Origin: Alphaproteobacteria bacterium
GTDB lineage: Bacteria > Pseudomonadota > Alphaproteobacteria > UBA7985 > JAUIBT01
Direction of reading: 5' to 3'
DNA length: 58,396 bases
NCBI GenBank assembly: GCA_030428255.1
Contig: JAUIBT010000023.1
Span: 1 to 58,396 of the forward strand
The translations under genes were made by a program, and so were the position numbers. Positions 1 through 58,396 of the stretch are shown here, piece by piece; the first letter of the stretch is position 1, and each line of letters opens with the position of its first letter. The notes beneath the pieces were generated by a model, which saw only the letters and a program-made list of their open reading frames with translations, did not search any database and had not been told where the DNA came from.

Positions 1-38
1 ATGCGCTCGCGTAAATCCGCCGATAAGGGTTTGCCCAT
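1..38 (-). CDS. IS630-family transposase, N-terminal fragment cut by the window edge
   Basis: Read on the minus strand, an ATG at 38 opens the peptide MGKPLSADLRER before the window ends. This is the usual opening of the helix-turn-helix domain of IS630-family transposases (M-x-x-P-L-S-x-D-L-R-E-R). A GGAGG ribosome-binding site lies just upstream on the same strand (complement of about 44-49). Only twelve codons are visible, so integrity cannot be judged. The family call is from motif recognition. No terminal inverted repeat could be placed in the following 80 bases. Confidence 0.6.
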   Translation of the reverse strand, partial: MGKPLSADLRER

Positions 39-119
39 GATCCACCTCCAAGGAGGGAGAATCACAAATCAAACAAAAAGGGAACCCCAAAAACAGATTC
101 AGGCTAATCGCCCGACGCT

Positions 120-599
120 CTAGGCTTTCAGATCCGTGTTGCCCTTGGCCACAAAATAGACCGCCACCAGCAACAACATGAATTGATAGGAAAACCCGCC
201 GATTGGCGTGCCGTCCATGGGCATAAAGTGAAAGCCTTTGGGCCAGTGCACCATAAAAATGGCGCCCAGCATAACCGGGATAATGGCCAAGCCCGCCAGG
301 CGTGTCACCAGATCACCCAGGCCATCGCGCCCCATCATCAGCAAGACGAAGCCGATGACCATACCGAGCCCGCCGGCCAGCTCGGCGATCGTCACCAGCG
401 AGGCCACAAAGACGTTGCCGCCCAGCATCATATTGGCAAAGCCCGACAGTCCGGTGAGCTTTTGCCAGCCATAGAAAATAAAGGTTACGCCAAAACCGAG
501 CCGCAATGCGAGCGGGCCGAGCGCGGCCATAGGGGAAACCAAACTCACCAGCGGATTGCTGGTTGATGTCTTGGCGGCGGTAGGATGTGCGATGTTCAT
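120..599 (-). CDS. DoxX family membrane protein
   Basis: A 159-residue integral membrane protein of the DoxX/SURF4-like family. The ATG at 599 is preferred because AGGAGG sits seven bases upstream; the frame stays open further upstream but has no ribosome-binding site. After a short polar leader come four hydrophobic segments: LALRLGFGVTFIFYGWQKL (the family's first helix, with the GWQKL-type turn), a segment around FVASLVTIAELAGG, the segment VTRLAGLAIIPVMLGAIFMV, and the last helix FMLLLVAVYFVA. DoxX proteins are inner-membrane proteins variously linked to thiosulfate oxidation, thiol stress or quinone chemistry; no role can be fixed here. It appears to be transcribed alone. Confidence 0.8.
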   Translation of the reverse strand: MNIAHPTAAKTSTSNPLVSLVSPMAALGPLALRLGFGVTFIFYGWQKLTGLSGFANMMLGGNVFVASLVTIAELAGGLGMVIGFVLLMMGRDGLGDLVTRLAGLAIIPVMLGAIFMVHWPKGFHFMPMDGTPIGGFSYQFMLLLVAVYFVAKGNTDLKA

Positions 600-742
600 A
601 GCATGCCTCCTGTTTGAAGTTCGTGACGCCGAGACCCTGGCGTAATGCCGCGACAAAATCACCCAACGATGATTCACATTGACCAGACCAATCTGTGATG
701 GCGATGTGAGCGGCGGGGCTGAAACGCAAGCCATATCGGACA

Positions 743-786
743 CAAAAAACCGGAGCCCCCGCCACGCTGGTGTGGGGAGGCTCCGG
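743..786 (-). terminator. Rho-independent terminator of the Spy-like gene
   Basis: An 8-bp outer stem (CCGGAGCC at 750-757 with GGCTCCGG at 779-786) extends inward through further C/G pairs. On the minus strand it is followed by a run of six Ts. It lies 47 bases past the stop of the Spy-like gene, in the right orientation to end that transcript before the DoxX gene. Confidence 0.8.
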
Positions 787-832
787 CCTTGGATCGACGA
801 ACAAAGATCGACGGAATGAGGGTGGGTCCTGG

Positions 833-1708
833 TTAGGCTTTGGGAGCCTCAGGCAAGAACTGCTGGAAGCCGCCCTTACGCAGCAGGTCAGTCTGCTCTT
901 TGCTCAAAGAGTGACGGAACTCCATCATCAAACCGCGCAGCTCATGGCGGGCTTTTTGCTTGGCCTGTGCAGCCGTCTTCAGCTTTTCAAAGATGCCTTC
1001 CAAAGCGGCACGATCTTCATCGCTCAGCGCAGGATTGTTCAACAAGCGCTCCATAGCCATGGGGCCTTTGGGACCCTTGCGCCCTTCGTGCTCGCCCTGC
1101 TCATGGCCCCAGCCGCGGCCTTTCTTGGCATGGTCGCCGTGGTGGCCGGGCTTGCCGAAGCCAAGTTTACCGTGACCTGGCATACCGGACCCAGGCTTGC
1201 CTGGGCGCTGCATATAGCCCTGCTCTTCGCCCTCGTCGTCGTCATCGGCTTCTTCGCCATCATCGTCGTCGCCATATCCGTGCATGCCTTCGCCTCTTTC
1301 AGGACGCTCGCCCCAACCGTGGCGGCCCCATTTGCGGCCTTCACCGCCCCGTTCAGCCATGCGATCCATGCGCTCACACATGCGAGCAACCTGCTGCTCA
1401 TCGGCGGTAACGGCGGCAATAATCTGAGACACCAAGTCTTGCTGCTCGGCGGTGAGGTTCAGCCCGCTCGCCAAGTTGGCTTGGAAGGCTGCCAGGTCTG
1501 CGTCGGCGGTATCGCCACAGACCAGGCGGGCGATGGGCAGCATGCCGCGACGTCCTTCGCCGCGCAGGTGGACCATGTGGACCTTGGCTTGGCCGGCGCC
1601 GGGGCCTTGGCCCAGGCGGCTGCCTTCATCGGCAAAGCTAGGGCTGGCCAGCGCCAAAACCAAAAATGAGCTGCCGATCAAAGCGGAACGAGATGCAAAA
1701 CCAGACAT
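833..1708 (-). CDS. Spy/CpxP-like periplasmic protein with acidic/His-Gly-rich centre
   Basis: A 291-residue exported protein. Residues 1-26 form a signal peptide (hydrophobic LIGSSFLVLALAS, cleavage near SFA-DE). Two helical segments carry Spy/CpxP-type LTxxQ-like motifs: LTAEQQDLVSQII near residue 85 and LSDEDRAALEGIF near 230. Between them, residues about 120-215 are low complexity: runs of Asp/Glu (DDDDGEE, DDDDEGEE) and many Gly-His-Lys repeats such as GKPGHHGDHAKKG, which could bind metal. Family knowledge: Spy-type proteins are ATP-independent periplasmic chaperones or brakes on envelope-stress kinases. The gene is divergent from an OmpR/EnvZ-type pair, so I infer it is a target or modulator of that system. 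The Spy assignment rests on architecture, not on strong identity. Confidence 0.65.
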   Translation of the reverse strand: MSGFASRSALIGSSFLVLALASPSFADEGSRLGQGPGAGQAKVHMVHLRGEGRRGMLPIARLVCGDTADADLAAFQANLASGLNLTAEQQDLVSQIIAAVTADEQQVARMCERMDRMAERGGEGRKWGRHGWGERPERGEGMHGYGDDDDGEEADDDDEGEEQGYMQRPGKPGSGMPGHGKLGFGKPGHHGDHAKKGRGWGHEQGEHEGRKGPKGPMAMERLLNNPALSDEDRAALEGIFEKLKTAAQAKQKARHELRGLMMEFRHSLSKEQTDLLRKGGFQQFLPEAPKA

Positions 1709-1966
1709 AAGGAACTCTCCTGTTTTTCTTGAGTGGGGTGTGTGTGCTGTTTTGATGAGCTCAAGATGCCGGGCTCGTGTAACGCCGACATGTCAGGCCA
1801 AGCGGTTTTTTGTATCGTTTGTAACGCAAATAAGGCGAAGTGTTTCGCTTCGGTAAAGTCGATTGCAGCCGCGCGCAGAGCCTATACATTAAGGACATCT
1901 TACCAACAGGCGCACAGGCCCGGCCTGCGTGACCGCTTGATCCTCCTTCCTTCTCAAGGCCCTCCC
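1709..1966. promoter_or_regulatory. Divergent intergenic region between the Spy-like gene and the two-component system
   Basis: A 258-bp region with start codons pointing outward on both sides, so both promoters must lie here. A TATACATTA-like box occurs around 1883-1891, in reach of the response-regulator start at 1967, but no good -35 sits at standard spacing. I could not identify an operator repeat by eye. Confidence 0.4.
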
Positions 1967-2722
1967 ATGCCCCAAGACAGCGCAGCCCCCATCACCATTG
2001 TTGCCGTTGATGACGAAACCGACATCGCCGAACTGATTGCTGATTACTTGGGTAAGCAAGGCTTTCGTGTCCTGACGGCAGACGGCGGCCCGGCCCTGTT
2101 CGATCTTCTTGAGCAGCAGGCTGTCGATCTGGTCTTGTTGGACCTGATGATGCCAGGTGAGGACGGCTTGTCGGTCTGCCGCCGCCTGCGCGCCCAACCG
2201 GACTACGCCAACTTGCCGGTGATTATGGTCACGGCCATGAGCGAGGATATCGACCGCATTATCGGCCTGGAGCTGGGGGCAGACGACTACATCGCCAAGC
2301 CCTTTAACCCCCGCGAGTTGGCGGCGCGCATCAAGGCAGTTTTGCGCCGCTCTGCCCGCCCAGAGCCGCAAGCCCGCCCCCACAATCAGGCTGGCGAGCG
2401 CCTCTATGGCTTTGCCGACTGGCGCTTGGATCTGGATGCTGCGCGTCTGCACAACCCTGACGGCGAGGAAATCGAGTTGACCGCCGGTGAATTCAACCTG
2501 CTGACCGCTTTGGTCGAGGCCGCGCCGCGCGTGCTGTCGCGCGACCACCTGTTGGATCTGACCGCAGGGCGCGAGGCAACGCCCTTTGATCGCGCCATCG
2601 ACATTCAAATCAGCCGTTTGCGGCAAAAGCTGGAGCCCAACCCCAAAGCCCCGACTTTCATTCGCACCGTGCGCGGCCAGGGCTATGCCTTCGCCGAAAC
2701 CGTGGTCAAGTTGAGCGTGTGA
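1967..2722 (+). CDS. OmpR/PhoB-family response regulator
   Basis: A 251-residue DNA-binding response regulator. The receiver domain spans residues 9-126: acidic pair D15-D16, phospho-acceptor D59 in LVLLDLMMPG, T89 in MVTAMS and K111 in YIAKPF. The C-terminal winged helix (about 150-245) shows ELTAGEFNLLTALV and the end motif RTVRGQGYAF, typical of the OmpR class. The frame extends to 1733, but the ATG at 1967 places the receiver at the usual distance from the N-terminus. Seven bases separate it from the histidine kinase, its evident partner. The divergent Spy-like gene suggests an envelope-stress role (inference). Confidence 0.9.
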   Translation: MPQDSAAPITIVAVDDETDIAELIADYLGKQGFRVLTADGGPALFDLLEQQAVDLVLLDLMMPGEDGLSVCRRLRAQPDYANLPVIMVTAMSEDIDRIIGLELGADDYIAKPFNPRELAARIKAVLRRSARPEPQARPHNQAGERLYGFADWRLDLDAARLHNPDGEEIELTAGEFNLLTALVEAAPRVLSRDHLLDLTAGREATPFDRAIDIQISRLRQKLEPNPKAPTFIRTVRGQGYAFAETVVKLSV

Positions 2723-2729
2723 CCCAGCC

Positions 2730-4445
2730 ATGAGCCAGCACTCCCCGCGCCACCGCTTTGCCTTTAGTCCCACTTTGGGACTAGGGACGCGCGGCATCTT
2801 GGTCTTGCTCGCCGCCGCCTTGCTGGTCCAGGGCGTGGCCGTGGCCATCTTCGTTTGGGACCGCAGCCAGCGTGTCACGCCCGCCTTCCAGCGCCTGATC
2901 GCAGGTCAGTTGAGCGCGGCCGTCGAGCGCCTGGACGAGGCCGAAGGGCCCGCGCGCTTGCGCTTGGCGCGCCGCCTGGCCCCGCGTGGGCTGGTCATGC
3001 TGCCCGAAGAGCTGCTGCCGGTCGGCGCGGTTCAGCCGATTGCAGGAGCTATAGGCCGCCACGACTTCGTTGAGCTCGCGCGCTTGGTCGAACAGCGCCT
3101 GTCCACGCAAGGCGAAGAATCCATTCAGGTCGCGCCGGTCTTCTTGCGTGCGGATGACTTGCCCCAACCCTACTTCGAGGCCCTGTTCGATCGCCGCCCC
3201 ATTGCGCGTATTCGTGGTGATCGACCCGTCTTTCGTCCAGGCGGGCTGGCTCCTCCCGACGGAGCTTTGCCCCCCGACGGGCAGCCGCGCTTTGACCCGT
3301 TGCGGCAAGCCCCCTTCGGTCAGGGCCAAGGTCGTCCGAGCTTGGATGAAGACCATTTGCGCCGCATGATCGAGCGTCACAACCGCGAACACGACGATGA
3401 TGACGAGGAGCGCGAGCGCCCACCACTGCCCGCTTGGTTGGAGGCGCTGAGCGACAGCATCCAACCGGTCTCCGCCCTGTCTTTACAGCTCAGCGACGGC
3501 GGCCAAATCTACATGCTGCTGCACTTTGAAAACTCCGCGCCGGGCCTGGCTGTGGCGCCGCTGCTGCTGATCGGTCTGTTTGCCTTCTTGCCGCTGCTGC
3601 TGGCCTTCCTGGCCTTGGTCAAATTGCGTCAATCGACCTTAGGCCTGGGCGCGGCGGCCCGTCGCTTTGGCGAGGATTTGGACGCGCCCGAAGTGCAAAT
3701 CAAAGGCCCGCACGAAGTGACCCAGACCGTTGAAGCCTTCAACGCCATGCAGGAGCGGATTCGCGGGCTGGTCGGCCAACGCACGCGCATGCTGGCAGCC
3801 ATCTCGCACGATTTGCGCACACAGCTCACCAAGCTGCGGTTGCGGGCCGAGTTCATCGAGCCCGAGAGCCAGCGCGATAAAGCCGTTCGCGATATCCAGC
3901 GACTAGACGGCCTTTTGAGCCAGGTGGTGCAATTCGCGCGCATGGATGCGGGTGTCGCAGTGCCAGAGGCCGCCAGCCCCTTTGACTTCAGCGCTTTGCT
4001 CAGCGACCTGCACGATGACATGGACTGGGGCGATGATCTGAGCCTGTCGTTGCCCAGCAGCCTGCCGCTCAACCAGCAACGCAGCAATCTGGAGCGGGTG
4101 GTGGTCAATCTGGTCGAAAATGCCCTGCGCTATGGCTCGCGGGCTGCGCTGCACCTTGAGGCTTTGCCCAATGGCAGCCACCTGCGCCTAACGCTGGACG
4201 ACGAAGGACCGGGCATTCCTGAGGCCGAGTTGACCCGGGTGTTTGAGCCCTTCTATCGCCTGGAATCTTCGCGCAACTTGGCCACAGGCGGCTCGGGGCT
4301 GGGCCTGTCCATCGTCAAGGGCCTGGTTGAGCTGATGGGCGGCACCTTGAGCCTGGCCAATCGCGCCGAGGGCGGCCTTCGGGTCACTCTGGAGCTGCCG
4401 CTCGACAGCCCCGCTTGGCAGGCGCAGGTCGCGGCGGAGACATAG
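2730..4445 (+). CDS. EnvZ-type sensor histidine kinase with an altered H-box
   Basis: A 571-residue membrane kinase, partner of the preceding regulator. Transmembrane helix 1 is at about residues 24-45. The periplasmic domain is about 230 residues, rich in Pro/Gly and ending in an acidic stretch (NREHDDDDEERERPP). Transmembrane helix 2 is at about 276-300, then HAMP, then the DHp H-box ISHDLRTQLTKLRL with the phospho-acceptor H360. The ATPase shows the N-box NLVENALRYG, the G1 box DDEGPGIPEAE and the G2 box GGSGLGLSIV. In most members of this class the H-box reads HDLRTPLTR; here the conserved Pro is Gln (Q365), the oddity of this gene. The periplasmic domain matches no sensor fold I recognise. 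The gene is convergent with ubiA. Confidence 0.9.
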   Translation: MSQHSPRHRFAFSPTLGLGTRGILVLLAAALLVQGVAVAIFVWDRSQRVTPAFQRLIAGQLSAAVERLDEAEGPARLRLARRLAPRGLVMLPEELLPVGAVQPIAGAIGRHDFVELARLVEQRLSTQGEESIQVAPVFLRADDLPQPYFEALFDRRPIARIRGDRPVFRPGGLAPPDGALPPDGQPRFDPLRQAPFGQGQGRPSLDEDHLRRMIERHNREHDDDDEERERPPLPAWLEALSDSIQPVSALSLQLSDGGQIYMLLHFENSAPGLAVAPLLLIGLFAFLPLLLAFLALVKLRQSTLGLGAAARRFGEDLDAPEVQIKGPHEVTQTVEAFNAMQERIRGLVGQRTRMLAAISHDLRTQLTKLRLRAEFIEPESQRDKAVRDIQRLDGLLSQVVQFARMDAGVAVPEAASPFDFSALLSDLHDDMDWGDDLSLSLPSSLPLNQQRSNLERVVVNLVENALRYGSRAALHLEALPNGSHLRLTLDDEGPGIPEAELTRVFEPFYRLESSRNLATGGSGLGLSIVKGLVELMGGTLSLANRAEGGLRVTLELPLDSPAWQAQVAAET

Positions 4446-4463
4446 GCGTTCGCGGGCTTGGCC

Positions 4464-5381
4464 TTAGGCCAGCGAGGCAAACATAATGGCGATCCAAACC
4501 AACCCACCGAACTGGACGTTGGATTTGAAAATCTTCAAGCACTGCGCTTGATCGTCGATGTTCGAGGCGCGGACCTGCCAAATCAAATGCCCACCAGCCA
4601 CCAACATGAGCAGCAAGAAGACCGCACCTGCACCTGCCGACAAGCCCGCCGCGACCAACAGGATCCAGCTCAGAGCATAAAAGCCGCTGACCCAAGCCAA
4701 GGTGCGATCACCGAACAGCAGCGCCGTGGACTTAACGCCGACGATGGCATCATCGCTCTTGTCTTGGTGGGCATAGATGGTGTCATAGCCCAAGGTCCAA
4801 GCGATCCCTGCCAGATAGAGCAGGATCGGCGGCCAGCCCAAGCTGCCATGCCAGGCCGTCCAGCCGACCAGCGCGCCCCAATTAAAGGCCAAGCCCAGCA
4901 CCACTTGCGGCCAATAGGTAACCCGTTTGGCAAAGGGGTAGACGGCGACAATCACCAGCGAGACAAGGCTGAGCGCCACCGTGGTCCAATTGAATTGCAG
5001 CACCACCACCAGCCCGGCCAGCGCTTGCAGCACCATAAAGACCGCGGCTTGCTTGCGGGTCACGCGGCCCGAGGGCAGCGGGCGCCCGGCGGTACGCTCT
5101 ACCGCAGCATCGAATTCTACGTCCGCGATATCGTTAAGAGTGCAGCCCGCGCCGCGCATAAAAAACGCACCCAGCCAGAACAGCGCCACCATAGCCAAGG
5201 GCAGGACTTCGGCTTGATGCTCGTGCTGCTGAGCGGCCAGGCTGACAGACCAGGCGCAGGGCCAGAACAGCAGCCAGGTTCCCACTGGGCGATCCCAGCG
5301 CGCAAGCTGCGCATAGGGATGCGTCCAAGCAGGCAAAAAGCGCAGGAAGGAGCGGCTGGGGATATCGGTAAAGGTGGACAT
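4464..5381 (-). CDS. ubiA: 4-hydroxybenzoate polyprenyltransferase
   Basis: A 305-residue integral membrane prenyltransferase of ubiquinone synthesis, joining the polyprenyl chain to 4-hydroxybenzoate. The first Mg-diphosphate motif is CTLNDIADVEFDAAVERT (NDxxDxxxD type), followed by the family signature RPLPSGRVT. The second acidic motif is in YDTIYAHQDKSDD (DxxxD type). About eight to nine hydrophobic segments cover the rest, and the length is standard for UbiA. It is transcribed alone, convergent with the sensor kinase (18 bp between stops) and divergent from rsmE. No clear ribosome-binding site precedes the ATG at 5381, so a slightly different start cannot be excluded. Confidence 0.93.
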   Translation of the reverse strand: MSTFTDIPSRSFLRFLPAWTHPYAQLARWDRPVGTWLLFWPCAWSVSLAAQQHEHQAEVLPLAMVALFWLGAFFMRGAGCTLNDIADVEFDAAVERTAGRPLPSGRVTRKQAAVFMVLQALAGLVVVLQFNWTTVALSLVSLVIVAVYPFAKRVTYWPQVVLGLAFNWGALVGWTAWHGSLGWPPILLYLAGIAWTLGYDTIYAHQDKSDDAIVGVKSTALLFGDRTLAWVSGFYALSWILLVAAGLSAGAGAVFLLLMLVAGGHLIWQVRASNIDDQAQCLKIFKSNVQFGGLVWIAIMFASLA

Positions 5382-5551
5382 GGCGGCTAGGGCTTGTTGG
5401 TACTTGCAAGAAGCCCGAAGGTTAGGGCAGCTTAGATACCCTTCACATGTGCCAACGAGACGCTGTGGGTTAATCGATTATGCAGCGGCGCTGACGCCCG
5501 CCACTGTTCGCCGCTTTGCCCTTTCGCTCAGTCCCCAATTGAAGAGACGCT

Positions 5552-6340
5552 ATGACCAAGCCCTCTGCCTCAGACAGCCAAGCCGCCAAACCGCGCGCAC
5601 GCCTCTATGTCGAAGCCGATCTCAGCGCCGACGCACAGCTAGCGCTGGACAAAGACCAATCCCACTACCTGCGCAGCGTCTTGCGCGCCCAAGAAGGTCA
5701 AACGGTGGGCCTGTTCAATGGTCGCGACGGGCAGTGGCTGGCCGAGATCCAGACCATAGGCAAGCAGGCCGTGACCTTGCGTGCCGTGGCGCAGACCCGC
5801 GCACAAGAGGCTGCGGCGTCGATCTGGCTCTGTTTTGCGCCGCTAAAGAAAGACACCACCAACTTTGCGGTGGAAAAGGCCAGCGAGGCCGGGGCCAGCC
5901 GCATTTGGCCCGTGCTGACCCGCTTTACCAACTCCGAGCGGGTCAAGCTGGAGCGCCTGCAAGCGGTCGCCAAAGAGGCCGCCGAGCAGTGCGAGCGGCT
6001 CAGCCTGCCGCACGTCGAAGCGCCGAGGCGCCTGGACCAACTGTTAGCAGACTGGCCGCAGGACCGCCCGCTAATCGCTTGCGCTGAAAGCGGGAGCCAG
6101 CGCGTCGCCTTGCTGAGCGCCTTGGCCGAGCTGGCTCCCGAGGGGCTGCCTAGCAGCGGCTTGGGCCTATTGGTCGGCCCCGAAGGCGGCTTTCATGCCG
6201 ACGAATTGGCGCTGCTACAGCGCCTGCCCTTTGTCACCTGCGTCAGCTTGGGCCAGCGGATCTTGCGCGCCGAAACTGCGGTGGCCGTCGCCTTGGGCGG
6301 CCTGCAGCTCTATTTGGAGGCCCGCCAGCCGCCGCAGTAA
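5552..6340 (+). CDS. rsmE: 16S rRNA (uracil-1498-N3)-methyltransferase
   Basis: A 262-residue SPOUT-class methyltransferase that methylates U1498 of 16S rRNA using S-adenosylmethionine. The N-terminal PUA-like domain shows DQSHYLRSVLRAQEGQ. The C-terminal knot is marked by LLVGPEGGFHADEL and SLGQRILRAETAVAVAL, the signature SAM-binding loops of RsmE. GAAGAGA precedes the ATG at 5552. It is followed after 113 bp by gshA on the same strand and may share its transcript; ubiA-rsmE-gshA is a neighbourhood I recall from other alphaproteobacteria. Confidence 0.93.
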   Translation: MTKPSASDSQAAKPRARLYVEADLSADAQLALDKDQSHYLRSVLRAQEGQTVGLFNGRDGQWLAEIQTIGKQAVTLRAVAQTRAQEAAASIWLCFAPLKKDTTNFAVEKASEAGASRIWPVLTRFTNSERVKLERLQAVAKEAAEQCERLSLPHVEAPRRLDQLLADWPQDRPLIACAESGSQRVALLSALAELAPEGLPSSGLGLLVGPEGGFHADELALLQRLPFVTCVSLGQRILRAETAVAVALGGLQLYLEARQPPQ

Positions 6341-6453
6341 GCCCTGCGTCAGGCCTTTTCCATTTCCAGGCCTTGTTCTGAGCGCCGCCAAGGTCTATTT
6401 GCAGCCCCATATCCGAGGCGCAGCCTCGCCGCTTTATCACTAGGAACTTGCCT

Positions 6454-7824
6454 ATGTCCGGACCATCGGCCCCCGATCTGCGCCCCGTCGAAACCAAAGA
6501 TGATTTGATTTCGTATTTTCAAGGCGGCTGCAAACCCAAGAGCGACTGGCGTATCGGCACCGAGCACGAGAAGTTCAGTTTCAACACCGCAACCCTGGAA
6601 GCGGTGCCCTACGAAGGTCCCAACGGCATCGAGGCCCTGCTGACAGGCCTGCAAGAGCGCTTTGACTGGGAGCCCTTAACCGACAACGGCAAAATCATCG
6701 GCCTAAAAAAAAGCGGCTATGGCTCGATCAGCCTGGAGCCCGGCGGCCAATTTGAGCTGTCCGGCGCACCGCTGGAAAACCTGCACGAGACCTGCTCTGA
6801 GGTTCACAGCCACCTGGACGAGGTGCGCAGCATTGGCGCGCAGTTGGGCATTGGCATGCTGGGGCTGGGCTTCACACCCGTCGGCACCCGCGAAGACACA
6901 CCCTGGATGCCCAAGTCGCGCTATAAGATCATGCGCTCTTACATGCCCAAGGTCGGTAGCTTGGGCCTGGATATGATGCTGCGATCTTGCACCATTCAGG
7001 TCAATTTGGACTACGCCAGCGAGCCCGACTTCGTGGACAAGCTGCAAGTTGGCTTGGCGCTGCAGCCCGTGGCCACGGCACTGTTTGCCTCATCGCCTTT
7101 CACCGAGGGTAAGCCCAATGGCTACAAATCTTACCGTGCGCGGATCTGGCAAGATACAGACGCCGACCGGACCGGCAACCTGCCCTTTGCATTCGAAGCG
7201 GGCATGAGCTTTGAGCGCTATGTCGATTACGTGCTGGAGGTGCCCATGTATTTCGTCATGCGCGACGGCCAATACATCGACGTGTCCGGCCAATCCTTCC
7301 GCGACTTTTTGAAGGGCGAGCTGCCGGGCCTGCCGGGCGAGAAGCCCAACATGGGCGACTGGGCGGACCACATCTCAACCTGCTTCCCAGAGGTGCGGGC
7401 CAAGACCTTTTTAGAGATGCGCGGCGCGGACGGTGGGCCTTGGGCCTCGATCTGTGCCTTGCCCGCGCTGTGGGTGGGCCTGCTGTACGACGAACAAGCG
7501 CTGAGCCAAGCCAAAGACCTGATCGCTGACTGGAGCGCCGAGGAGCGCCGGGCGATGATGCTGGCGGTGCCCAAGGGCGGCCTGCAAACGCCGTGGCGGG
7601 GCGGCGACCTGCAAGCGCTGGCCAAGCAGGTGGTGGAGATCGCAAGCGGCGGCCTGGAGCGCCGGGGCTTTCTGGATCGCAACGGCGAGGACGAGCGGCG
7701 CTTGCTGCGCATCTTGGTCGAGCGTGCCGACTCTGGCCGCAACCCTGCCGACGATCTGTTGGCGCTGTATCACGGCGATTGGCAGGGCGACATCACCCGC
7801 GCCTTCCAAGACTACGCCTACTGA
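6454..7824 (+). CDS. gshA: Glutamate-cysteine ligase (plant/alphaproteobacterial GCS2 type)
   Basis: A 456-residue ATP-dependent ligase for the first step of glutathione synthesis (gamma-glutamylcysteine from Glu and Cys). It belongs to the plant-like GCS2 class, shown by DWRIGTEHEKFSF near the N-terminus, SISLEPGGQFELSGAP, YKIMRSYMPKVGSLG, NLDYASEPDF, and the C-terminal GDWQGDITRAFQDYAY. The ATG at 6454 is chosen because AGGA lies eight bases upstream; a TTG six bases earlier is in frame and less likely. Length and motifs look intact. Confidence 0.92.
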   Translation: MSGPSAPDLRPVETKDDLISYFQGGCKPKSDWRIGTEHEKFSFNTATLEAVPYEGPNGIEALLTGLQERFDWEPLTDNGKIIGLKKSGYGSISLEPGGQFELSGAPLENLHETCSEVHSHLDEVRSIGAQLGIGMLGLGFTPVGTREDTPWMPKSRYKIMRSYMPKVGSLGLDMMLRSCTIQVNLDYASEPDFVDKLQVGLALQPVATALFASSPFTEGKPNGYKSYRARIWQDTDADRTGNLPFAFEAGMSFERYVDYVLEVPMYFVMRDGQYIDVSGQSFRDFLKGELPGLPGEKPNMGDWADHISTCFPEVRAKTFLEMRGADGGPWASICALPALWVGLLYDEQALSQAKDLIADWSAEERRAMMLAVPKGGLQTPWRGGDLQALAKQVVEIASGGLERRGFLDRNGEDERRLLRILVERADSGRNPADDLLALYHGDWQGDITRAFQDYAY

Positions 7825-8259
7825 TTAGCTGCCTGGTCGACATCCCTGGTCGACATCCCCGGTCGACACCCCAATTGGCATCCTGGTCGGCGGGCACTCG
7901 GTTCCGCCCGCGCGTCCTTCTGACGGACGCAGGGCGCAATTCGGCGCTGGATTCGGACCCTCGTGGCTCCGTCTTGCCCAAGCCGGTGGGCGAAATCGCG
8001 CAGTTGGCCGCGCCAAAGCGCCGCGTGCGCACAGCAAATCTGCCACCAAAACGGCGCGCTTTGCCAGCGAATCGCCCCTGACCTTGTCCTTGCCGCTCTG
8101 GCTAGACCATTTGCGCCCGTCCTTGCGTCAAATTGGCGATAATGCCCCCTCCGGCACCGCTTGACGGCCCCTAGGCTTGCGGGCATAAGGACGCTGCGTT
8201 TGCAGACCTGGCTCGCCGAGCTAAGCGCGTGTCCGCAAACCCCAGCATCCGAGACTCCC
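7825..8259. other. Intergenic region between gshA and atpI
   Basis: A 435-bp stretch without a convincing gene. It opens with three imperfect copies of CCTGGTCGACATCC at 7833-7870. The middle (about 7900-8100) has open frames on both strands but no recognisable protein or ribosome-binding site. The end carries the candidate atp promoter at 8161-8189. Confidence 0.5.
8161..8189 (+). promoter_or_regulatory. Candidate sigma-70 promoter of the F0 ATP synthase operon
   Basis: TTGACG (8161-8166) and CATAAG (8184-8189) are separated by exactly 17 bp, a good match to the housekeeping -35/-10 pattern. They lie about 70 bp before the atpI start. Called by eye; no transcription data. Confidence 0.5.
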
Positions 8260-8709
8260 ATGTCTGACCCAAAGTTTGACGACTTCAAACACCGCCTTGA
8301 AGCCGCGCAGAACGCGCACAAGCCCAAGGCATCGAAACGATCGGCTTCAGCAGCCGGTATGGGTGCAGGCATGCGGATCGCCATCGACTTTGTGGTCGCT
8401 GTGGCGGTTGGCTTTGGGATCGGATTGGGGTTGGACCGGCTACTTGGCACCAAGCCTTGGTTCATGCTTGTCATGTTTGCTTTCGGCATCGCTGCCGCCT
8501 TTCGCAACGCCATCCGCACCGCTGAGAAGCTGGATGCGGAGGCGAAGGCACGGCGCGAGGCAGAAACGGCCAATCAGGCGGCGCCAGACGTAAACCATTT
8601 ACCTGCCTCCGCGACTGTTTCGGAGCAGGGCCAAAAGACCCACGGTCTCGGCTGGTCGGACGATGAGGACGACGAGAACGAGCCTTGGATACACGAGTCA
8701 AAGAATTAG
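8260..8709 (+). CDS. atpI: F0F1 ATP synthase assembly protein AtpI/AtpZ
   Basis: A 149-residue small membrane protein, first gene of the F0 operon. A charged N-terminus is followed by two hydrophobic helices: IAIDFVVAVAVGFGIGLGLDRLLG and WFMLVMFAFGIAAAFRNAIR (quoted in part by family signature). This is the AtpZ/AtpI layout, in which the protein helps assemble the c-ring or import Mg. The tail of about 60 residues is acidic (SDDEDDENEPW) and longer than I expect for the family. The ATG at 8260 follows the promoter by about 70 bp. atpB starts ten bases past its stop. Confidence 0.85.
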   Translation: MSDPKFDDFKHRLEAAQNAHKPKASKRSASAAGMGAGMRIAIDFVVAVAVGFGIGLGLDRLLGTKPWFMLVMFAFGIAAAFRNAIRTAEKLDAEAKARREAETANQAAPDVNHLPASATVSEQGQKTHGLGWSDDEDDENEPWIHESKN

Positions 8710-8719
8710 GAGCGCGCTA

Positions 8720-9475
8720 ATGGCCGATCCCATGAAACAGTTCCAGGTATCAAAAGTCTTTGATACCGCGCACCCAACCGAGTTCGGTCCATTCGACCTG
8801 AGCTTCACCAACTCTGCCTTGGCGATGGTTGTCGTCGTCGCTTTGGCTCTGTTGGTTATGGGCGCAGCAGCGGTCCGTGCGGCCGTTGTCCCGGGACGTA
8901 TGCAGGCTGTGGGCGAGATGCTCTATGACATGGTCGCGGGCATGGTACGCGAGAACGTCGGCAAAGAAGGGCGTCCTTACTTCCCCTTCTTCATGGCGCT
9001 GTTCTTGTTCATCTTGTTCGCCAACGTCCTGGGCATGTTCCCGGTCTTCTTTACGGTCACCAGCCACGTCGCGCTGAACTTCTTCATCGCTATGATGATC
9101 TTCTTGGCGGTTACGGTCATCGGCCTGGTGCGCCACGGCGGTCACTTCTTCAGCCTGTTCTTGCCGCACGGCACGCCTTGGTACATGGCGCCGATCATTA
9201 TCCCGATCGAGGTCATTTCCTACCTGTCGCGCCCCATGAGCCTGTCGGTTCGTTTGTTCGCCAACATGCTGGTGGGCCACGTGCTGCTTAAGGTTATCGC
9301 GGGCTTCGTGATCTCACTGGCCGCTGGCCCCATCGTGCTGCAAGCACTGGGTGTTTTGACTTTCTCTGCTCTGCTGCCCATCGTGGCGCTGGAGTTCTTG
9401 GTGGCAGGCCTGCAGGCCTACATCTTTACGATTTTGGCGACCGTGTATTTGCACGACGCCATTCACTTGCACTAA
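8720..9475 (+). CDS. atpB: F0 ATP synthase subunit a
   Basis: A 251-residue integral membrane subunit a, forming the proton half-channels. It opens with the family-typical MADPMKQFQVSKVFD. The key stretch SYLSRPMSLSVRLFANMLVGH contains the conserved essential Arg facing the c-ring (in SVRLFANM). AGGAG at 8707-8711 precedes the ATG at 8720. The frame extends upstream into atpI but without a better start. Length and hydrophobic profile are standard. Confidence 0.95.
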   Translation: MADPMKQFQVSKVFDTAHPTEFGPFDLSFTNSALAMVVVVALALLVMGAAAVRAAVVPGRMQAVGEMLYDMVAGMVRENVGKEGRPYFPFFMALFLFILFANVLGMFPVFFTVTSHVALNFFIAMMIFLAVTVIGLVRHGGHFFSLFLPHGTPWYMAPIIIPIEVISYLSRPMSLSVRLFANMLVGHVLLKVIAGFVISLAAGPIVLQALGVLTFSALLPIVALEFLVAGLQAYIFTILATVYLHDAIHLH

Positions 9476-9538
9476 GGGTCGGTCGGCTCTTCATTTGCAC
9501 TCTTTCTCACCTTAAAAACCCTTCTTATGGAGATGACA

Positions 9539-9775
9539 ATGGACGGTTCTATTGCCGAAATGGGTAAGTACATCGGTGCTGGTCTGGCCGCTGCAGGCAT
9601 GATCGGCGCAGGTATCGGTGTTGGTAACATCTGGGCTTCTTACTTCAACGCACTGTCTCGCAACCCTGCGTCTAAGGACGACATCGGCGCGAGCGTTTTC
9701 ATCGGCTTTGCGGTAACAGAGGCGATTGCTCTGTTCGCACTGCTGGTTGCTCTGATCCTGTTGTTCGCCGTTTAA
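9539..9775 (+). CDS. atpE: F0 ATP synthase subunit c
   Basis: A 78-residue hairpin proteolipid that forms the rotor ring. Helix 1 is Gly/Ala-rich (GAGLAAAGMIGAGIGVG), the polar loop is SRNPASKDD, and helix 2 contains the proton-carrying Glu in AVTEAIALFAL. Two ATGs are possible: 9527 gives four extra residues (MEMT), while 9539 has GGAG six bases upstream and starts with MDGSIAEMGK. I prefer 9539. A 368-bp gap with a large hairpin follows, unlike the tight spacing elsewhere in the operon. Confidence 0.95.
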   Translation: MDGSIAEMGKYIGAGLAAAGMIGAGIGVGNIWASYFNALSRNPASKDDIGASVFIGFAVTEAIALFALLVALILLFAV

Positions 9776-9810
9776 TCTGCGAACAATCGGTTAGACGATT
9801 GCGATGGTCC

Positions 9811-9857
9811 GGCCGGGCTCTTGTCTTTATCGCTTCGGCGGTAAGGGCAGACCGGCC
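9811..9857 (+). promoter_or_regulatory. Long UUCG-capped hairpin between atpE and atpF'
   Basis: The only clear structure in the 368-bp gap (9776-10143). Bases 9822-9833 pair with 9838-9849 in twelve continuous pairs (four of them G-U) closed by a TTCG tetraloop. After a small internal loop, GGCCGG (9811-9816) pairs with CCGGCC (9852-9857). No T-run follows, so it is not an intrinsic terminator. Such a structure could stabilise or process the mRNA so that subunit c is made in excess (inference). The remaining gap holds no convincing gene. Confidence 0.55.
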
Positions 9858-10143
9858 GTCCCTTCCCACTCTCATGAAACCTGGGCCATTGAACCTGGGC
9901 GGAGCGGGGCGCTGGGTCGATCTTAGCCACCTTCGGCTTGTTTTGCTTTTAAGGCTTGCGCTCCTGCTGCGCGACTTGAGCCTTAACAGCACAACAAGCT
10001 GCCGATCTTAGGTGACGGTGCGCCATCGCGGCTCTGTCACACCCACAAGGTCCGTAGCTCCAGGCCACCGAGCCTGCCTTTCTGACACGTGGTGCCGCCC
10101 TGGCCGGTATCGCCGACTAGAGCTCTGTTCAAAGGAGACAAGC

Positions 10144-10623
10144 ATGCCTCAGTTTGATCAAGTCGATACCTTTATCGGCCAAGTCTTTTGGTTCATCATC
10201 ACCTTCGGCATCTTGTACGTTGCCCTGGTGGCCTACGTCCTGCCCCGCATGGCCGCCACGTTCGAGCAGCGCTCGAGCAAGATCGACGGCGATCTGGCAA
10301 CCGCTGAAAAGATGCGCCAAGAAGCCGAAGACGTGCGTGCAGACTACGAAACGCAGTTGGCCCAAGCCAAGGCTGAAGCCCACGAGCAAGCGCGTCAAGT
10401 CGCAGACGAAGTGGCCGCTGAAGCGGCTGCCCGCTCAGCCGAACTGAACGCTCAATTGGCCGAACAGGCCGCCAAAGCTGAAGCCAGCATTCGCGCCGCG
10501 CGTGAGCAGGCCCTAGCTGAGCTGCCCGCCATCGCCGAAGAGGCCACCGCCGCTATGGTGGACAAACTGATCGGTGGTGTTGATCGCAGCACCATTTCTG
10601 GCGCGATTTCGAACAACGCCTAA
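10144..10623 (+). CDS. atpF': F0 ATP synthase subunit b' (AtpF'/AtpX/AtpG type)
   Basis: A 159-residue peripheral-stalk subunit of the divergent b' type found in alphaproteobacteria and cyanobacteria. It has an N-terminal membrane helix (QVFWFIITFGILYVALVAYV), then VLPRMAATFEQRSSKIDGDL, a conserved membrane-proximal segment, and a long Ala/Glu/Gln-rich coiled coil. AAAGGAG nine bases upstream sets the ATG at 10144. atpF begins 28 bp past the stop. Confidence 0.93.
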   Translation: MPQFDQVDTFIGQVFWFIITFGILYVALVAYVLPRMAATFEQRSSKIDGDLATAEKMRQEAEDVRADYETQLAQAKAEAHEQARQVADEVAAEAAARSAELNAQLAEQAAKAEASIRAAREQALAELPAIAEEATAAMVDKLIGGVDRSTISGAISNNA

Positions 10624-10651
10624 GGCCTGACAAGAACAAGGACATCACCCC

Positions 10652-11356
10652 ATGAAAAACGCGATGAAGTCTGCTTCAAGCCTGGTCTACACCGGGTTGA
10701 CACTGGGTCTGACAAGCTTTGCATTGGCAGGCAGCGCAGCCGCCGAGACCAACACGCAAGGCACAGGCAATGAAGCCGCCCACGGCGAAGCAAGCGAGGC
10801 CGCCCACGGCGCTACCGATGCCGCCCATGGTGCTGCCGACGCCGCCCATGGTGCTGCGGACGGGGCTCACGGTGGCTGGTTTGAGGCCGAGAATATCGTT
10901 CTGGCCGCCGTACTGCTGTTTGTTTTCTTTGTTATGTTCAAGGCTGGTGGCGCCATCCTGGGCATGCTTGATGAGCGCGGAAACAAGGTGCGCAGCCAGC
11001 TCGCCGAAGCGCAAAAGCTGCGCGAGGAAGCCCAGGCCATCTTGGGCGAAATGAAGGCCAAGCAAGAAGCTGCCAAGGAAGACGCCGCCAAGATTGTGGC
11101 GCAAGCCAAGGCCGATGCAGAGCACGCGCGCGCCAAGGCTATGGCTGACTTGGAAGCCTCCATCGCCAACCGCCAAGCAGCGGCGGCTCAGAAGATCAAG
11201 CAAGCCGAAATTTCGGCCATCGAGGATGTCAAGCAGAGCGCCATCGCGCTGGCCAGCCAGGCCGCTGCCAAGGTCTTGGCCAACCACATGGCTGCCGGCA
11301 ATGCTAGCAGCTATATGGACACGGCCCTCAAGGAAGTGCAGTCGCGCCTCAGCTAA
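10652..11356 (+). CDS. atpF: F0 ATP synthase subunit b with signal-like leader and AHG repeats
   Basis: A 234-residue b subunit, much longer than the usual ~160. Residues 1-32 look like a cleavable signal (charged start, hydrophobic LVYTGLTLGLTSFALAG, then SAAA-ET). Residues 41-74 hold five copies of [E/D]-[A/G]-A-H-G at 7-8 residue steps. The stalk anchor is the helix at 81-97 (VLAAVLLFVFFVMFKAG), then GMLDERGNKVRSQLAEAQKL and a long Ala/Glu/Lys coiled coil to the end. Some alphaproteobacterial b subunits do have a short Ala/His/Gly N-terminus; five regular repeats behind a leader are unusual. Last gene of the operon, followed by a terminator; F1 genes are absent. Confidence 0.9.
   Translation: MKNAMKSASSLVYTGLTLGLTSFALAGSAAAETNTQGTGNEAAHGEASEAAHGATDAAHGAADAAHGAADGAHGGWFEAENIVLAAVLLFVFFVMFKAGGAILGMLDERGNKVRSQLAEAQKLREEAQAILGEMKAKQEAAKEDAAKIVAQAKADAEHARAKAMADLEASIANRQAAAAQKIKQAEISAIEDVKQSAIALASQAAAKVLANHMAAGNASSYMDTALKEVQSRLS
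10772..10873 (+). repeat. In-frame repeats encoding five AHG units in atpF
   Basis: Tandem 21-24 bp units (for example GCCGCCCATGGTGCTGC) encode the [E/D]xAHG motifs at residues 41-74. The 3' copies are nearly identical in DNA, suggesting recent expansion by slippage; changes by multiples of 21 bp would keep the frame. Confidence 0.75.
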
Positions 11357-11417
11357 GGGCCGCTTGGTCTCGCCAAAGTGCGATCACATGTGCAAAGCCC
11401 AGCACAGCAAAATCAAA

Positions 11418-11444
11418 GCCTCGCCATCCGCGGGGCTTTTTTTT
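11418..11444 (+). terminator. Rho-independent terminator of the F0 operon
   Basis: GCCTCGC (11418-11424) pairs with GCGGGGC (11430-11436) around a five-base loop, followed directly by eight Ts. It lies 62 bp past the atpF stop. Confidence 0.9.
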
Positions 11445-11473
11445 GTGTTCTAACAGCCGCAACCTCGGCTAGC

Positions 11474-12706
11474 ATGCGCGCCACCCGCCCGCGTGAGGCC
11501 CCCTGCAACGCGCGGCCCCTGCAACGCGAGGCCCTTGTTGCGGCCTGCCAAATACCCTGCCCAGTGAGCCCTTTCGTGACCCAGGTGCTTTTCCGCTCTG
11601 TCCTTTCTTTGCTGCGCAGCCTGGCAGTGGTGGCGGGCGCTGTTCTGCCGCCAACCTGGCGCAGCCTGAGCCTTGGCGGATTTACCCTGGTGGCGCTGGG
11701 TCTCTCGGCCAGTCAAGCCAGCCGCTTACCGAACCTTCCTGACCTGCTGTCTTTGCGTGCCGCGCCGGTCACTTTCATTCCGCGCATTCCAGGCCGGGTT
11801 CAGGTGGGCGCCCTCACCTACCTCAGCGGCTTGAGTCTCTCCTCGCCCAATCCCAACTTTGGCGGCTTGTCCGGCCTGTTGGCGGACGAGCCCGATGGTC
11901 AACTGACGGTGGTCACAGATCGCGGCTACCTTCTCAGCCTCGCTCCGCGCTATGGTGCCGACGGCGTCGTGTTGGGCGTCACCGAGGGTAAGATCGGCCG
12001 CTTGCCGCTCGAACGGGGGCTCAACCAGAGACGCTTGGCCAACAAGGACGCCGAATCCTTAGCCCGCAGCCCTGACGGCCGCCTGACCGTTGCCTTTGAG
12101 CGCAATGATCGCGTGCGGCTCTATGACCGCGATCTCAACGCCCGCACTCTGCCCAAACCCGTCGCGCTAGAGCGCAGCCGCTGGAACGGCATTGAAGCGC
12201 TGACCGAGCTGCCCGACGGCCGTTTGTTTGCCTTATCAGAGGGGATCAAGCGCGGCGGTGGGCTGCGCGCTTGGCTCTATGAGCGCGGGCAATGGTCGGT
12301 GCTGGTCTATAAATCCAAGCCTGACTTCTCGCCCACCGGTGCCACCTTGTCCCCCGACGGCAAGACGGTCTTCATCGTCGAACGCCGCTTTATCTCCTAT
12401 TTTCAAGGCTTTGAAGCGCGGGTCGTGCAGGTTCCCGTCGATAAGCTGCGCGCCAATGCGGTATTGCACCCGCGAACAGTGGCCGACTTCCCAGCTGGCT
12501 CGATTGCTCAGGCCAACCTTGAGGGCATTGCGGCGGTTAAACTGCCGGACGGTCGGCTCAGCCTGCTGTTGATTTCGGACAACAATTTCGTGCCCTACCT
12601 GCAGGCCAACCTGCTGCTGCAATTCGCCTATGATCCCCAGCGCTTGCCGCGCGATCCAAACCAACCACCGAAACCGGTTGCCAAACCTAGGGCCCTGGCG
12701 CTATAG
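11474..12706 (+). CDS. Phytase-like/esterase-like secreted beta-propeller protein
   Basis: About 410 residues. A hydrophobic N-terminal region (LLRSLAVVAGAVLP and GGFTLVALGLSASQA) suggests export or membrane anchoring. The rest resembles the 'esterase-like activity of phytase' family: FGGLSGLLADEPDGQLTVVTD, DAESLARSPDGRLTVAFER, WNGIEALTELPDGRLFALSE, PTGATLSPDGKTVFIVER and NLEGIAAVKLPDGRLSLLLI, a series of propeller blades with repeated PDGR/L turns. The substrate is unknown. The start is uncertain: the ATG at 11474 has no ribosome-binding site, and GTG codons at 11564 or 11576 would put the hydrophobic part nearer the N-terminus. It follows the atp terminator, so it is probably its own transcript. 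Confidence 0.7.
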   Translation: MRATRPREAPCNARPLQREALVAACQIPCPVSPFVTQVLFRSVLSLLRSLAVVAGAVLPPTWRSLSLGGFTLVALGLSASQASRLPNLPDLLSLRAAPVTFIPRIPGRVQVGALTYLSGLSLSSPNPNFGGLSGLLADEPDGQLTVVTDRGYLLSLAPRYGADGVVLGVTEGKIGRLPLERGLNQRRLANKDAESLARSPDGRLTVAFERNDRVRLYDRDLNARTLPKPVALERSRWNGIEALTELPDGRLFALSEGIKRGGGLRAWLYERGQWSVLVYKSKPDFSPTGATLSPDGKTVFIVERRFISYFQGFEARVVQVPVDKLRANAVLHPRTVADFPAGSIAQANLEGIAAVKLPDGRLSLLLISDNNFVPYLQANLLLQFAYDPQRLPRDPNQPPKPVAKPRALAL

Positions 12707-12803
12707 CAAGCTCCCGATTGCAATCCGCACTCGACCGGGCCTCGGCTTCCTGAGGTTTGGATCCAGCCGCCTATCTCGCGGCCTGACATAAACGGAGACC
12801 TCG

Positions 12804-13406
12804 ATGCGTCCTCATCTGACCGCCCTGGCCGTGGCCATGGGCTTTGTTGTGCTTGCCTCAAACCTTTTGGTGAGCCACAACATCGACATTCAAGCCGACT
12901 ACGTGTGGTTCGGCACCCCCGGCACCGTCAATTTTGCCAACTGGTTCACCTTCGGAACCTTCACCTTCCCCCTGGCTTTCCTGATTACCGACGTCACCAA
13001 CCGCTTGTTCGGCCTGTCCGCCGCACGCCGCGTTGTGCTGGTCGGTTTTGCTGTCGGCGTGGTCATGTCGATCTATTTCGGCAATCCGCGCATTGGCATT
13101 GCCTCTGGCACCGCCTTCTTGATCGGCCAAATGCTGGACGTGTCGATCTTTGACCGCCTGCGCAACGGCCCGATCTGGCAAGCGCCGGTGATTTCTTCGC
13201 TGGTGGCTTCGTTGGTTGATACCTTCTTGTTCTATTGCTTGGCCTTTGCGCCGCTGGGCATCTTTGGTCTGACCGGTGCGGATTTCCCTTGGGCTCAGGT
13301 CGGTTTGGGCGATTTCGGCGTCAAGGTGGCCATGGCCTATGTGCTGCTGCCGATCTACCTGGTGATCGTCAGCATGTTCGCAAACGGCCGCAAAACCGAG
13401 GCCTAA
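12804..13406 (+). CDS. yhhQ: Queuosine precursor transporter (YhhQ/QPTR, VUT family)
   Basis: A 200-residue inner-membrane protein with about six hydrophobic helices. Family-typical sequences are FTFPLAFLITDVTNRLFG near residue 52, GTAFLIGQMLDVSIFDRLR, and SSLVASLVDTFLFYCLAF. YhhQ-type proteins import the queuosine precursors preQ0 or preQ1. queA follows eight bases later, then tgt, so this is a queuosine tRNA-modification operon with its own precursor uptake. GGAG eight bases upstream supports the ATG at 12804. I looked for a preQ1 riboswitch in the 97-bp leader and saw none. Confidence 0.9.
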   Translation: MRPHLTALAVAMGFVVLASNLLVSHNIDIQADYVWFGTPGTVNFANWFTFGTFTFPLAFLITDVTNRLFGLSAARRVVLVGFAVGVVMSIYFGNPRIGIASGTAFLIGQMLDVSIFDRLRNGPIWQAPVISSLVASLVDTFLFYCLAFAPLGIFGLTGADFPWAQVGLGDFGVKVAMAYVLLPIYLVIVSMFANGRKTEA

Positions 13407-13413
13407 TCCCGAC

Positions 13414-14484
13414 GTGCAGATCGAGGCCTTCGACTTCCCCCTACCGCCCGAGCGCATCGCTCAGCTCCCGGCCGAGCCGCGTGATGCAGCCCGGCTGCTG
13501 TCCTGCCTCGGCGGGCGGTTGGAGGATCACGGCGTCTTGGATCTGCCCGAGCTGCTGATGCCTGGCGATCTGCTGGTGGTCAATGACACGCGCGTTTTGC
13601 CCGCCCGTCTGACCGCCAAGCGGGGCGAGGCCAAGGTGCAATTGACCTTGCATCAGGACTTGTCGCTTCTGGCTGCCAACCATGGCCTTGGCCAGACCGA
13701 CCGCCTAGACCCCTACCGTGGACAGGACCGCTGGCTGGCTTTTGCCAAGCCCGCCAAAAAGTGCCGGGTTGGCGACCGGCTGGAGATCGGCCCGCGCCTG
13801 GCCGCCCAAGTCCTGGCACGTGACGGCGGCGAGGTCGCGCTGGCCTTTGAGCACGACTTCGACCACCTCGCCCAAGCGCTTGAGGCCTATGGCGCAATGC
13901 CGCTGCCGCCCTATATCAAGCGCGACGGCAAGGATGATCGGGATGATCAGCGCTATCAAACGCTGTTTGCTGACCGGCCCGGAGCCGTGGCCGCCCCCAC
14001 TGCTGGGCTGCACTTTACCCCTCGCCTCATGGCAGCCCTAGCCAAGCGCGGGGTTGGCTCGGCGCAAGTGACGCTGCATGTCGGCGCTGGCACCTTCCTG
14101 CCGGTCAAGGTGGAGGATACCCGCGATCACGTCATGCATTCAGAGTGGTGCGAGGTGTCCGAGGCTACAGCCGAGGCCTTGGTGCGCACCCGCCAAGCGG
14201 GCGGGCGCATCGTGGCAGTCGGCACCACCAGCCTACGCACCCTGGAGGCTACTCAGGGCCAGCCCGGCTGCATCGACACCGATATTTTCATCACCCCGGG
14301 CTATGACTTCGGCCAAGTGGACCTGCTGTTGACCAATTTCCACCTGCCCAAATCGACGCTCTTCATGCTGGTCTCAGCCTTGACCTCGCTGGACTTCATG
14401 CAGCGCGCCTATGCCCACGCCATCGCCCAGGAGTATCGCTTTTTCTCCTATGGCGATGCTTGCCTTTTGGAGCGCTTCTCATGA
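13414..14484 (+). CDS. queA: tRNA preQ1(34) S-adenosylmethionine ribosyltransferase-isomerase
   Basis: A 356-residue enzyme that transfers the ribosyl part of SAM to preQ1 in tRNA, giving epoxyqueuosine. Family marks are [19 protein letters not shown] at the start, [65 protein letters not shown], and [17 protein letters not shown] near the end. The start is GTG (13414), only eight bases after the yhhQ stop, so translation may be coupled. The last bases overlap tgt in an ATGA junction. Confidence 0.95.
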
Positions 14485-15605
14485 GCCTGACCTTCGACCT
14501 TTTGGGCCAAGATGGCAAAGCCCGCCGTGGCCGCCTGAACACCGCGCACGGCACCATTCAGACCCCCTGCTTTATGCCGGTCGGCACCGCTGGCACGGTT
14601 AAGGCCATGCTGCCCGAAAACGTCGCTGGCACCGGGGCAGAGATCATTTTGGGCAACACCTACCACCTGATGCTGCGTCCCACTGCTGAGCGGGTTGCGC
14701 GCCTGGGCGGCCTGCACGAGTTTATGAACTGGCCGGGGCCGATCCTAACCGACTCTGGCGGCTTCCAGGTCATGTCGCTGGCCGAGCTGCGCAAGCTGAC
14801 CGAAGAAGGCGTGACCTTCCGCAGCCACATCGACGGATCGCGCCACACCATCACGCCCGAGCGCTCGATGGAGATCCAGACCCTGTTGGATGCCACCATC
14901 ACCATGGCATTTGACGAATGCACGCCCTATCCATGCAGCAAGGACCAGGCCGCGGCCTCCATGGAGCTGTCCATGCGCTGGGCGGATCGCTCGCGCTCGG
15001 CCTTCCAGCAGCGCACGGGCTATGGCCTGTTTGGCATACAGCAGGGCTCGGTCCACCCGGACCTGCGCCAGCAGAGCGCCGAAGCCCTGACCCAGATCGG
15101 CTTTGAGGGCTACGCCATTGGCGGCCTGGCGGTCGGGGAAGGTCAAGAGCTGATGTTCAAGACCTTAGATTATTGCGTCGATATGCTGCCCGCCGACAAA
15201 CCGCACTACCTGATGGGTGTCGGCAAGCCCGACGATCTGGTGGGCGCGGTGGCGCGCGGGGTCGATATGTTCGACTGCGTGCTGCCGACCCGCTGTGGGC
15301 GCACCGGCCAGGCCTTTACCCGCCGCGGGGCGGTCAACATCAAGAACGCCCGCCACAAAGACGACCCGCGCCCGCTGGACGAAGCCTGCGGCTGCCCGGC
15401 CTGCCGTCAGTATTCCAGAGCCTACCTGCACCACCTGATCCGCGCTGACGAGATCCTGGGGCTCATGCTGATGACCTGGCATAATTTGCAGTACTATCAG
15501 GACCTGATGGCCGACATGCGCGCAGCCATCGAAGCCGAGACCTTTGGCGCCTTTTACCAGACTTTCCACCAGGTCTATCGTAGCGGCGATATCGAACCGC
15601 TGTAA
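14481..15605 (+). CDS. tgt: tRNA-guanine transglycosylase
   Basis: A 374-residue enzyme that swaps guanine-34 for preQ1 in GUN-anticodon tRNAs. The substrate loop is [15 protein letters not shown], the catalytic Asp region is [20 protein letters not shown], and the zinc site is [17 protein letters not shown] with the later H in [11 protein letters not shown]. The ATG at 14481 overlaps the queA stop (ATGA) and has GGAG nine bases upstream. Upstream in-frame start codons lie inside queA and are less likely. Confidence 0.96.
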
Positions 15606-15628
15606 CCTTCCAACCAAGGACACCCATC

Positions 15629-15976
15629 ATGAACGACAGCTTGCCTCCCTGCCCTGCCTGCGGCTCGGCCTATGCCTATGAAGACGGGGCGCTGTTGGTC
15701 TGCCCGGAGTGTGCCCACGAGTGGGACCCCAAAGCGGTAGCCACAGATGGCAACGAGGAGGCCTTGGTGATCAAGGACGCCAACGGCGCGATCCTGCAAG
15801 ACGGCGATACCGTAACGGTGATCAAGGACCTAAAGGTCAAGGGCTCGTCGCTGGTGATTAAGGTCGGTACTAAGGCCAAGAACTTGCGCCTGCTGGGCGG
15901 TGATCACGACATCGAGGGCAAAGTCGATGGCCAGGGCACGATGGGGCTCAAGTCTCAGTTCGTGAAGAAGGTCTGA
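15629..15976 (+). CDS. YjdM/PhnA-family zinc-ribbon protein
   Basis: A 115-residue protein with an N-terminal zinc ribbon (CPACG...CPECAHEW) and the conserved C-terminal domain of the YjdM family (formerly PhnA): [28 protein letters not shown] in part, ending LKSQFVKKV. The old 'alkylphosphonate utilization' label does not establish a function; there are no phosphonate genes here. It follows tgt by 23 bp and may be read from the same mRNA. Confidence 0.9.
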
Positions 15977-15979
15977 CCC

Positions 15980-16220
15980 GCAAACCCCGCAGGTGGATTT
16001 GCGGCAGACAATAAAGCAAACCCCGTAGGTGGATTTGCGGCAGACAATAAAGCAAACCCCGTAGGTGGATTTGCGGCAGACAATAAAGCAAACCCCGTAG
16101 GTGGATTTGCGGCAGGGCAACCCCGCAAACCCCGCAGGTGGATTTGCGGCAGGGCAACCCCGCAAACCCCGCAGGTGGATTTGCGGCAGACAATAAAGCA
16201 AATCCCGTAGGTGGATTTGC
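15980..16220. repeat. Seven-copy tandem array of a 23-nt imperfect palindrome
   Basis: Seven copies of GCAAAYCCCGYAGGTGGATT followed by TGC, separated by 13-14 nt linkers of two kinds (GGCAGACAATAAA or GGCAGGGCAACCCC), giving a 36-37 nt period. The ends GCAAA and TTTGC pair, so each copy can fold. A partial eighth copy follows at about 16233. The linkers are nearly identical, so this is not a CRISPR array. Three more copies lie at 32133-32224. Confidence 0.9.
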
Positions 16221-16240
16221 GGCGGGATATAGCGCAAACC

Positions 16241-16628
16241 CCGAGGCCCTTAGGCCGACAGTGGATTGGCGCGACCATGCTCATTCGATACAGGGAAAAT
16301 AAAGGCGCTTCGGCCAATCCCCTAGACCTGGCGAAGCGCTCTTTATGTCTCACCGCTCTTGGTCAGCGCCCTGGAGCAGGTTTCGTTATCTTGCATTCAC
16401 TCAACACGCGTCGACGAGCGCGGCGTCGCCGTGACCACTGAACCGTCGGATAAATCGTTGCAATACACGCTGAATCAAGGCTTTGCACGGCGTGGCGCGA
16501 CGCGGCTTTGCCTGCGCTATTTAATTTTAACGCAAATGCACCTTGCGAACCTTTGGCAGACTCCAGGGCGATTGCTCGGGCTTTGCGCAAGATAGACGCA
16601 AGTAAAGTCGAGCACCCATACGCTAGGC
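16241..16628. other. Intergenic region between the repeat array and secA
   Basis: 388 bp with no convincing gene on either strand. It contains the diverged dispersed repeat at 16419-16499. No intrinsic terminator for secA was seen. Confidence 0.5.
16419..16499 (+). repeat. Diverged copy D of the ~90-nt dispersed element
   Basis: Aligns by eye with copy A (49011-49100): ACTGAACCGTCGGATA against ACTGAGCCGCCAGATA, then a TTGC block, then TGAATCAAGGCTTTGCACGG against CGATTGAGGGCGTCGCACGG, ending CGTGGCGCGAC. It is more diverged than copies A-C. Confidence 0.45.
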
Positions 16629-19331
16629 TCAGCTCAGCGCGCCGTGGCAATGCTTGAACTTCTTGCCCGAGCCACACGGACAGGGCGCGTTGCGCGGGAC
16701 CTTGCCCCAATCCTCAGCACCGTCAGCCTGTGCTGCGTCGCCCGTCTGGGCTTCGCCTGCCACCTGCTCGGAATCGGCCGGGGCCTGCTCGCGGGCCCGC
16801 TCAGCAGCAGCCTGCTGCTCGGCGGTCTGTACCTGCACATTCAGCAGGTAAGCCGTGACAGTGAAACGCAAATTGGTCAGCATTTCTTCAAACAAACCAA
16901 AGGCTTCGCGCTTGTACTCGTCCAGCGGATTGCGCTGGCCGTAGGCGCGCAGGCCAACGCCGTCGCGCAACTGGATCAGCTTTTGCAGGTGCTCGCGCCA
17001 GTTTTGGTCGAACAATTGCAGCAACAAGGATTTTTCGACATAGCGCATGGTTTCGGGGCCAATGGCGACCGCTTTTTCAGCCATGACGCGATTGAAGATG
17101 TCCTCGATACGCTTGATCAGCTCCTCGTCGGCCACGCCTTCTTCTTTGACCCACTCGTCAACCGGCAGCTCAATGCGCAGTTTGTCGATCAGCGCCTGAC
17201 GCAGGCCCGGCGCGTCCCATTGGTCGGGGTAGGAGCCCGGCGGGATATAAGCTTGCACCAGGCTGGTGATGGCTTGTTCGCGCATTTCTCGCACGGTATC
17301 CACCACCTCTTCGGCGTCCATGATGTCCAAGCGCTGCTCGAACACCACCTTGCGCTGATCGTTCATCACGTTGTCGAACTTGACCACGTGCTTACGAATT
17401 TCAAAGTTGCGCTCCTCGACCTTTTTCTGAGCCTTTTCAACGGCCTTGTTGATCCAGGGGTGGACGATAGCCTCGCCCTCTTCCAGGCCTAGACGCTTGA
17501 GCATGCCGTCCAAGCGCTCAGAGCCAAAGATGCGCATCAGATCGTCGGTCAGGCAGAGATAGAAGCGCGACTCACCGGGGTCGCCCTGACGGCCAGAACG
17601 GCCGCGCAACTGGTTGTCGATGCGGCGGCTTTCGTGGCGTTCGGTGCCCAACACGAACAGGCCGCCCGCGTCTTTGACGATCTGCTTGGCTTCCGCGATT
17701 TCAGCTTTGATGCTGTCGGTAATGCGTTGGCGTTCGGCTTCGTCCTCAACGCCCTCCAATCCTTGGCGCAGGCGCAGGTCCAGGTTGCCGCCCAGCTGAA
17801 TGTCGGTACCGCGGCCAGCCATATTGGTGGCGATGGTCACCGCGCCCGGCCGACCTGCATCGGCCACGATCTGAGCCTCTTGCTCGTGATAGCGCGCGTT
17901 CAGAACCTTGTGCGGGATGCCGCGCTTTTTCAGACGTTCAGCGAACAGCTCTGACTTTTCGATCGAAACCGTGCCGACCAAAACTGGCTGGTTCTTGGCG
18001 TGGCACTCTTCGATCTTGTTGATGATGGCCGCGACCTTTTCTTCAAAGGTGCGATAGACCTCATCGTCCTGGTCCAGGCGCGCTACCGGCTCGTTGGTCG
18101 GGATCTCGACCACGTCCAGGCCATAGATGTCCAGGAACTCGTCGGCCTCCGTGGCGGCCGTACCGGTCATACCCGCCAGCACGTCGTAGGAGCGGAACAG
18201 GTTCTGGAAGGTGATCGAGGCGACGGTGATGTTTTCGCGCTGTACGGTCACGCCCTCTTTGGCTTCCAATGCTTGGTGCAAGCCTTCGGACAGGCGGCGG
18301 CCCGACATGGCTCGGCCGGTGAATTCGTCGATCAGCACCACCTCGTTCTTGCGCACCATATAGTGCACGTCTTTTTCCAGCATAGCGTGAGCGCGCAGAG
18401 CCGAATTGGCGTGGTGCAGCATGGTGATGGCCGCAGCGTCGAACAAAGACTGGCCTTCTTCCAGCAAGCCTTGCTCGTACATCTGGGCTTCGACGAACTC
18501 CAGCCCTTCGTCAGTGAAGATCACCGTGCGCTGCTTTTCGTCTTTTTCATAGTGCTCGGGCTTCAGGCCCTTCATCATGCTATCGACGGCCTGATACAAG
18601 GTGCCCGAGTCGTCCGATGGGCCCGAGATAATCAAGGGCGTGCGCGCCTCGTCGATCAGGATCGAGTCCACCTCATCGACGATGCCGTAGTGGAAACCGC
18701 GCTGGACCATGTCGGCCTTGCGGTGCTCCATGTTGTCACGCAGGAAATCGAAGCCGATTTCGTTGTTGGTGCCATAAGTCACGTCGCAGGCATAGGCCGC
18801 GCGGCGGGCGGCCTTGACTTGCTCATAGGGTGCATCTTCGGGCAAGCCCATGCCCTGGCTGATACAGCCGGTGGTCATGCCCAGGAAGCCGTAGACCTTG
18901 CCCATTTCTTCAGCGTCGCGCTGCGCCAGGTAGTCGTTGACCGTCACAACGTGGGCACCGTCGCCGGTCAAGGCATTGAGATATATAGGCAAGGTTGCGG
19001 TCAGGGTCTTACCTTCACCGGTCTTGGCTTCGGCGATCATGCCTTGGTGCAACACGATGCCTGCCACCAACTGCACGTCGTAGTGGCGCAGGCCCAGCGT
19101 GCGCTTTGAGGCTTCGCGCACCACGGCAAAGGCTTCTTGCAGCAGGTCGTCCAGATCCTCGCCGTTTTCCAAGCGCGCGCGGAATTCGACGGTCTTGGCC
19201 TTCAGCTCTTCGTCGCTCAGCGCCTCCATTTCGGGCTCGAGTGCGTTGATCGCCACTACATCTTTTTGCAGCTTCTTCAGATAGCGATCGTTCGCCGAGC
19301 CAACCACGCGGCGGATAAGAGATTGTAGCAT
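16629..19331 (-). CDS. secA: Preprotein translocase ATPase subunit
   Basis: A 900-residue SecA motor that drives unfolded proteins through SecYEG. Walker A is in [18 protein letters not shown], Walker B/DEAD in [15 protein letters not shown], and nucleotide-fold 2 in [14 protein letters not shown] and [19 protein letters not shown]. The C-terminal zinc tail [14 protein letters not shown] (which binds SecB) is intact, after an Ala/Glu/Gln-rich linker. The start at 19331 ([11 protein letters not shown]) has AGAGG upstream; the frame opens 21 codons earlier without a better signal. secB is also in this window, at 47459. Confidence 0.97.
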
Positions 19332-19651
19332 GGGGTCCTCTGACGGGGAAATGCGCGCTGGCTCGGGCGTGACGCAGAGCGATACCCAGGCCAAAACGGT
19401 TTATAAATGCCGCCAACACATAAGAGCGCAACCCGCCCCTGTCAATTGAGGTGGCACCGCTGGCGGTCAGATCACGGCTTCGCGGGCCCGTCATGCGACC
19501 ATCGGTCGAGGCAAGCAGGCACTGCGCCCGTGTCCAAAGCAAGATTTCAGGCCGACAGGGCTGGCAGTTGCGCCAATTGCGGTCTAGACTTTAGGGCCTA
19601 GAATGAGCCAAGACCAGGGCGCGTCCTGCGCGCAGTTTGAAAGGACGGACT
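19332..19651. other. Divergent intergenic region upstream of secA and the DUF3553 gene
   Basis: 320 bp carrying the promoters for both divergent genes. I could not place a confident -35/-10 pair or any repeat, and no small gene with a ribosome-binding site is visible. Confidence 0.4.
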
Positions 19652-19840
19652 ATGCTGATTACACCGGGCACTTGGGTGCTGCATCCAACCCAGGCAGACT
19701 GTGGGCGCGGCCAAGTACAGTCAGTTGTGGGCCAGCGCGTCACGGTCAATTTCGAGCACGCGGGCAAGGTGGTGATCAATGCGGCGGTGATATCGTTGAT
19801 TCTGGCCGACGAGCCCGCTGCTCAAAGCCTTCATGTCTAG
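19652..19840 (+). CDS. DUF3553 family protein
   Basis: A 62-residue protein matching the small DUF3553 family: MLITPGTWVLHPTQADCG, then GQVQSVVGQRVTVNFEHAGK and a hydrophobic VINAAVISLILAD. The family has a short beta-rich fold resembling the CarD/UvrD-tail class of RNA-polymerase-binding modules; its function is not established. AAAGGA precedes the ATG at 19652 (an in-frame start five codons upstream has no such signal). The next gene begins 14 bp downstream on the same strand. Confidence 0.8.
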   Translation: MLITPGTWVLHPTQADCGRGQVQSVVGQRVTVNFEHAGKVVINAAVISLILADEPAAQSLHV

Positions 19841-19854
19841 GAAGAGGCGCACCC

Positions 19855-20154
19855 ATGACCGCCTATGTTATCGGACAAATGCAGATCCACAACCGTGATT
19901 GGATGGCAGACTATTTTGCCCAAATCCCGGCTGTGGTGGCCCGTCATAGGGGCGCGTTCGTGGTTCGCGGCGGCGAACCGGAGCGCTTGGAGGGCAGCGA
20001 AACTCTGCCAGACGCCGCCTTTATCATTGCCTTTCCAGATCGCGCCCACGCCACAGCGTTTTGGGCTTCGGCGGAATTCCAGACGCTTGCGGTCTTGCGC
20101 CGCTCTGGATCGACGCTGAACGCGATTTTGGTCGATGGGCTGCCAGATGCCTGA
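19855..20154 (+). CDS. DUF1330 family protein
   Basis: A 99-residue protein of the DUF1330 family (ferredoxin-like, dimeric alpha/beta barrel fold). The motifs are MTAYVIGQMQIHNRDWMADY, the FVVRGGEPERLEG turn, IIAFPDRAHATAFWAS and NAILVDGL at the end, all typical of the family. No enzymatic role is established. GGAAGAGG precedes the ATG at 19855. It sits between the DUF3553 and YHYH genes, all on one strand with gaps of 14 and 30 bp, so the three probably form an operon. Confidence 0.88.
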   Translation: MTAYVIGQMQIHNRDWMADYFAQIPAVVARHRGAFVVRGGEPERLEGSETLPDAAFIIAFPDRAHATAFWASAEFQTLAVLRRSGSTLNAILVDGLPDA

Positions 20155-20184
20155 TACAAATTCTGGAAGCAGGAGGAGGCGCGG

Positions 20185-21213
20185 ATGATCCAGACCCAAA
20201 GACGAGCGCAAACGAGGCATAAGGCTGGGCACGCAGCCTTGCTCATCGCTGCGGGCCTGGTCGCCAGCTTGGTGCTTACTGGGGTGGCCCAAGCCCAACC
20301 GCGCATGCGCTATCACAATCAGACCCAAGCCCAAGCGTTGCAACTGGCCCCGGCCAACCGGCAAGCACCCGACCGCAGCCGCGCGCGCTGGAGCCTTGCG
20401 GGGGCTTATCGCCTGCTCAGCGCCAACGGCCTGCCCAGCCACAGCGTTGGGGCCTTCCCCAATCGCGGCAATCCCAATGCCATACGCGCGCAACAGGTCA
20501 GCTTGAGGTTGCCCGCAAAGCCGCGTCTGACTGGTCGCGCGACACCCTTGCGTCTGGGCTTTCGCTTCGGTGTCAGCCGCGAGGGCGTGCCCTTTGACCC
20601 CATGGCCGCCGAGTTTTGGCACGGCAACCCGCGGTCTGGCTGGCAGTACAATGCTCTGGGCGGCGCGGTCCGTTTGGGCTTGGACGCCAACTATGCCCAT
20701 GTGCAGCCCAATGGGGCCTACCATTATCACGGCTTGCCCAGCGGCCTTCTGGCGGGTTTGTCCTGGTCGCCGCAGGCCCATTCGCCGCTGGTGGGCTATG
20801 CTGCGGACGGCTTCCCAATCTATGCCCTGACCGGCCAGCAACAGGGTCACGTGGTTGAAATGACCAGCTCCTACCGCCTCAAGTCAGGCCAAAGGCCGGG
20901 AGGCAACCAGCCGTCGGGGGCCTATAACGGGGCCTTCTTGCAAGACTACGAGTTTATTGCTGGCTCTGGCAGCCTGGACGCCTGCAATGGGACCTTTACC
21001 GTGTCCGCCGAGTACCCCGAGGGCAGCTATGCCTATTTCCTAACCCGTGACTTTCCCGTCGTGCCCTTGTGTTTTGCGGGGCAACCGGATCAGAGTTTTG
21101 CCCTGGGCCCGCCAGGAGGTCGCCGGGGTCCCGGTCAAGGTAATGGCGGCCAGCGACCATCACCAGGGTCTGCCCCGGGATTTGGCCGACCGCCACCTCC
21201 GCCAGGTGGCTAG
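20185..21213 (+). CDS. YHYH-domain secreted protein
   Basis: A 342-residue exported protein. Residues 1-37 form a long signal peptide (hydrophobic AALLIAAGLVASLVLTGV, cleavage after AQA). The YHYH domain is clear: PNGAYHYHGLPSGLL, GYAADGFPIYAL, LDACNGTFTVSAEYP and GSYAYFLTRDFPVVPLCF. The C-terminal 40 residues are Gly/Pro/Arg-rich, ending in a proline run (GRPPPPPGG), and are likely disordered. YHYH proteins are periplasmic or secreted and of unknown function, sometimes next to metal or redox genes. AGGAGGAGG precedes the ATG at 20185. Confidence 0.85.
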   Translation: MIQTQRRAQTRHKAGHAALLIAAGLVASLVLTGVAQAQPRMRYHNQTQAQALQLAPANRQAPDRSRARWSLAGAYRLLSANGLPSHSVGAFPNRGNPNAIRAQQVSLRLPAKPRLTGRATPLRLGFRFGVSREGVPFDPMAAEFWHGNPRSGWQYNALGGAVRLGLDANYAHVQPNGAYHYHGLPSGLLAGLSWSPQAHSPLVGYAADGFPIYALTGQQQGHVVEMTSSYRLKSGQRPGGNQPSGAYNGAFLQDYEFIAGSGSLDACNGTFTVSAEYPEGSYAYFLTRDFPVVPLCFAGQPDQSFALGPPGGRRGPGQGNGGQRPSPGSAPGFGRPPPPPGG

Positions 21214-21492
21214 CGCGCACTGCATGAGCCGGGCACAGGCTCGCAGCACTGAAAAGGTCGCGTCTGATAGAGACCAGGGCGCGCTTGGCCGCTCGCGCCG
21301 CGCAAGGCTGGGCTCTATTGCGGTGACTTGTTTTTGCAGGCCGCCCCTGGACCTAGGCTGCAGCTTGGGTTAGGCGTCACACTAGCGCGGACTGTTTTTC
21401 AGCCCGCCGCTGCCGCCCGTGCCACCTCGGCGCAGCCTGCTTGATTTTAACACCTGCCTTGCCCTTTGCGGGCCAGGCCACCGGAGGCCCCC

Positions 21493-23217
21493 ATGTCCGA
21501 CACGCCTGCCGCTTCGTCTCAGCCAAGCGTATTTGACGGCAACCCCCAACGCCTGCACCCAGGCTCGGGCCGCCGCAAGGCCGCGCCAACCCCCAAGGGG
21601 CGCGTTGTGGAAGAGGCGGCCGTTGCCCGCGTCCAGGCCTTGATCGGCCAGGGGCCCTACCACCGCGACGAGCTGATCGAGTACCTGCACGCCCTGCAAG
21701 ACGCTGAACGCTGCCTGCGCGCCGAGCACCTGGCCGCTCTGGCGGACCTCATGCGCCTGCCCATGGCTGAGGTGTTCGAGGTGGCGACCTTCTATGCCCA
21801 CTTCGACGTGGTGTTTGCCGACGATCAAGTGCCGCCGGCGCTGACAATCCGCGTGTGCGACAGCCTGGCCTGCATGCAGCAGGGTGCGAACGATTTAGCG
21901 GCGCGCCTGACGGCCCACTATGGCGACGCGGTGCGGGTTCAGACCCTACCCTGCATGGGCCGCTGCCACGCCGCGCCCATCGTCGAGGTTGGCCACAACC
22001 ACCTGTGGAATGCCACCTTTGACGGCGTGCTGTCGGCGGTGGAGAGCGACGACACCCACGTATTTATGCCCGGATATCAGTCCAAGGCCGACTACGAGGC
22101 TGAAGGCGGCTATGGCCTGCTGCGCGCCTGCCTTGAGGGCGAGCGCAGCGTCGAGGCGGTGATTGGCGAGCTGAAGCACGCGGGCCTGCGCGGCCTGGGC
22201 GGTGCGGGCTTCCCGACCGGCATGAAATGGGAGTTCGTGCGCAAAGAGCCCGGACCGCGCCTGATGGCCGTCAACGGCGATGAGGGCGAGCCTGGCACCT
22301 TTAAGGACCGCCACTACCTGGAGACCCGCCCGCACCAGTTCCTAGAAGGAACGCTGATCGGCGCTTGGGCCTCTGAGGCCGAAGCGGTGTATATCTATAT
22401 CCGCGACGAATATCCGGCGGTGCGTGAGATCTTGAAGCGCGAGATCGAGGCGCTGAAAGGCACGGGCCTGACCGATCACACCCAGATCGTGCTGCGGCGC
22501 GGAGCGGGCGCCTACATCTGTGGCGAAGAAAGCGCCATGCTGGAGAGCATCGAGGGTAAGCGCGGCCTGCCTCGGCAAAAGCCACCCTTCCCGACGCAAG
22601 TGGGCCTGTTCGGGCGTCCGACGCTGATCAACAATATCGAGACCCTGTTCTGGGTGCCTACCATCCTGTCTAAGGGCGCGGATTGGTACGCCTCGGCGGG
22701 CAAGAACGGCCGCCAGGGCTGGCGCTCCTATTCCGTCTCGGGCCAGGTCAACCAGCCGCAAGTCGTGCTGGCGCCTGCGGGTTCGACCATCCGCGATTTG
22801 ATCGAGGCTTGTGGCGGCATGAAGCCCGGCCACAGCTTTAAAGCTTATCTGCCGGGCGGTGCCTCGGGCGGCATTCTGCCTGCGGCCAAGGACGACATCC
22901 CCTTGGATTTCGGCACGCTGGAGGAGCATGGCTGCTTTATCGGCTCGGCGGCGGTCATGGTGCTGTCAGATCAGGACAAGATGCGCGATGTGGCGCTGAA
23001 CCTCATGCAGTTCTTCAAGTTCGAATCCTGCGGCCAGTGTACGCCGTGTCGCAACGGCACTGAAAAGGCCGTGGCGCTGATGGAACGCCAGGACTGGGAC
23101 CTGGAGCTGCTGGGCGATCTGTCACGGGTCATGCGCGATGCCTCAATCTGCGGACTGGGGCAAGCGGCCTGCAACCCGTTGGACTCGGTGATCAAGCACT
23201 TCGGGGCTGAGCTTTAG
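21493..23217 (+). CDS. NAD-dependent formate dehydrogenase beta subunit (NuoE-NuoF fusion, Fdh1B type)
   Basis: A 574-residue fused diaphorase subunit. Residues about 40-185 are NuoE-like, binding a [2Fe-2S] cluster through CDSLAC and CMGRC. The rest is NuoF-like: the NADH/FMN region GLRGLGGAGFPTGMKW and RLMAVNGDEGEPGTFKD, then GAGAYICGEESAMLESIEGK, and the [4Fe-4S] site SCGQCTPCRNG with a distal Cys in ASICGLGQ. Order and length match the beta subunit of tungsten/molybdenum formate dehydrogenase FDH1 of Methylobacterium (from memory). GGAGG five bases upstream sets the ATG at 21493. The catalytic alpha subunit normally follows; here the next gene is a convergent transporter with which it overlaps by four bases. 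The partner must be elsewhere or absent. Confidence 0.88.
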   Translation: MSDTPAASSQPSVFDGNPQRLHPGSGRRKAAPTPKGRVVEEAAVARVQALIGQGPYHRDELIEYLHALQDAERCLRAEHLAALADLMRLPMAEVFEVATFYAHFDVVFADDQVPPALTIRVCDSLACMQQGANDLAARLTAHYGDAVRVQTLPCMGRCHAAPIVEVGHNHLWNATFDGVLSAVESDDTHVFMPGYQSKADYEAEGGYGLLRACLEGERSVEAVIGELKHAGLRGLGGAGFPTGMKWEFVRKEPGPRLMAVNGDEGEPGTFKDRHYLETRPHQFLEGTLIGAWASEAEAVYIYIRDEYPAVREILKREIEALKGTGLTDHTQIVLRRGAGAYICGEESAMLESIEGKRGLPRQKPPFPTQVGLFGRPTLINNIETLFWVPTILSKGADWYASAGKNGRQGWRSYSVSGQVNQPQVVLAPAGSTIRDLIEACGGMKPGHSFKAYLPGGASGGILPAAKDDIPLDFGTLEEHGCFIGSAAVMVLSDQDKMRDVALNLMQFFKFESCGQCTPCRNGTEKAVALMERQDWDLELLGDLSRVMRDASICGLGQAACNPLDSVIKHFGAEL

Positions 23218-24161
23218 GGCCGCGCGCTGGCAGTCTCGGGCTCGTCCTTCGGCTTGCGTCGGCGCGTGGCATTGACCAGAAGGACGCCACCGATGATGAG
23301 CGCCGTGGCGGCGATCATCCAAGGCGTCAGCGTTTCACCAAAAATGACCCAACCCCAGGCCAGGCCCGTCAGCGTCACGATATTGCCGACCTGGCTGGTG
23401 AAGACCGCACCGCGCCAGGACAACAGCGTAAACAACATGGCAAAGTTGGCCGCAGAAATCAGCATCATCGCCACCATGGCAACATCGCCGCGCGTGGCGT
23501 AGTTGGGCAGGTAGCTGCCACCCTCCATCCAATAGAGCGGCAGGCAGAACAGCGCCGCGCTCAGCATGGACAGCGCGGTGTACTGCAAGGCGCTGCCGTC
23601 CTCGGGCATGAGGCGCTCCAGCGTATAATTCGCGCTGGCATAGGCCAAGGGCGGCGCTAGGCAGAGCAAGAGCCAGGGCAACAGCTCAGGCGAGGGCAGT
23701 GCCGATTCTGGCACCACCAGACACAAGACCCCCGCAAAACCGATGGCAAGTCCGCCAATACGCTGGGCGCTGAAGCGCTCGGAGCGGAAACTGAGCGCCA
23801 GCAGGTAGGCGAAAAAGGGTGAGGTGGACAGCACCACCGAGGCCAAGCCCGCAGGCAAGTGTTTGATCGCGGTGATGAACAGCACGTTGGGCAGCACAAA
23901 GCTGACCAGACCCAGCAGCGGACAGAGCCACAAGAAACGGCGGGGAAAGGGGTAGAGCTTGCGGCGAACCTGCAACACCAGCGCGATGATCAGCCCAGTG
24001 GCCAGCGCTTGATAGAAGACGAAGGTCCCCGGCTCCACCACTTCGGTTGCCATTTTCGACAGGCTAAAGGTCAACCCAAAGCCGGTGCCCAACACCAACA
24101 GCATAACCACAGAGGCGGCAAGAAATGCGGGGCTGCCGCGGGTCAAAGTTGGCAAGGCCAT
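23214..24161 (-). CDS. EamA/DMT-superfamily transporter
   Basis: A 315-residue protein with about ten hydrophobic helices in two EamA repeats. Typical parts are FYQALATGLIIALVL, NVLFITAIKHLPAGLASVVL (helix 4, with the family's small-residue face), GGLAIGFAGVLCLV and LAWGWVIFGETLTPWMIAA (the conserved second-repeat GE motif). Members export amino acids or metabolites; the substrate cannot be read. The Arg/Lys-rich C-terminus is cytoplasmic. It is convergent with and overlaps the fdh gene by four bases. No clear ribosome-binding site precedes the ATG at 24161. Confidence 0.88.
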   Translation of the reverse strand: MALPTLTRGSPAFLAASVVMLLVLGTGFGLTFSLSKMATEVVEPGTFVFYQALATGLIIALVLQVRRKLYPFPRRFLWLCPLLGLVSFVLPNVLFITAIKHLPAGLASVVLSTSPFFAYLLALSFRSERFSAQRIGGLAIGFAGVLCLVVPESALPSPELLPWLLLCLAPPLAYASANYTLERLMPEDGSALQYTALSMLSAALFCLPLYWMEGGSYLPNYATRGDVAMVAMMLISAANFAMLFTLLSWRGAVFTSQVGNIVTLTGLAWGWVIFGETLTPWMIAATALIIGGVLLVNATRRRKPKDEPETASARP

Positions 24162-24342
24162 ACGTGGGGTCTCATTCGATCAGCAAGTTGTGACGCTGCC
24201 CTCAGCCTTGGCGCAAAAGGTGGCCGGTGGCAAGCTGTCAAACGCCTGGTGGTGTGCCTGCGACTTGCAAGGCGCGGCAATTTGGGTGCAAGCTCAGTTG
24301 GATCGCCAAGCGGTGAGCTCGGCGGCCGCGGAGAAGGACACT

Positions 24343-24765
24343 ATGAAAATTTCACCCTATCTGGTTTTCAACGGCAACTGCGAGGACGCCTTTAGCGCCT
24401 ACGCCGCCATCTTTGATGGCACCATTCTTGCCATGATGCGCTATTCAGATTTGCCGCCAACGCCGGACGGCCAGCCCCCGTTCGAGGTGCAAGAGGCCGA
24501 CAAACACAAGGTAATGCACGCTCAGCTCAAGATCGGCAGCGATGTGATTATGGCCTCAGACGCCGCGCCTGGCCGCCCGCCCGTGACCATCAAAGGCGTG
24601 TCGGTCCAGGTCGGCTTTGATACGGTCGAAGAGGCCAAGCGGGTCTTTGACGCTCTGGCCGAAGGCGGTGAGATCCAGATGCCCTTTGAGGCCACCTTCT
24701 GGGCTCGTGGCTTTGGCACCTGCCGCGATCGCTTTGGGGTTCTCTGGATGCTGAACTGCGACTAG
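24343..24765 (+). CDS. VOC-family (PhnB/YjdN-type glyoxalase-fold) protein
   Basis: A 140-residue protein of the PhnB branch of the vicinal-oxygen-chelate superfamily: ISPYLVFNGNCEDAFSAYAAIF, VMHAQLKIGSDVIMASDA, SVQVGFDTVEEAKRVFDALA and the ending WARGFGTCRDRFGVLWMLN. Despite the name, PhnB-like proteins have no fixed role. GAGAAGGA upstream supports the ATG at 24343. It is divergent from the DMT transporter. Confidence 0.88.
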   Translation: MKISPYLVFNGNCEDAFSAYAAIFDGTILAMMRYSDLPPTPDGQPPFEVQEADKHKVMHAQLKIGSDVIMASDAAPGRPPVTIKGVSVQVGFDTVEEAKRVFDALAEGGEIQMPFEATFWARGFGTCRDRFGVLWMLNCD

Positions 24766-24895
24766 GCAGCCCGCCGCGCGCAGGCGCTAGACTTTTGGGG
24801 CCAGCGGCGTATAACAGCGCTCCTTCCTCAGAGCCTTTATCGACAAGCCCCGGCTTGCCCCACAGGGCTCCTCCTCAGGCGAGCACGACAGACCC

Positions 24896-25840
24896 TTGGC
24901 ACGACGTAAAAAAGGCGATCCGGTCCACGGCTGGATCATTATTGATAAGCCAATTGGCATGAACTCCACCCCGGTGGTGGGCAAGGTGCGGCGCGCCTTC
25001 AACGCGCAAAAGGCCGGCCACGGCGGCACACTGGACCCACTGGCCAGCGGCCTGTTGCCGATTGCGCTGGGCGAGGCCACCAAAACGGTCAATTTCGTCA
25101 TGGAGGGCATGAAGTCCTACACCTTCACCGTTCGCTGGGGTGAGGCGACGGACTCCGACGATAGCGAAGGCGCGGTCATCGCCACCAGCGACGCGCGCCC
25201 GACCCAAGCGGCGATTGAGGCCGCGCTTGCCCAGTTTGAGGGCGAGATCTGGCAGCGGCCGCCCGCCTACAGCGCGATCAAAGTCGATGGCCAGCGCGCC
25301 TACGATCTGGCGCGCGCGGGCGAAGAGGTCAAGCTGGCCGAGCGCCAGGTCTGGATCGACTCCATCGCCTTGGTTGAGGCGCGCGAGAACGAGGCTGATT
25401 TCCGCGTAGACTGCGGAAAAGGCACCTATGTGCGGTCCCTGGCGCGCGATTTGGCGGAGTCCTTGGGTACCCATGGCCACATCGTTGCCCTGCGTCGCTG
25501 CCAAGTGGGGCCTTTTCGTGAGGCAGACGCAATTTGTCTGGACAGCCTAGAAGAATTGGAGCATAGGGAGCAGCGGTTTGAGCGGCTCCTGTCGCTCGAG
25601 TCTGCGCTGGACGACATCCCGGCGCTGGACGTGACCCCCGGCGAAGCACAAACTGTTCGCAACGGTCAAAGTCTTCCACTTCTCAAGCGATCTGATCAGC
25701 ATCGTCTACCGGCCTCTTTCTGGGAAGCCTATGAGGATGGCGACAATCGCCTTTGGCTCCGTTTGGAGGGGCAAGCGGTGGCTTTGGCAGTGTTCGATGC
25801 AGGGACGGTTCAACCGGTTCGGGTTTTCAACCACGGATGA
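24896..25840 (+). CDS. truB: tRNA pseudouridine-55 synthase
   Basis: A 314-residue pseudouridine synthase acting on U55 of the T-loop. The catalytic Asp is in GHGGTLDPLASGLLP. Other family marks are HGWIIIDKPIGMNST, RPPAYSAIKVDGQRAYDLAR, VDCGKGTYVRSLARDLAESL and a C-terminal PUA-like domain. The start appears to be TTG (24896), giving the protein opening ARRKKGDPVHGW; there is no strong ribosome-binding site, but starting later would remove conserved residues. It is followed 26 bp on by rpsO, the standard truB-rpsO-pnp order. Confidence 0.95.
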   Translation: MARRKKGDPVHGWIIIDKPIGMNSTPVVGKVRRAFNAQKAGHGGTLDPLASGLLPIALGEATKTVNFVMEGMKSYTFTVRWGEATDSDDSEGAVIATSDARPTQAAIEAALAQFEGEIWQRPPAYSAIKVDGQRAYDLARAGEEVKLAERQVWIDSIALVEARENEADFRVDCGKGTYVRSLARDLAESLGTHGHIVALRRCQVGPFREADAICLDSLEELEHREQRFERLLSLESALDDIPALDVTPGEAQTVRNGQSLPLLKRSDQHRLPASFWEAYEDGDNRLWLRLEGQAVALAVFDAGTVQPVRVFNHG

Positions 25841-25866
25841 AATGACCATTAGAAAGGACGAAATCG

Positions 25867-26136
25867 ATGTCGATTACGGCAGAGCGTAAAGCCGAACTCA
25901 TTAAAGAATATGGCCTGGCAGAAGGTGACACTGGTTCACCTGAAGTACAGGTCGCGATCCTCACACAGCGGATTTTGAACCTGACCGAGCACATGAAAGA
26001 GCACAAGCACGACTTTCACTCGCGTCGTGGTTTGTTGGTCATGGTTGGCCAGCGTCGCCGCTTGCTGGATTATGTGCGCGGCAAAGACCATGCCCGCTAC
26101 CAGTCGTTGATTCAGCGCTTGGGCCTGCGTCGCTAA
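25867..26136 (+). CDS. rpsO: 30S ribosomal protein S15 (uS15)
   Basis: An 89-residue S15 of exact family length: [41 protein letters not shown] and the rRNA-binding [15 protein letters not shown], ending RLGLRR. AAAGGA precedes the ATG at 25867. The last codons (CGT CGC TAA) form part of the triplicated sequence that runs past the stop. Confidence 0.98.
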
Positions 26137-26197
26137 TAGCGACCAAATTAGGCGTCGCTAATAGCGACCAAATTGGGCGTCGCTAAGGGCGACCAAG
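26127..26197 (+). repeat. Three tandem copies of the rpsO 3' end, each able to fold
   Basis: GCGTCGCTAATAGCGACCAA and five more bases occur at 26127-26151, almost exactly again at 26152-26176, and diverged at 26177-26197. The first copy includes the last two sense codons and the stop of rpsO. Each full copy contains the inverted repeat GTCGCT-AAT-AGCGAC. Confidence 0.85.
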
Positions 26198-26385
26198 AAA
26201 CTCCCGGGAGTCCGACAGACCTTTGATCACCGTGTGGCCAACATGCTTTGCTTCCAGTCCTGCGTACAGCTTTGCGCCGGTTCAACAGCAAACTGTGGCC
26301 TGCGGCGCGCGGAGGCCGGGCTCTTTGGGCAGCACTGCTTGCGGTGTTGCTGCGGTGCGTATCACCGCGCTAGACACGACAATTG

Positions 26386-26418
26386 AAAACGGTTTGGGTT
26401 TGCGCTCAGACCGTTTTT
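26386..26418 (+). terminator. Rho-independent terminator of rpsO
   Basis: AAAACGGTTTGGG (26386-26398) pairs over 13 positions (two G-U) with CTCAGACCGTTTT (26405-26417) around a six-base loop, ending in five Ts. Confidence 0.85.
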
Positions 26419-26439
26419 GCGTTTGAGTAACGCTTTCTC

Positions 26440-26472
26440 GCCCGCTTTGGCTTGCGCCATCAGCGGGCTTTT
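26440..26472 (+). terminator. Second intrinsic terminator-like hairpin in the rpsO-pnp gap
   Basis: GCCCGCT (26440-26446) pairs with AGCGGGC (26462-26468), with an inner TGGC/GCCA pairing, then four Ts. It lies just after the first terminator and would strengthen separation of rpsO from pnp. Confidence 0.7.
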
Positions 26473-26507
26473 GTTCAACCCCTAACTCGCTATGAAATCA
26501 GCGCTCG

Positions 26508-26561
26508 GACCTGCGGGTCAGAGATCTTGGGCTGCCAATAAAGATCTTTGACCCGTCGGTC
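26508..26561 (+). promoter_or_regulatory. Long leader hairpin upstream of pnp, possible RNase III/PNPase control site
   Basis: Two 21-nt arms, 26508-26528 and 26541-26561, are inverted repeats with three mismatches around a 12-nt loop (GGGCTGCCAATA). The end lies 61 bp before the pnp start and no T-run follows. In E. coli the pnp leader forms a long stem cut by RNase III, after which PNPase represses its own mRNA; this hairpin is the right kind and place for that. The function is inferred. The rest of the 486-bp rpsO-pnp gap shows no gene. Confidence 0.65.
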
Positions 26562-26622
26562 TGGCTGCTGAGGCCAGCGTCACACACCGTGGCGCTTGGA
26601 CCGGAACTACGAAAGAAGATGT

Positions 26623-28728
26623 ATGTTTGAGATTACCAAAAAATCTATGGAATGGGGCGGCCGCACGCTGACCCTGGAATCAGGCCGCGTGGCCCGTCAA
26701 GCTGACGGTGCGGTCCTGGCTCAATACGGTGAGACCGTTGTTTTGGCGACCGTCGTTGGCGCTAAGTCCGTCAAGCCGGGTCAGGATTTCTTTCCGCTGA
26801 CCGTCAATTACCAAGAAAAATCATTTGCCGTTGGCCGCATCCCCGGTGGCTTCTTTAAGCGCGAAGGCCGCCCGTCTGAAACCGAGACCTTGACCTGCCG
26901 CCTGATCGACCGCCCGATCCGCCCGCTGTTCGCTGAAGGCTTCTTTAACGAAGTCCAGGTTATCGCCACCGTCATGTCCTATGACTTGGAGAACAACCCC
27001 GACGTTGTAGCGCTGATCGCGGCGTCTGCGGCTTTGACCATCTCTGGCCTGCCCTTCATGGGCCCGGTTGGCGCGGCGCGCGTTGGCTACAAGAACGGTG
27101 CCTACGTCCTCAACCCCAGCTCGACCGAGTGCAAGGAAGACGACAGCAAGCTGGACCTGGTGGTTGCCGGAACCCGCGAAGGCGTGTTGATGGTCGAATC
27201 AGAAGCCTCAGAGCTGTCTGAAGACGTAATGCTGGGCGCGGTCGAGTTCGGCCACAAGGCGTTCCAGCCGGTTATCGACATGATCGTGTCTATGGCCGAA
27301 GACTGCGCCAAAGAGCCATGGGACATGCCGACCAAGGCTGCGGACTACGACACGACCTTTGCGAAAGTTAAGGACCTGGCTCAGGCACGCATCGAGCAGG
27401 CCTATACCCTGACCGACAAGCAGGCCCGGTCTCAGACCTTGGCTGCCATCCGTGAAGAGGTGCTGGCGCAGTTCGAAGACGACCAGACCCTGACCGTCGA
27501 TAAGATGATCAAGAGCCTGTCGGCTGACGTGGTGCGTGGCGCGATTCTGGCGGGCAAGCCACGGATCGACGGTCGTTCGACCACCGACATCCGCAACATT
27601 CTGGGCCAGGTATCTGTGCTGCCGCGTACCCACGGTTCAGCCCTGTTCACCCGTGGTGAGACCCAGGCCTTCGTGACCGCTACGCTGGGCACCGCTCAGG
27701 ATGAGCAGATCATCGACAGCCTGGACGGCGAGTTCAAGCAGCACTTCTTGCTGCACTACAACTTCCCGCCTTTCTCGGTTGGCGAAACGGGCCGCGTCGG
27801 CTCTCCGGGTCGCCGCGAAATCGGCCACGGCAAGCTGGCTTGGCGCGCGCTGAACCCCGTGCTGCCATCGAAGAGCGAGTTCCCCTACTCCTACCGCCTG
27901 GTGTCAGAGATCACAGAGTCCAACGGCTCCTCGTCTATGGCGACCGTCTGCGGTGGCTCTTTGGCGCTGATGGATGCGGGCGTTCCGCTGCCGCGTCCGG
28001 TGGCAGGCATCGCTATGGGCCTGATCAAGGACGGCGAGGACTACGCAGTTCTGTCGGACATCCTGGGTGACGAAGATCACTTGGGCGACATGGACTTCAA
28101 GGTGGCTGGTACCTCTGATGGCGTAACCTCGCTGCAGATGGACATCAAGATCACTTCGATCACGCCTGAGATCATGAAGGTCGCGCTGGATCAAGCCAAA
28201 GCTGGCCGCCAGCATATCCTGGGTGAGATGGCCAAAGCGCTGCCCAACGCGCGCACGGGCATGTCAGAGCACGCGCCCAAGATGGAGACCATCAAGATCA
28301 ACAAGGACAAGATCCGCGAAGTTATCGGCTCCGGCGGTAAGGTCATCCGTGAAATCGTGGAAGTCACCGGCGCTAAGATCGACATCGAAGAAGATGGCAC
28401 CATCAACATCTCCTCTGTCAGCCAAGAGTCTATCGACAAGGCCCGCGCCTGGATTGATGGCATTGCTGCGGAGCCAGAGCTGGGCCGCATCTACCGCGGT
28501 AAAGTGGTCAAGATCGTTGACTTTGGTGCCTTCGTGAACTTCATGGGCTCGCGCGACGGCTTGGTGCACATCTCCAACCTGGCGGACTATCGCGTCAAGC
28601 AAACCAGCGATATTGTCAGCGAAGGCCAAGAGGTGTGGGTCAAGTGCATCGGCTTCGACGAGCGTGGCAAAGTCAAGCTGTCGATGAAGGTCGTGGATCA
28701 AGAGACCGGCGAAGAGTACGACGACTAA
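26623..28728 (+). CDS. pnp: Polyribonucleotide nucleotidyltransferase (PNPase)
   Basis: A 701-residue 3'-5' phosphorolytic exoribonuclease of the degradosome. It has two RNase PH domains ([20 protein letters not shown] at the start, [20 protein letters not shown] in the second), a KH domain ([20 protein letters not shown]) and a C-terminal S1 domain ([34 protein letters not shown]). The conserved acidic active-site stretch includes [16 protein letters not shown]. The ATG at 26623 with GAAAGAAG upstream is chosen over an in-frame start nine codons earlier. Probably autoregulated through the leader hairpin. Confidence 0.98.
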
Positions 28729-28805
28729 GCGCTGCTCGCAGACCGGCGCTGGCCTGCGTCTACCGGCGCGGCTTTGGTCTGATCGACATCTTTACCAAGA
28801 ATGAA

Positions 28806-28839
28806 AAAAAGGGGGCGGCCATTTGGTCTCCCCCTTTTT
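28806..28839. terminator. Bidirectional terminator between pnp and the cytochrome gene
   Basis: AAAAAGGGGG (28806-28815) and CCCCCTTTTT (28830-28839) form a perfect 10-bp stem with a 14-base loop. It has a T-run on each strand, so it can serve both convergent genes. Confidence 0.9.
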
Positions 28840-28863
28840 CTATGGCGCTGCTCAAGCAAAGCG

Positions 28864-29433
28864 CTATTCAAGCAGCTCTTTAAATTCGGCTGGTATGTCG
28901 TCCGCAGAGACCGTCTTCTGTTCGTCGGTGTCGTGGACGAAGGCGACAATGTCGGCCAGCTCTTGGCCGTCAAGGGCGATCATTTCACCCAACAGATCTT
29001 CTTGCATCTGGGCCATGGCCGGGGCGCCGCGCCACATACGGGCCGCAAACTCAAAGGCGTTCATCGGCTGCACCATATCGCTGGCGTTGAAAGAAGGACC
29101 GACATCTCCGCCAACCTCATTGACGGCATGGCATAGGATACATCCCTTCTCAATGAAGGCCACTTTGCCTCTTTGGCTATCCATGGTCGGAACCACCAAC
29201 CCGATGTCGATCAGCAAATCAATGGTGCGGTGCATGTCGTCTTCAGAGATATCATCCATCGCCTCAAAGTCGTGGGCGTGGTCGTGATCCGCGTGTTGGT
29301 CTCGCATGGTTTCGAGCATTTTCGCAGGCGTCGCCTCATGGCCATGGCTGTGGTTTCCGCTGCCGCCAGCCAGCGCGCTCGTTGCACCCAAATTGGCGAT
29401 AACTACGAGACATAGTAGAGTGACCGTTTTCAT
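28864..29433 (-). CDS. Periplasmic monohaem c-type cytochrome with His-rich N-terminus
   Basis: A 189-residue exported protein. A signal peptide covers residues 1-22 (LLCLVVIANLGATSALA). A His/Asp-rich stretch follows (GNHSHGHEA and DQHADHDHAHDFEAM), which could bind metal. The haem site is KGCILCHAVNEVGGDVGPSF (CxxCH), and a candidate axial Met lies in DMVQPMNAFEFAARMW. The spacing resembles class I cytochromes. AGGAGG seven bases upstream sets the ATG at 29433. No partner enzyme is adjacent, so the electron donor is unknown. Confidence 0.82.
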   Translation of the reverse strand: MKTVTLLCLVVIANLGATSALAGGSGNHSHGHEATPAKMLETMRDQHADHDHAHDFEAMDDISEDDMHRTIDLLIDIGLVVPTMDSQRGKVAFIEKGCILCHAVNEVGGDVGPSFNASDMVQPMNAFEFAARMWRGAPAMAQMQEDLLGEMIALDGQELADIVAFVHDTDEQKTVSADDIPAEFKELLE

Positions 29434-30220
29434 GGCGGCCTCCTTTCAGTTCGTCGTTCTTGGTGCGTGGCAGAGGCAGAGACCGCGCCTACAGGCGCGC
29501 ATCAACTGGCCCGCAACGCACACAAACTGTAGCAGCAAAAGAACTCGATGCCCTTGATCTACATCTAACAACAAATCGCGAGACTCAGATTGATAATCAC
29601 TCCACTATAATGTAATTAATGCATCGAATTTTAGAGACATATCTATTGTTGGATTTTGTCCTTGTCCGTCAAAATTGCTTGCAACTGTTTCAACAATTAT
29701 CAGCCTTGATATTGGAATATTACAATACTAAGTCCGCATCGCTCCGTACTGGGCTTCGCTATGAGTCGATTTGTTTGTCAGCGCCCATCATCTCGATTAG
29801 CGGTCACAGCGGCATGGCTAAAGGACTCGCTTCTTCGTTCCTTTGCTGTTGGTTTTGTACACAGCCAAGCGAATTATGCTTCCTAGTCCGATACCAAGGG
29901 CGTGTGCAGCAGCGGCTTGATGGGACATGCCGTTTGGTGGTGCAACTGTGATTCTACTTTGATCAAACTCTCCATTGGCGTTTATATGCTGAATAACATA
30001 GCTATACATGGCGACCTTCTCACAGAGCGGCAGGGTTGAGATGTTGATCTGTCTTTTATAAGGTTATTTCGTATGTAGCAATTATAATTGGTATAGTTTT
30101 TGAGCTGCTTATATGTGACACTCTCTGGCGCACCTGTTCTTGCTACAGAAACTTCGCCCATGACAAGCCTGGTCGCTCTGCCCTATACAGCTGGCAACAG
30201 CGCTAGCAGGAGCAAAGGCC
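29434..30220. other. AT-rich intergenic islet upstream of asnB
   Basis: 787 bp, the core of which (about 29560-30120) is much poorer in G+C than its surroundings; for example 29581-29640 is 30% and 29641-29700 is 35% G+C by count. It holds one plausible small gene (29818-30009, minus). A 110-codon plus-strand frame at 29619-29951 has no ribosome-binding site or recognisable protein. The base composition suggests acquired or relic DNA. No inverted repeats or transposase sequence were seen at its edges. Confidence 0.6.
29818..30009 (-). CDS. Small hypothetical protein in the AT-rich islet
   Basis: 63 codons, start ATG at 30009 with GAGAAGG six to seven bases upstream. The protein begins MYSYVIQHINANGEFDQSRI, has a small-residue stretch SHQAAAAHALGIGLGSIIRL, and ends in basic residues (KTNSKGTKKRVL). 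The AAAAHALGIGLGSIIRL part could be a helix-turn-helix-like or amphipathic segment. I do not recognise a family. The support is the ribosome-binding site and its position in otherwise gene-free foreign-looking DNA. Confidence 0.4.
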   Translation of the reverse strand: MYSYVIQHINANGEFDQSRITVAPPNGMSHQAAAAHALGIGLGSIIRLAVYKTNSKGTKKRVL

Positions 30221-32131
30221 ATGTGCGGCATCGTTGGCGGATTTTGGACCAATCAACAGCAGACCTCAGACATGGAGGCCCGCCTCAACGCGGCGCTGGA
30301 GGCAATGCGCCACCGCGGCCCCAATGATCGCGGGCTCCAGAGCGTGTCGGCCCCGGCCGGTCGCTTGATCCTGGGCCAGACTCGCCTGTCGATCATCGAC
30401 CTCAGCGCGGGCGGCCACCAGCCTATGAGCAGCGCCGACGGCCGCTTTTGCCTGGTGTTCAACGGCGAGATCTATAATTACCGCGAGCTGCGCGCCGAAC
30501 TTGAAGCCAAGGGCCTGCGCTTCGCCACCCAATCGGACACCGAGGTGCTGTTGATCGCCTGGCAGGTCTGGGGCGAGGCGGTGCTGGCACGCCTTGAGGG
30601 CATGTACTCCTTCGCCGTCTATGACCAAGGCGAACACCGCCTGACCCTGGTGCGCGATCCCTTTGGCATCAAGCCGCTGTTCTATAGCCAGCACGCTCAG
30701 GGGCTGGTGTTCGCCTCTGAGCTGCCCGCGTTGATCGCCGCCAGCGGGCAAGCGCCCGAGGCTGACCCGCAGGCCGCCTACGACTACCTGGTGCATGGCC
30801 TCTATGACCACAGCGCCCAGAGCTTTGTGAAGGGCATTTTCAACCTTATGCCCGGTCACATGTTAGAGCTTGATCTTGGTACAGAGCGGGCCACGGGCAG
30901 CGCCGCTTCGCCGCGCGCCTGGCTGACCTTCCGACCCAAACCAACGACCCCTGCGCCCAGCTTTACCGAGGCCAGCGAGGCTCTGCGCCACAGCTTTTTG
31001 CGCAACGTCGATCTGCACATGCGCGCCGATGTGCCCTTGGCCGCCGCGCTGTCGGGCGGCATTGATTCGTCGGCGGTAGTGGGGGCCATGCGCCACCTGC
31101 TGCCCGACCGCCCAATCCATACCTTCAGCTTTGTCGCCGCCAACTCAGAGGTGTCGGAGGAGCGCTGGGCCGATACGGTCGCTGAGGCCAAGGGGGCCAC
31201 CGCGCACAAGGTCTTTGCCAGCGCCCAGGACCTGGAACGCGACATCGACACCGTGGTGCGCGCCCAGGGCGAACCCTTTGGCAGCACCAGCATCTATGCG
31301 CAATACTGTGTCTTCCAGCGCGCACGCCAGGAGGGCATCACAGTCATGCTGGAAGGCCAGGGTGCCGACGAGATGCTGGCGGGCTACATCGGCTATCCGG
31401 GCTATCGCCTGGCCAGCTTGTGGGAGCAGGGCCGCCTGGCCGCCATGCCGCGCTTTGCCAAGGCCTGGGCCAAGTGGCACGGTCAACCGGCCAGCCTGGC
31501 CTGGAAGTACGCTTACAGCGTCTTAGCACCCGACGCGGCCTATGCTGCGGCGCGCCACCTCACCGGACGCAAAGCGCAACCCGATTGGCTGGGGCTTGAG
31601 GCCTTTGCAGATCAGGGCGTGGTCATGCAGGAAAAACGCTTTGCGCGTGCGTCGGACTATCGCGGTCAGCGCGTTCGCGAGCACTTGGCGCAGCGGCTCA
31701 CCCAACGCGGGCTCGGCCATTTGCTGCGCCACGGGGACCGCAATGCCATGGCGCATTCGATTGAAAACCGGGTGCCGTTTTTGACCTTGCCGCTGGCCCA
31801 ACAACTGCTGGAACTGCCCGAGGACTATCTGATCGCTCCAGATGGAGAGACCAAATCGGTCTTCCGGGCGGCCATGCGCGGGCTGGTGCCGGATGCGGTG
31901 TTGGATCGTCGCGATAAGGTGGGTTTCGCCACGCCCGAGCGCGACTGGTTCATGGCGATCCTGCCTTCGCTGCTGGCTTGGGTCGAGGATGCGGACGCCG
32001 TGCCCTTCTTGAACCGCGAGCCTCTGATGGCGCGCCTAACCGCTGTGTTGGAGGGGCGGGCGCCCTTCTCGTGGCAGGTCTGGCGCTGGATCAACTATAT
32101 CCGCTGGTATCGTTTGATGATTGGGGGCTAA
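30221..32131 (+). CDS. asnB: Asparagine synthase (glutamine-hydrolysing) / AsnB-type amidotransferase
   Basis: A 636-residue class II glutamine amidotransferase fused to a synthetase domain. The N-terminal nucleophile is Cys2 in MCGIVGGFW, with RHRGPNDRG and LVFNGEIYNYRELR in the glutaminase domain and DPFGIKPLFYS at its end. The synthetase P-loop is ALSGGIDSSAVVGAM. GSTSIYAQYCV, GQGADEMLAGYIGYPGY and MAHSIENRVPFLTLPLA complete the active site. AGGAG eight bases upstream supports the ATG at 30221. Proteins of this length include both true asparagine synthetases and amidotransferases of surface polysaccharides; with no sugar genes nearby I favour a general amidotransferase/Asn synthetase. Confidence 0.85.
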   Translation: MCGIVGGFWTNQQQTSDMEARLNAALEAMRHRGPNDRGLQSVSAPAGRLILGQTRLSIIDLSAGGHQPMSSADGRFCLVFNGEIYNYRELRAELEAKGLRFATQSDTEVLLIAWQVWGEAVLARLEGMYSFAVYDQGEHRLTLVRDPFGIKPLFYSQHAQGLVFASELPALIAASGQAPEADPQAAYDYLVHGLYDHSAQSFVKGIFNLMPGHMLELDLGTERATGSAASPRAWLTFRPKPTTPAPSFTEASEALRHSFLRNVDLHMRADVPLAAALSGGIDSSAVVGAMRHLLPDRPIHTFSFVAANSEVSEERWADTVAEAKGATAHKVFASAQDLERDIDTVVRAQGEPFGSTSIYAQYCVFQRARQEGITVMLEGQGADEMLAGYIGYPGYRLASLWEQGRLAAMPRFAKAWAKWHGQPASLAWKYAYSVLAPDAAYAAARHLTGRKAQPDWLGLEAFADQGVVMQEKRFARASDYRGQRVREHLAQRLTQRGLGHLLRHGDRNAMAHSIENRVPFLTLPLAQQLLELPEDYLIAPDGETKSVFRAAMRGLVPDAVLDRRDKVGFATPERDWFMAILPSLLAWVEDADAVPFLNREPLMARLTAVLEGRAPFSWQVWRWINYIRWYRLMIGG

Positions 32132-32132
32132 C

Positions 32133-32224
32133 GCAAACCCCGTAGGTGGCTTTGCGGCGGAGCCCCGCAAACCCCGTAGGTGGATTTGCGGTGGAAAACC
32201 TGCAAACCCTGCAGGTGGCTTTGC
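32133..32224. repeat. Three copies of the GCAAACCCCG-type palindrome
   Basis: Copies at 32133-32155, 32167-32189 and 32202-32224 match the 23-nt unit of the 15980-16220 array, with GGCTTTGC or GGATTTGC at the right end. Linkers are 11-12 nt and differ from those of the larger array. They start directly after the asnB stop codon. Confidence 0.85.
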
Positions 32225-32250
32225 TTAGAAGACCCGCAGGGGGCCTCGTC

Positions 32251-33948
32251 CTAGAGCCCGAACACCAGGCCCGCGCTGAGGCTGAAAATCTCGCTATAGG
32301 CCGACTTCAACTTGCCGCCGAGCTGCGGGTTGGTCGAGGCCCCAAAGCTGCCCGTGCTATCCCCGTTGACGGCCCAAAACTCCGACAGCTCTCCGCCCAG
32401 GGTCAGTCGCAGGCCGTTGCCAAGGTCTTTTTCCGCCCGCAAGCTGACGCTGGTGCCCCAGGCATCATCGCTGCGGTGTTCAAAGCTGGTGGGTTGGGGC
32501 AGATCCAGAGCGCGGCTCCAGTGGGCTTTGGCCTCATAGAGGCCGCGGTGGAACTCGCCGCGCAGAGCAATGCGATAGTCCGCGCCACGCAATTCGGCCA
32601 TGCCGCCCGCCCAGCCAGTCAGCCAGCTTGCATCATACAAGGAGTTTTCATACAGCGCACCAACTGAGCCAATCTGCACCTCACTGCCAGCAAAGCGGGC
32701 TCTTAGCTGGGCGGCGCGCACGCCGAACATTGGCACGAAAGACAAAGACTGCCCCAAGGTGTTGCCGTCGTTGTCGAAGCTGGTGTCAAAGCTGTGGCCC
32801 AGTGCCAGGTTGGCCGACAGCCAATAGTCATCCAGCACCTCGCCCGTCACGAAGTCTGCGGGCGCCGTACGATCATTACCGGCGTAGGCGACCTGGCTGT
32901 GCTGGCCGTCCATGATCAAGCCAAAGCGGCCTTGCGCGTCTACCAGGAACAGCCCTTGATCGACCTGCCAGTCGCTCTCCAGCACCAGGGCACGCATAGA
33001 TTTGGCCTTGGTCTCGGCCTTGATGTTGGGGCTGCCGCTGACATCCGTGGTCGTGTATTCCAAGTGCCCTTGGCCATAGCCGACAGCGTAGCGCGAGGCG
33101 ACCTTAGTGGCTTCGTCAAAAGCGGGATCGGGGCGTTCGTCGCGACCGAAAGCATGGCGCAGGCCCAGCTTGATGCGATGATCGCGCAGACGCAGGCCGC
33201 TGCTGGTCAGACTGCCGCTGGTGTCTTTTTCGACCCCGCCATCATCCCAAGATCCGGCAAAGGTCTCGTCCAGCTCTAAGATGCCGCGATCGCTATAGCC
33301 ATAGCCCAGCTCAAGCACGGTCTTGGTGGTGATGGGATAGGCGAGCCCGGCCTCCAAACCCCAGGCCAGCGCGCCATTGCCCTCCAGACGGGCAATTTGC
33401 CGATCCTGACCGGTTTGCGCCAAGAGGTTGGCCGCGTTCAATCCGGCACCATCGTTCCAGGCATAGCCAACCTGCGCGCCGACAAAGGGCAAAAGCCCCG
33501 GACCAAGCGGCAGTTCGGCCTTGAGGCCCGCCAAGGCAGCAGTCGATTGAAACTGGCCAAAATAGCGGGTGTTGCTGAGGTCTTTTGCATCCAGATCGAA
33601 ATCGGCTTGGTGGTCAAAGCCCAGCTCGAGCCGCAGAGGCAAACCGTCGAACTTATAGCCAAGCGCGCCCCCAAACGACTTGACCGCATCGCCGTCAACC
33701 ATCGCCTTTCGACTGCCCAAACCGCCCAGACCTTGTCCGACTTCCGAGCCGCCGAAGGTCAAGCTGTGCTCGGGGCTGTAGCCCAGCCCCAGGAAGGCGT
33801 CGAAGTAGGCTCCGTCTTGCGCCGCAGCAGGTGCGAGACACTGTCCGGCAAACGCTAAGACGGCCAGGCTACAATGGGCGAAGCTGAGGCCCGGTCGAAG
33901 GGCGGAAAAGATCCGAGAATTTAGAAAAGAATAGACCGGCAAGGCCAT
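32251..33948 (-). CDS. Outer-membrane beta-barrel protein, possibly two-part
   Basis: A 565-residue outer-membrane protein. Residues 1-44 form a long signal peptide (hydrophobic SLAVLAFAGQCLAPAAAQ). Residues about 45-270 read as an OmpA/OmpW-like small barrel: FDAFLGLGYSPEHSLTFG, GALGYKFDGLPLRLELGF, FVGAQVGYAWNDG, LELGYGYSDRGI and HRIKLGLRHAFG, alternating strands with aromatic ends. Residues about 285-565 give a second strand-rich section (YGQGHLEYTTTDVSG, WLSANLALGHSFDTSF, GLRLTLGGELSEFWAV) ending in Phe-Gly-Leu. The final residues fit a BAM substrate poorly (Leu rather than terminal Phe, but IFSLSAGLVFGL is amphipathic). Function unknown; two barrels or one large barrel are both possible. 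Confidence 0.7.
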   Translation of the reverse strand: MALPVYSFLNSRIFSALRPGLSFAHCSLAVLAFAGQCLAPAAAQDGAYFDAFLGLGYSPEHSLTFGGSEVGQGLGGLGSRKAMVDGDAVKSFGGALGYKFDGLPLRLELGFDHQADFDLDAKDLSNTRYFGQFQSTAALAGLKAELPLGPGLLPFVGAQVGYAWNDGAGLNAANLLAQTGQDRQIARLEGNGALAWGLEAGLAYPITTKTVLELGYGYSDRGILELDETFAGSWDDGGVEKDTSGSLTSSGLRLRDHRIKLGLRHAFGRDERPDPAFDEATKVASRYAVGYGQGHLEYTTTDVSGSPNIKAETKAKSMRALVLESDWQVDQGLFLVDAQGRFGLIMDGQHSQVAYAGNDRTAPADFVTGEVLDDYWLSANLALGHSFDTSFDNDGNTLGQSLSFVPMFGVRAAQLRARFAGSEVQIGSVGALYENSLYDASWLTGWAGGMAELRGADYRIALRGEFHRGLYEAKAHWSRALDLPQPTSFEHRSDDAWGTSVSLRAEKDLGNGLRLTLGGELSEFWAVNGDSTGSFGASTNPQLGGKLKSAYSEIFSLSAGLVFGL

Positions 33949-34322
33949 GGTCGTCGCTCAAATAGGCTAAAGAATAGGCCCTTATACCACCGCAACCTCT
34001 GGTTATATAGTTGCGCCGCTACATGACCTTAGATAAGGCGGGGTGCGGGCTGCCGCGCCCGGCTTTGGCCACAGTTGCAGCGGGCACGTGGCGAGCCTTG
34101 CAGGCCTTGCACCCCCCTGCCGCTCGCGCGCCACATTGGCGTGCATCTGGCCCGGGTTTTCCCACGCGCGCTTGGGTCAGCACGCCGCAGCCCAAGAAAG
34201 GTGTTGCCTTGCCGAGTGCAAGGACTAGAGCCTATGCTCCTTGGTCCGGCTAGGGCGCATCAGCCCTCCAGCAAGCCCAACCTTGCCTGACCCGCCGCCG
34301 CCGCCATCTGAGATACGAGTTC
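33949..34322. other. Divergent intergenic region between the barrel protein and the MscS gene
   Basis: 374 bp with promoters for both divergent genes expected. Short open frames occur but none has a ribosome-binding site or a recognisable product. No hairpin terminator or family repeat was seen. Confidence 0.4.
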
Positions 34323-37106
34323 ATGATGACCTTGCTCTTTCGCTCTTTGTCTTTGCCTTCTATGATCGCGGCTGATGCGGCGCATTGCCGACTGCGGCGG
34401 CTGCTCTGGGCCTGCTTGCTGACCGCGCTGCTGCCCATTCTGCTGGTTGTGGCAGGCACGACCACTGGCTTTGCGCAGCACGCCAGCGATCCTTTGACCG
34501 CCGCGAGCGAGGCTGTCCAAGGCGCAGCGGACAAGCCGGGTGACGCGAGCCAAGCGGGTCAAACAGGCAGCTCTGAAAGCGCAACCCTGCCCGCTCCAGA
34601 GGCAACGATAGGCCAGCAAACCAGCGTCAAGCTGACCCCAGAGCAACTTGCCCTTATCGCCGATGGCGAAGCCAACCTGAAGGCGTTGAGCACCCGCCTG
34701 GACGACATCGACCGCGAGCTGTTGCCCGAAAACGCCCTGGCCGAAGAGCGCCTGGCCCAGCTTCGCAGCTTGCTGCGCAGCGAGCGCGACGCGCTGCACC
34801 AATGGCAAAGCGATCTTGATGCCAATGCCGATCCCTTGCGGCTCAAGTTGGCCGATCTTGGCCCCGCACCGGAGACCAGCGAAGAGGCAAGCTTGGCCGA
34901 GCTGCGCAGTGACCTGGAGACCCTGCTGACGCCCTTCGATGGTTTGGCGACACAGCGCGAGGCGCTGGACATGCAAATCAGCCGCCAACTTGGCCTGATC
35001 GCTGAACGCCGTCGTGACCTGTTCCTGGTCAATATCTTCACCCCGACCCCGGCGGTCTTCAGCCTGGAGTTCTGGCGCGCTGTCCCCAGCGTGGTCAGGG
35101 ATTTGAGCCAAAGCACCACCTCGCTAGTCGGCTTCCGGCTCAAGACCATTGCAACCCAATTGCAAATGCCAGGACGTGCCAGCAGCTTGCTGATCTTTTT
35201 GATGGTCATGGCCATGCTGCTGGTCTCGCCCGCGATTGTCTTACGCCGCTACGCCCAGCGCCGAGGCTGGAGCCTGGAGGCCTTGTCTAGCCGCCACGCG
35301 CTGATCGCCCGCGCGTTGGAGGTGGTTTGGCCGCCAGCTTGGGTCATGATCTGCGTTGCCAGCTTTCTGGTCCTGTTCCAATCCCAACTCAATCTGGTCG
35401 CTTCCTTTTCCTGGCTGGTGATGAGTTTGGCCTCAGGCCTGGCCGCTGCCCTGCTTGTTTGGCGCGTGTCCGGCTGGCTGGAACGCTTGGCTGAGCTTCC
35501 CGCCGCAGCCGCCTACCTGCGCAGCGAGGTCAAAACAGCAGGCCGTGAGTCGCCAAGCGAGCAACCCACCCCGTCGCCGTCAGCGGTAAAAAGCCAAACG
35601 CTGTTCGACCGGCTGTTGCCTGCACTTATGACCCTGCTGGTCTGCCTGCAACTAACACTCCAAGGCCTGATCGACATCTTTGCCAAGCCGGTCGAGAGCG
35701 AGTGGTTGACGGTGCTGATCTTTGCGCCGCTGCAAATTCTGGGGTTGATTTGGCTCATGCGGCCCGCCACCTACCGCCGCCTGTTTTTGCGGTTCTTCCC
35801 TTGGATCTTCGCTGCCTTTCCCTTGCGCTGGGCCTTGCGTCGCACGCCCTTGTTCGCGGCAATTGGCTTGATTTTGGGCTTTATCGCTCTGGTGGGCTTC
35901 GTCTTGCCGCGCCTTTGGCTGTTCCTCATGGCCTTGCTGTTGGCCGCGGGCTTGCGCACCAGCTTGTATCTTTGGTGGGATTTGGCGGGGCAACCGGCCA
36001 GTGAGGAGCCTGGCCGTCGCGCCGAGGACTCAGGTACAGACGCGCGCAAGCCGGCCGACGAAGAGACTGTTCCCAGCGAAAGCGCTCGCGATATCAAGCG
36101 CTTTTGGGTCGTGCTGGCGGTCAACACCACCCTGGTCACGCTGGGCCTGCCCCTGGTGCTCATGCTGCTGGGCTATGAGGCCTGGGCTTTACTCGATTGG
36201 CTCGACCAACTGGCGCAGCCCATTTCTTTGGGCTCGTTGCAACTCTCGCCCTTCAATCTTTTTTTGGGTGTTGGTCTATTCATTTTGGCCTGGATGGGCG
36301 TGCGCTATGTCAAGGTGGTGATGGCTGAGCAAGTCTTGCCGCGCACCAACCTGATGGCCGATGTCCGCCATTCGCTGGTCACGCTGCTGGGCTATGTCGG
36401 TTTTACCATCGCCGGGCTTGTGGGGCTGGGCGTGGCGGGCCTGGATTTGTCGCGCTTTGCGTTGATCGCTGGCGCCCTGTCGGTTGGTATTGGTTTTGGC
36501 CTGCAAGCCATCGTGTCGAACTTCGTCTCCGGCCTGATCTTGCTGTTCGAACGGCCGGTCAAGCTGGGCGACTGGGTGGTGCTGTCCTCGGGCGAAGGCA
36601 TCGTCAAACGCATCTCAATTCGGGCGACCGAGATTGAGACCTTTGACGGTCGCGCAATTATGGTGCCCAACTCAGAGCTGATCACCGCGCCCGTGGCCAA
36701 CTGGACCCACCGCTCGCACAAAGGGCGCGTCTTGATCACCGTAGGAGTGGCTTACGAGTCGAACCCCAAACAGGTCGAGGCCATCTTGTACGACGTGGCC
36801 AACAGCAACCCGCTTGTGCTGCGCGCGCCCGCGCCGACAGTCTACCTGGCCAATTTCGGGGATTCCTCTTTGGACTTTCAACTGCGGGTGCATATCGCGG
36901 ATATCTTCAACGTGCTGACTGTTAGCCATCAGATCCGCCTGGCCATCTTTGATGCCTTTCAGGAGCAAGGCATTTCCATTCCCTTCCCGCAACAAGAGCT
37001 GCGCATCAAGACCGAAGTCGAGGGCATCCAAGTGGCCTCGCCGGTGTTCCAAGTCGAAGCAGGCGCGACGCCCCGCAGCGAGTCGGACAAAGACGGCAAG
37101 GGTTAG
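34323..37106 (+). CDS. Large MscS-family mechanosensitive channel with periplasmic domain
   Basis: A 927-residue inner-membrane channel. A signal-like hydrophobic stretch (LLTALLPILLVVAG, about residues 31-45) is followed by a periplasmic helical domain of about 230 residues (LSTRLDDIDRELLPENALAEERL in part, DUF3772-like). Eight to ten hydrophobic helices follow. The C-terminal MscS core has the pore helix (LSRFALIAGALSVGIGFG), then LQAIVSNFVSGLILLFERPVKLGDWV, the beta-domain (ETFDGRAIMVPNSELITAPVANW) and the soluble cage. The architecture resembles the MscK/YbdG/DUF3772 group. Such channels release solutes on hypo-osmotic shock. ATGs at 34323 and 34326 are both possible; no strong ribosome-binding site. 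Confidence 0.88.
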   Translation: MMTLLFRSLSLPSMIAADAAHCRLRRLLWACLLTALLPILLVVAGTTTGFAQHASDPLTAASEAVQGAADKPGDASQAGQTGSSESATLPAPEATIGQQTSVKLTPEQLALIADGEANLKALSTRLDDIDRELLPENALAEERLAQLRSLLRSERDALHQWQSDLDANADPLRLKLADLGPAPETSEEASLAELRSDLETLLTPFDGLATQREALDMQISRQLGLIAERRRDLFLVNIFTPTPAVFSLEFWRAVPSVVRDLSQSTTSLVGFRLKTIATQLQMPGRASSLLIFLMVMAMLLVSPAIVLRRYAQRRGWSLEALSSRHALIARALEVVWPPAWVMICVASFLVLFQSQLNLVASFSWLVMSLASGLAAALLVWRVSGWLERLAELPAAAAYLRSEVKTAGRESPSEQPTPSPSAVKSQTLFDRLLPALMTLLVCLQLTLQGLIDIFAKPVESEWLTVLIFAPLQILGLIWLMRPATYRRLFLRFFPWIFAAFPLRWALRRTPLFAAIGLILGFIALVGFVLPRLWLFLMALLLAAGLRTSLYLWWDLAGQPASEEPGRRAEDSGTDARKPADEETVPSESARDIKRFWVVLAVNTTLVTLGLPLVLMLLGYEAWALLDWLDQLAQPISLGSLQLSPFNLFLGVGLFILAWMGVRYVKVVMAEQVLPRTNLMADVRHSLVTLLGYVGFTIAGLVGLGVAGLDLSRFALIAGALSVGIGFGLQAIVSNFVSGLILLFERPVKLGDWVVLSSGEGIVKRISIRATEIETFDGRAIMVPNSELITAPVANWTHRSHKGRVLITVGVAYESNPKQVEAILYDVANSNPLVLRAPAPTVYLANFGDSSLDFQLRVHIADIFNVLTVSHQIRLAIFDAFQEQGISIPFPQQELRIKTEVEGIQVASPVFQVEAGATPRSESDKDGKG

Positions 37107-37333
37107 CTTTGAGGTCTCCTTTGACCGTAGCCTGAACCAAAATTCAGGCCTAGCGCTTGGGGCCGTAACGGCGGCAATCCGGCTGCCTCCGCCTCACGCT
37201 CTCTCACAAGGACGCGTGAGATCGGCTGGTGCCCAGAAGGTGCCGCAATTGCTCATCACATGGCATGAAAGCAGGTCGTCTGGCAGCCCGCCAAGTCGGC
37301 CATTTCGATAAAAATCCAACGCAAGGTAAAGCC

Positions 37334-37915
37334 ATGTCTTCCCAACCTTCCCGCCGCGCGCTTATGCTAGGTCTTGCTGGCCTGGCCGGAACCACCGGCC
37401 TCGCCCTCATGTGGCGCAACAGCAGCAGCAATGCGTCCAGCTCAAGTATTCAGGAGGCAGCAAGCATGACCGACAGCGCAGTGACTCAAACCGGCGTTAG
37501 CCCCTTGATCGATCCTGCGGCCTATGAGATCGAGTTGAGCGACGAGCAGTGGCGCGAGCTGCTGGCTCCCGACGCCTACAAGGTGCTGCGCAAGCACGCC
37601 ACCGAGCGCGCCTTCACCTCGCCCTTGAACGACGAGAAGCGCAGCGGCACCTTCCATTGTGCAGGCTGTGATCTGCCGGTCTATGAGAGTGCCACCAAGT
37701 TTGACAGCGGCACCGGCTGGCCGAGCTTCTGGCAGGCGATTCCCGATGCCGTGCGCACCAAGCAAGACCGCTCGTTCTTTATGACCCGCACCGAGGTCCA
37801 CTGCCGCCGCTGTAAGGGCCACTTTGGTCATATCTTCGACGATGGCCCTCAGCCGACCGGCAAGCGCCACTGCATCAACGGCCTGGCGCTGAGCTTCAAG
37901 CCCGACGCGGCCTAA
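37334..37915 (+). CDS. msrB: Peptide-methionine (R)-S-oxide reductase with twin-arginine leader
   Basis: A 193-residue MsrB repairing oxidised Met (R-sulfoxide). The N-terminus has a Tat-like signal (SRRALMLGLAGLAGTTGLAL), so the enzyme is probably exported or membrane-anchored, followed by a Ser/Asn-rich linker. The MsrB domain shows the zinc pairs CAGC and CRRC, the GTGWPSFWQAI motif, RTEVHCRRCKGHFGHIFDDG and the catalytic HCINGLAL near the end. AAGGTAAAGCC before the ATG at 37334 carries the ribosome-binding site; the frame extends upstream without one. Cytoplasmic MsrB lacks such a leader. Confidence 0.9.
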   Translation: MSSQPSRRALMLGLAGLAGTTGLALMWRNSSSNASSSSIQEAASMTDSAVTQTGVSPLIDPAAYEIELSDEQWRELLAPDAYKVLRKHATERAFTSPLNDEKRSGTFHCAGCDLPVYESATKFDSGTGWPSFWQAIPDAVRTKQDRSFFMTRTEVHCRRCKGHFGHIFDDGPQPTGKRHCINGLALSFKPDAA

Positions 37916-38128
37916 CGCCAGCACGCCACACGCCACACGCCAGGGGTTTGCAGACGGTCGTCCGTTGGCGCAATCCAAACGAAACTGTCCAAGGGTCCAC
38001 CTTCGTTCGAAACAGGAGCGGGCGTGGGAACTTGGGTTGAGCCTGCCAGTACGAAGGGCGGGCTTTGCTGTGGGCGGGCTTTACTGGGCGCGGGCTTTAC
38101 TGGGCGCGGGGCTGTCCTTGGCCCGTCG

Positions 38129-39688
38129 TCAGAAATCCGTTGGTGCGCCACCTTGCTCTACGCGCTTGGCGACAAAAGCATCGACGGCCTCACGGCGGGC
38201 GGGGTCCATGGCCGGCGGCTCATAGGCCGCCAAGATCTGCTGATACAGCGCGTTGGCGCGGTCGTAGGCGCTGGGGCTGCCCGCCTCGCTCCAGGTCTCA
38301 AAATTGCGCCAATCAGAGATCAGCGGCTCATAGAAAGCGGTCTTATAGCGCGCTTGGGTATGCGCGGTACCAAAGAAGTGCCCGCCCGGCCCCACCTCGG
38401 CCATGGCCTCCAACGCCAGGTCGTCTTCGCTCAGCGCCAGCGGCTCCAAGAAGGCGCTGACCATGTGCAGCAGATCGGCGTCCAGCACCATCTTCTCAAA
38501 GCCCGCGTGCAGGCCACCTTCCATCCAGCCCGCGCCGTGCATCAGCAGGTTGACCCCGCCTTGGATCGCGCCCCAAAGCGAAAACACGCTCTCGTAAGCA
38601 GCTTGCGCGTCCAGCGTATTGGCGGCGCAGACATTCGACGAGCGATAAGGCAGGCCGTATTTGCGCGCCAACTGACCGCCTAGCATGGCGGCCTTCATGT
38701 ATTCAGGCGTCCCAAAGGCCGGCGCGCCGGACTTCATATCGACATTCGAGGTAAAGCCGCCATAGCCAAAGGGTGCGCCAGGGTTGGCCAGCTGGTGGAC
38801 CACCAGGCCCGCCAAGGCCTCGGCGTTTTGCTGGGTCACAGCGCCTGCAACGGTCACTGGCGCCATGGCACCGGCGAGCGTAAAGGGGGTCAGCACCACC
38901 AATTGCCCCTTACGCGCCATCTCGATCAGGCCGTTCAGCATGGGCATGTCCAGCTTCAGCGGTGAGTTCGAGTTGATGATGGTCGCCATACAGGGCGTGT
39001 TGGCAAAGTCGGCCTCAGAAAGACCGTGCGCCAAGCGAACGATCTCCATCGCGTCAGTAATGCGCTCGTGGCCCAGCGCGTAGGCATTGGGCACCTTGTC
39101 GCTCAGCACCATCATATCGCGAATGGCGTGCAGGTGACGCACCGAGGCGTGCAGGTCGATGGGCTCGACGGGATAGCCGCCCCACAGGTGGACCGAATTC
39201 AGGCTTTGGCCCAAGCGCAAAAAGTCCTGGTAGTCGGCCTGGTTGCCTGCCCGCCGCCCGCGCTCGCGGTCAAAGGCGTTGGGGGCCGAAGCCACAGCAC
39301 AAAAGGCCGTCCAGTCGCCGCCCATCTGCAAAGAGTGCGCGGGATTGCGGGCGTGCAGGGTGATTTCACCGGGCACGCTGGCCAGCGCTTGGTCGACCAG
39401 CGCACGCGGGATGCGCACACGGTCGCTGTCGGGGCTCATATCAGCGCCCGCTTGGCGCAACAGGTCTTTGGCTTCAGGATAGAGCACATCCAGGCCAATC
39501 TCCTCCAGCACCCGCAGCGAGGCCAAATGGATGGCCTGCAGCTCATCTTCTGAGACGATGGCGGTCGGTGCAAAGCGGCGCTTGGGCTGCTTGAAGGGGC
39601 GCTGGGCCAGGCCGCTGGCGCTGGCGTGCCCGGGCTTGCGGCTACGCCGACCGCGCCTGGACGCTTCAGGCATCGAAGTATCAGACAT
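38129..39688 (-). CDS. MttB-family (trimethylamine/quaternary amine) methyltransferase
   Basis: A 519-residue member of the MttB superfamily (COG5598). A basic N-terminal tail (RRGRRSRKPG) is followed by the TIM-barrel: LRVLEEIGLDVLYPEAKDLL, NPAHSLQMGGDWTAFCAVAS, GGYPVEPIDLHASVRHL, NSNSPLKLDMPMLNGLIEMA, PFGYGGFTSNVDMKSGAPAF and MHGAGWMEGGLHAGFEKMVL. No in-frame TAG is read through, so it is the non-pyrrolysine branch, whose known members demethylate glycine betaine and related compounds in partnership with a corrinoid protein. No corrinoid protein or activator gene is adjacent. GGGAGG six bases upstream supports the ATG at 39688. Confidence 0.88.
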   Translation of the reverse strand: MSDTSMPEASRRGRRSRKPGHASASGLAQRPFKQPKRRFAPTAIVSEDELQAIHLASLRVLEEIGLDVLYPEAKDLLRQAGADMSPDSDRVRIPRALVDQALASVPGEITLHARNPAHSLQMGGDWTAFCAVASAPNAFDRERGRRAGNQADYQDFLRLGQSLNSVHLWGGYPVEPIDLHASVRHLHAIRDMMVLSDKVPNAYALGHERITDAMEIVRLAHGLSEADFANTPCMATIINSNSPLKLDMPMLNGLIEMARKGQLVVLTPFTLAGAMAPVTVAGAVTQQNAEALAGLVVHQLANPGAPFGYGGFTSNVDMKSGAPAFGTPEYMKAAMLGGQLARKYGLPYRSSNVCAANTLDAQAAYESVFSLWGAIQGGVNLLMHGAGWMEGGLHAGFEKMVLDADLLHMVSAFLEPLALSEDDLALEAMAEVGPGGHFFGTAHTQARYKTAFYEPLISDWRNFETWSEAGSPSAYDRANALYQQILAAYEPPAMDPARREAVDAFVAKRVEQGGAPTDF

Positions 39689-39849
39689 GCAGAACCTCCC
39701 TCACCGTTAAGGCGTTTAGCCTTAGCCGATGCGGGCTGAGATCACTTGCCTGCTTGGCCTGAAAACTATAACAGAAACGCGCTTTTTGCTGAGGGCGGCC
39801 GTGCCCGGTACAAACTACCAGGCGCGACCAAACTGCTGCTTGCTGGTCG

Positions 39850-40059
39850 CTAGCGCCGCGTGCTGCAACCCAGCAGGCGGTATAGCGGGCAAAAGCGGAA
39901 GACGGCGGTCAACAGCAGCACCGCGCCGATGGCTACAGAGCCCCAATAGATCCAGCTCGTGCTGTAAAGAGCGATGCTGGCAGCGGATGTCATCGGCAGA
40001 ATGACCAGCACCAAGCCGAGCAAACCACGCAAAATCCGATCAAATTGTCCAACGTTCAT
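39850..40059 (-). CDS. DUF2892 (YgaP-like) inner-membrane protein
   Basis: A 69-residue protein with two hydrophobic helices: ILRGLLGLVLVILPMTSA and IYWGSVAIGAVLLLTAVF, opening MNVGQFDRILRG and ending FCPLYRLLGCSTRR. This is the DUF2892 pattern, which also occurs as the membrane part of YgaP rhodanese; no rhodanese domain is present. The ATG at 40059 has AGGAGG seven bases upstream; an in-frame start 23 codons earlier is not supported. Confidence 0.88.
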   Translation of the reverse strand: MNVGQFDRILRGLLGLVLVILPMTSAASIALYSTSWIYWGSVAIGAVLLLTAVFRFCPLYRLLGCSTRR

Positions 40060-40285
40060 GTCAAGGCCTCCTGTATTTGGGTCCAGCTTTGACATAGGCC
40101 TCGCCCGAGCCCCTGCCAATCCGGCCAACCCCGAAGCGGGTTTCTACGCTTGGTGCCACCAGCGCCCCACAAACGATCCCTCTCCTCATCACGAAAATGC
40201 GATGTCCGCGTGAGGCGAATCGCGCTAGCCTGCTGGCATTGGGGCGCGCCGAGGCGGCTGCCCGCTTGACCATCACGGAGGCACC

Positions 40286-41185
40286 ATGGCGCGCAAACTT
40301 TTTCCCCTGCTGGTTGTTTTGATCGCTGGCCTAGCTTTGGCACTTTGGCTGGTCTGGCCAAACGGTATGACCCAAGACGAGGCATTGGCCAGCCTGCCCG
40401 CTGACTTTGCAGGCGATCCGGTTAAAGGCGAGCTGCTGTTCAATACTGCGGGCTGCGGCTCCTGCCACATGAACGAGCAAGCCAGCGCCGAAAAGCCTGA
40501 GGGCCTGGTGGGTGGCAAAGGGCTGGAGACCCCCTTCGGTACCTTCTACCCCAGCAACATCACGCCCGATCCGGCCACCGGTATTGGCGGCTGGAGCGAG
40601 ACTCAGTTTTTGAACGCGCTGCAACGCGGCTTGCGCCCCGACGGGCTGCCCTACTACCCGGCCTTCCCCTACACCGCCTACGCCAAGGCCAGCGCCGAGG
40701 ACCTGTTGCACATCAAGGCCTATCTGGATGAGCAGGAGCCCGTGGAATACCAAGTGCCCAAACACGCCCTGGCTTTCCCGGCCAGCATCCGCTTGGGCGT
40801 CGCGGCTTACAAAAAACTGTTGGTGGATTTCAGCCCGTTCGAGCCAGACCCGAACCAAACAGATGAATGGAACCGAGGCGCTTACCTGACCCAGGCGCTG
40901 GGCCATTGCGGCTTCTGCCACACGCCGCGCACGCCTTGGCAGACCGAGGACGCCAGCCGTGCGTTTGAAGGCGCTCCCCCGCTGAAGGCCGGCGAGAAAG
41001 CGGCCAAGAAGCTGGTGGATCGCAAACCGGGCGCCATCGTCGATGCTCTGTCCTCGGACGCCATCGACCTGTTTGCCATCATCAGCGAAAAGTCGGCCAT
41101 GGCACACGTCTCTCGGGCCTATGACGCGGTGTCAGACGCCGACAAGCAAGCCATCGAGACCTATATCTTGAGCTTCGCGCCCTGA
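40286..41185 (+). CDS. Membrane-anchored dihaem cytochrome c
   Basis: A 299-residue protein with an N-terminal hydrophobic helix (LLVVLIAGLALALWLVW) that serves as signal or anchor. Two haem-binding motifs are present, CGSCH near residue 57 and CGFCH near 210. Motifs between them (GGKGLETPFGTFYPSNITPD, GIGGWSETQFLNALQRGLRP, YPAFPYTAYAKASAEDLLHI) are those of cytochrome subunits of alcohol/aldehyde/gluconate-type dehydrogenases. No flavin or PQQ dehydrogenase lies beside it, so the partner is unknown. GGAGG four to five bases upstream supports the ATG at 40286. Confidence 0.9.
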   Translation: MARKLFPLLVVLIAGLALALWLVWPNGMTQDEALASLPADFAGDPVKGELLFNTAGCGSCHMNEQASAEKPEGLVGGKGLETPFGTFYPSNITPDPATGIGGWSETQFLNALQRGLRPDGLPYYPAFPYTAYAKASAEDLLHIKAYLDEQEPVEYQVPKHALAFPASIRLGVAAYKKLLVDFSPFEPDPNQTDEWNRGAYLTQALGHCGFCHTPRTPWQTEDASRAFEGAPPLKAGEKAAKKLVDRKPGAIVDALSSDAIDLFAIISEKSAMAHVSRAYDAVSDADKQAIETYILSFAP

Positions 41186-41218
41186 TCTCTGGGCCCCTAA
41201 TCTCTGGGCCCCTAATCT

Positions 41219-41241
41219 GGGCCCTAGGTTTGGGCCCTTTT
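41219..41241 (+). terminator. Rho-independent terminator after the dihaem cytochrome
   Basis: GGGCCC (41219-41224) pairs with GGGCCC (41232-41237) around TAGGTTT and is followed by four Ts. Two further GGGCCCCTAATCT direct repeats precede it, alternative arms for the same stem. Confidence 0.75.
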
Positions 41242-41343
41242 CGGGGGGCATTGGGGACGCAGCCGCACAGCGCTGGCATTTCGATTTCGCGAGACGCCAA
41301 CGCGCTTTTTGCCAAACTCGCACACCCTATCTCGCGCCCCATA

Positions 41344-41409
41344 GGGCTCACCTCACAACGGGGCTCACCTCACAACGGGGCCTACCTTACAACAGGACAT
41401 ACCTTACAG
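41344..41409 (+). repeat. 17-18 bp tandem repeats upstream of ridA
   Basis: GGGCTCACCTCACAACG occurs exactly twice (41344-41360, 41361-41377), then GGGCCTACCTTACAACAG (41378-41395) and a partial GACATACCTTACAG (41396-41409). The rest of the 373-bp gap (41186-41558) holds the terminator above and no gene. Confidence 0.85.
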
Positions 41410-41558
41410 GGCGCGGGTTCGAGCCTTGCGCTTGGGCTCGCAACGGGCTTAGACCTGGCCTATAGCAGAGGCGGCCTGCACCCGGACGCAACTTAGAGCG
41501 GCCCGCTGCTTAGGCTTTCACGACGAAACACTCCGATACGAATCAAGAGGATGAAACT

Positions 41559-41900
41559 ATGATCGAACGCATCGACGTTGGCACCCGCATGAGCAAAATC
41601 GTCAAGCACAATGGGGTGGCCTATCTCTGTGGTCAGGTCGGCGACGGTGAAACCGTGACCGAGCAGACCCGCGATTGCATTTCCCGCGTCGAAGCGCTGT
41701 TGGCCAAAGCAGGATCGTCGCCCGAGCGCATGTTGCAGGTGGTGATCTGGCTGGCCGACATGCAAGACTTTGCAGAGATGAACGCGGTCTGGGATGCTTG
41801 GGTGCCTGAGGGCCTGGCGCCGGCACGGGCTTGTGGGGAAGCCAAGCTGGCGCGCGCTGATCTGAAGGTAGAAATCATCGTCACCGCGGCCTGCGACTAG
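41559..41900 (+). CDS. RidA/YjgF-family protein
   Basis: A 113-residue RidA-like protein: [74 protein letters not shown] and [20 protein letters not shown]. The Arg preceding the ACGEA segment is in the position of the substrate-carboxylate Arg of deaminating members (RidA hydrolyses reactive 2-aminoacrylate imines). The sequence resembles the Rid subfamilies other than classic RidA, so its substrate is open. AGAGGA upstream sets the ATG at 41559. Confidence 0.88.
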
Positions 41901-41921
41901 CGGCAATTCGGGCCTGGCGCT

Positions 41922-41953
41922 CGGGATTTGCTGCTGCGAACCCGCAAATCCCG
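41922..41953. repeat. REP-like hairpin related to the GCAAAcCCCG family
   Basis: CGGGATTTGC (41922-41931) is the exact inverted repeat of GCAAATCCCG (41944-41953), with a 12-base loop. The arm matches the left end of the repeats at 15980 and 32133. It lies between the convergent ridA and SDR genes. Confidence 0.7.
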
Positions 41954-41994
41954 CATCGCCTTGCTTGGTGCCCAGATATCTTCTGAAGGGCCGA

Positions 41995-42822
41995 TCAGAG
42001 TCCAGCCGGCACGCCTCCGGTGACCGGCAGGTTGATGCCCGTGATATAATCTGCTTGCGGACCTGCAAGAAAGGCCACCGCATGGGCGACATCGCTCGGC
42101 AAACCCGCATCCCTCAGGGCAACTCCGGCGTAGCGCCGTCGCTTTATGTCACTCAAGGATACGCCGCTCTCAGCAGCAAGTCGCCCGTTGGCAGCCGTAT
42201 GCATGTCCGTGGCGATATAGCCCGGACACACTGTATTACAAAGAATGCCATCCACCCCAAACTCAGCCGCCAGGGTCTTGGATAGGCCGACAAGCCCATG
42301 CTTCATCGCCGTGTAGGCGCCAAAGCCGGGCTCCGCGCCCAGGCTGCCCGTGGAGCCAATATTGATGATTCGCCCGCCACCTAGGTCTTGCATGACAGGG
42401 ATCACCGCCTGAGCCATCATCATCGGACCCAAGAGGTTGACGCGAAAGCTGGCGTCCCACTGGTCCGGTGTTGTCGAAAGGAAATTGTCGGATCCGGCCA
42501 GCGATCCGGCGTTGTTGATCAAGATATCAATCCGCTCAAATGCGGACGTGGTTTGGTCAATGCAAGCCTGAACTTCGTCTTGGCGCGTCACGTCCAGCTT
42601 CAGGGCCATCGCCCGGGATTGACCCCGGTTGATCTCGCCGACAAGCTCATCAAGCAAGTCTATTTTGGAGCGCAGAGCGCCGCCCACCTCCAAACTGCCG
42701 TCAATATCGGTGACGACGATGTTGGCCCCCTCCATCGCGAGCCTTAGGGCAATCGCGCGACCGATCCCCTGGGGCGCCGATGCGCCCGTGACGATGGCCG
42801 TTTTTCCCGAAAGCATTCCCAC
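41995..42822 (-). CDS. SDR-family NAD(P)-dependent oxidoreductase
   Basis: A 275-residue short-chain dehydrogenase/reductase. The nucleotide motif is TGASAPQGIGRAIAL (TGxxxGIG type, with a three-residue insert), then NNAG in ILINNAGSLAGS, the catalytic Ser in NIGSTGSLG, YxxxK in YTAMKHG, and PGYIATDM. The C-terminus ends YITGINLPVTGGVPAGL, typical of classical SDRs. VVTDIDG at the second strand hints at NAD preference. The start is GTG (42822) or ATG (42816); a GGGA eight bases before the GTG slightly favours it. Substrate unknown. Confidence 0.88.
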   Translation of the reverse strand: MGMLSGKTAIVTGASAPQGIGRAIALRLAMEGANIVVTDIDGSLEVGGALRSKIDLLDELVGEINRGQSRAMALKLDVTRQDEVQACIDQTTSAFERIDILINNAGSLAGSDNFLSTTPDQWDASFRVNLLGPMMMAQAVIPVMQDLGGGRIINIGSTGSLGAEPGFGAYTAMKHGLVGLSKTLAAEFGVDGILCNTVCPGYIATDMHTAANGRLAAESGVSLSDIKRRRYAGVALRDAGLPSDVAHAVAFLAGPQADYITGINLPVTGGVPAGL

Positions 42823-43231
42823 AAGTCGATCCCGTTTCTGGCAAATTGTGACACGACAGCGCTACATGGTTCAGCAGAGGTAAGACCAAAGCTGTGTCGT
42901 TCCATGCCGTGCCACGCATTGATTCGACTTGTATTGCAGTAACCTAGCAAAGAGCAAAACGGTTACTGCGGAGCGGCGCGCCTACAACACGCATGTTGCG
43001 ACCGGCGGAACGACCCGGCGTTACTGACTTGCTTTGGTCAGCCGTCAATGTTGAACGCGGCACAGGCCTGGGCGTGCCGCATGGGACCTGTGGCTGGGCC
43101 CGCAGAGGCTCGGCATCACCGAAGCGAGGACCGGTTGTGGCTTGCAATGATAGGACGGCCAAGCGCGCCAAATGTCATGGCGCCGCGATTGTGCTATACT
43201 CGCAACCACGCACACAACAAGGATATTGGAT
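42823..43231. other. Intergenic region between the SDR and SnoaL-like genes
   Basis: 409 bp with divergent genes on both sides. It contains inverted copy C of the dispersed element (42898-42985). A TATACT box at 43194-43199 could be the -10 of the SnoaL-like gene, though its -35 is poor (TGTCAT, 16 bp away). No gene seen. Confidence 0.45.
42898..42985 (-). repeat. Copy C (inverted) of the ~90-nt dispersed element
   Basis: Read on the minus strand it contains GTAGGCGCGCC, TGCTCTTTGCT, AAGTCGAAT and GCGTGGCACGGCATGGAACG, in the same order as copies A and B, with about twelve extra bases in the middle. Confidence 0.65.
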
Positions 43232-43660
43232 ATGGCAGACCTGGAACCGGTTCTTGCAACACTAGAGGAATACGCTGATGCTTATTGCGCGAAAGATGTT
43301 GACCGGCTCATGGCACTCTTTGTGGAGGGCGAGAATATTTCGCTGATCGGAACCGGCGGTGATGAGCTTTGCGCGGGCCGCAGCGAAGTGGCGTCGGTTT
43401 TTGAGCGAAACTTTGGTGAAGCAACCGCCAACACCTTCGAATGGGGCTGGAAACACGTCGCAATTTACGGCGACGCGGCTACGATCGCGATCTCGCTGAT
43501 CATTCACCTGACGGCCGACGGGGCCAAGCTTAGGGTTCCGGTGCGTTGGACTGTTACACTCGTCAAGACCGATGCTGGATGGAAATGGGTCCACAGGCAT
43601 GCGTCCGCAGCGGCAAGCTCACAAGATGAGGGCACCGCCTACCCGACTGATGGTGGCTAA
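43232..43660 (+). CDS. SnoaL-like/NTF2-fold protein (DUF4440-type)
   Basis: A 142-residue protein of the NTF2-like superfamily: LATLEEYADAYCAKDVDRLM at the first helix, ALFVEGENISLIGTGGDE, GRSEVASVFERNF, TFEWGWKHVAIYGDAATIAI and RWTVTLVKTDAGWKWVHRHA at the last strands. Members include polyketide cyclases, ketosteroid isomerase-like enzymes and SgcJ-type proteins; no catalytic residue set can be confirmed. AAGGA eight bases upstream sets the ATG at 43232. Confidence 0.8.
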   Translation: MADLEPVLATLEEYADAYCAKDVDRLMALFVEGENISLIGTGGDELCAGRSEVASVFERNFGEATANTFEWGWKHVAIYGDAATIAISLIIHLTADGAKLRVPVRWTVTLVKTDAGWKWVHRHASAAASSQDEGTAYPTDGG

Positions 43661-43754
43661 CTCGACTTTGAGTCTTGGGCTCCGGCACGACGCCAGATCC
43701 AAGCCCGCAAGCGCTGCACCCGTTTCGCAGCGCGCGTGACCCAGCAAGCAGACA

Positions 43755-43779
43755 CAAAAAAACCCGCACGAGGCGGGTT
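43755..43779 (-). terminator. Rho-independent terminator of tRNA-Asp
   Basis: On the minus strand AACCCGC and GCGGGTT (43761-43767 and 43773-43779) pair around a five-base loop and are followed by seven Ts. It sits 17 bases past the tRNA 3' end. The plus strand also has TTCTTTT after the stem, so it may work in both directions. Confidence 0.9.
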
Positions 43780-43795
43780 CTTTTCATGACCGGAA

Positions 43796-43872
43796 TGGCG
43801 CGAGTGACGGGGCTCGAACCCGCGACCTTCGGCGTGACAGGCCGACACTCTAACCAACTGAGCTACACCCGC
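43796..43872 (-). tRNA. tRNA-Asp (anticodon GUC)
   Basis: 77 nt including an encoded CCA. The acceptor GCGGGTG pairs with CACTCGC (one G-U), the D-arm is GCTC...GAGT-like, and the anticodon loop is CTGTCAC with GTC. The T-arm is CGGGTTCGAGCCCCG (reads GGGTTCGAGCCC), and the discriminator is G, as expected for Asp. Confidence 0.97.
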
Positions 43873-43889
43873 GCATTTCGGTGAAGCGG

Positions 43890-43918
43890 TGTGTAAGCCC
43901 CTAACTGGTTTGAGTCAA
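43890..43918 (-). promoter_or_regulatory. Candidate sigma-70 promoter of tRNA-Asp
   Basis: On the minus strand TTGACT (43918-43913) and TACACA (43895-43890) are 17 bp apart. The start of transcription would fall about 11 nt before the tRNA 5' end at 43872, a normal leader length. Confidence 0.55.
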
Positions 43919-43928
43919 CCGCAAAATC

Positions 43929-44870
43929 TTACGAAATTGGGATTTCTGACTGCAAGCGATGGAGCTGGCCGGACGGGCCTTCGATCAACAAGGAATCTGT
44001 CATCCAAGCCTGGGAATCGCGCAAGGGCGCTTGCAAGATCAAGCCGTCTGTCAGGCCCGTAAGACAGAATTGCAGGCGCTCGCCAGAAACCAAATCGTCT
44101 AGTCCCATCCAGGTCTGACAGTCCATACCCGCCGCCTGCACAGCCGCGATCTCCTCAGGCAGTTGCGGTGCCAAACGGCCAAAGCAGTCGCCCCCCATCG
44201 CCTTGGCTGCGACCGCCGAAATCACACCTTCGGGCGTTCCGCCGATCCCCATCAAAGCGTCAACGTCTTGGCCGTCCAACAGGGCTAGCATCGCCCCCAA
44301 GACATCACCGCCAGAGTTCAAGCTCACCCGTGCCCCGCTCGCCAGGATGTCCTTGATCATCTGGGCATTGCGCGGCCGCTCTAGAATATAGACCAACAGA
44401 TCGCCGACATCTTTGCCCTTGGCCCGCGCCAGTGCGTCCAAGCGATCGGCCATCGGAGCATCGGGGTCAAGCGCGCCGCGCGCCTCAGGACCAACGACCA
44501 GCTTGTCCATATAAAAGGCTGGACCGGGCTCGAACATGGCTCCGGGCTCCGCCAAAGCAATGACCGAAAATGAATTGGGCAGAGCCTTGGCGCAAAAAGT
44601 CGTGCCTTCCAACGGATCAACCGCAATATCGGCGGCCGGTCCTTGGCCTGCGCCCAACAGCTCGCCATTGTAGAGCGCTGGGGCATCGTCCTTTTCACCC
44701 TCACCGATGACAACGCGCCCGCGAAAATCAGCCGGGCCCAGCACCGCACGCAAGGCGTCAACGCAGGCACCGTCTGCGCCGTTCTTGTCCATACGGCCAA
44801 CAAAGGGCTGGGCGGCAATCGCTGCAGCAGAGGTGGCTTGCGCCAGAGTTAAAAGCGAGGGAAAGGTCAC
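43929..44870 (-). CDS. glpX: Class II fructose-1,6-bisphosphatase
   Basis: A 313-residue GlpX-type fructose bisphosphatase of gluconeogenesis. Motifs are SAAAIAAQPFVGRMDKNGAD, GRVVIGEGEKDDAPALYNGE (metal site), AVDPLEGTTFCAK, MDKLVVGPEARG, GGTPEGVISAVAAKAMGG and a conserved LTDGLILQ. Start: a GTG at 44870 with GGAG nine bases upstream is preferred; a TTG five codons earlier (44885) is in frame and also used by the long open frame. The length fits the family. It is upstream of tRNA-Asp on the same strand. Confidence 0.93.
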   Translation of the reverse strand: MTFPSLLTLAQATSAAAIAAQPFVGRMDKNGADGACVDALRAVLGPADFRGRVVIGEGEKDDAPALYNGELLGAGQGPAADIAVDPLEGTTFCAKALPNSFSVIALAEPGAMFEPGPAFYMDKLVVGPEARGALDPDAPMADRLDALARAKGKDVGDLLVYILERPRNAQMIKDILASGARVSLNSGGDVLGAMLALLDGQDVDALMGIGGTPEGVISAVAAKAMGGDCFGRLAPQLPEEIAAVQAAGMDCQTWMGLDDLVSGERLQFCLTGLTDGLILQAPLRDSQAWMTDSLLIEGPSGQLHRLQSEIPIS

Positions 44871-45214
44871 GAGGGCAGGCTCCAAAGGGCTGAAGTCACA
44901 TCATAGCAAACCGGTGCCCCCTTAGGCATGAGGAAAGCAGCGGCAAACTTGGACAAAAAGGCGGGCAGCAGGTGCGCCCGTCGCCCGCTCTATGTGCCAG
45001 GAAAGCCCTCCTCGATCAAGATAGGCAGGATCAGGTTGGGCCGCCAGTCGGCAATCGAAGGGCATGCGCGAATGGCAACCCCCTGGCGGGCAAGAACACG
45101 CCAAAACCTCCGGCCCTGGCTGCATCCAAGTCAAGGCGAGACTTCAAGTCACCGCCGAACCATCACACCGTCAAGGGCCAAGCTTAGCCGGGTCCGCGCC
45201 CCAGCCCGTCAGCA
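44871..45214. other. Intergenic region between glpX and the sigma-54 regulator
   Basis: 344 bp. Open frames on the plus strand are Arg/Pro/Ser-rich shadows with no ribosome-binding site. No repeat or terminator with a T-run was found. Confidence 0.4.
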
Positions 45215-47029
45215 CTAGGCGCGCGCGGCGGCGGCGGCAGCGCGTTCTTCTTGCGCCCGCTTACGCTTTTCCTGCGCTTCCCAGGCCTGCTTTTTGCGGT
45301 AAATGGTCGAAGCGGAGATGCCCAGCAAATTGGCGGCTTTAGGAATATTTCCACCACAGGAGTCGATAGCCTCCAAAATGGCTTCCTTCTCGGTCTCCCA
45401 CAAAGGCTTAATCTCGCGCTCTTTGCTCTCTTCAGCTTCTGCCTCGCCATTGATCGGGAAATCGGAAGCAAAAGCCGCTCGACCGCCATCGTGCAGGCCT
45501 GCGACGTTCAGCGGGTGGACCTGACCCATCGCCTGTCCCTGTCCCTGTCCCTGTCCTTGTCCTTGGGCGTGGCCGTTGCCGTTGGCGTGCTGGCTCGGGG
45601 GCTGGCCGTTGAAAGACCGCATCATGGCAGGGTTCGCGCCTGCGGGGCCGCCCTCGCCTTGCTGACCGGGGTAGGCCGCAGCATTGGAGTAGCCAGGCGG
45701 AACGGCATAGCCCTGTCCAACATAACCGCCCGCCATGGCTGGCACCGCCATGTGGGGCACCGGCATCATGCCCATTTCACGCGCCAGGCTGGGGTTGAAC
45801 TGAGCAAAGCGGTGGGTGCTTTCATTCATGGCCTGCTCGGAATCCAGGGGAGCGGGCAGCATGGTGACGCTCACCTCTCCGCCATCGTTGAGCACCACCA
45901 AGTTGCGCACGATGTTTTGCAATTGGCGCACGTTGCCGGGCCAAGAGAACTTCAACAAGCGCTCGGCGGCATCGGGATCAAAGCCGCTGAAGGATTTCTT
46001 TTCCTGCGCCGCGTAGCTCTTCAAGAAGGTGTTGGCCAAGGCCAAGATGTCGTCGCCACGCTCACGCAAGGGCGGCATGGCAATCGGCAGCACGTGTAAA
46101 CGGTAGTAAAGGTCTTCGCGGAAGCGGCCAGCGCCGATCTCCTCCAGCGGGTCTTTGTTGGTCGCGCAGATAAAGCGGATGTCCACTTTCTCCTGCTTTG
46201 ACGAGCCCACCTTAGCAAAGGTGCCGGTCTGGACGAAGCGCAACAGCTTGGACTGCAGGTGCAGGTCCAATTCACAAATCTCGTCCAGGAACAGGGTCGA
46301 GCCGTCGGCGCGGGTGGCTGCGCCGTCGTGATTGGTAACAGCGCCAGTAAAGGCCCCTTTGACGTGGCCGAAAATCTCGGACTCCAGCAGCGTTTTCGGG
46401 ATGGCCGCACAGTTGATGGCCACCATCTCCTTATCTTTGCGGTCCGACAGATCGTGCAGGGCGCGGGCGGCCACTTCTTTGCCGGTGCCGCTCTCGCCCA
46501 GAATAAAGATGCTGGCGTTGGAGGGTGCCGCGCGCTCGATCATGCGATAGACCATCTGCATGGGCTTAGAGCTGCCGACGAAGCCTTGGAAGGTGTCGTG
46601 ATAGCTGACCTTGTTCTGAGCCACCTGTCGCTTGACTTCGCGCTTGGTCAGCGCCGAGCGCAGGGTTTGCACCAGCCGGTCACGATTGAAGGGCTTGACC
46701 AGGAAGTCGTAGGCCCCGCCACGCATGGTCTCCACCGCCGTGTTGATCGAGGCATGGGCCGTAATCATAATGGCCGCGGTGGGCAGTTTGCGGTCGTTGA
46801 CCGCGCGCAGCACTTCGGTGCCCAGCATATCGGGCAGGCGGATATCCAACAGCACGGCGTCGGGCACATCGCTGTCCAAATAGTCCAGCGCTTCACGACC
46901 GGTCGAAACGTGGTCAACCTCCACGCCCTCATCGTGCAAATAATGCGCGTAGAGGTCTGCCAAGGATCGCTCGTCTTCAACTAGCAAGACTCTAGGCTTT
47001 TCAGAACTGACGGGTACAATGCTGCTCAT
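45215..47029 (-). CDS. Sigma-54-dependent response regulator (NtrC/LuxO type) with disordered linker
   Basis: A 604-residue bacterial enhancer-binding protein. The receiver domain has LLVEDERSLADLY, phospho-acceptor Asp in AVLLDIRLPDMLG and Lys in FLVKPFNRD. The AAA+ domain has the Walker A LGESGTGKEVAARALH, the sigma-54 contact loop VKGAFTGAVTNHDGA (GAFTGA), the Walker B STLFLDEICELDLHLQ and FREDLYYRLHVLPIAMPPLR. A low-complexity linker of about 120 residues follows, rich in Gly/Gln/Ala/Pro/Met with GQGQGQGQGQ. A Fis-type helix-turn-helix ends the protein (AANLLGISASTIYRKKQAW) with an acidic/Ala tail. The ATG at 47029 is preferred over a TTG six codons earlier. LuxO-like layout; no cognate kinase gene is adjacent. 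Confidence 0.93.
   Translation of the reverse strand: MSSIVPVSSEKPRVLLVEDERSLADLYAHYLHDEGVEVDHVSTGREALDYLDSDVPDAVLLDIRLPDMLGTEVLRAVNDRKLPTAAIMITAHASINTAVETMRGGAYDFLVKPFNRDRLVQTLRSALTKREVKRQVAQNKVSYHDTFQGFVGSSKPMQMVYRMIERAAPSNASIFILGESGTGKEVAARALHDLSDRKDKEMVAINCAAIPKTLLESEIFGHVKGAFTGAVTNHDGAATRADGSTLFLDEICELDLHLQSKLLRFVQTGTFAKVGSSKQEKVDIRFICATNKDPLEEIGAGRFREDLYYRLHVLPIAMPPLRERGDDILALANTFLKSYAAQEKKSFSGFDPDAAERLLKFSWPGNVRQLQNIVRNLVVLNDGGEVSVTMLPAPLDSEQAMNESTHRFAQFNPSLAREMGMMPVPHMAVPAMAGGYVGQGYAVPPGYSNAAAYPGQQGEGGPAGANPAMMRSFNGQPPSQHANGNGHAQGQGQGQGQGQAMGQVHPLNVAGLHDGGRAAFASDFPINGEAEAEESKEREIKPLWETEKEAILEAIDSCGGNIPKAANLLGISASTIYRKKQAWEAQEKRKRAQEERAAAAAARA
45533..45562. repeat. Hexanucleotide repeat inside the sigma-54 regulator
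   Basis: Four CTGTCC units and one TTGTCC unit in a row. On the coding strand they encode Gln-Gly pairs in the disordered linker. Gain or loss of units keeps the frame, changing only linker length. Confidence 0.85.
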
Positions 47030-47458
47030 AGGGCTCTCAACGCGCAAGAAATTTCGAATTCTTCTTTGTTTTTCAATAATTTATTTTAGGTGAGAAAAAT
47101 TCGCAATCTGCCAAAAATTTTTCGTGAGCCAATGATAAATGGCCTTTGCAATTTGCACAACGCTCACAAATCTGGGGATGAGCGCCAAACGACTCGGCAC
47201 CGATCTGCTGCGGATGCCGCAGGGCCGCCGTGCCTTGCCGAGCCCCGATGCGCTGGAAAATGCTCCCGCCTCCCGGCGATCGAGGCCTTGGATGCTGGCG
47301 CGCCGAGCCAGATTTGACGCTCGGTTTTGGGGCCAAGGCCCTTGCGGCGCGGCGCAGGGATTTGCTAAGCAGCCTAACAAAAGCCCGCGCCGTTTGGCTC
47401 CGCTCGACACAAACGGCTGCTTTGGGCCCCTCTAAGCCTGCCCATTGAAGGAAGCTCC
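47030..47458. other. Divergent intergenic region between the sigma-54 regulator and secB
   Basis: 429 bp. The left part (about 47060-47130) is AT-rich, with TTTTTCAATAATTTATTTTA and AAAAATTTTT, fitting promoters for the regulator. Several overlapping open frames across 47090-47450 are shadows without ribosome-binding sites. No sigma-54 (GG-N10-GC) site could be called with confidence. Confidence 0.4.
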
Positions 47459-48001
47459 ATGTCCGACGAAACCAACTCAGCTGCCGACGCGGCTGCGCAA
47501 GACCAAACCGCGCAAGACCAAACCGCCCAAGAGCAAAACAAGCAAGCCGCCCAGCCGCCGATCCAGATCCGCGCTCAGTTCGTGCGCGACGTCTCTTTCG
47601 AAGCGCCCAACGGCCCGCTGCCCCTGGTCGGCGCGCAACAGCAGCCCGCCATCAGCGTCAACATGAACATCAAGCACCGTCCCGTTCCCCAGATCGGGCA
47701 CGAGGTGATCTTGTCGCTGACCGCAGAGAGCAAGCTGGGCAACACCACGCTGTTCCTGGCCGAAGTTCACTACGCCGCTTTGGTCACCCTGTCAGAAGGT
47801 ATGAACGAGCAAGCCGTGGGTGCTGCTTTGGTGATCGAAGTGCCGCGCCTGATCTTCCCTTATGTGCGCCGCATCGCTTCGGATTTGGTGATTGAGGGTG
47901 GCTTCCCGCCGCTGGCTTTGAACCCGGTTGATTTTGTCGCCTTTGCCCGCAATGCGCAGGTTGAAACCGCCAGCAAGCCAGACGACGCAACACTGCAATA
48001 A
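47459..48001 (+). CDS. secB: Protein-export chaperone
   Basis: A 180-residue SecB, the tetrameric chaperone that holds precursors for SecA. An acidic Gln/Asp/Ala-rich N-terminal tail (AQDQTAQDQTAQEQNKQAAQ) precedes the fold. Conserved parts are IRAQFVRDVSFEAPNGP, NIKHRPVPQIGHEVILSLTA, AEVHYAALVTLSEG, PRLIFPYVRRIASDLVIEGG and PPLALNPVDFVAFARNA. AAGGAAG before the ATG at 47459 is the ribosome-binding site. SecA with its SecB-binding zinc tail is present in this window. The tail repeats are longer than usual. Confidence 0.96.
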   Translation: MSDETNSAADAAAQDQTAQDQTAQEQNKQAAQPPIQIRAQFVRDVSFEAPNGPLPLVGAQQQPAISVNMNIKHRPVPQIGHEVILSLTAESKLGNTTLFLAEVHYAALVTLSEGMNEQAVGAALVIEVPRLIFPYVRRIASDLVIEGGFPPLALNPVDFVAFARNAQVETASKPDDATLQ

Positions 48002-48067
48002 GGCGCTGCCGGCCCAGCTTGGGGTCCCAGCTCCCGCTTGCCTCGACCTAATCCTAAGGAGGGCGCT

Positions 48068-49012
48068 ATGCCCAAGATCATCGTCTCTGACTCAGCCAGC
48101 CTGGTCGATCGTTGGATTCAGGCCCTGCTTGAGCGTCGTCCGGACCTTGAGGCTGTGCCTGTGGCCGCGCTGGGAGACGATGAGGCCGCGCGGGCCAGCG
48201 TGGACTATGCGCTGATTTGGGCGCCCAAGCCGGGCCTTTTGGCCTCGCTGCCCAATCTCAAGCTGATTGTATCGGTGGGCGCGGGGCTGGATCACCTGAC
48301 CAGCGACCCCGACCTGCCGCGCCACATCCCCACAGTGCGCATGGTCGATCCAGGTCTGACCCAAGGCATGAGCGAATACTGCACCTGGGGGGTCTTGAGC
48401 CTGCATCGCTTGTTTGTACCGTTGCTCAACGCCCAGGCCAGCGGCGTTTGGGACGTGGTGCATGCACCCATCGCCAGCAATGTCCGGGTGGGTGTGCTGG
48501 GCTTTGGCGTGTTGGGCAGCAAGACCGGTGAGGCGCTGCAGGCCCTGGGTTTCCAGGTCTGCGGCTGGTCGCGCAGCCCCAAACAGCACGACAGTATCCC
48601 GCTGTATCACGGCGAAGACGGCCTGCGTGAGGTCTTGGCCACCTGCGATCACCTGGTTCTGCTCATGCCCGCAACGCCCGAGACCTATAAGATCATCAAT
48701 GCCGACTTTTTGGCGCGTTGTAAGCCCGGCGTTGGCATCGTCAATGCGGGCCGCGGAAGCCTGATCGACGACGCGGCGCTGTTGCAGGCCCTAGCCAGCG
48801 GCCAAGCGGGCGGCGCTGTGCTGGATGTCTTCCACCAAGAGCCGCTGCCCAGCGACCACCCCTATTGGGCGCATCCCAAGGTGATCGTCACGCCGCACGT
48901 AGCCGCTTTGACCTATCCTGAGACCGGAGCCGACCACGTGGCTGCGGCCATCGCTGCGCTGGAGGCTGGCGCTCCGCTGCCTGCGGTGGTCGATTGGGAC
49001 CGCGGATACTGA
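48068..49012 (+). CDS. Glyoxylate/hydroxypyruvate reductase-like D-2-hydroxyacid dehydrogenase
   Basis: A 314-residue NAD(P)-dependent dehydrogenase of the GhrA group. Motifs are LKLIVSVGAGLDHL in the substrate domain, VRVGVLGFGVLGSKTGEALQ (GxGxxG Rossmann), LVLLMPATPETYKIINADFL, GIVNAGRGSLIDDAALLQAL (catalytic Arg), GGAVLDVFHQEPLPSDHPYW (catalytic Glu in the QEPLP region) and VTPHVAALTYPETGAD (catalytic His). TAAGGAGG upstream sets the ATG at 48068. Its stop codon is the first base of dispersed repeat A. Confidence 0.9.
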   Translation: MPKIIVSDSASLVDRWIQALLERRPDLEAVPVAALGDDEAARASVDYALIWAPKPGLLASLPNLKLIVSVGAGLDHLTSDPDLPRHIPTVRMVDPGLTQGMSEYCTWGVLSLHRLFVPLLNAQASGVWDVVHAPIASNVRVGVLGFGVLGSKTGEALQALGFQVCGWSRSPKQHDSIPLYHGEDGLREVLATCDHLVLLMPATPETYKIINADFLARCKPGVGIVNAGRGSLIDDAALLQALASGQAGGAVLDVFHQEPLPSDHPYWAHPKVIVTPHVAALTYPETGADHVAAAIAALEAGAPLPAVVDWDRGY

Positions 49013-49100
49013 TAGGAACGCCGCGCCGCATGAGCTACTGAGCCGCCAGATACCTCTTTGCTCTCCATGTCGATTGAGGGCGTCGCACGGCATGGAACGG
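49011..49100 (+). repeat. Copy A of the ~90-nt dispersed element
   Basis: TGATAGGAACGCCGCGCC, TGAGCCGCCAGATACCTCTT and GCACGGCATGGAACGG are shared in order with copy B (50131-50222), about 80% identical overall by eye. It starts within the stop codon of the upstream dehydrogenase. Confidence 0.85.
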
Positions 49101-49107
49101 CTTGGGC

Positions 49108-50043
49108 CTATTCCCACTCCATTTCAGCATAGACTTGCTGGGCATTGCGGCCCGCAAGAGCCTCAAACTGGGCCAAGTGGGCAAAGGCACTTTGGTCGAT
49201 TTGGGTCGAGCCCTGCATGTCGCCGCCATCTTCGATATAAGCGCCCATGACCCTGCGCAGGGTCTTGAGATAGTCCAAGGTCTCGGCGGTCGCGCGCGTC
49301 AGATCGGTCGGATGGCCGTGGCCCGGAACGATGTGCTTGGGCTGGTAGGCGGCCATGGCCTCAAACACCTCAATCCAACGGCCCGCGTGCGATTGCGCAC
49401 CGACGCCCAACAGGCGCTCGGTATAGACAATATCGCCGGTAAACATGACGCCCTGTGCTGGCAGCCAAACAAAGCTGTCGCCGGGCGTATGCGCCTGGCC
49501 GACGTGGTGGAGCTGGATCTCAACACCGCCAACGGTGAGGCTGTGGCTCTCTTCGAAAGTCTGATCGGCGTAGGACGGTTGCGTGCCTTTGAGGGCCTCG
49601 CCCAGCAGCGCTGACAGCGCGCTGAGCTGCACGGAGCCGCGCTCGCGATGGTCTGCGACTGCGGCAGATGAGGCAATAACCGTCGCGCCCTTGGCCTGCC
49701 AAAAGCCATTGCCCAGCCAGCGATGATCCTGGCCGCCGGTATTGATGACATGCGTGACCTGGCAATCGCTGAGGGTGGCGATGGTCTGGGCCAGCGCCTT
49801 GGCACCCTGCCACGAGCCGCCGGGATCGACCAGCACACAGCCCACCTCGGTGATGATCAGCCCGAAGGTGGCGTTGTTGGCCAGGTTGTCCGGGTTGCGT
49901 TGCTCGTGCGGGCCGACCAGGGCGAACATGCCGGGCGCAACCTGGATCGGCTTGAGGGAAGCAATCTGGAGGGAGGCAGCCTGGCTTGCCGCAGCGCTCA
50001 GCGCAAGCATCGAAGCAGCTAGGGTAGCGAATATTAAACGCAT
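49108..50043 (-). CDS. Periplasmic MBL-fold protein lacking the canonical HxHxDH histidines
   Basis: A 311-residue exported metallo-beta-lactamase-fold protein. The signal peptide covers residues 1-22 (IFATLAASMLALSAAASQA). The fold is clear: APGMFALVGPHEQRNPDN, ATFGLIITEVGCVLVDPGGSWQGAK, then the site HVINTGGQDHRWLGNGFW where HxHxDH is normally found. Here both leading His are absent (TGGQDH), leaving Asp and the last His. The later metal motifs are kept: HHVGQAHTPGDSFVWLP, MFTGDIVYTERLLG and IVPGHGHPTD. The family could use one metal, a different ligand set, or have lost activity. SoxH-type relatives carry a similar segment, from memory. AGAGGA precedes the ATG at 50043. It is bracketed by copies A and B of the dispersed element. 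Confidence 0.82.
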   Translation of the reverse strand: MRLIFATLAASMLALSAAASQAASLQIASLKPIQVAPGMFALVGPHEQRNPDNLANNATFGLIITEVGCVLVDPGGSWQGAKALAQTIATLSDCQVTHVINTGGQDHRWLGNGFWQAKGATVIASSAAVADHRERGSVQLSALSALLGEALKGTQPSYADQTFEESHSLTVGGVEIQLHHVGQAHTPGDSFVWLPAQGVMFTGDIVYTERLLGVGAQSHAGRWIEVFEAMAAYQPKHIVPGHGHPTDLTRATAETLDYLKTLRRVMGAYIEDGGDMQGSTQIDQSAFAHLAQFEALAGRNAQQVYAEMEWE

Positions 50044-50130
50044 GGCAAAATCCTCTGGCGCAGGCGGTTGACGGTCTGCGCCCAGGCTAGGGGGCCACCG
50101 CCCCTGCTGCTAGAGACGAATGATCGCGTC

Positions 50131-50222
50131 CTGATAGGAACGCCGCGCCACATTGACGGCTGAGCCGCCAGATACGTCTTTGCCATCCAAGTCGAATGAG
50201 AGCGTTGCACGGCATGGAGCGG
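50131..50222 (+). repeat. Copy B of the ~90-nt dispersed element
   Basis: In the same orientation as copy A, about 1.1 kb away, so the MBL-fold gene lies between two direct repeats. The core reads AAGTCGAATGAGAGCGTTGC followed by ACGGCATGGAGCGG. Confidence 0.85.
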
Positions 50223-50235
50223 CCCGGCTTGGGTA

Positions 50236-51666
50236 TTAGGCGGGTCCGCCGCGCCGACCGCGTGCCAACTGGCTGCGCAAGAAACTCAGCACGGCATAGG
50301 CGCCCATCAGCTCACCGCCTTTGGGGCGACCGGGCCGGGTGTCGGGGTTCCATGCGTTGGTGTCCATGTGCAGCCAGGGCGTTTCAGGGCTGACAAAGCG
50401 TTGCAGGAACAAAGCCGCGGTGATGGCCCCGCCCAGATTGGCCGAGGGCATGTTGTTGAGATCGGCGACGCTGGAGCTCAAATAGCGCTCGTAGCCTGCA
50501 TACAGCGGCATGTTCCACACCAGGTCGCCGCAGCCTTGCGACTGAGCCTGCAAGCGCGCGGCCAGCTCGGCGTCGTTGGCAAAGAAGGCCGGCACCTCGG
50601 CGCCCATGGCCACCCGGGCAGCGCCGGTCAAAGTGGCGAAGTCGAACAGCAAGTCGGGCTTCTCGTCGACGGCGTCGGCCAGGGCATCGGCCAGGATCAG
50701 CCGTCCCTCAGCATCCGTGTTGCCCACTTCAACGCTCAGGCCCTTGCGGGTCTGGATCACATCTTGCGGACGCATGGCCATGTCAGACACGGTGTTCTCA
50801 ACCGAAGCAATCAGCACTCGCAGCCGCATCGGCAGGCCAAGCTGCATAATCATCGAGGCCAGGCCCAACGCATAGGCCGAGCCCCCCATGTCCTTTTTCA
50901 TGGTGGCCATGGCTCCGGCGGGCTTGATGTCCATGCCGCCCGTGTCAAAGGTTACGCCTTTGCCCACCAGGGTTATCAGGGGCCCAGCCTTGCCCCACCG
51001 CAACTCGATCAGGCGCGGCGCACGGCTGGCGTCTGACACCACCCCCGCACCCACTGCATAGATGGCCGGGTAATTCTTGGCCAGCAACTGCCGCCCGACC
51101 AAGCTGGCGACCTGCGCACCGTGGGCTTTGGCCAGATCGCGGGCGGCTTGCTCCAGCGCCTGTGGGGTCAGGATATTGGCGGGCAGATTGACCAGATCCC
51201 GCCCCAAGGCGATGCCCTCGGCCACCGCCAGAACCAGCGCGCGGTCGGCCTTTCTGGGCCACACCAGGTTGCGTGCCTCCATGCGGCGTGACGCGGGCGC
51301 ACCCTCCTTGATGGGGGCGACCTGGTAATGGGCCAGCGCCCAGCCGATGGCCAAGGCCGTGGCTTCTTGCGCGGTTTCGGGCTCGTCCGCCAAGCGATAG
51401 CGACCAGGGGGCAAGATCGCGGGCAGGCTCGCCAAGGCCCAGAGCGCGGGCTCGCCGCCCGGGCGCATCAAGACTTTGCCAAGCTGTCCGCCAGCGTCCG
51501 GCACCAACAGGTGTTTGGCCTTACCCTCCAAGAAGCCACTGGACTTGATCCACGCCTTTTCAAAGGGCTCAAAGTCGCGCAGCGCGGCGCGCGGCCCGCT
51601 GTCCTCAAAGGTCATCAAGGCGACGGTGTCGCGATTGGCGCGCGCGTGGAACAGATCAGAATACAT
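50236..51666 (-). CDS. Leucyl aminopeptidase family (M17) protein
   Basis: A 476-residue M17 metallopeptidase. The two-metal site is spread over VGKGVTFDTGGMDIKPAGAM (Lys and Asp ligands), MKKDMGGSAYALG and the family signature NTDAEGRLILADALADA. Further marks are ADLNNMPSANLGGAITAALF and HMDTNAWNPDTRPGRPKGGE near the C-terminus. The family cleaves N-terminal residues from peptides and is cytoplasmic. The N-terminal ~180 residues (LFHARANRDTVALMTFED) form the less conserved domain. No strong ribosome-binding site precedes the ATG at 51666; later ATGs are possible. Confidence 0.92.
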   Translation of the reverse strand: MYSDLFHARANRDTVALMTFEDSGPRAALRDFEPFEKAWIKSSGFLEGKAKHLLVPDAGGQLGKVLMRPGGEPALWALASLPAILPPGRYRLADEPETAQEATALAIGWALAHYQVAPIKEGAPASRRMEARNLVWPRKADRALVLAVAEGIALGRDLVNLPANILTPQALEQAARDLAKAHGAQVASLVGRQLLAKNYPAIYAVGAGVVSDASRAPRLIELRWGKAGPLITLVGKGVTFDTGGMDIKPAGAMATMKKDMGGSAYALGLASMIMQLGLPMRLRVLIASVENTVSDMAMRPQDVIQTRKGLSVEVGNTDAEGRLILADALADAVDEKPDLLFDFATLTGAARVAMGAEVPAFFANDAELAARLQAQSQGCGDLVWNMPLYAGYERYLSSSVADLNNMPSANLGGAITAALFLQRFVSPETPWLHMDTNAWNPDTRPGRPKGGELMGAYAVLSFLRSQLARGRRGGPA

Positions 51667-51733
51667 GCAAGACAGCTCACGGATGGGGGAATGGTAAGAC
51701 GGCCAGGCTAAGCAGCGAGAGGGAAAAGACCAA

Positions 51734-51768
51734 CAAAAAAAGGCGACCGCAAAGCTGCAATCGCCTTT
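51734..51768 (-). terminator. Rho-independent terminator of the dnaK-dnaJ unit
   Basis: On the minus strand AAAGGCGA and TCGCCTTT (51761-51768 and 51739-51746) pair, with partial inner pairing, and are followed by a run of Ts. It lies 31 bp past the dnaJ stop and before the aminopeptidase start. Confidence 0.88.
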
Positions 51769-51798
51769 CTAACCTAGGGGTTACACCCGCATGTTCGA

Positions 51799-52944
51799 TC
51801 AGAACAGGTTCTTGATCCGCTTCAAGAAGCCTTGGACGCGCGGATAGTGCCCGTCCTCGCCGCTGACAGTCTCGAACTCCTGCAAGATTTCCTTTTGCTT
51901 CTCGGTCAACTGCACCGGAATTTCGATCGCGGTGTGAATGATCATATCTCCACGCAGGCTTGAGTTATAAACGCTCATGCCTTGGCCGCGCAGACGCAAG
52001 GTCTTGCCGTGCTGCGTGCCGGGTTCGATGGTGGCTTGCAGCGTGCGTCCGTCGATGGTCGGCACAGTGATTTTGCCGCCCAGCGCTGCGGTGACGAAGG
52101 AGATGGGCGTTTCAACATGCAGATCATTGCCATTGCGTTCAAACACCGAATGACGCCGCACGTTCAGCACGACGTGCAGATCGCCCGGCTTGCCGCCGCG
52201 CGTGCCCGCTTCGCCGCCGCCAGGGTACTGAATGGTGGTGCCGTCTTGCACACCGGCGGGAATGGTAACGCTCAGCTTCTTTTCTCGCGTTGTGCGGCCC
52301 TGGCCATGACACTCGCCGCACGGGTCAGAAATGATGCTGCCCTGGCCCTGGCAGGTGGGGCAGCCGCGCTCCATGGCAAAGAAGCCCTGGCTCTGGCGCA
52401 CGCGCCCGCGTCCACCACAGGTCGGGCAGGTCTCGGGTTCGCTGTTGCCCTTAGAGCCGCTGCCGTCGCAGGTCTCACAGGTCTGCTTGACCGGGAAGCT
52501 GATGGTTTTCTTGACGCCCTTAAAGGCCTCCTCAAGCGAGACCTCCAGCGGATATTCTAGGGTAGCCCCGCGATTGGGTGCGCGCCCACCGCGTCCGCCG
52601 CCGGCGCCGCCAAATGCCCCAAACATCTCCTCAAAGATATCGGCAAAGCCTTCAAAGCCACCGGCACCGGCACCAGCACCGCCACGCCCTCCGCCCATGC
52701 CACCATTTTCAAAGGCAGCGTGGCCAAAGCGATCATAAGCCGCGCGTTTGTCCGGGTCAGACAAGATCTCATAGGCTTCGTTGGCCTCTTTGAACTTGGT
52801 CTCGGCCTCGGCGTCGTCCGGGTTCCGGTCGGGGTGGTACTTCATCGCCAACTTGCGATAAGCCGACTTCAACTCCTTATCCGATGCGGACTTAGAGACG
52901 CCTAGCAGGTCGTAGTAGTCTTGTTTTGCCATGGTGCTTTGCAT
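51799..52944 (-). CDS. dnaJ: Chaperone DnaJ
   Basis: A 381-residue co-chaperone that stimulates DnaK. The J-domain has [20 protein letters not shown] (HPD). A Gly/Phe-rich linker follows ([20 protein letters not shown]). The zinc domain has four CxxCxGxG units ([32 protein letters not shown]). The C-terminal peptide-binding domain is complete. Two starts are close: ATG at 52944 (MQSTMAKQD) with GGAGG about ten bases upstream, or 52932 ([12 protein letters not shown]), the more usual family N-terminus but without a ribosome-binding site. I keep 52944. It is downstream of dnaK. Confidence 0.96.
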
Positions 52945-52980
52945 CTGGTTTGAGCCTCCGATATCGGGGATGGCTTCATG

Positions 52981-53010
52981 TCAAAAAGCCGGAGTCTGTA
53001 ACCCCGGCTT
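52981..53010 (-). terminator. Terminator-like hairpin between dnaK and dnaJ
   Basis: On the minus strand AAGCCGG pairs with CCGGCTT (53010-53004 and 52992-52986) around an 11-base loop, followed by TTTTTGA. It may attenuate read-through so that dnaK is made in excess of dnaJ. Confidence 0.7.
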
Positions 53011-53042
53011 CTCGAATCATAACGACAGGGTGCGGGCCAGCC

Positions 53043-54941
53043 CTAGGCCTTGGGCTCGTCGTCCTTGACCTCTTCATAGTCGGCATAGACGCCTTCGTCC
53101 GCACCGCCTTCTGCGCCGCCCTCAGGGTTTGCGCCCTCGGCTTGCGCATAGACTTTCTGGCCGATCTCCATCGCGATGTTGGTCAGCTCTTCGGTCTTGG
53201 CGGTGATGACCTCAACGTCGTCGCCTTCCGCCGCAGCGCGCAGCTCAGCAATGGCCGCCTCGGCGCGCGCCTTGTCGTCGGCCTCCACCTTGTCTTCAGA
53301 GTCCTTGAGAGTCTTCTCCAAGGTATAGGCAGCGTTGTCCGCCGTATTGCGGGCTTCGACCAGCTTGCGGCGCTGTTCGTCGGTCGCCGCGTTGGCCTCG
53401 GCGTCCTTGACCATCTTGTCGATCTCTTCGTCAGACAGACCGCCAGACGACTTGATCTGGATCTGCTTCTCAGCGCCGGTGCCCTTGTCCTTCGCGGACA
53501 CGTGCAAGATGCCATTGGCGTCGATGTCAAAGGTCACGTCGATCTGCGGCACGCCGCGCGGAGCAGCCGGAATACCGGTCAGATCAAATTGGCCCAACAG
53601 CTTGTTGTCGCTGAACATGTCGCGCTCGCCTTGAGCCACGCGGATGGTCACGGCGGTCTGGCCGTCTTCGGCGGTCGAGAAGGTCTGCGTCTTCTTCAGC
53701 GGAATGCGCGAATTGCGATCCACCAGGTTGGTCATCACGCCGCCCTTGGTCTCGATGCCCAAAGACAGGGGCGTAACGTCCAGCAGCAGGATGTCTTTGA
53801 CGTCGCCTTGGAAGATACCGCCCTGAATAGCCGCGCCGATAGCCACAACTTCGTCCGGGTTGACGCCCTTGTGTGGGTCACGGCCAAAGAAGGATTTCAC
53901 GGTCTCTTGGATCTTGGGCATACGGGTCATACCGCCGACCAGGATCACGTCGTCGATGTCGCCCGCGCTCAGCTCGGCGTCTTTCAGAGCCGCTTTGACT
54001 GGTGCCATAGAGCGCTGAACCAAATCGTCCACCAGGGACTCCAGCTTGGCGCGCGACAGCTTGATCGCCAGGTGCTTGGGGCCAGAGGCATCGGCGGTGA
54101 TGTAAGGCAAGTTGATCTCGGTCTCGACAGACGAAGACAGCTCGATCTTGGCTTTTTCTGCGGCTTCCTTCAAGCGCTGCAGGGCCATGCGGTCCTTGCG
54201 CAGATCCATGCCGTTGTCGCGTTGGAATTCTTCGACCAGGTAGCCAATGATGCGGTTATCGAAGTCCTCACCGCCCAGGAAGGTGTCACCGTTGGTGGCC
54301 TTCACCTCAACCAGGCCATCGCCGATTTCCAGCACGGAAACGTCGAAAGTACCGCCGCCCAAATCGTAGACAACGATGGTGCCGCTGTTGGCCTTCTCCA
54401 GACCATAGGCCATGGCCGCAGCGGTGGGCTCGTTGATGATGCGCTTGACATCCAGGCCGGCGATGCGGCCAGCGTCTTTGGTCGCCTGGCGCTGTGCGTC
54501 GTTGAAATAGGCCGGCACGGTGATCACGGCCTCGGTCACGGTCTCGCCCAGGAAGGATTCAGCGGTCTCCTTCATCTTTTGCAAAATGAAGGCGGAGATT
54601 TGCGACGGGCTGTACTTTTCGCCACGCACAGAGACCCAAGCGTCGCCGTTGTCGGCCTTGACGATTTGGTAGGGAGTCAGCTCCATTTCTTTGGCCACGG
54701 TGGGGTCTTCGAAACGGCGACCGATCAGGCGCTTAATGGCATAGAGCGTGTTGTCAGGGTTGGTAACGGCCTGGCGCTTGGCGGGTTGGCCGATCAGGCG
54801 CTCATTCGAATCGGTGAAGGCCACCATAGACGGGGTGGTGCGCGCACCCTCAGAGTTCTCGATCACGCGCGCTTCGCTGCCCTGCATAACCGCAACGCAA
54901 GAGTTGGTGGTGCCGAGGTCAATGCCAATGACTTTAGACAT
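53043..54941 (-). CDS. dnaK: Chaperone DnaK (Hsp70)
   Basis: A 632-residue Hsp70. The ATPase domain carries [16 protein letters not shown] at the start, [39 protein letters not shown] and [17 protein letters not shown]. The linker and substrate domain include [19 protein letters not shown], and the tail ends in the Hsp70-like acidic/Gly-rich [14 protein letters not shown]. The length is standard. AAGGAAAA precedes the ATG at 54941. A 677-codon open frame on the opposite strand is a codon-composition shadow. Candidate heat-shock promoter upstream (55129-55156). Confidence 0.98.
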
Positions 54942-55343
54942 GTGTTTTCCTTTTCATAAGCAGGCGCCCGCTCAGATCCAGCGGAGGCGGCCTCTCTGCG
55001 CGACGAGGCCAATGGGGCGCCCCTTGTCGTGGAGACGGGGTTAATGACGGTTCGATTATCAGCGCCTTGCCTGGCCATGGCGGGCCAGATGATGGTCCCC
55101 AAAAGCCTGGGCGCTTGAACTGAGTGTCATGTAAGAGACAGCCGCAGACGTACAAGACCCGAAAGGTGGCGATGGCGGGGAAAAATATCGCTCAAATGCA
55201 GAAAAATGTGTCGCAGGTCGCTCTGGCCTTGCCGCGGAAGCGCGCCAGCCCTAAAAGCGTGCCACAGGCCTTGCTTTCGCCGCGTGCGGATCGCAAGGCC
55301 TGACCGGTTGGTTCCTCTTTTTTGCACCCAAAGAGCAGCAAAC
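54942..55343. other. Divergent region upstream of dnaK and the GGCT gene
   Basis: 402 bp. It holds the candidate heat-shock promoter for dnaK. No gene, repeat or terminator is evident. Promoters for the plus-strand gene at 55344 must lie in the right part but I cannot assign one. Confidence 0.4.
55129..55156 (-). promoter_or_regulatory. Candidate heat-shock (RpoH-type) promoter of dnaK
   Basis: On the minus strand CTTG (55156-55153) and CTTACAT (55135-55129) are 17 bp apart, close to the alphaproteobacterial RpoH pattern as I remember it (CTTG-N17-CYTAT). It would give a leader of roughly 180 nt. By eye only. Confidence 0.35.
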
Positions 55344-55979
55344 ATGGCGATGGATTTGGCCCGTTATCAGGCGCTGGCTGACTACCCCTATTTCACCTAC
55401 GGCAGCCTGATGGACGCCGCGATCTTCGCCTGCGTCACCGGCAGCCAGCCGCAGGTGCGCGGCCCTGGCTGGTTGGAAGATCAGCGGCGCACGCGCCTGG
55501 CCAATCAGTCCTTTCCCATGGTTGATGATCAAGCGGGCTGCCGGGTGTTTGGGCTGGTGCTTGAGCCGACCGGCGTCGAGGCCCTGGCGCGCCTGCACAC
55601 CTATGAGACCGCCGACTATCACTTGAGGCTGCGCCAGGTCTCTTGTCTGGAGGGTACGATTGACGCGCTGGTGTTCGAACCGAGCGGCCGGGCGGCTGCG
55701 GGCAGTGAGATTTGGCACCTGTCCGACTGGCAAATCGCCAGCAAGCCCATGGTGCTGTGGGTGCAACAACAAATCGCCGAGCGCCTGCCCATGCCGGGCT
55801 TTGATCCCTGGCCCTGCGCGCCGGTTGACCCCGATCAGCAAGCAGCCTTTGAGGCTTATATGGAGCAAAGCGACCGGCTGTTTGACCAGCTTGAAGCCTT
55901 GTGGCACGCGCAGAACAGCGACAGCGCCAGCGACGAATTCGACGCTTTGGGCCACAGGCCGATCAATCGCCTGCACTGA
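55344..55979 (+). CDS. Gamma-glutamylcyclotransferase-like (AIG2) protein
   Basis: A 211-residue protein with the GGCT/AIG2 fold. Motifs are PYFTYGSLMDAAIFACVTG near residues 14-32 (the YGSL signature), VRGPGWLEDQ, CRVFGLVLEPTGVEALARLH and the acidic YETADYHLRLRQV (a candidate catalytic Glu region). The C-terminal 60 residues (WPCAPVDPDQQAAFEAYMEQ and onward) are helical and outside the core fold. Members act on gamma-glutamyl amines or are uncharacterised NUDIX-like ADP-ribose associated proteins in some genomes. No strong ribosome-binding site precedes the ATG at 55344; upstream in-frame starts exist. Confidence 0.72.
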   Translation: MAMDLARYQALADYPYFTYGSLMDAAIFACVTGSQPQVRGPGWLEDQRRTRLANQSFPMVDDQAGCRVFGLVLEPTGVEALARLHTYETADYHLRLRQVSCLEGTIDALVFEPSGRAAAGSEIWHLSDWQIASKPMVLWVQQQIAERLPMPGFDPWPCAPVDPDQQAAFEAYMEQSDRLFDQLEALWHAQNSDSASDEFDALGHRPINRLH

Positions 55980-56204
55980 GTGCGCTCCACTGGCTGGATT
56001 GGCGCAAAGGCTTGGGCCGCAGTGGCCCGCGTGCGGTGGCCCGCATAAGGCGAACACCGCGCGGCAGCGACAGGTGTGCAGCCTGCAAAACCACCACCCC
56101 GGCACGGGATAAGATGGCTTGCGCTGGATCATTGCACGTAGACCTTCGTTCGGGTTTGCTGAAGGCTCGTGGACCCTCTTCTTCTAGCCAGCGCGGAGAC
56201 CAGC

Positions 56205-56546
56205 ATGCCAGACACAGACCTTAATCTTCAGCACTACCGCCAGATTTTGGAACAGCGGTTGACCGCGCTGGACCGGCGTTTGCATCACATTGAACACGAC
56301 CTGGATCAGCCGCACTCGCGCGATTGGGACGACCAAGCCATCGAGCGTGAGGGCGATGAGATGCTGGAGAGCATGGGCTCGCAAGGCCTGGTGGAGGTCG
56401 CGCAGATCAAGGCAGCGCTGGAGCGCCTTGAAGCTGGCCAGTTTGGCCTTTGCCAGTCCTGCGAGGAGCCGATTTCCGCCCAACGCTTAGCCGTGCTGCC
56501 CCACACGCCTTGGTGCAAGGCATGCGCCGCTGAAACCCATTCGTGA
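56205..56546 (+). CDS. TraR/DksA-family C4 zinc-finger protein
   Basis: A 113-residue DksA-like protein. A long coiled-coil region (YRQILEQRLTALDRRLHHIE) is followed by the conserved acidic/helical tip DWDDQAIEREGDEMLE, then the C4 zinc finger GLCQSCEEPISAQRL...WCKACAAE. DksA-type proteins enter the secondary channel of RNA polymerase. This is shorter than full DksA (~150) and lacks part of its N-terminus, so it fits the short DksA-like class better. GGAG six bases upstream sets the ATG at 56205; an in-frame GTG twelve codons earlier is unsupported. Confidence 0.88.
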   Translation: MPDTDLNLQHYRQILEQRLTALDRRLHHIEHDLDQPHSRDWDDQAIEREGDEMLESMGSQGLVEVAQIKAALERLEAGQFGLCQSCEEPISAQRLAVLPHTPWCKACAAETHS

Positions 56547-56666
56547 GCCGCTCACGCAGCGGGGTCAGCGGGTCAGATTGCGTGGCCGGTTTGCACTTGG
56601 TCGTGAGCGCGCTGCCTGCCCGCTGAGTCTCAGCACAAAAGCAGAGCCGAGCGGTGACGAGAAGGC

Positions 56667-56695
56667 TTGACCAATGGCAATAAACGTGGTTCTTT
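56667..56695 (+). promoter_or_regulatory. Candidate promoter of tRNA-Ser
   Basis: TTGACC (56667-56672) and TTCTTT (56690-56695) are 17 bp apart. The -35 is good, the -10 poor. The tRNA begins ten bases after the -10. Confidence 0.35.
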
Positions 56696-56705
56696 GCGCG
56701 CCTTC

Positions 56706-56797
56706 GGAGAGGTGGCCGAGCGGCTGAAGGCGCTCCCCTGCTAAGGGAGTATGCGGTTAACCCTGCATCGAGGGTTCGAATCCCTTCCTCTCCGCCA
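56706..56797 (+). tRNA. tRNA-Ser (anticodon GCU)
   Basis: 92 nt including encoded CCA, with the long variable arm of class II tRNAs. The acceptor GGAGAGG pairs with CCTCTCC, the anticodon loop reads CTGCTAA with GCT, and the T-arm is GGGTTCGAATCCC. The mobile remnants begin within three bases of its 3' end, so it may have been an insertion site. Confidence 0.97.
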
Positions 56798-56799
56798 TT

Positions 56800-56986
56800 T
56801 TCCTATTTTTGCGTTTAAGATCGACAAGTGGTTGCGTGGCGTTTCTTCGTATCGAGCTGCGATGTGGCGGCATGAGGCTTTGAGCCTGCCAAAGATCCGC
56901 TCTTTCTTGTTGCGGCATTTGTAGAGATCTGCGTCGAATTCGGCGAGCAATTTGTGATTGGCTTTGGGTGGGATCACGTCGATAGC
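56800..56986 (-). pseudogene. IS5-family transposase C-terminal remnant
   Basis: On the minus strand the frame gives VIPPKANHKLLAEFDADLYK, then KERIFGRLKASCRHIAARYE and TPRNHLSIL, the C-terminal region of IS5/IS427-type transposases (which usually read IPP...DYDxDLYKxRN, ERFFxRLK, RRIATRYEKT). The rest of the gene and a normal end are missing, and the frame runs into tRNA-Ser. It is clearly a relic. Confidence 0.75.
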
Positions 56987-57104
56987 CCCCTGTGCCCAAG
57001 TTCATGTCTCAGATCCAATCAGGGACATTTACCTTGACCGCGAGCACTTATTGGCCTGGCTGGAGGCTGTCCAAGAGGTGCTTGCTAGAAAGAAAATAAT
57101 GGGT

Positions 57105-57334
57105 GTGCTGCCTAACTGGTCTGTCAGAGACCTGGCGAGGCGGTCGCAATTGGTTACACGCACCACCTCACCCTCTCTGAGTTGATCTAGCATGCGGTCG
57201 AGCTCAGGGCGGGCTCGCTTTGACCCGCTGACATTCTCCGCAAGAATGCGCGCAGCACCGGCTTCTTTCAAAGCGGTAATCTCTGCATCAAGGTTCTGGT
57301 CCCGGGTCGAGACACGTGCGTATCCACTTCGCAT
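57105..57334 (-). pseudogene. Truncated serine recombinase (resolvase/invertase) N-terminus
   Basis: On the minus strand the start MRSGYARVSTRDQNLDAEI carries the catalytic Ser of the YARVS motif. It continues through GSKRARPELDRMLDQLREGE and TNCDRLARSLTDQ, a normal resolvase catalytic domain to about residue 75. After SLTDQ the similarity ends (LGSTPIIFFL...) and no DNA-binding domain follows, so the gene is broken near 57110. Confidence 0.75.
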
Positions 57335-57555
57335 ACAGGCATGATGTCAAAAACGGTCGTTTTCGCCCGTGACAGAAACGTAGGGGTTTTGACTGTCTCT
57401 TTTGCCTTAGCGGCCTTTCGCTACCACGCTTGCATAGGGCAGCTTTGCGGGACGATGCGCAAATTCGCTGCGCGAGCCCGAACGGCAGGTAAACTAAGTC
57501 AGATCGACGCCCCGTAACTTGGCATAATTCGCGACTGCGTTTCTTTGTCATTTGC

Positions 57556-58284
57556 CTAGTCCTGATTTCGGCGCAGATAATCATCGAACATTGGAACCGT
57601 AAAATCTATGTCGCCGTGCTGAGGACTGTAGATCATACCCTTGTTGATAATTTGTGCGCGTCGGGGCCCTAGTTTAGAATGAGGCTCCCTCAACTGATCA
57701 GCGACCTCGGAGGAGCGGTATGGACCCTTGCCCAGTTCTGCCATCGCGATCACGTACGCGCGCTCCTTTGGCGTTAACCTGTCAAACCGGACTTGGAAGA
57801 ATCCTTCATCCAGCCTCTTCAAAGCACTTGCGGTGGCATTTTTAACGTCGTTGTCATCAATAGGGGAATCGTCAGCAGTATTCCAAGATTGAAACCCCCA
57901 CTCTTGGAGAAAGTAGGGATAACCTTTGGTGATTGCGAAAATTTCGTTCAGTGCGTCTTCGGCTATCTCTTCTCCTTCATCTCGTATTGGGTCTCGCACA
58001 GCTTTCAAGGCAGCAACCTTATCCAGAGCCCCAATTTTCGGATAAGAAAAGAGCCGTTCCGCATATGATTTGGCATCTCCAGAAAGACCAGCCAACTGTG
58101 GAAGCCCTGCGCCAAAAAAAATGACTGGAAGTTGTTTTTGACCAACTTTGTGAATAGCCACAATGAGCGCCGCAAGCTCAGCCGATTTGAGATACTGAAC
58201 CTCATCGACTAGGATGCACCAACCCTTTTTAGCTGCTTTTGCGGCGGTTCCAATTGCCACGAACATGTCGGTGAGATCGTATTC
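57556..58284 (-). pseudogene. AAA ATPase truncated at its N-terminus by an IS
   Basis: About 240 codons remain. Walker B is in GWCILVDEVQYLKSAELAAL, sensor 1-like PVIFFGAGLPQLAGLSGDAK, then FAITKGYPYFLQEWGFQSW and a C-terminal winged-helix segment (RLTPKERAYVIAMAELGKGP...YSPQHGDIDFTVPMFDDYLR). The family is an ATPase widespread in bacteria (Orc1/Cdc6-like or STAND-like). The Walker A half is missing: the reading frame continues upstream of the first Met as LEYDLTD and meets the IS end at about 58284. The DNA is poorer in G+C than the core genome (43% over 57901-57960 by count). Confidence 0.75.
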
Positions 58285-58396
58285 TAGGGTCCGGACTCAT
58301 TAGAGCCACCATGTGACGAAGGCTGCGATGGCGATAGTGGCCATGAAGGTCTTGATGTTGCGGTCGAACCGGGTCGCTACGCGGCGCCAGTCCTTG
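58285..58396 (-). mobile_element. IS5-family insertion sequence, transposase 3' end, cut by the window edge
   Basis: The terminal sequence GGGTCCGGACTCATTAGAGC is a candidate inverted-repeat end, directly abutting the broken ATPase frame (TATTCTA, complement). A transposase frame on the minus strand from 58396 ends at a TAA at 58300-58302: DWRRVATRFDRNIKTFMATI then AIAAFVTWWL, the C-terminus of IS5/IS427-group transposases. The other end lies beyond the window. Confidence 0.8.

Follow-up and report, generated by a model that had tools for sequence, protein, structure and literature searches.

The atpF gene of this alphaproteobacterium encodes a 234-residue subunit b of the F-type ATP synthase in which the membrane helix is preceded by a signal-like leader and a 44-residue tail carrying five AHG units. 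It lies at 10652..11356 of the window, i.e. the whole stretch of 58,396 nucleotides that was analysed, and this gene, its parts, and the other atp genes described below are on the forward strand. With a probability of roughly 75%, we interpret its product as an ordinary b subunit of an alphaproteobacterial-type bb' ATP synthase, equipped with a Sec-type leader that is removed and a flexible, acidic, His-dotted periplasmic tail that serves as a spacer.

By the mechanism we propose, the Sec-type leader would direct the N-terminus of b across the membrane and would be removed near residues 26-31, leaving a mature b whose flexible, acidic tail of ~44 residues would lie next to subunit a at its outer face. 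What would be kept in this tail is a length and a composition, with Ala/Gly, 5-6 His, Asp/Glu, and no Lys or Arg. We infer that its role is most likely that of a hydrophilic spacer securing the N-out topology, plus, at most, a slight contribution to the local exchange of protons or cations.

Gene identity and operon context

The translated open reading frame fills 10652-11356 exactly, in agreement with the original prediction of an AtpF of 234 residues, and a Shine-Dalgarno-like sequence is present 5' of the ATG at 10652. The product matched the Pfam family PF00430 (ATP-synt_B) over residues 83-209, scoring 73.7 bits against a cut-off of 28 (71.8 bits in a second search). It missed the NCBIfam equivalog cut-offs of NF009989 (124.8 vs. 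249) and TIGR01144 (38.9 vs. 65.5), which, on these profile scores, marks it as a divergent member of the broader subunit b family.

A profile search identified two PF00430 proteins in the genome, b and b'. The latter is encoded by atpF' (10144..10623) and is 159 residues long, with a short MPQF-type N-terminus and no tail. Further upstream are atpE, encoding subunit c (9527..9775), and atpB, encoding subunit a (8663..9475, the open reading frame as listed), both assigned from sequence and gene order; the true start of atpB may be the internal ATG of MADPMKQF. The resulting order of a, c, b', b is typical of the bb' enzymes of Alphaproteobacteria, and the order is identical at a congener locus (L004). 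Between atpE and the b' gene there is a spacer of 368 bp (9776-10143) with no convincing gene, and the congener locus has one of ~465 bp. This spacer may hold a terminator or another regulatory element that sets the expression of c relative to b.

The AHG repeat tail and its conservation in the genus

The tail (residues 32-75; 10745..10876) is a stretch of Ala, Gly, His, and acidic residues that lacks Lys and Arg and is predicted to be disordered. Its five AHG units place His at residues 44, 52, 59, 66, and 73. The counted spacings of 8, 7, 7, and 7 bear out the earlier description of five AHG units at 7-8 residue spacing ahead of the membrane helix. At the DNA level, TRF reported a 21-bp array at 10795-10874, with 3.8 copies and a score of 90. 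Four successive AHG-spacer-AHG matches were found only in atpF within the genome, and the remaining matches were scattered, with the exception of one 16-bp tandem.

Two other genomes of the genus (G001 and G002) encode the same b protein, with 75-76% identity over the full length. Comparing the N-termini of AtpF in these close relatives, as the original prediction had suggested, showed that both share the layout of leader plus tail. The tail is 44 residues long with 5 His here, and 45 and 44 residues long with 6 and 5 His in the two congeners; all three tails are free of Lys and Arg. Amino acid identity among the three species was 41-73% in the tail vs. 86-89% in the stalk. Since length and composition have been kept while the sequence has diverged, the tail appears to be constrained in length and composition and not in sequence, and simple inheritance could account for part of the composition common to the three species. 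An artefact of sequencing or of start-codon choice is excluded. None of the three species has an in-frame ATG, GTG, or TTG within the tail, which rules out translation starting from within the repeats.

The DNA identity of the repeats had initially been taken as a sign of recent expansion. To obtain an expectation for this identity, we sampled synonymous codons from local usage at the comparable residues of the five units. The observed number of identical pairs (21 of the 41 that were comparable) was close to the expected 21.6, with P = 0.58 for all pairs and P = 0.24 for adjacent units. Because synonymous identity is at expectation and tail length is near-constant in the genus, recent expansion is unsupported, and repeat duplication is possible as an older origin of the tail.

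The same data bear on whether the tail is neutral filler of low complexity, lengthening and shortening through replication slippage. Its repeat structure and the low tail identity between congeners are what such filler would be expected to show, but the near-constant length, steady His count, and complete lack of Lys and Arg are not, and synonymous codons at the expectation from codon usage give no sign of recent duplication. We therefore regard neutral filler as unlikely.

N-terminal tails of b and b' across the class

In order to place this tail in a wider context, we surveyed the N-termini of b and b' using one genome per family or genus, with a second, previously unused genome set as the held-out half. 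The statistics cover 231 b or b' proteins from 120 genomes, with the genus itself left out. A scan of genome contigs with query peptides retrieved four Rhizobiales loci only, and these were kept out of the statistics because the query peptides had picked them. Tail length was counted before the membrane helix, leader included; starts were assigned by rule (preferring an ATG preceded by a purine-rich stretch), and single entries may be wrong.

Roughly a quarter of the proteins (63/231) had N-tails of at least 20 residues. His accounted for 3.3% of residues in these tails vs. 1.06% in the corresponding stalks (OR = 3.2), the stalk being a coiled coil and thus an imperfect yardstick for His content. 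This enrichment was replicated in the held-out half, with odds ratios of 3.1 and 3.35 for the two halves. A per-protein sign test was weaker, with His higher in 37 tails and lower in 17 (P = 0.009 overall and ~0.08 for each half alone). Lys and Arg together made up 3.9% of the tails vs. 15.9% of the stalks, a scarcity expected in outer tails from the positive-inside rule.

Several members of the class resemble the atpF product in parts. Other families too have b or b' proteins with signal-like leaders, and the combination of a signal with an AHG/EHG tail is found on b' elsewhere in the class. Like the b described here, the b' proteins of L046, L104, L141, L034, L042, and L129 have a leader and/or an Ala/Gly/Glu/His tail before the membrane helix, e.g. 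a leader followed by AEHAPDAAHGGEHASGG in L046, ADHGEGSGG in L104, and EGEHAEHAKK in L141. Several contain AHG, EHG, or DHG units, but their His units are fewer and less regular. Rhizobium-type b' differs from the atpF product in having a very short leader (MFVTxAYAQ). A parallel on b itself is a 223-residue protein from another family (L135, genome G155), whose acidic tail of 64 residues contains five His, including AHG, EHG, and further His units, but which has neither a clear leader nor the 7-residue periodicity.

The class-wide His enrichment keeps alive, without demonstrating it, the idea that the tail collects protons or binds metal, with His and acidic residues clustered at subunit a's outer mouth buffering or relaying protons into the half-channel or binding Zn or Cu. 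Two further observations are compatible with this idea: His is kept at 5-6 while the remaining tail diverges, and in the structure of the Bacillus PS3 enzyme, the loop by which subunit a contacts b near its periplasmic side is adjacent to the periplasmic half-channel and may reach the N-terminus of b (PMC6377231). Because of this possible contact, some local exchange of protons or cations by the tail is physically reasonable by analogy. As a dedicated function, it seems improbable to us, as many b and b' of the class have no tail, or a tail free of His, and can evidently dispense with it in general, and as the His sign tests are weak and use the stalk for comparison. A broader proposal would be that the class repeatedly evolves, on b or b', a disordered, Lys/Arg-poor periplasmic tail of His and acidic residues for adjusting the access of protons or metal at the outer half-channel; the version on b in this genus would then be an especially regular one that follows a signal. 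We consider this a long shot.

The survey also yielded some minor observations. Short b N-termini, too, were rich in His close to the membrane, with His making up 5.0% of the residues of b tails of <20 residues (e.g. LLHDTSFW; survey loci L006-L083), which suggests that His may be recurrent at the outer membrane face of b. Long tails on both b and b' of one enzyme were rare, being present in 3 of 111 genomes at the 20-residue cut-off. Mutual exclusion of long b and b' tails was considered and rejected: it had P = 0.013 at a cut-off of 20 in all genomes combined, was lost at 25 and 30, and failed to replicate in the held-out half. Very short leader-like N-termini (MFISxAYAA, MIISVAQAA, MFVTAAYAQ) precede b or b' tails of several families, at L018, L066, L067, L105, L128, L134, and L034, and are possibly degenerate signal sequences.

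Leader and membrane topology

The signal-like leader (residues 1-31; 10652..10744) was delimited from the sequence, the congener alignment, hydropathy, and a predicted helix. It consists of the short, basic n-region MKNAMKS, the moderately hydrophobic core LVYTGLTLGLTSFALAG, and a c-region that ends in SAAA before E32, with A26 as an alternative cleavage site. As judged by eye and by hydropathy, it has the n-, h-, and c-regions and the small residues at -3/-1, and the c-region ALAG[SA]AAA is aligned in both congeners. The claim that residues ~1-32 resemble a cleavable signal is thereby upheld.

Beyond the tail follow the membrane helix region (residues 76-99; 10877..10948) and the cytoplasmic coiled-coil stalk (residues 100-234; 10949..11353). 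An AlphaFold2 (AF2) model built from a 33-sequence alignment predicted a low-confidence leader helix at residues 3-26, an unstructured stretch at 27-78 (with almost all of residues 30-77 at pLDDT <50), and a long, mostly confident helix at 79-212, corresponding to a single membrane helix plus an alpha-helical stalk. The original prediction had placed the repeats outside the membrane, facing the periplasm. This location is well supported by sequence layout, since a tail that precedes the N-out membrane helix of b should lie outside whether the leader is cleaved or not.

A published comparison is the F-ATPase of Paracoccus denitrificans, likewise a bb' enzyme, whose mature b has lost N-terminal residues. 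In the purified enzyme, residues 1-17 of b are absent by intact mass, and b' begins downstream of the annotated start (PMC4593670). A cleaved b leader therefore has precedent, and by analogy the leader would be cleaved in this genus as well. Two leader-bearing b proteins of the survey (L006 and L112) are comparable to that of P. denitrificans; in these, a short tail lacking AHG repeats comes after the leader. An uncleaved leader, forming a second, N-in membrane helix and turning the AHG tail into a periplasmic loop that joins the two helices, would agree with the AF2 helix but is hard to credit, given the loss of residues 1-17 in P. denitrificans, the small residues at the end of the leader, and a best 19-residue mean hydropathy far below that of the membrane helix in all three species (1.3-1.6 vs. 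2.5-2.7). Several relatives (L042, L051, L064, L135, and L129) have tails of 40-80 residues with no obvious leader, so a leader is not obligatory for tail export.

Relation to known ATP synthases

The b subunits of Bacillus PS3 and E. coli share with the atpF product a single N-out membrane helix, a coiled-coil stalk, and a periplasmic N-terminus. Leader and tail are both absent from them (general knowledge and PMC6377231). Subunit b itself, processed b leaders, and N-terminal tails are already known or visible in many genomes. The regular AHG repeats in the tail of b mark a variant at genus level, in which a recurrent and little-described feature has been elaborated in one lineage. To our knowledge, b and b' are generally regarded as stalk subunits that lack any outer tail, and a search of an open-access library turned up no relevant paper on b tails rich in His or on a lumenal metal site of subunit a. 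Should such tails affect proton entry or assembly, a textbook machine would have at its outer mouth an accessory that evolves fast and has been overlooked; should they not, they are a warning against reading function into repeats.

Other repeats in the window

The window also contains tandem copies of a REP-like palindromic repeat, CGCAAAnCCCGTAGGTGGnTTTGCGG, with a spacing of 34-37 bp, seven at 15979-16222 and two at 32132-32191. Allowing at most 2 mismatches, this repeat occurs at 24 sites in the genome, compared with 0 for the reversed control.
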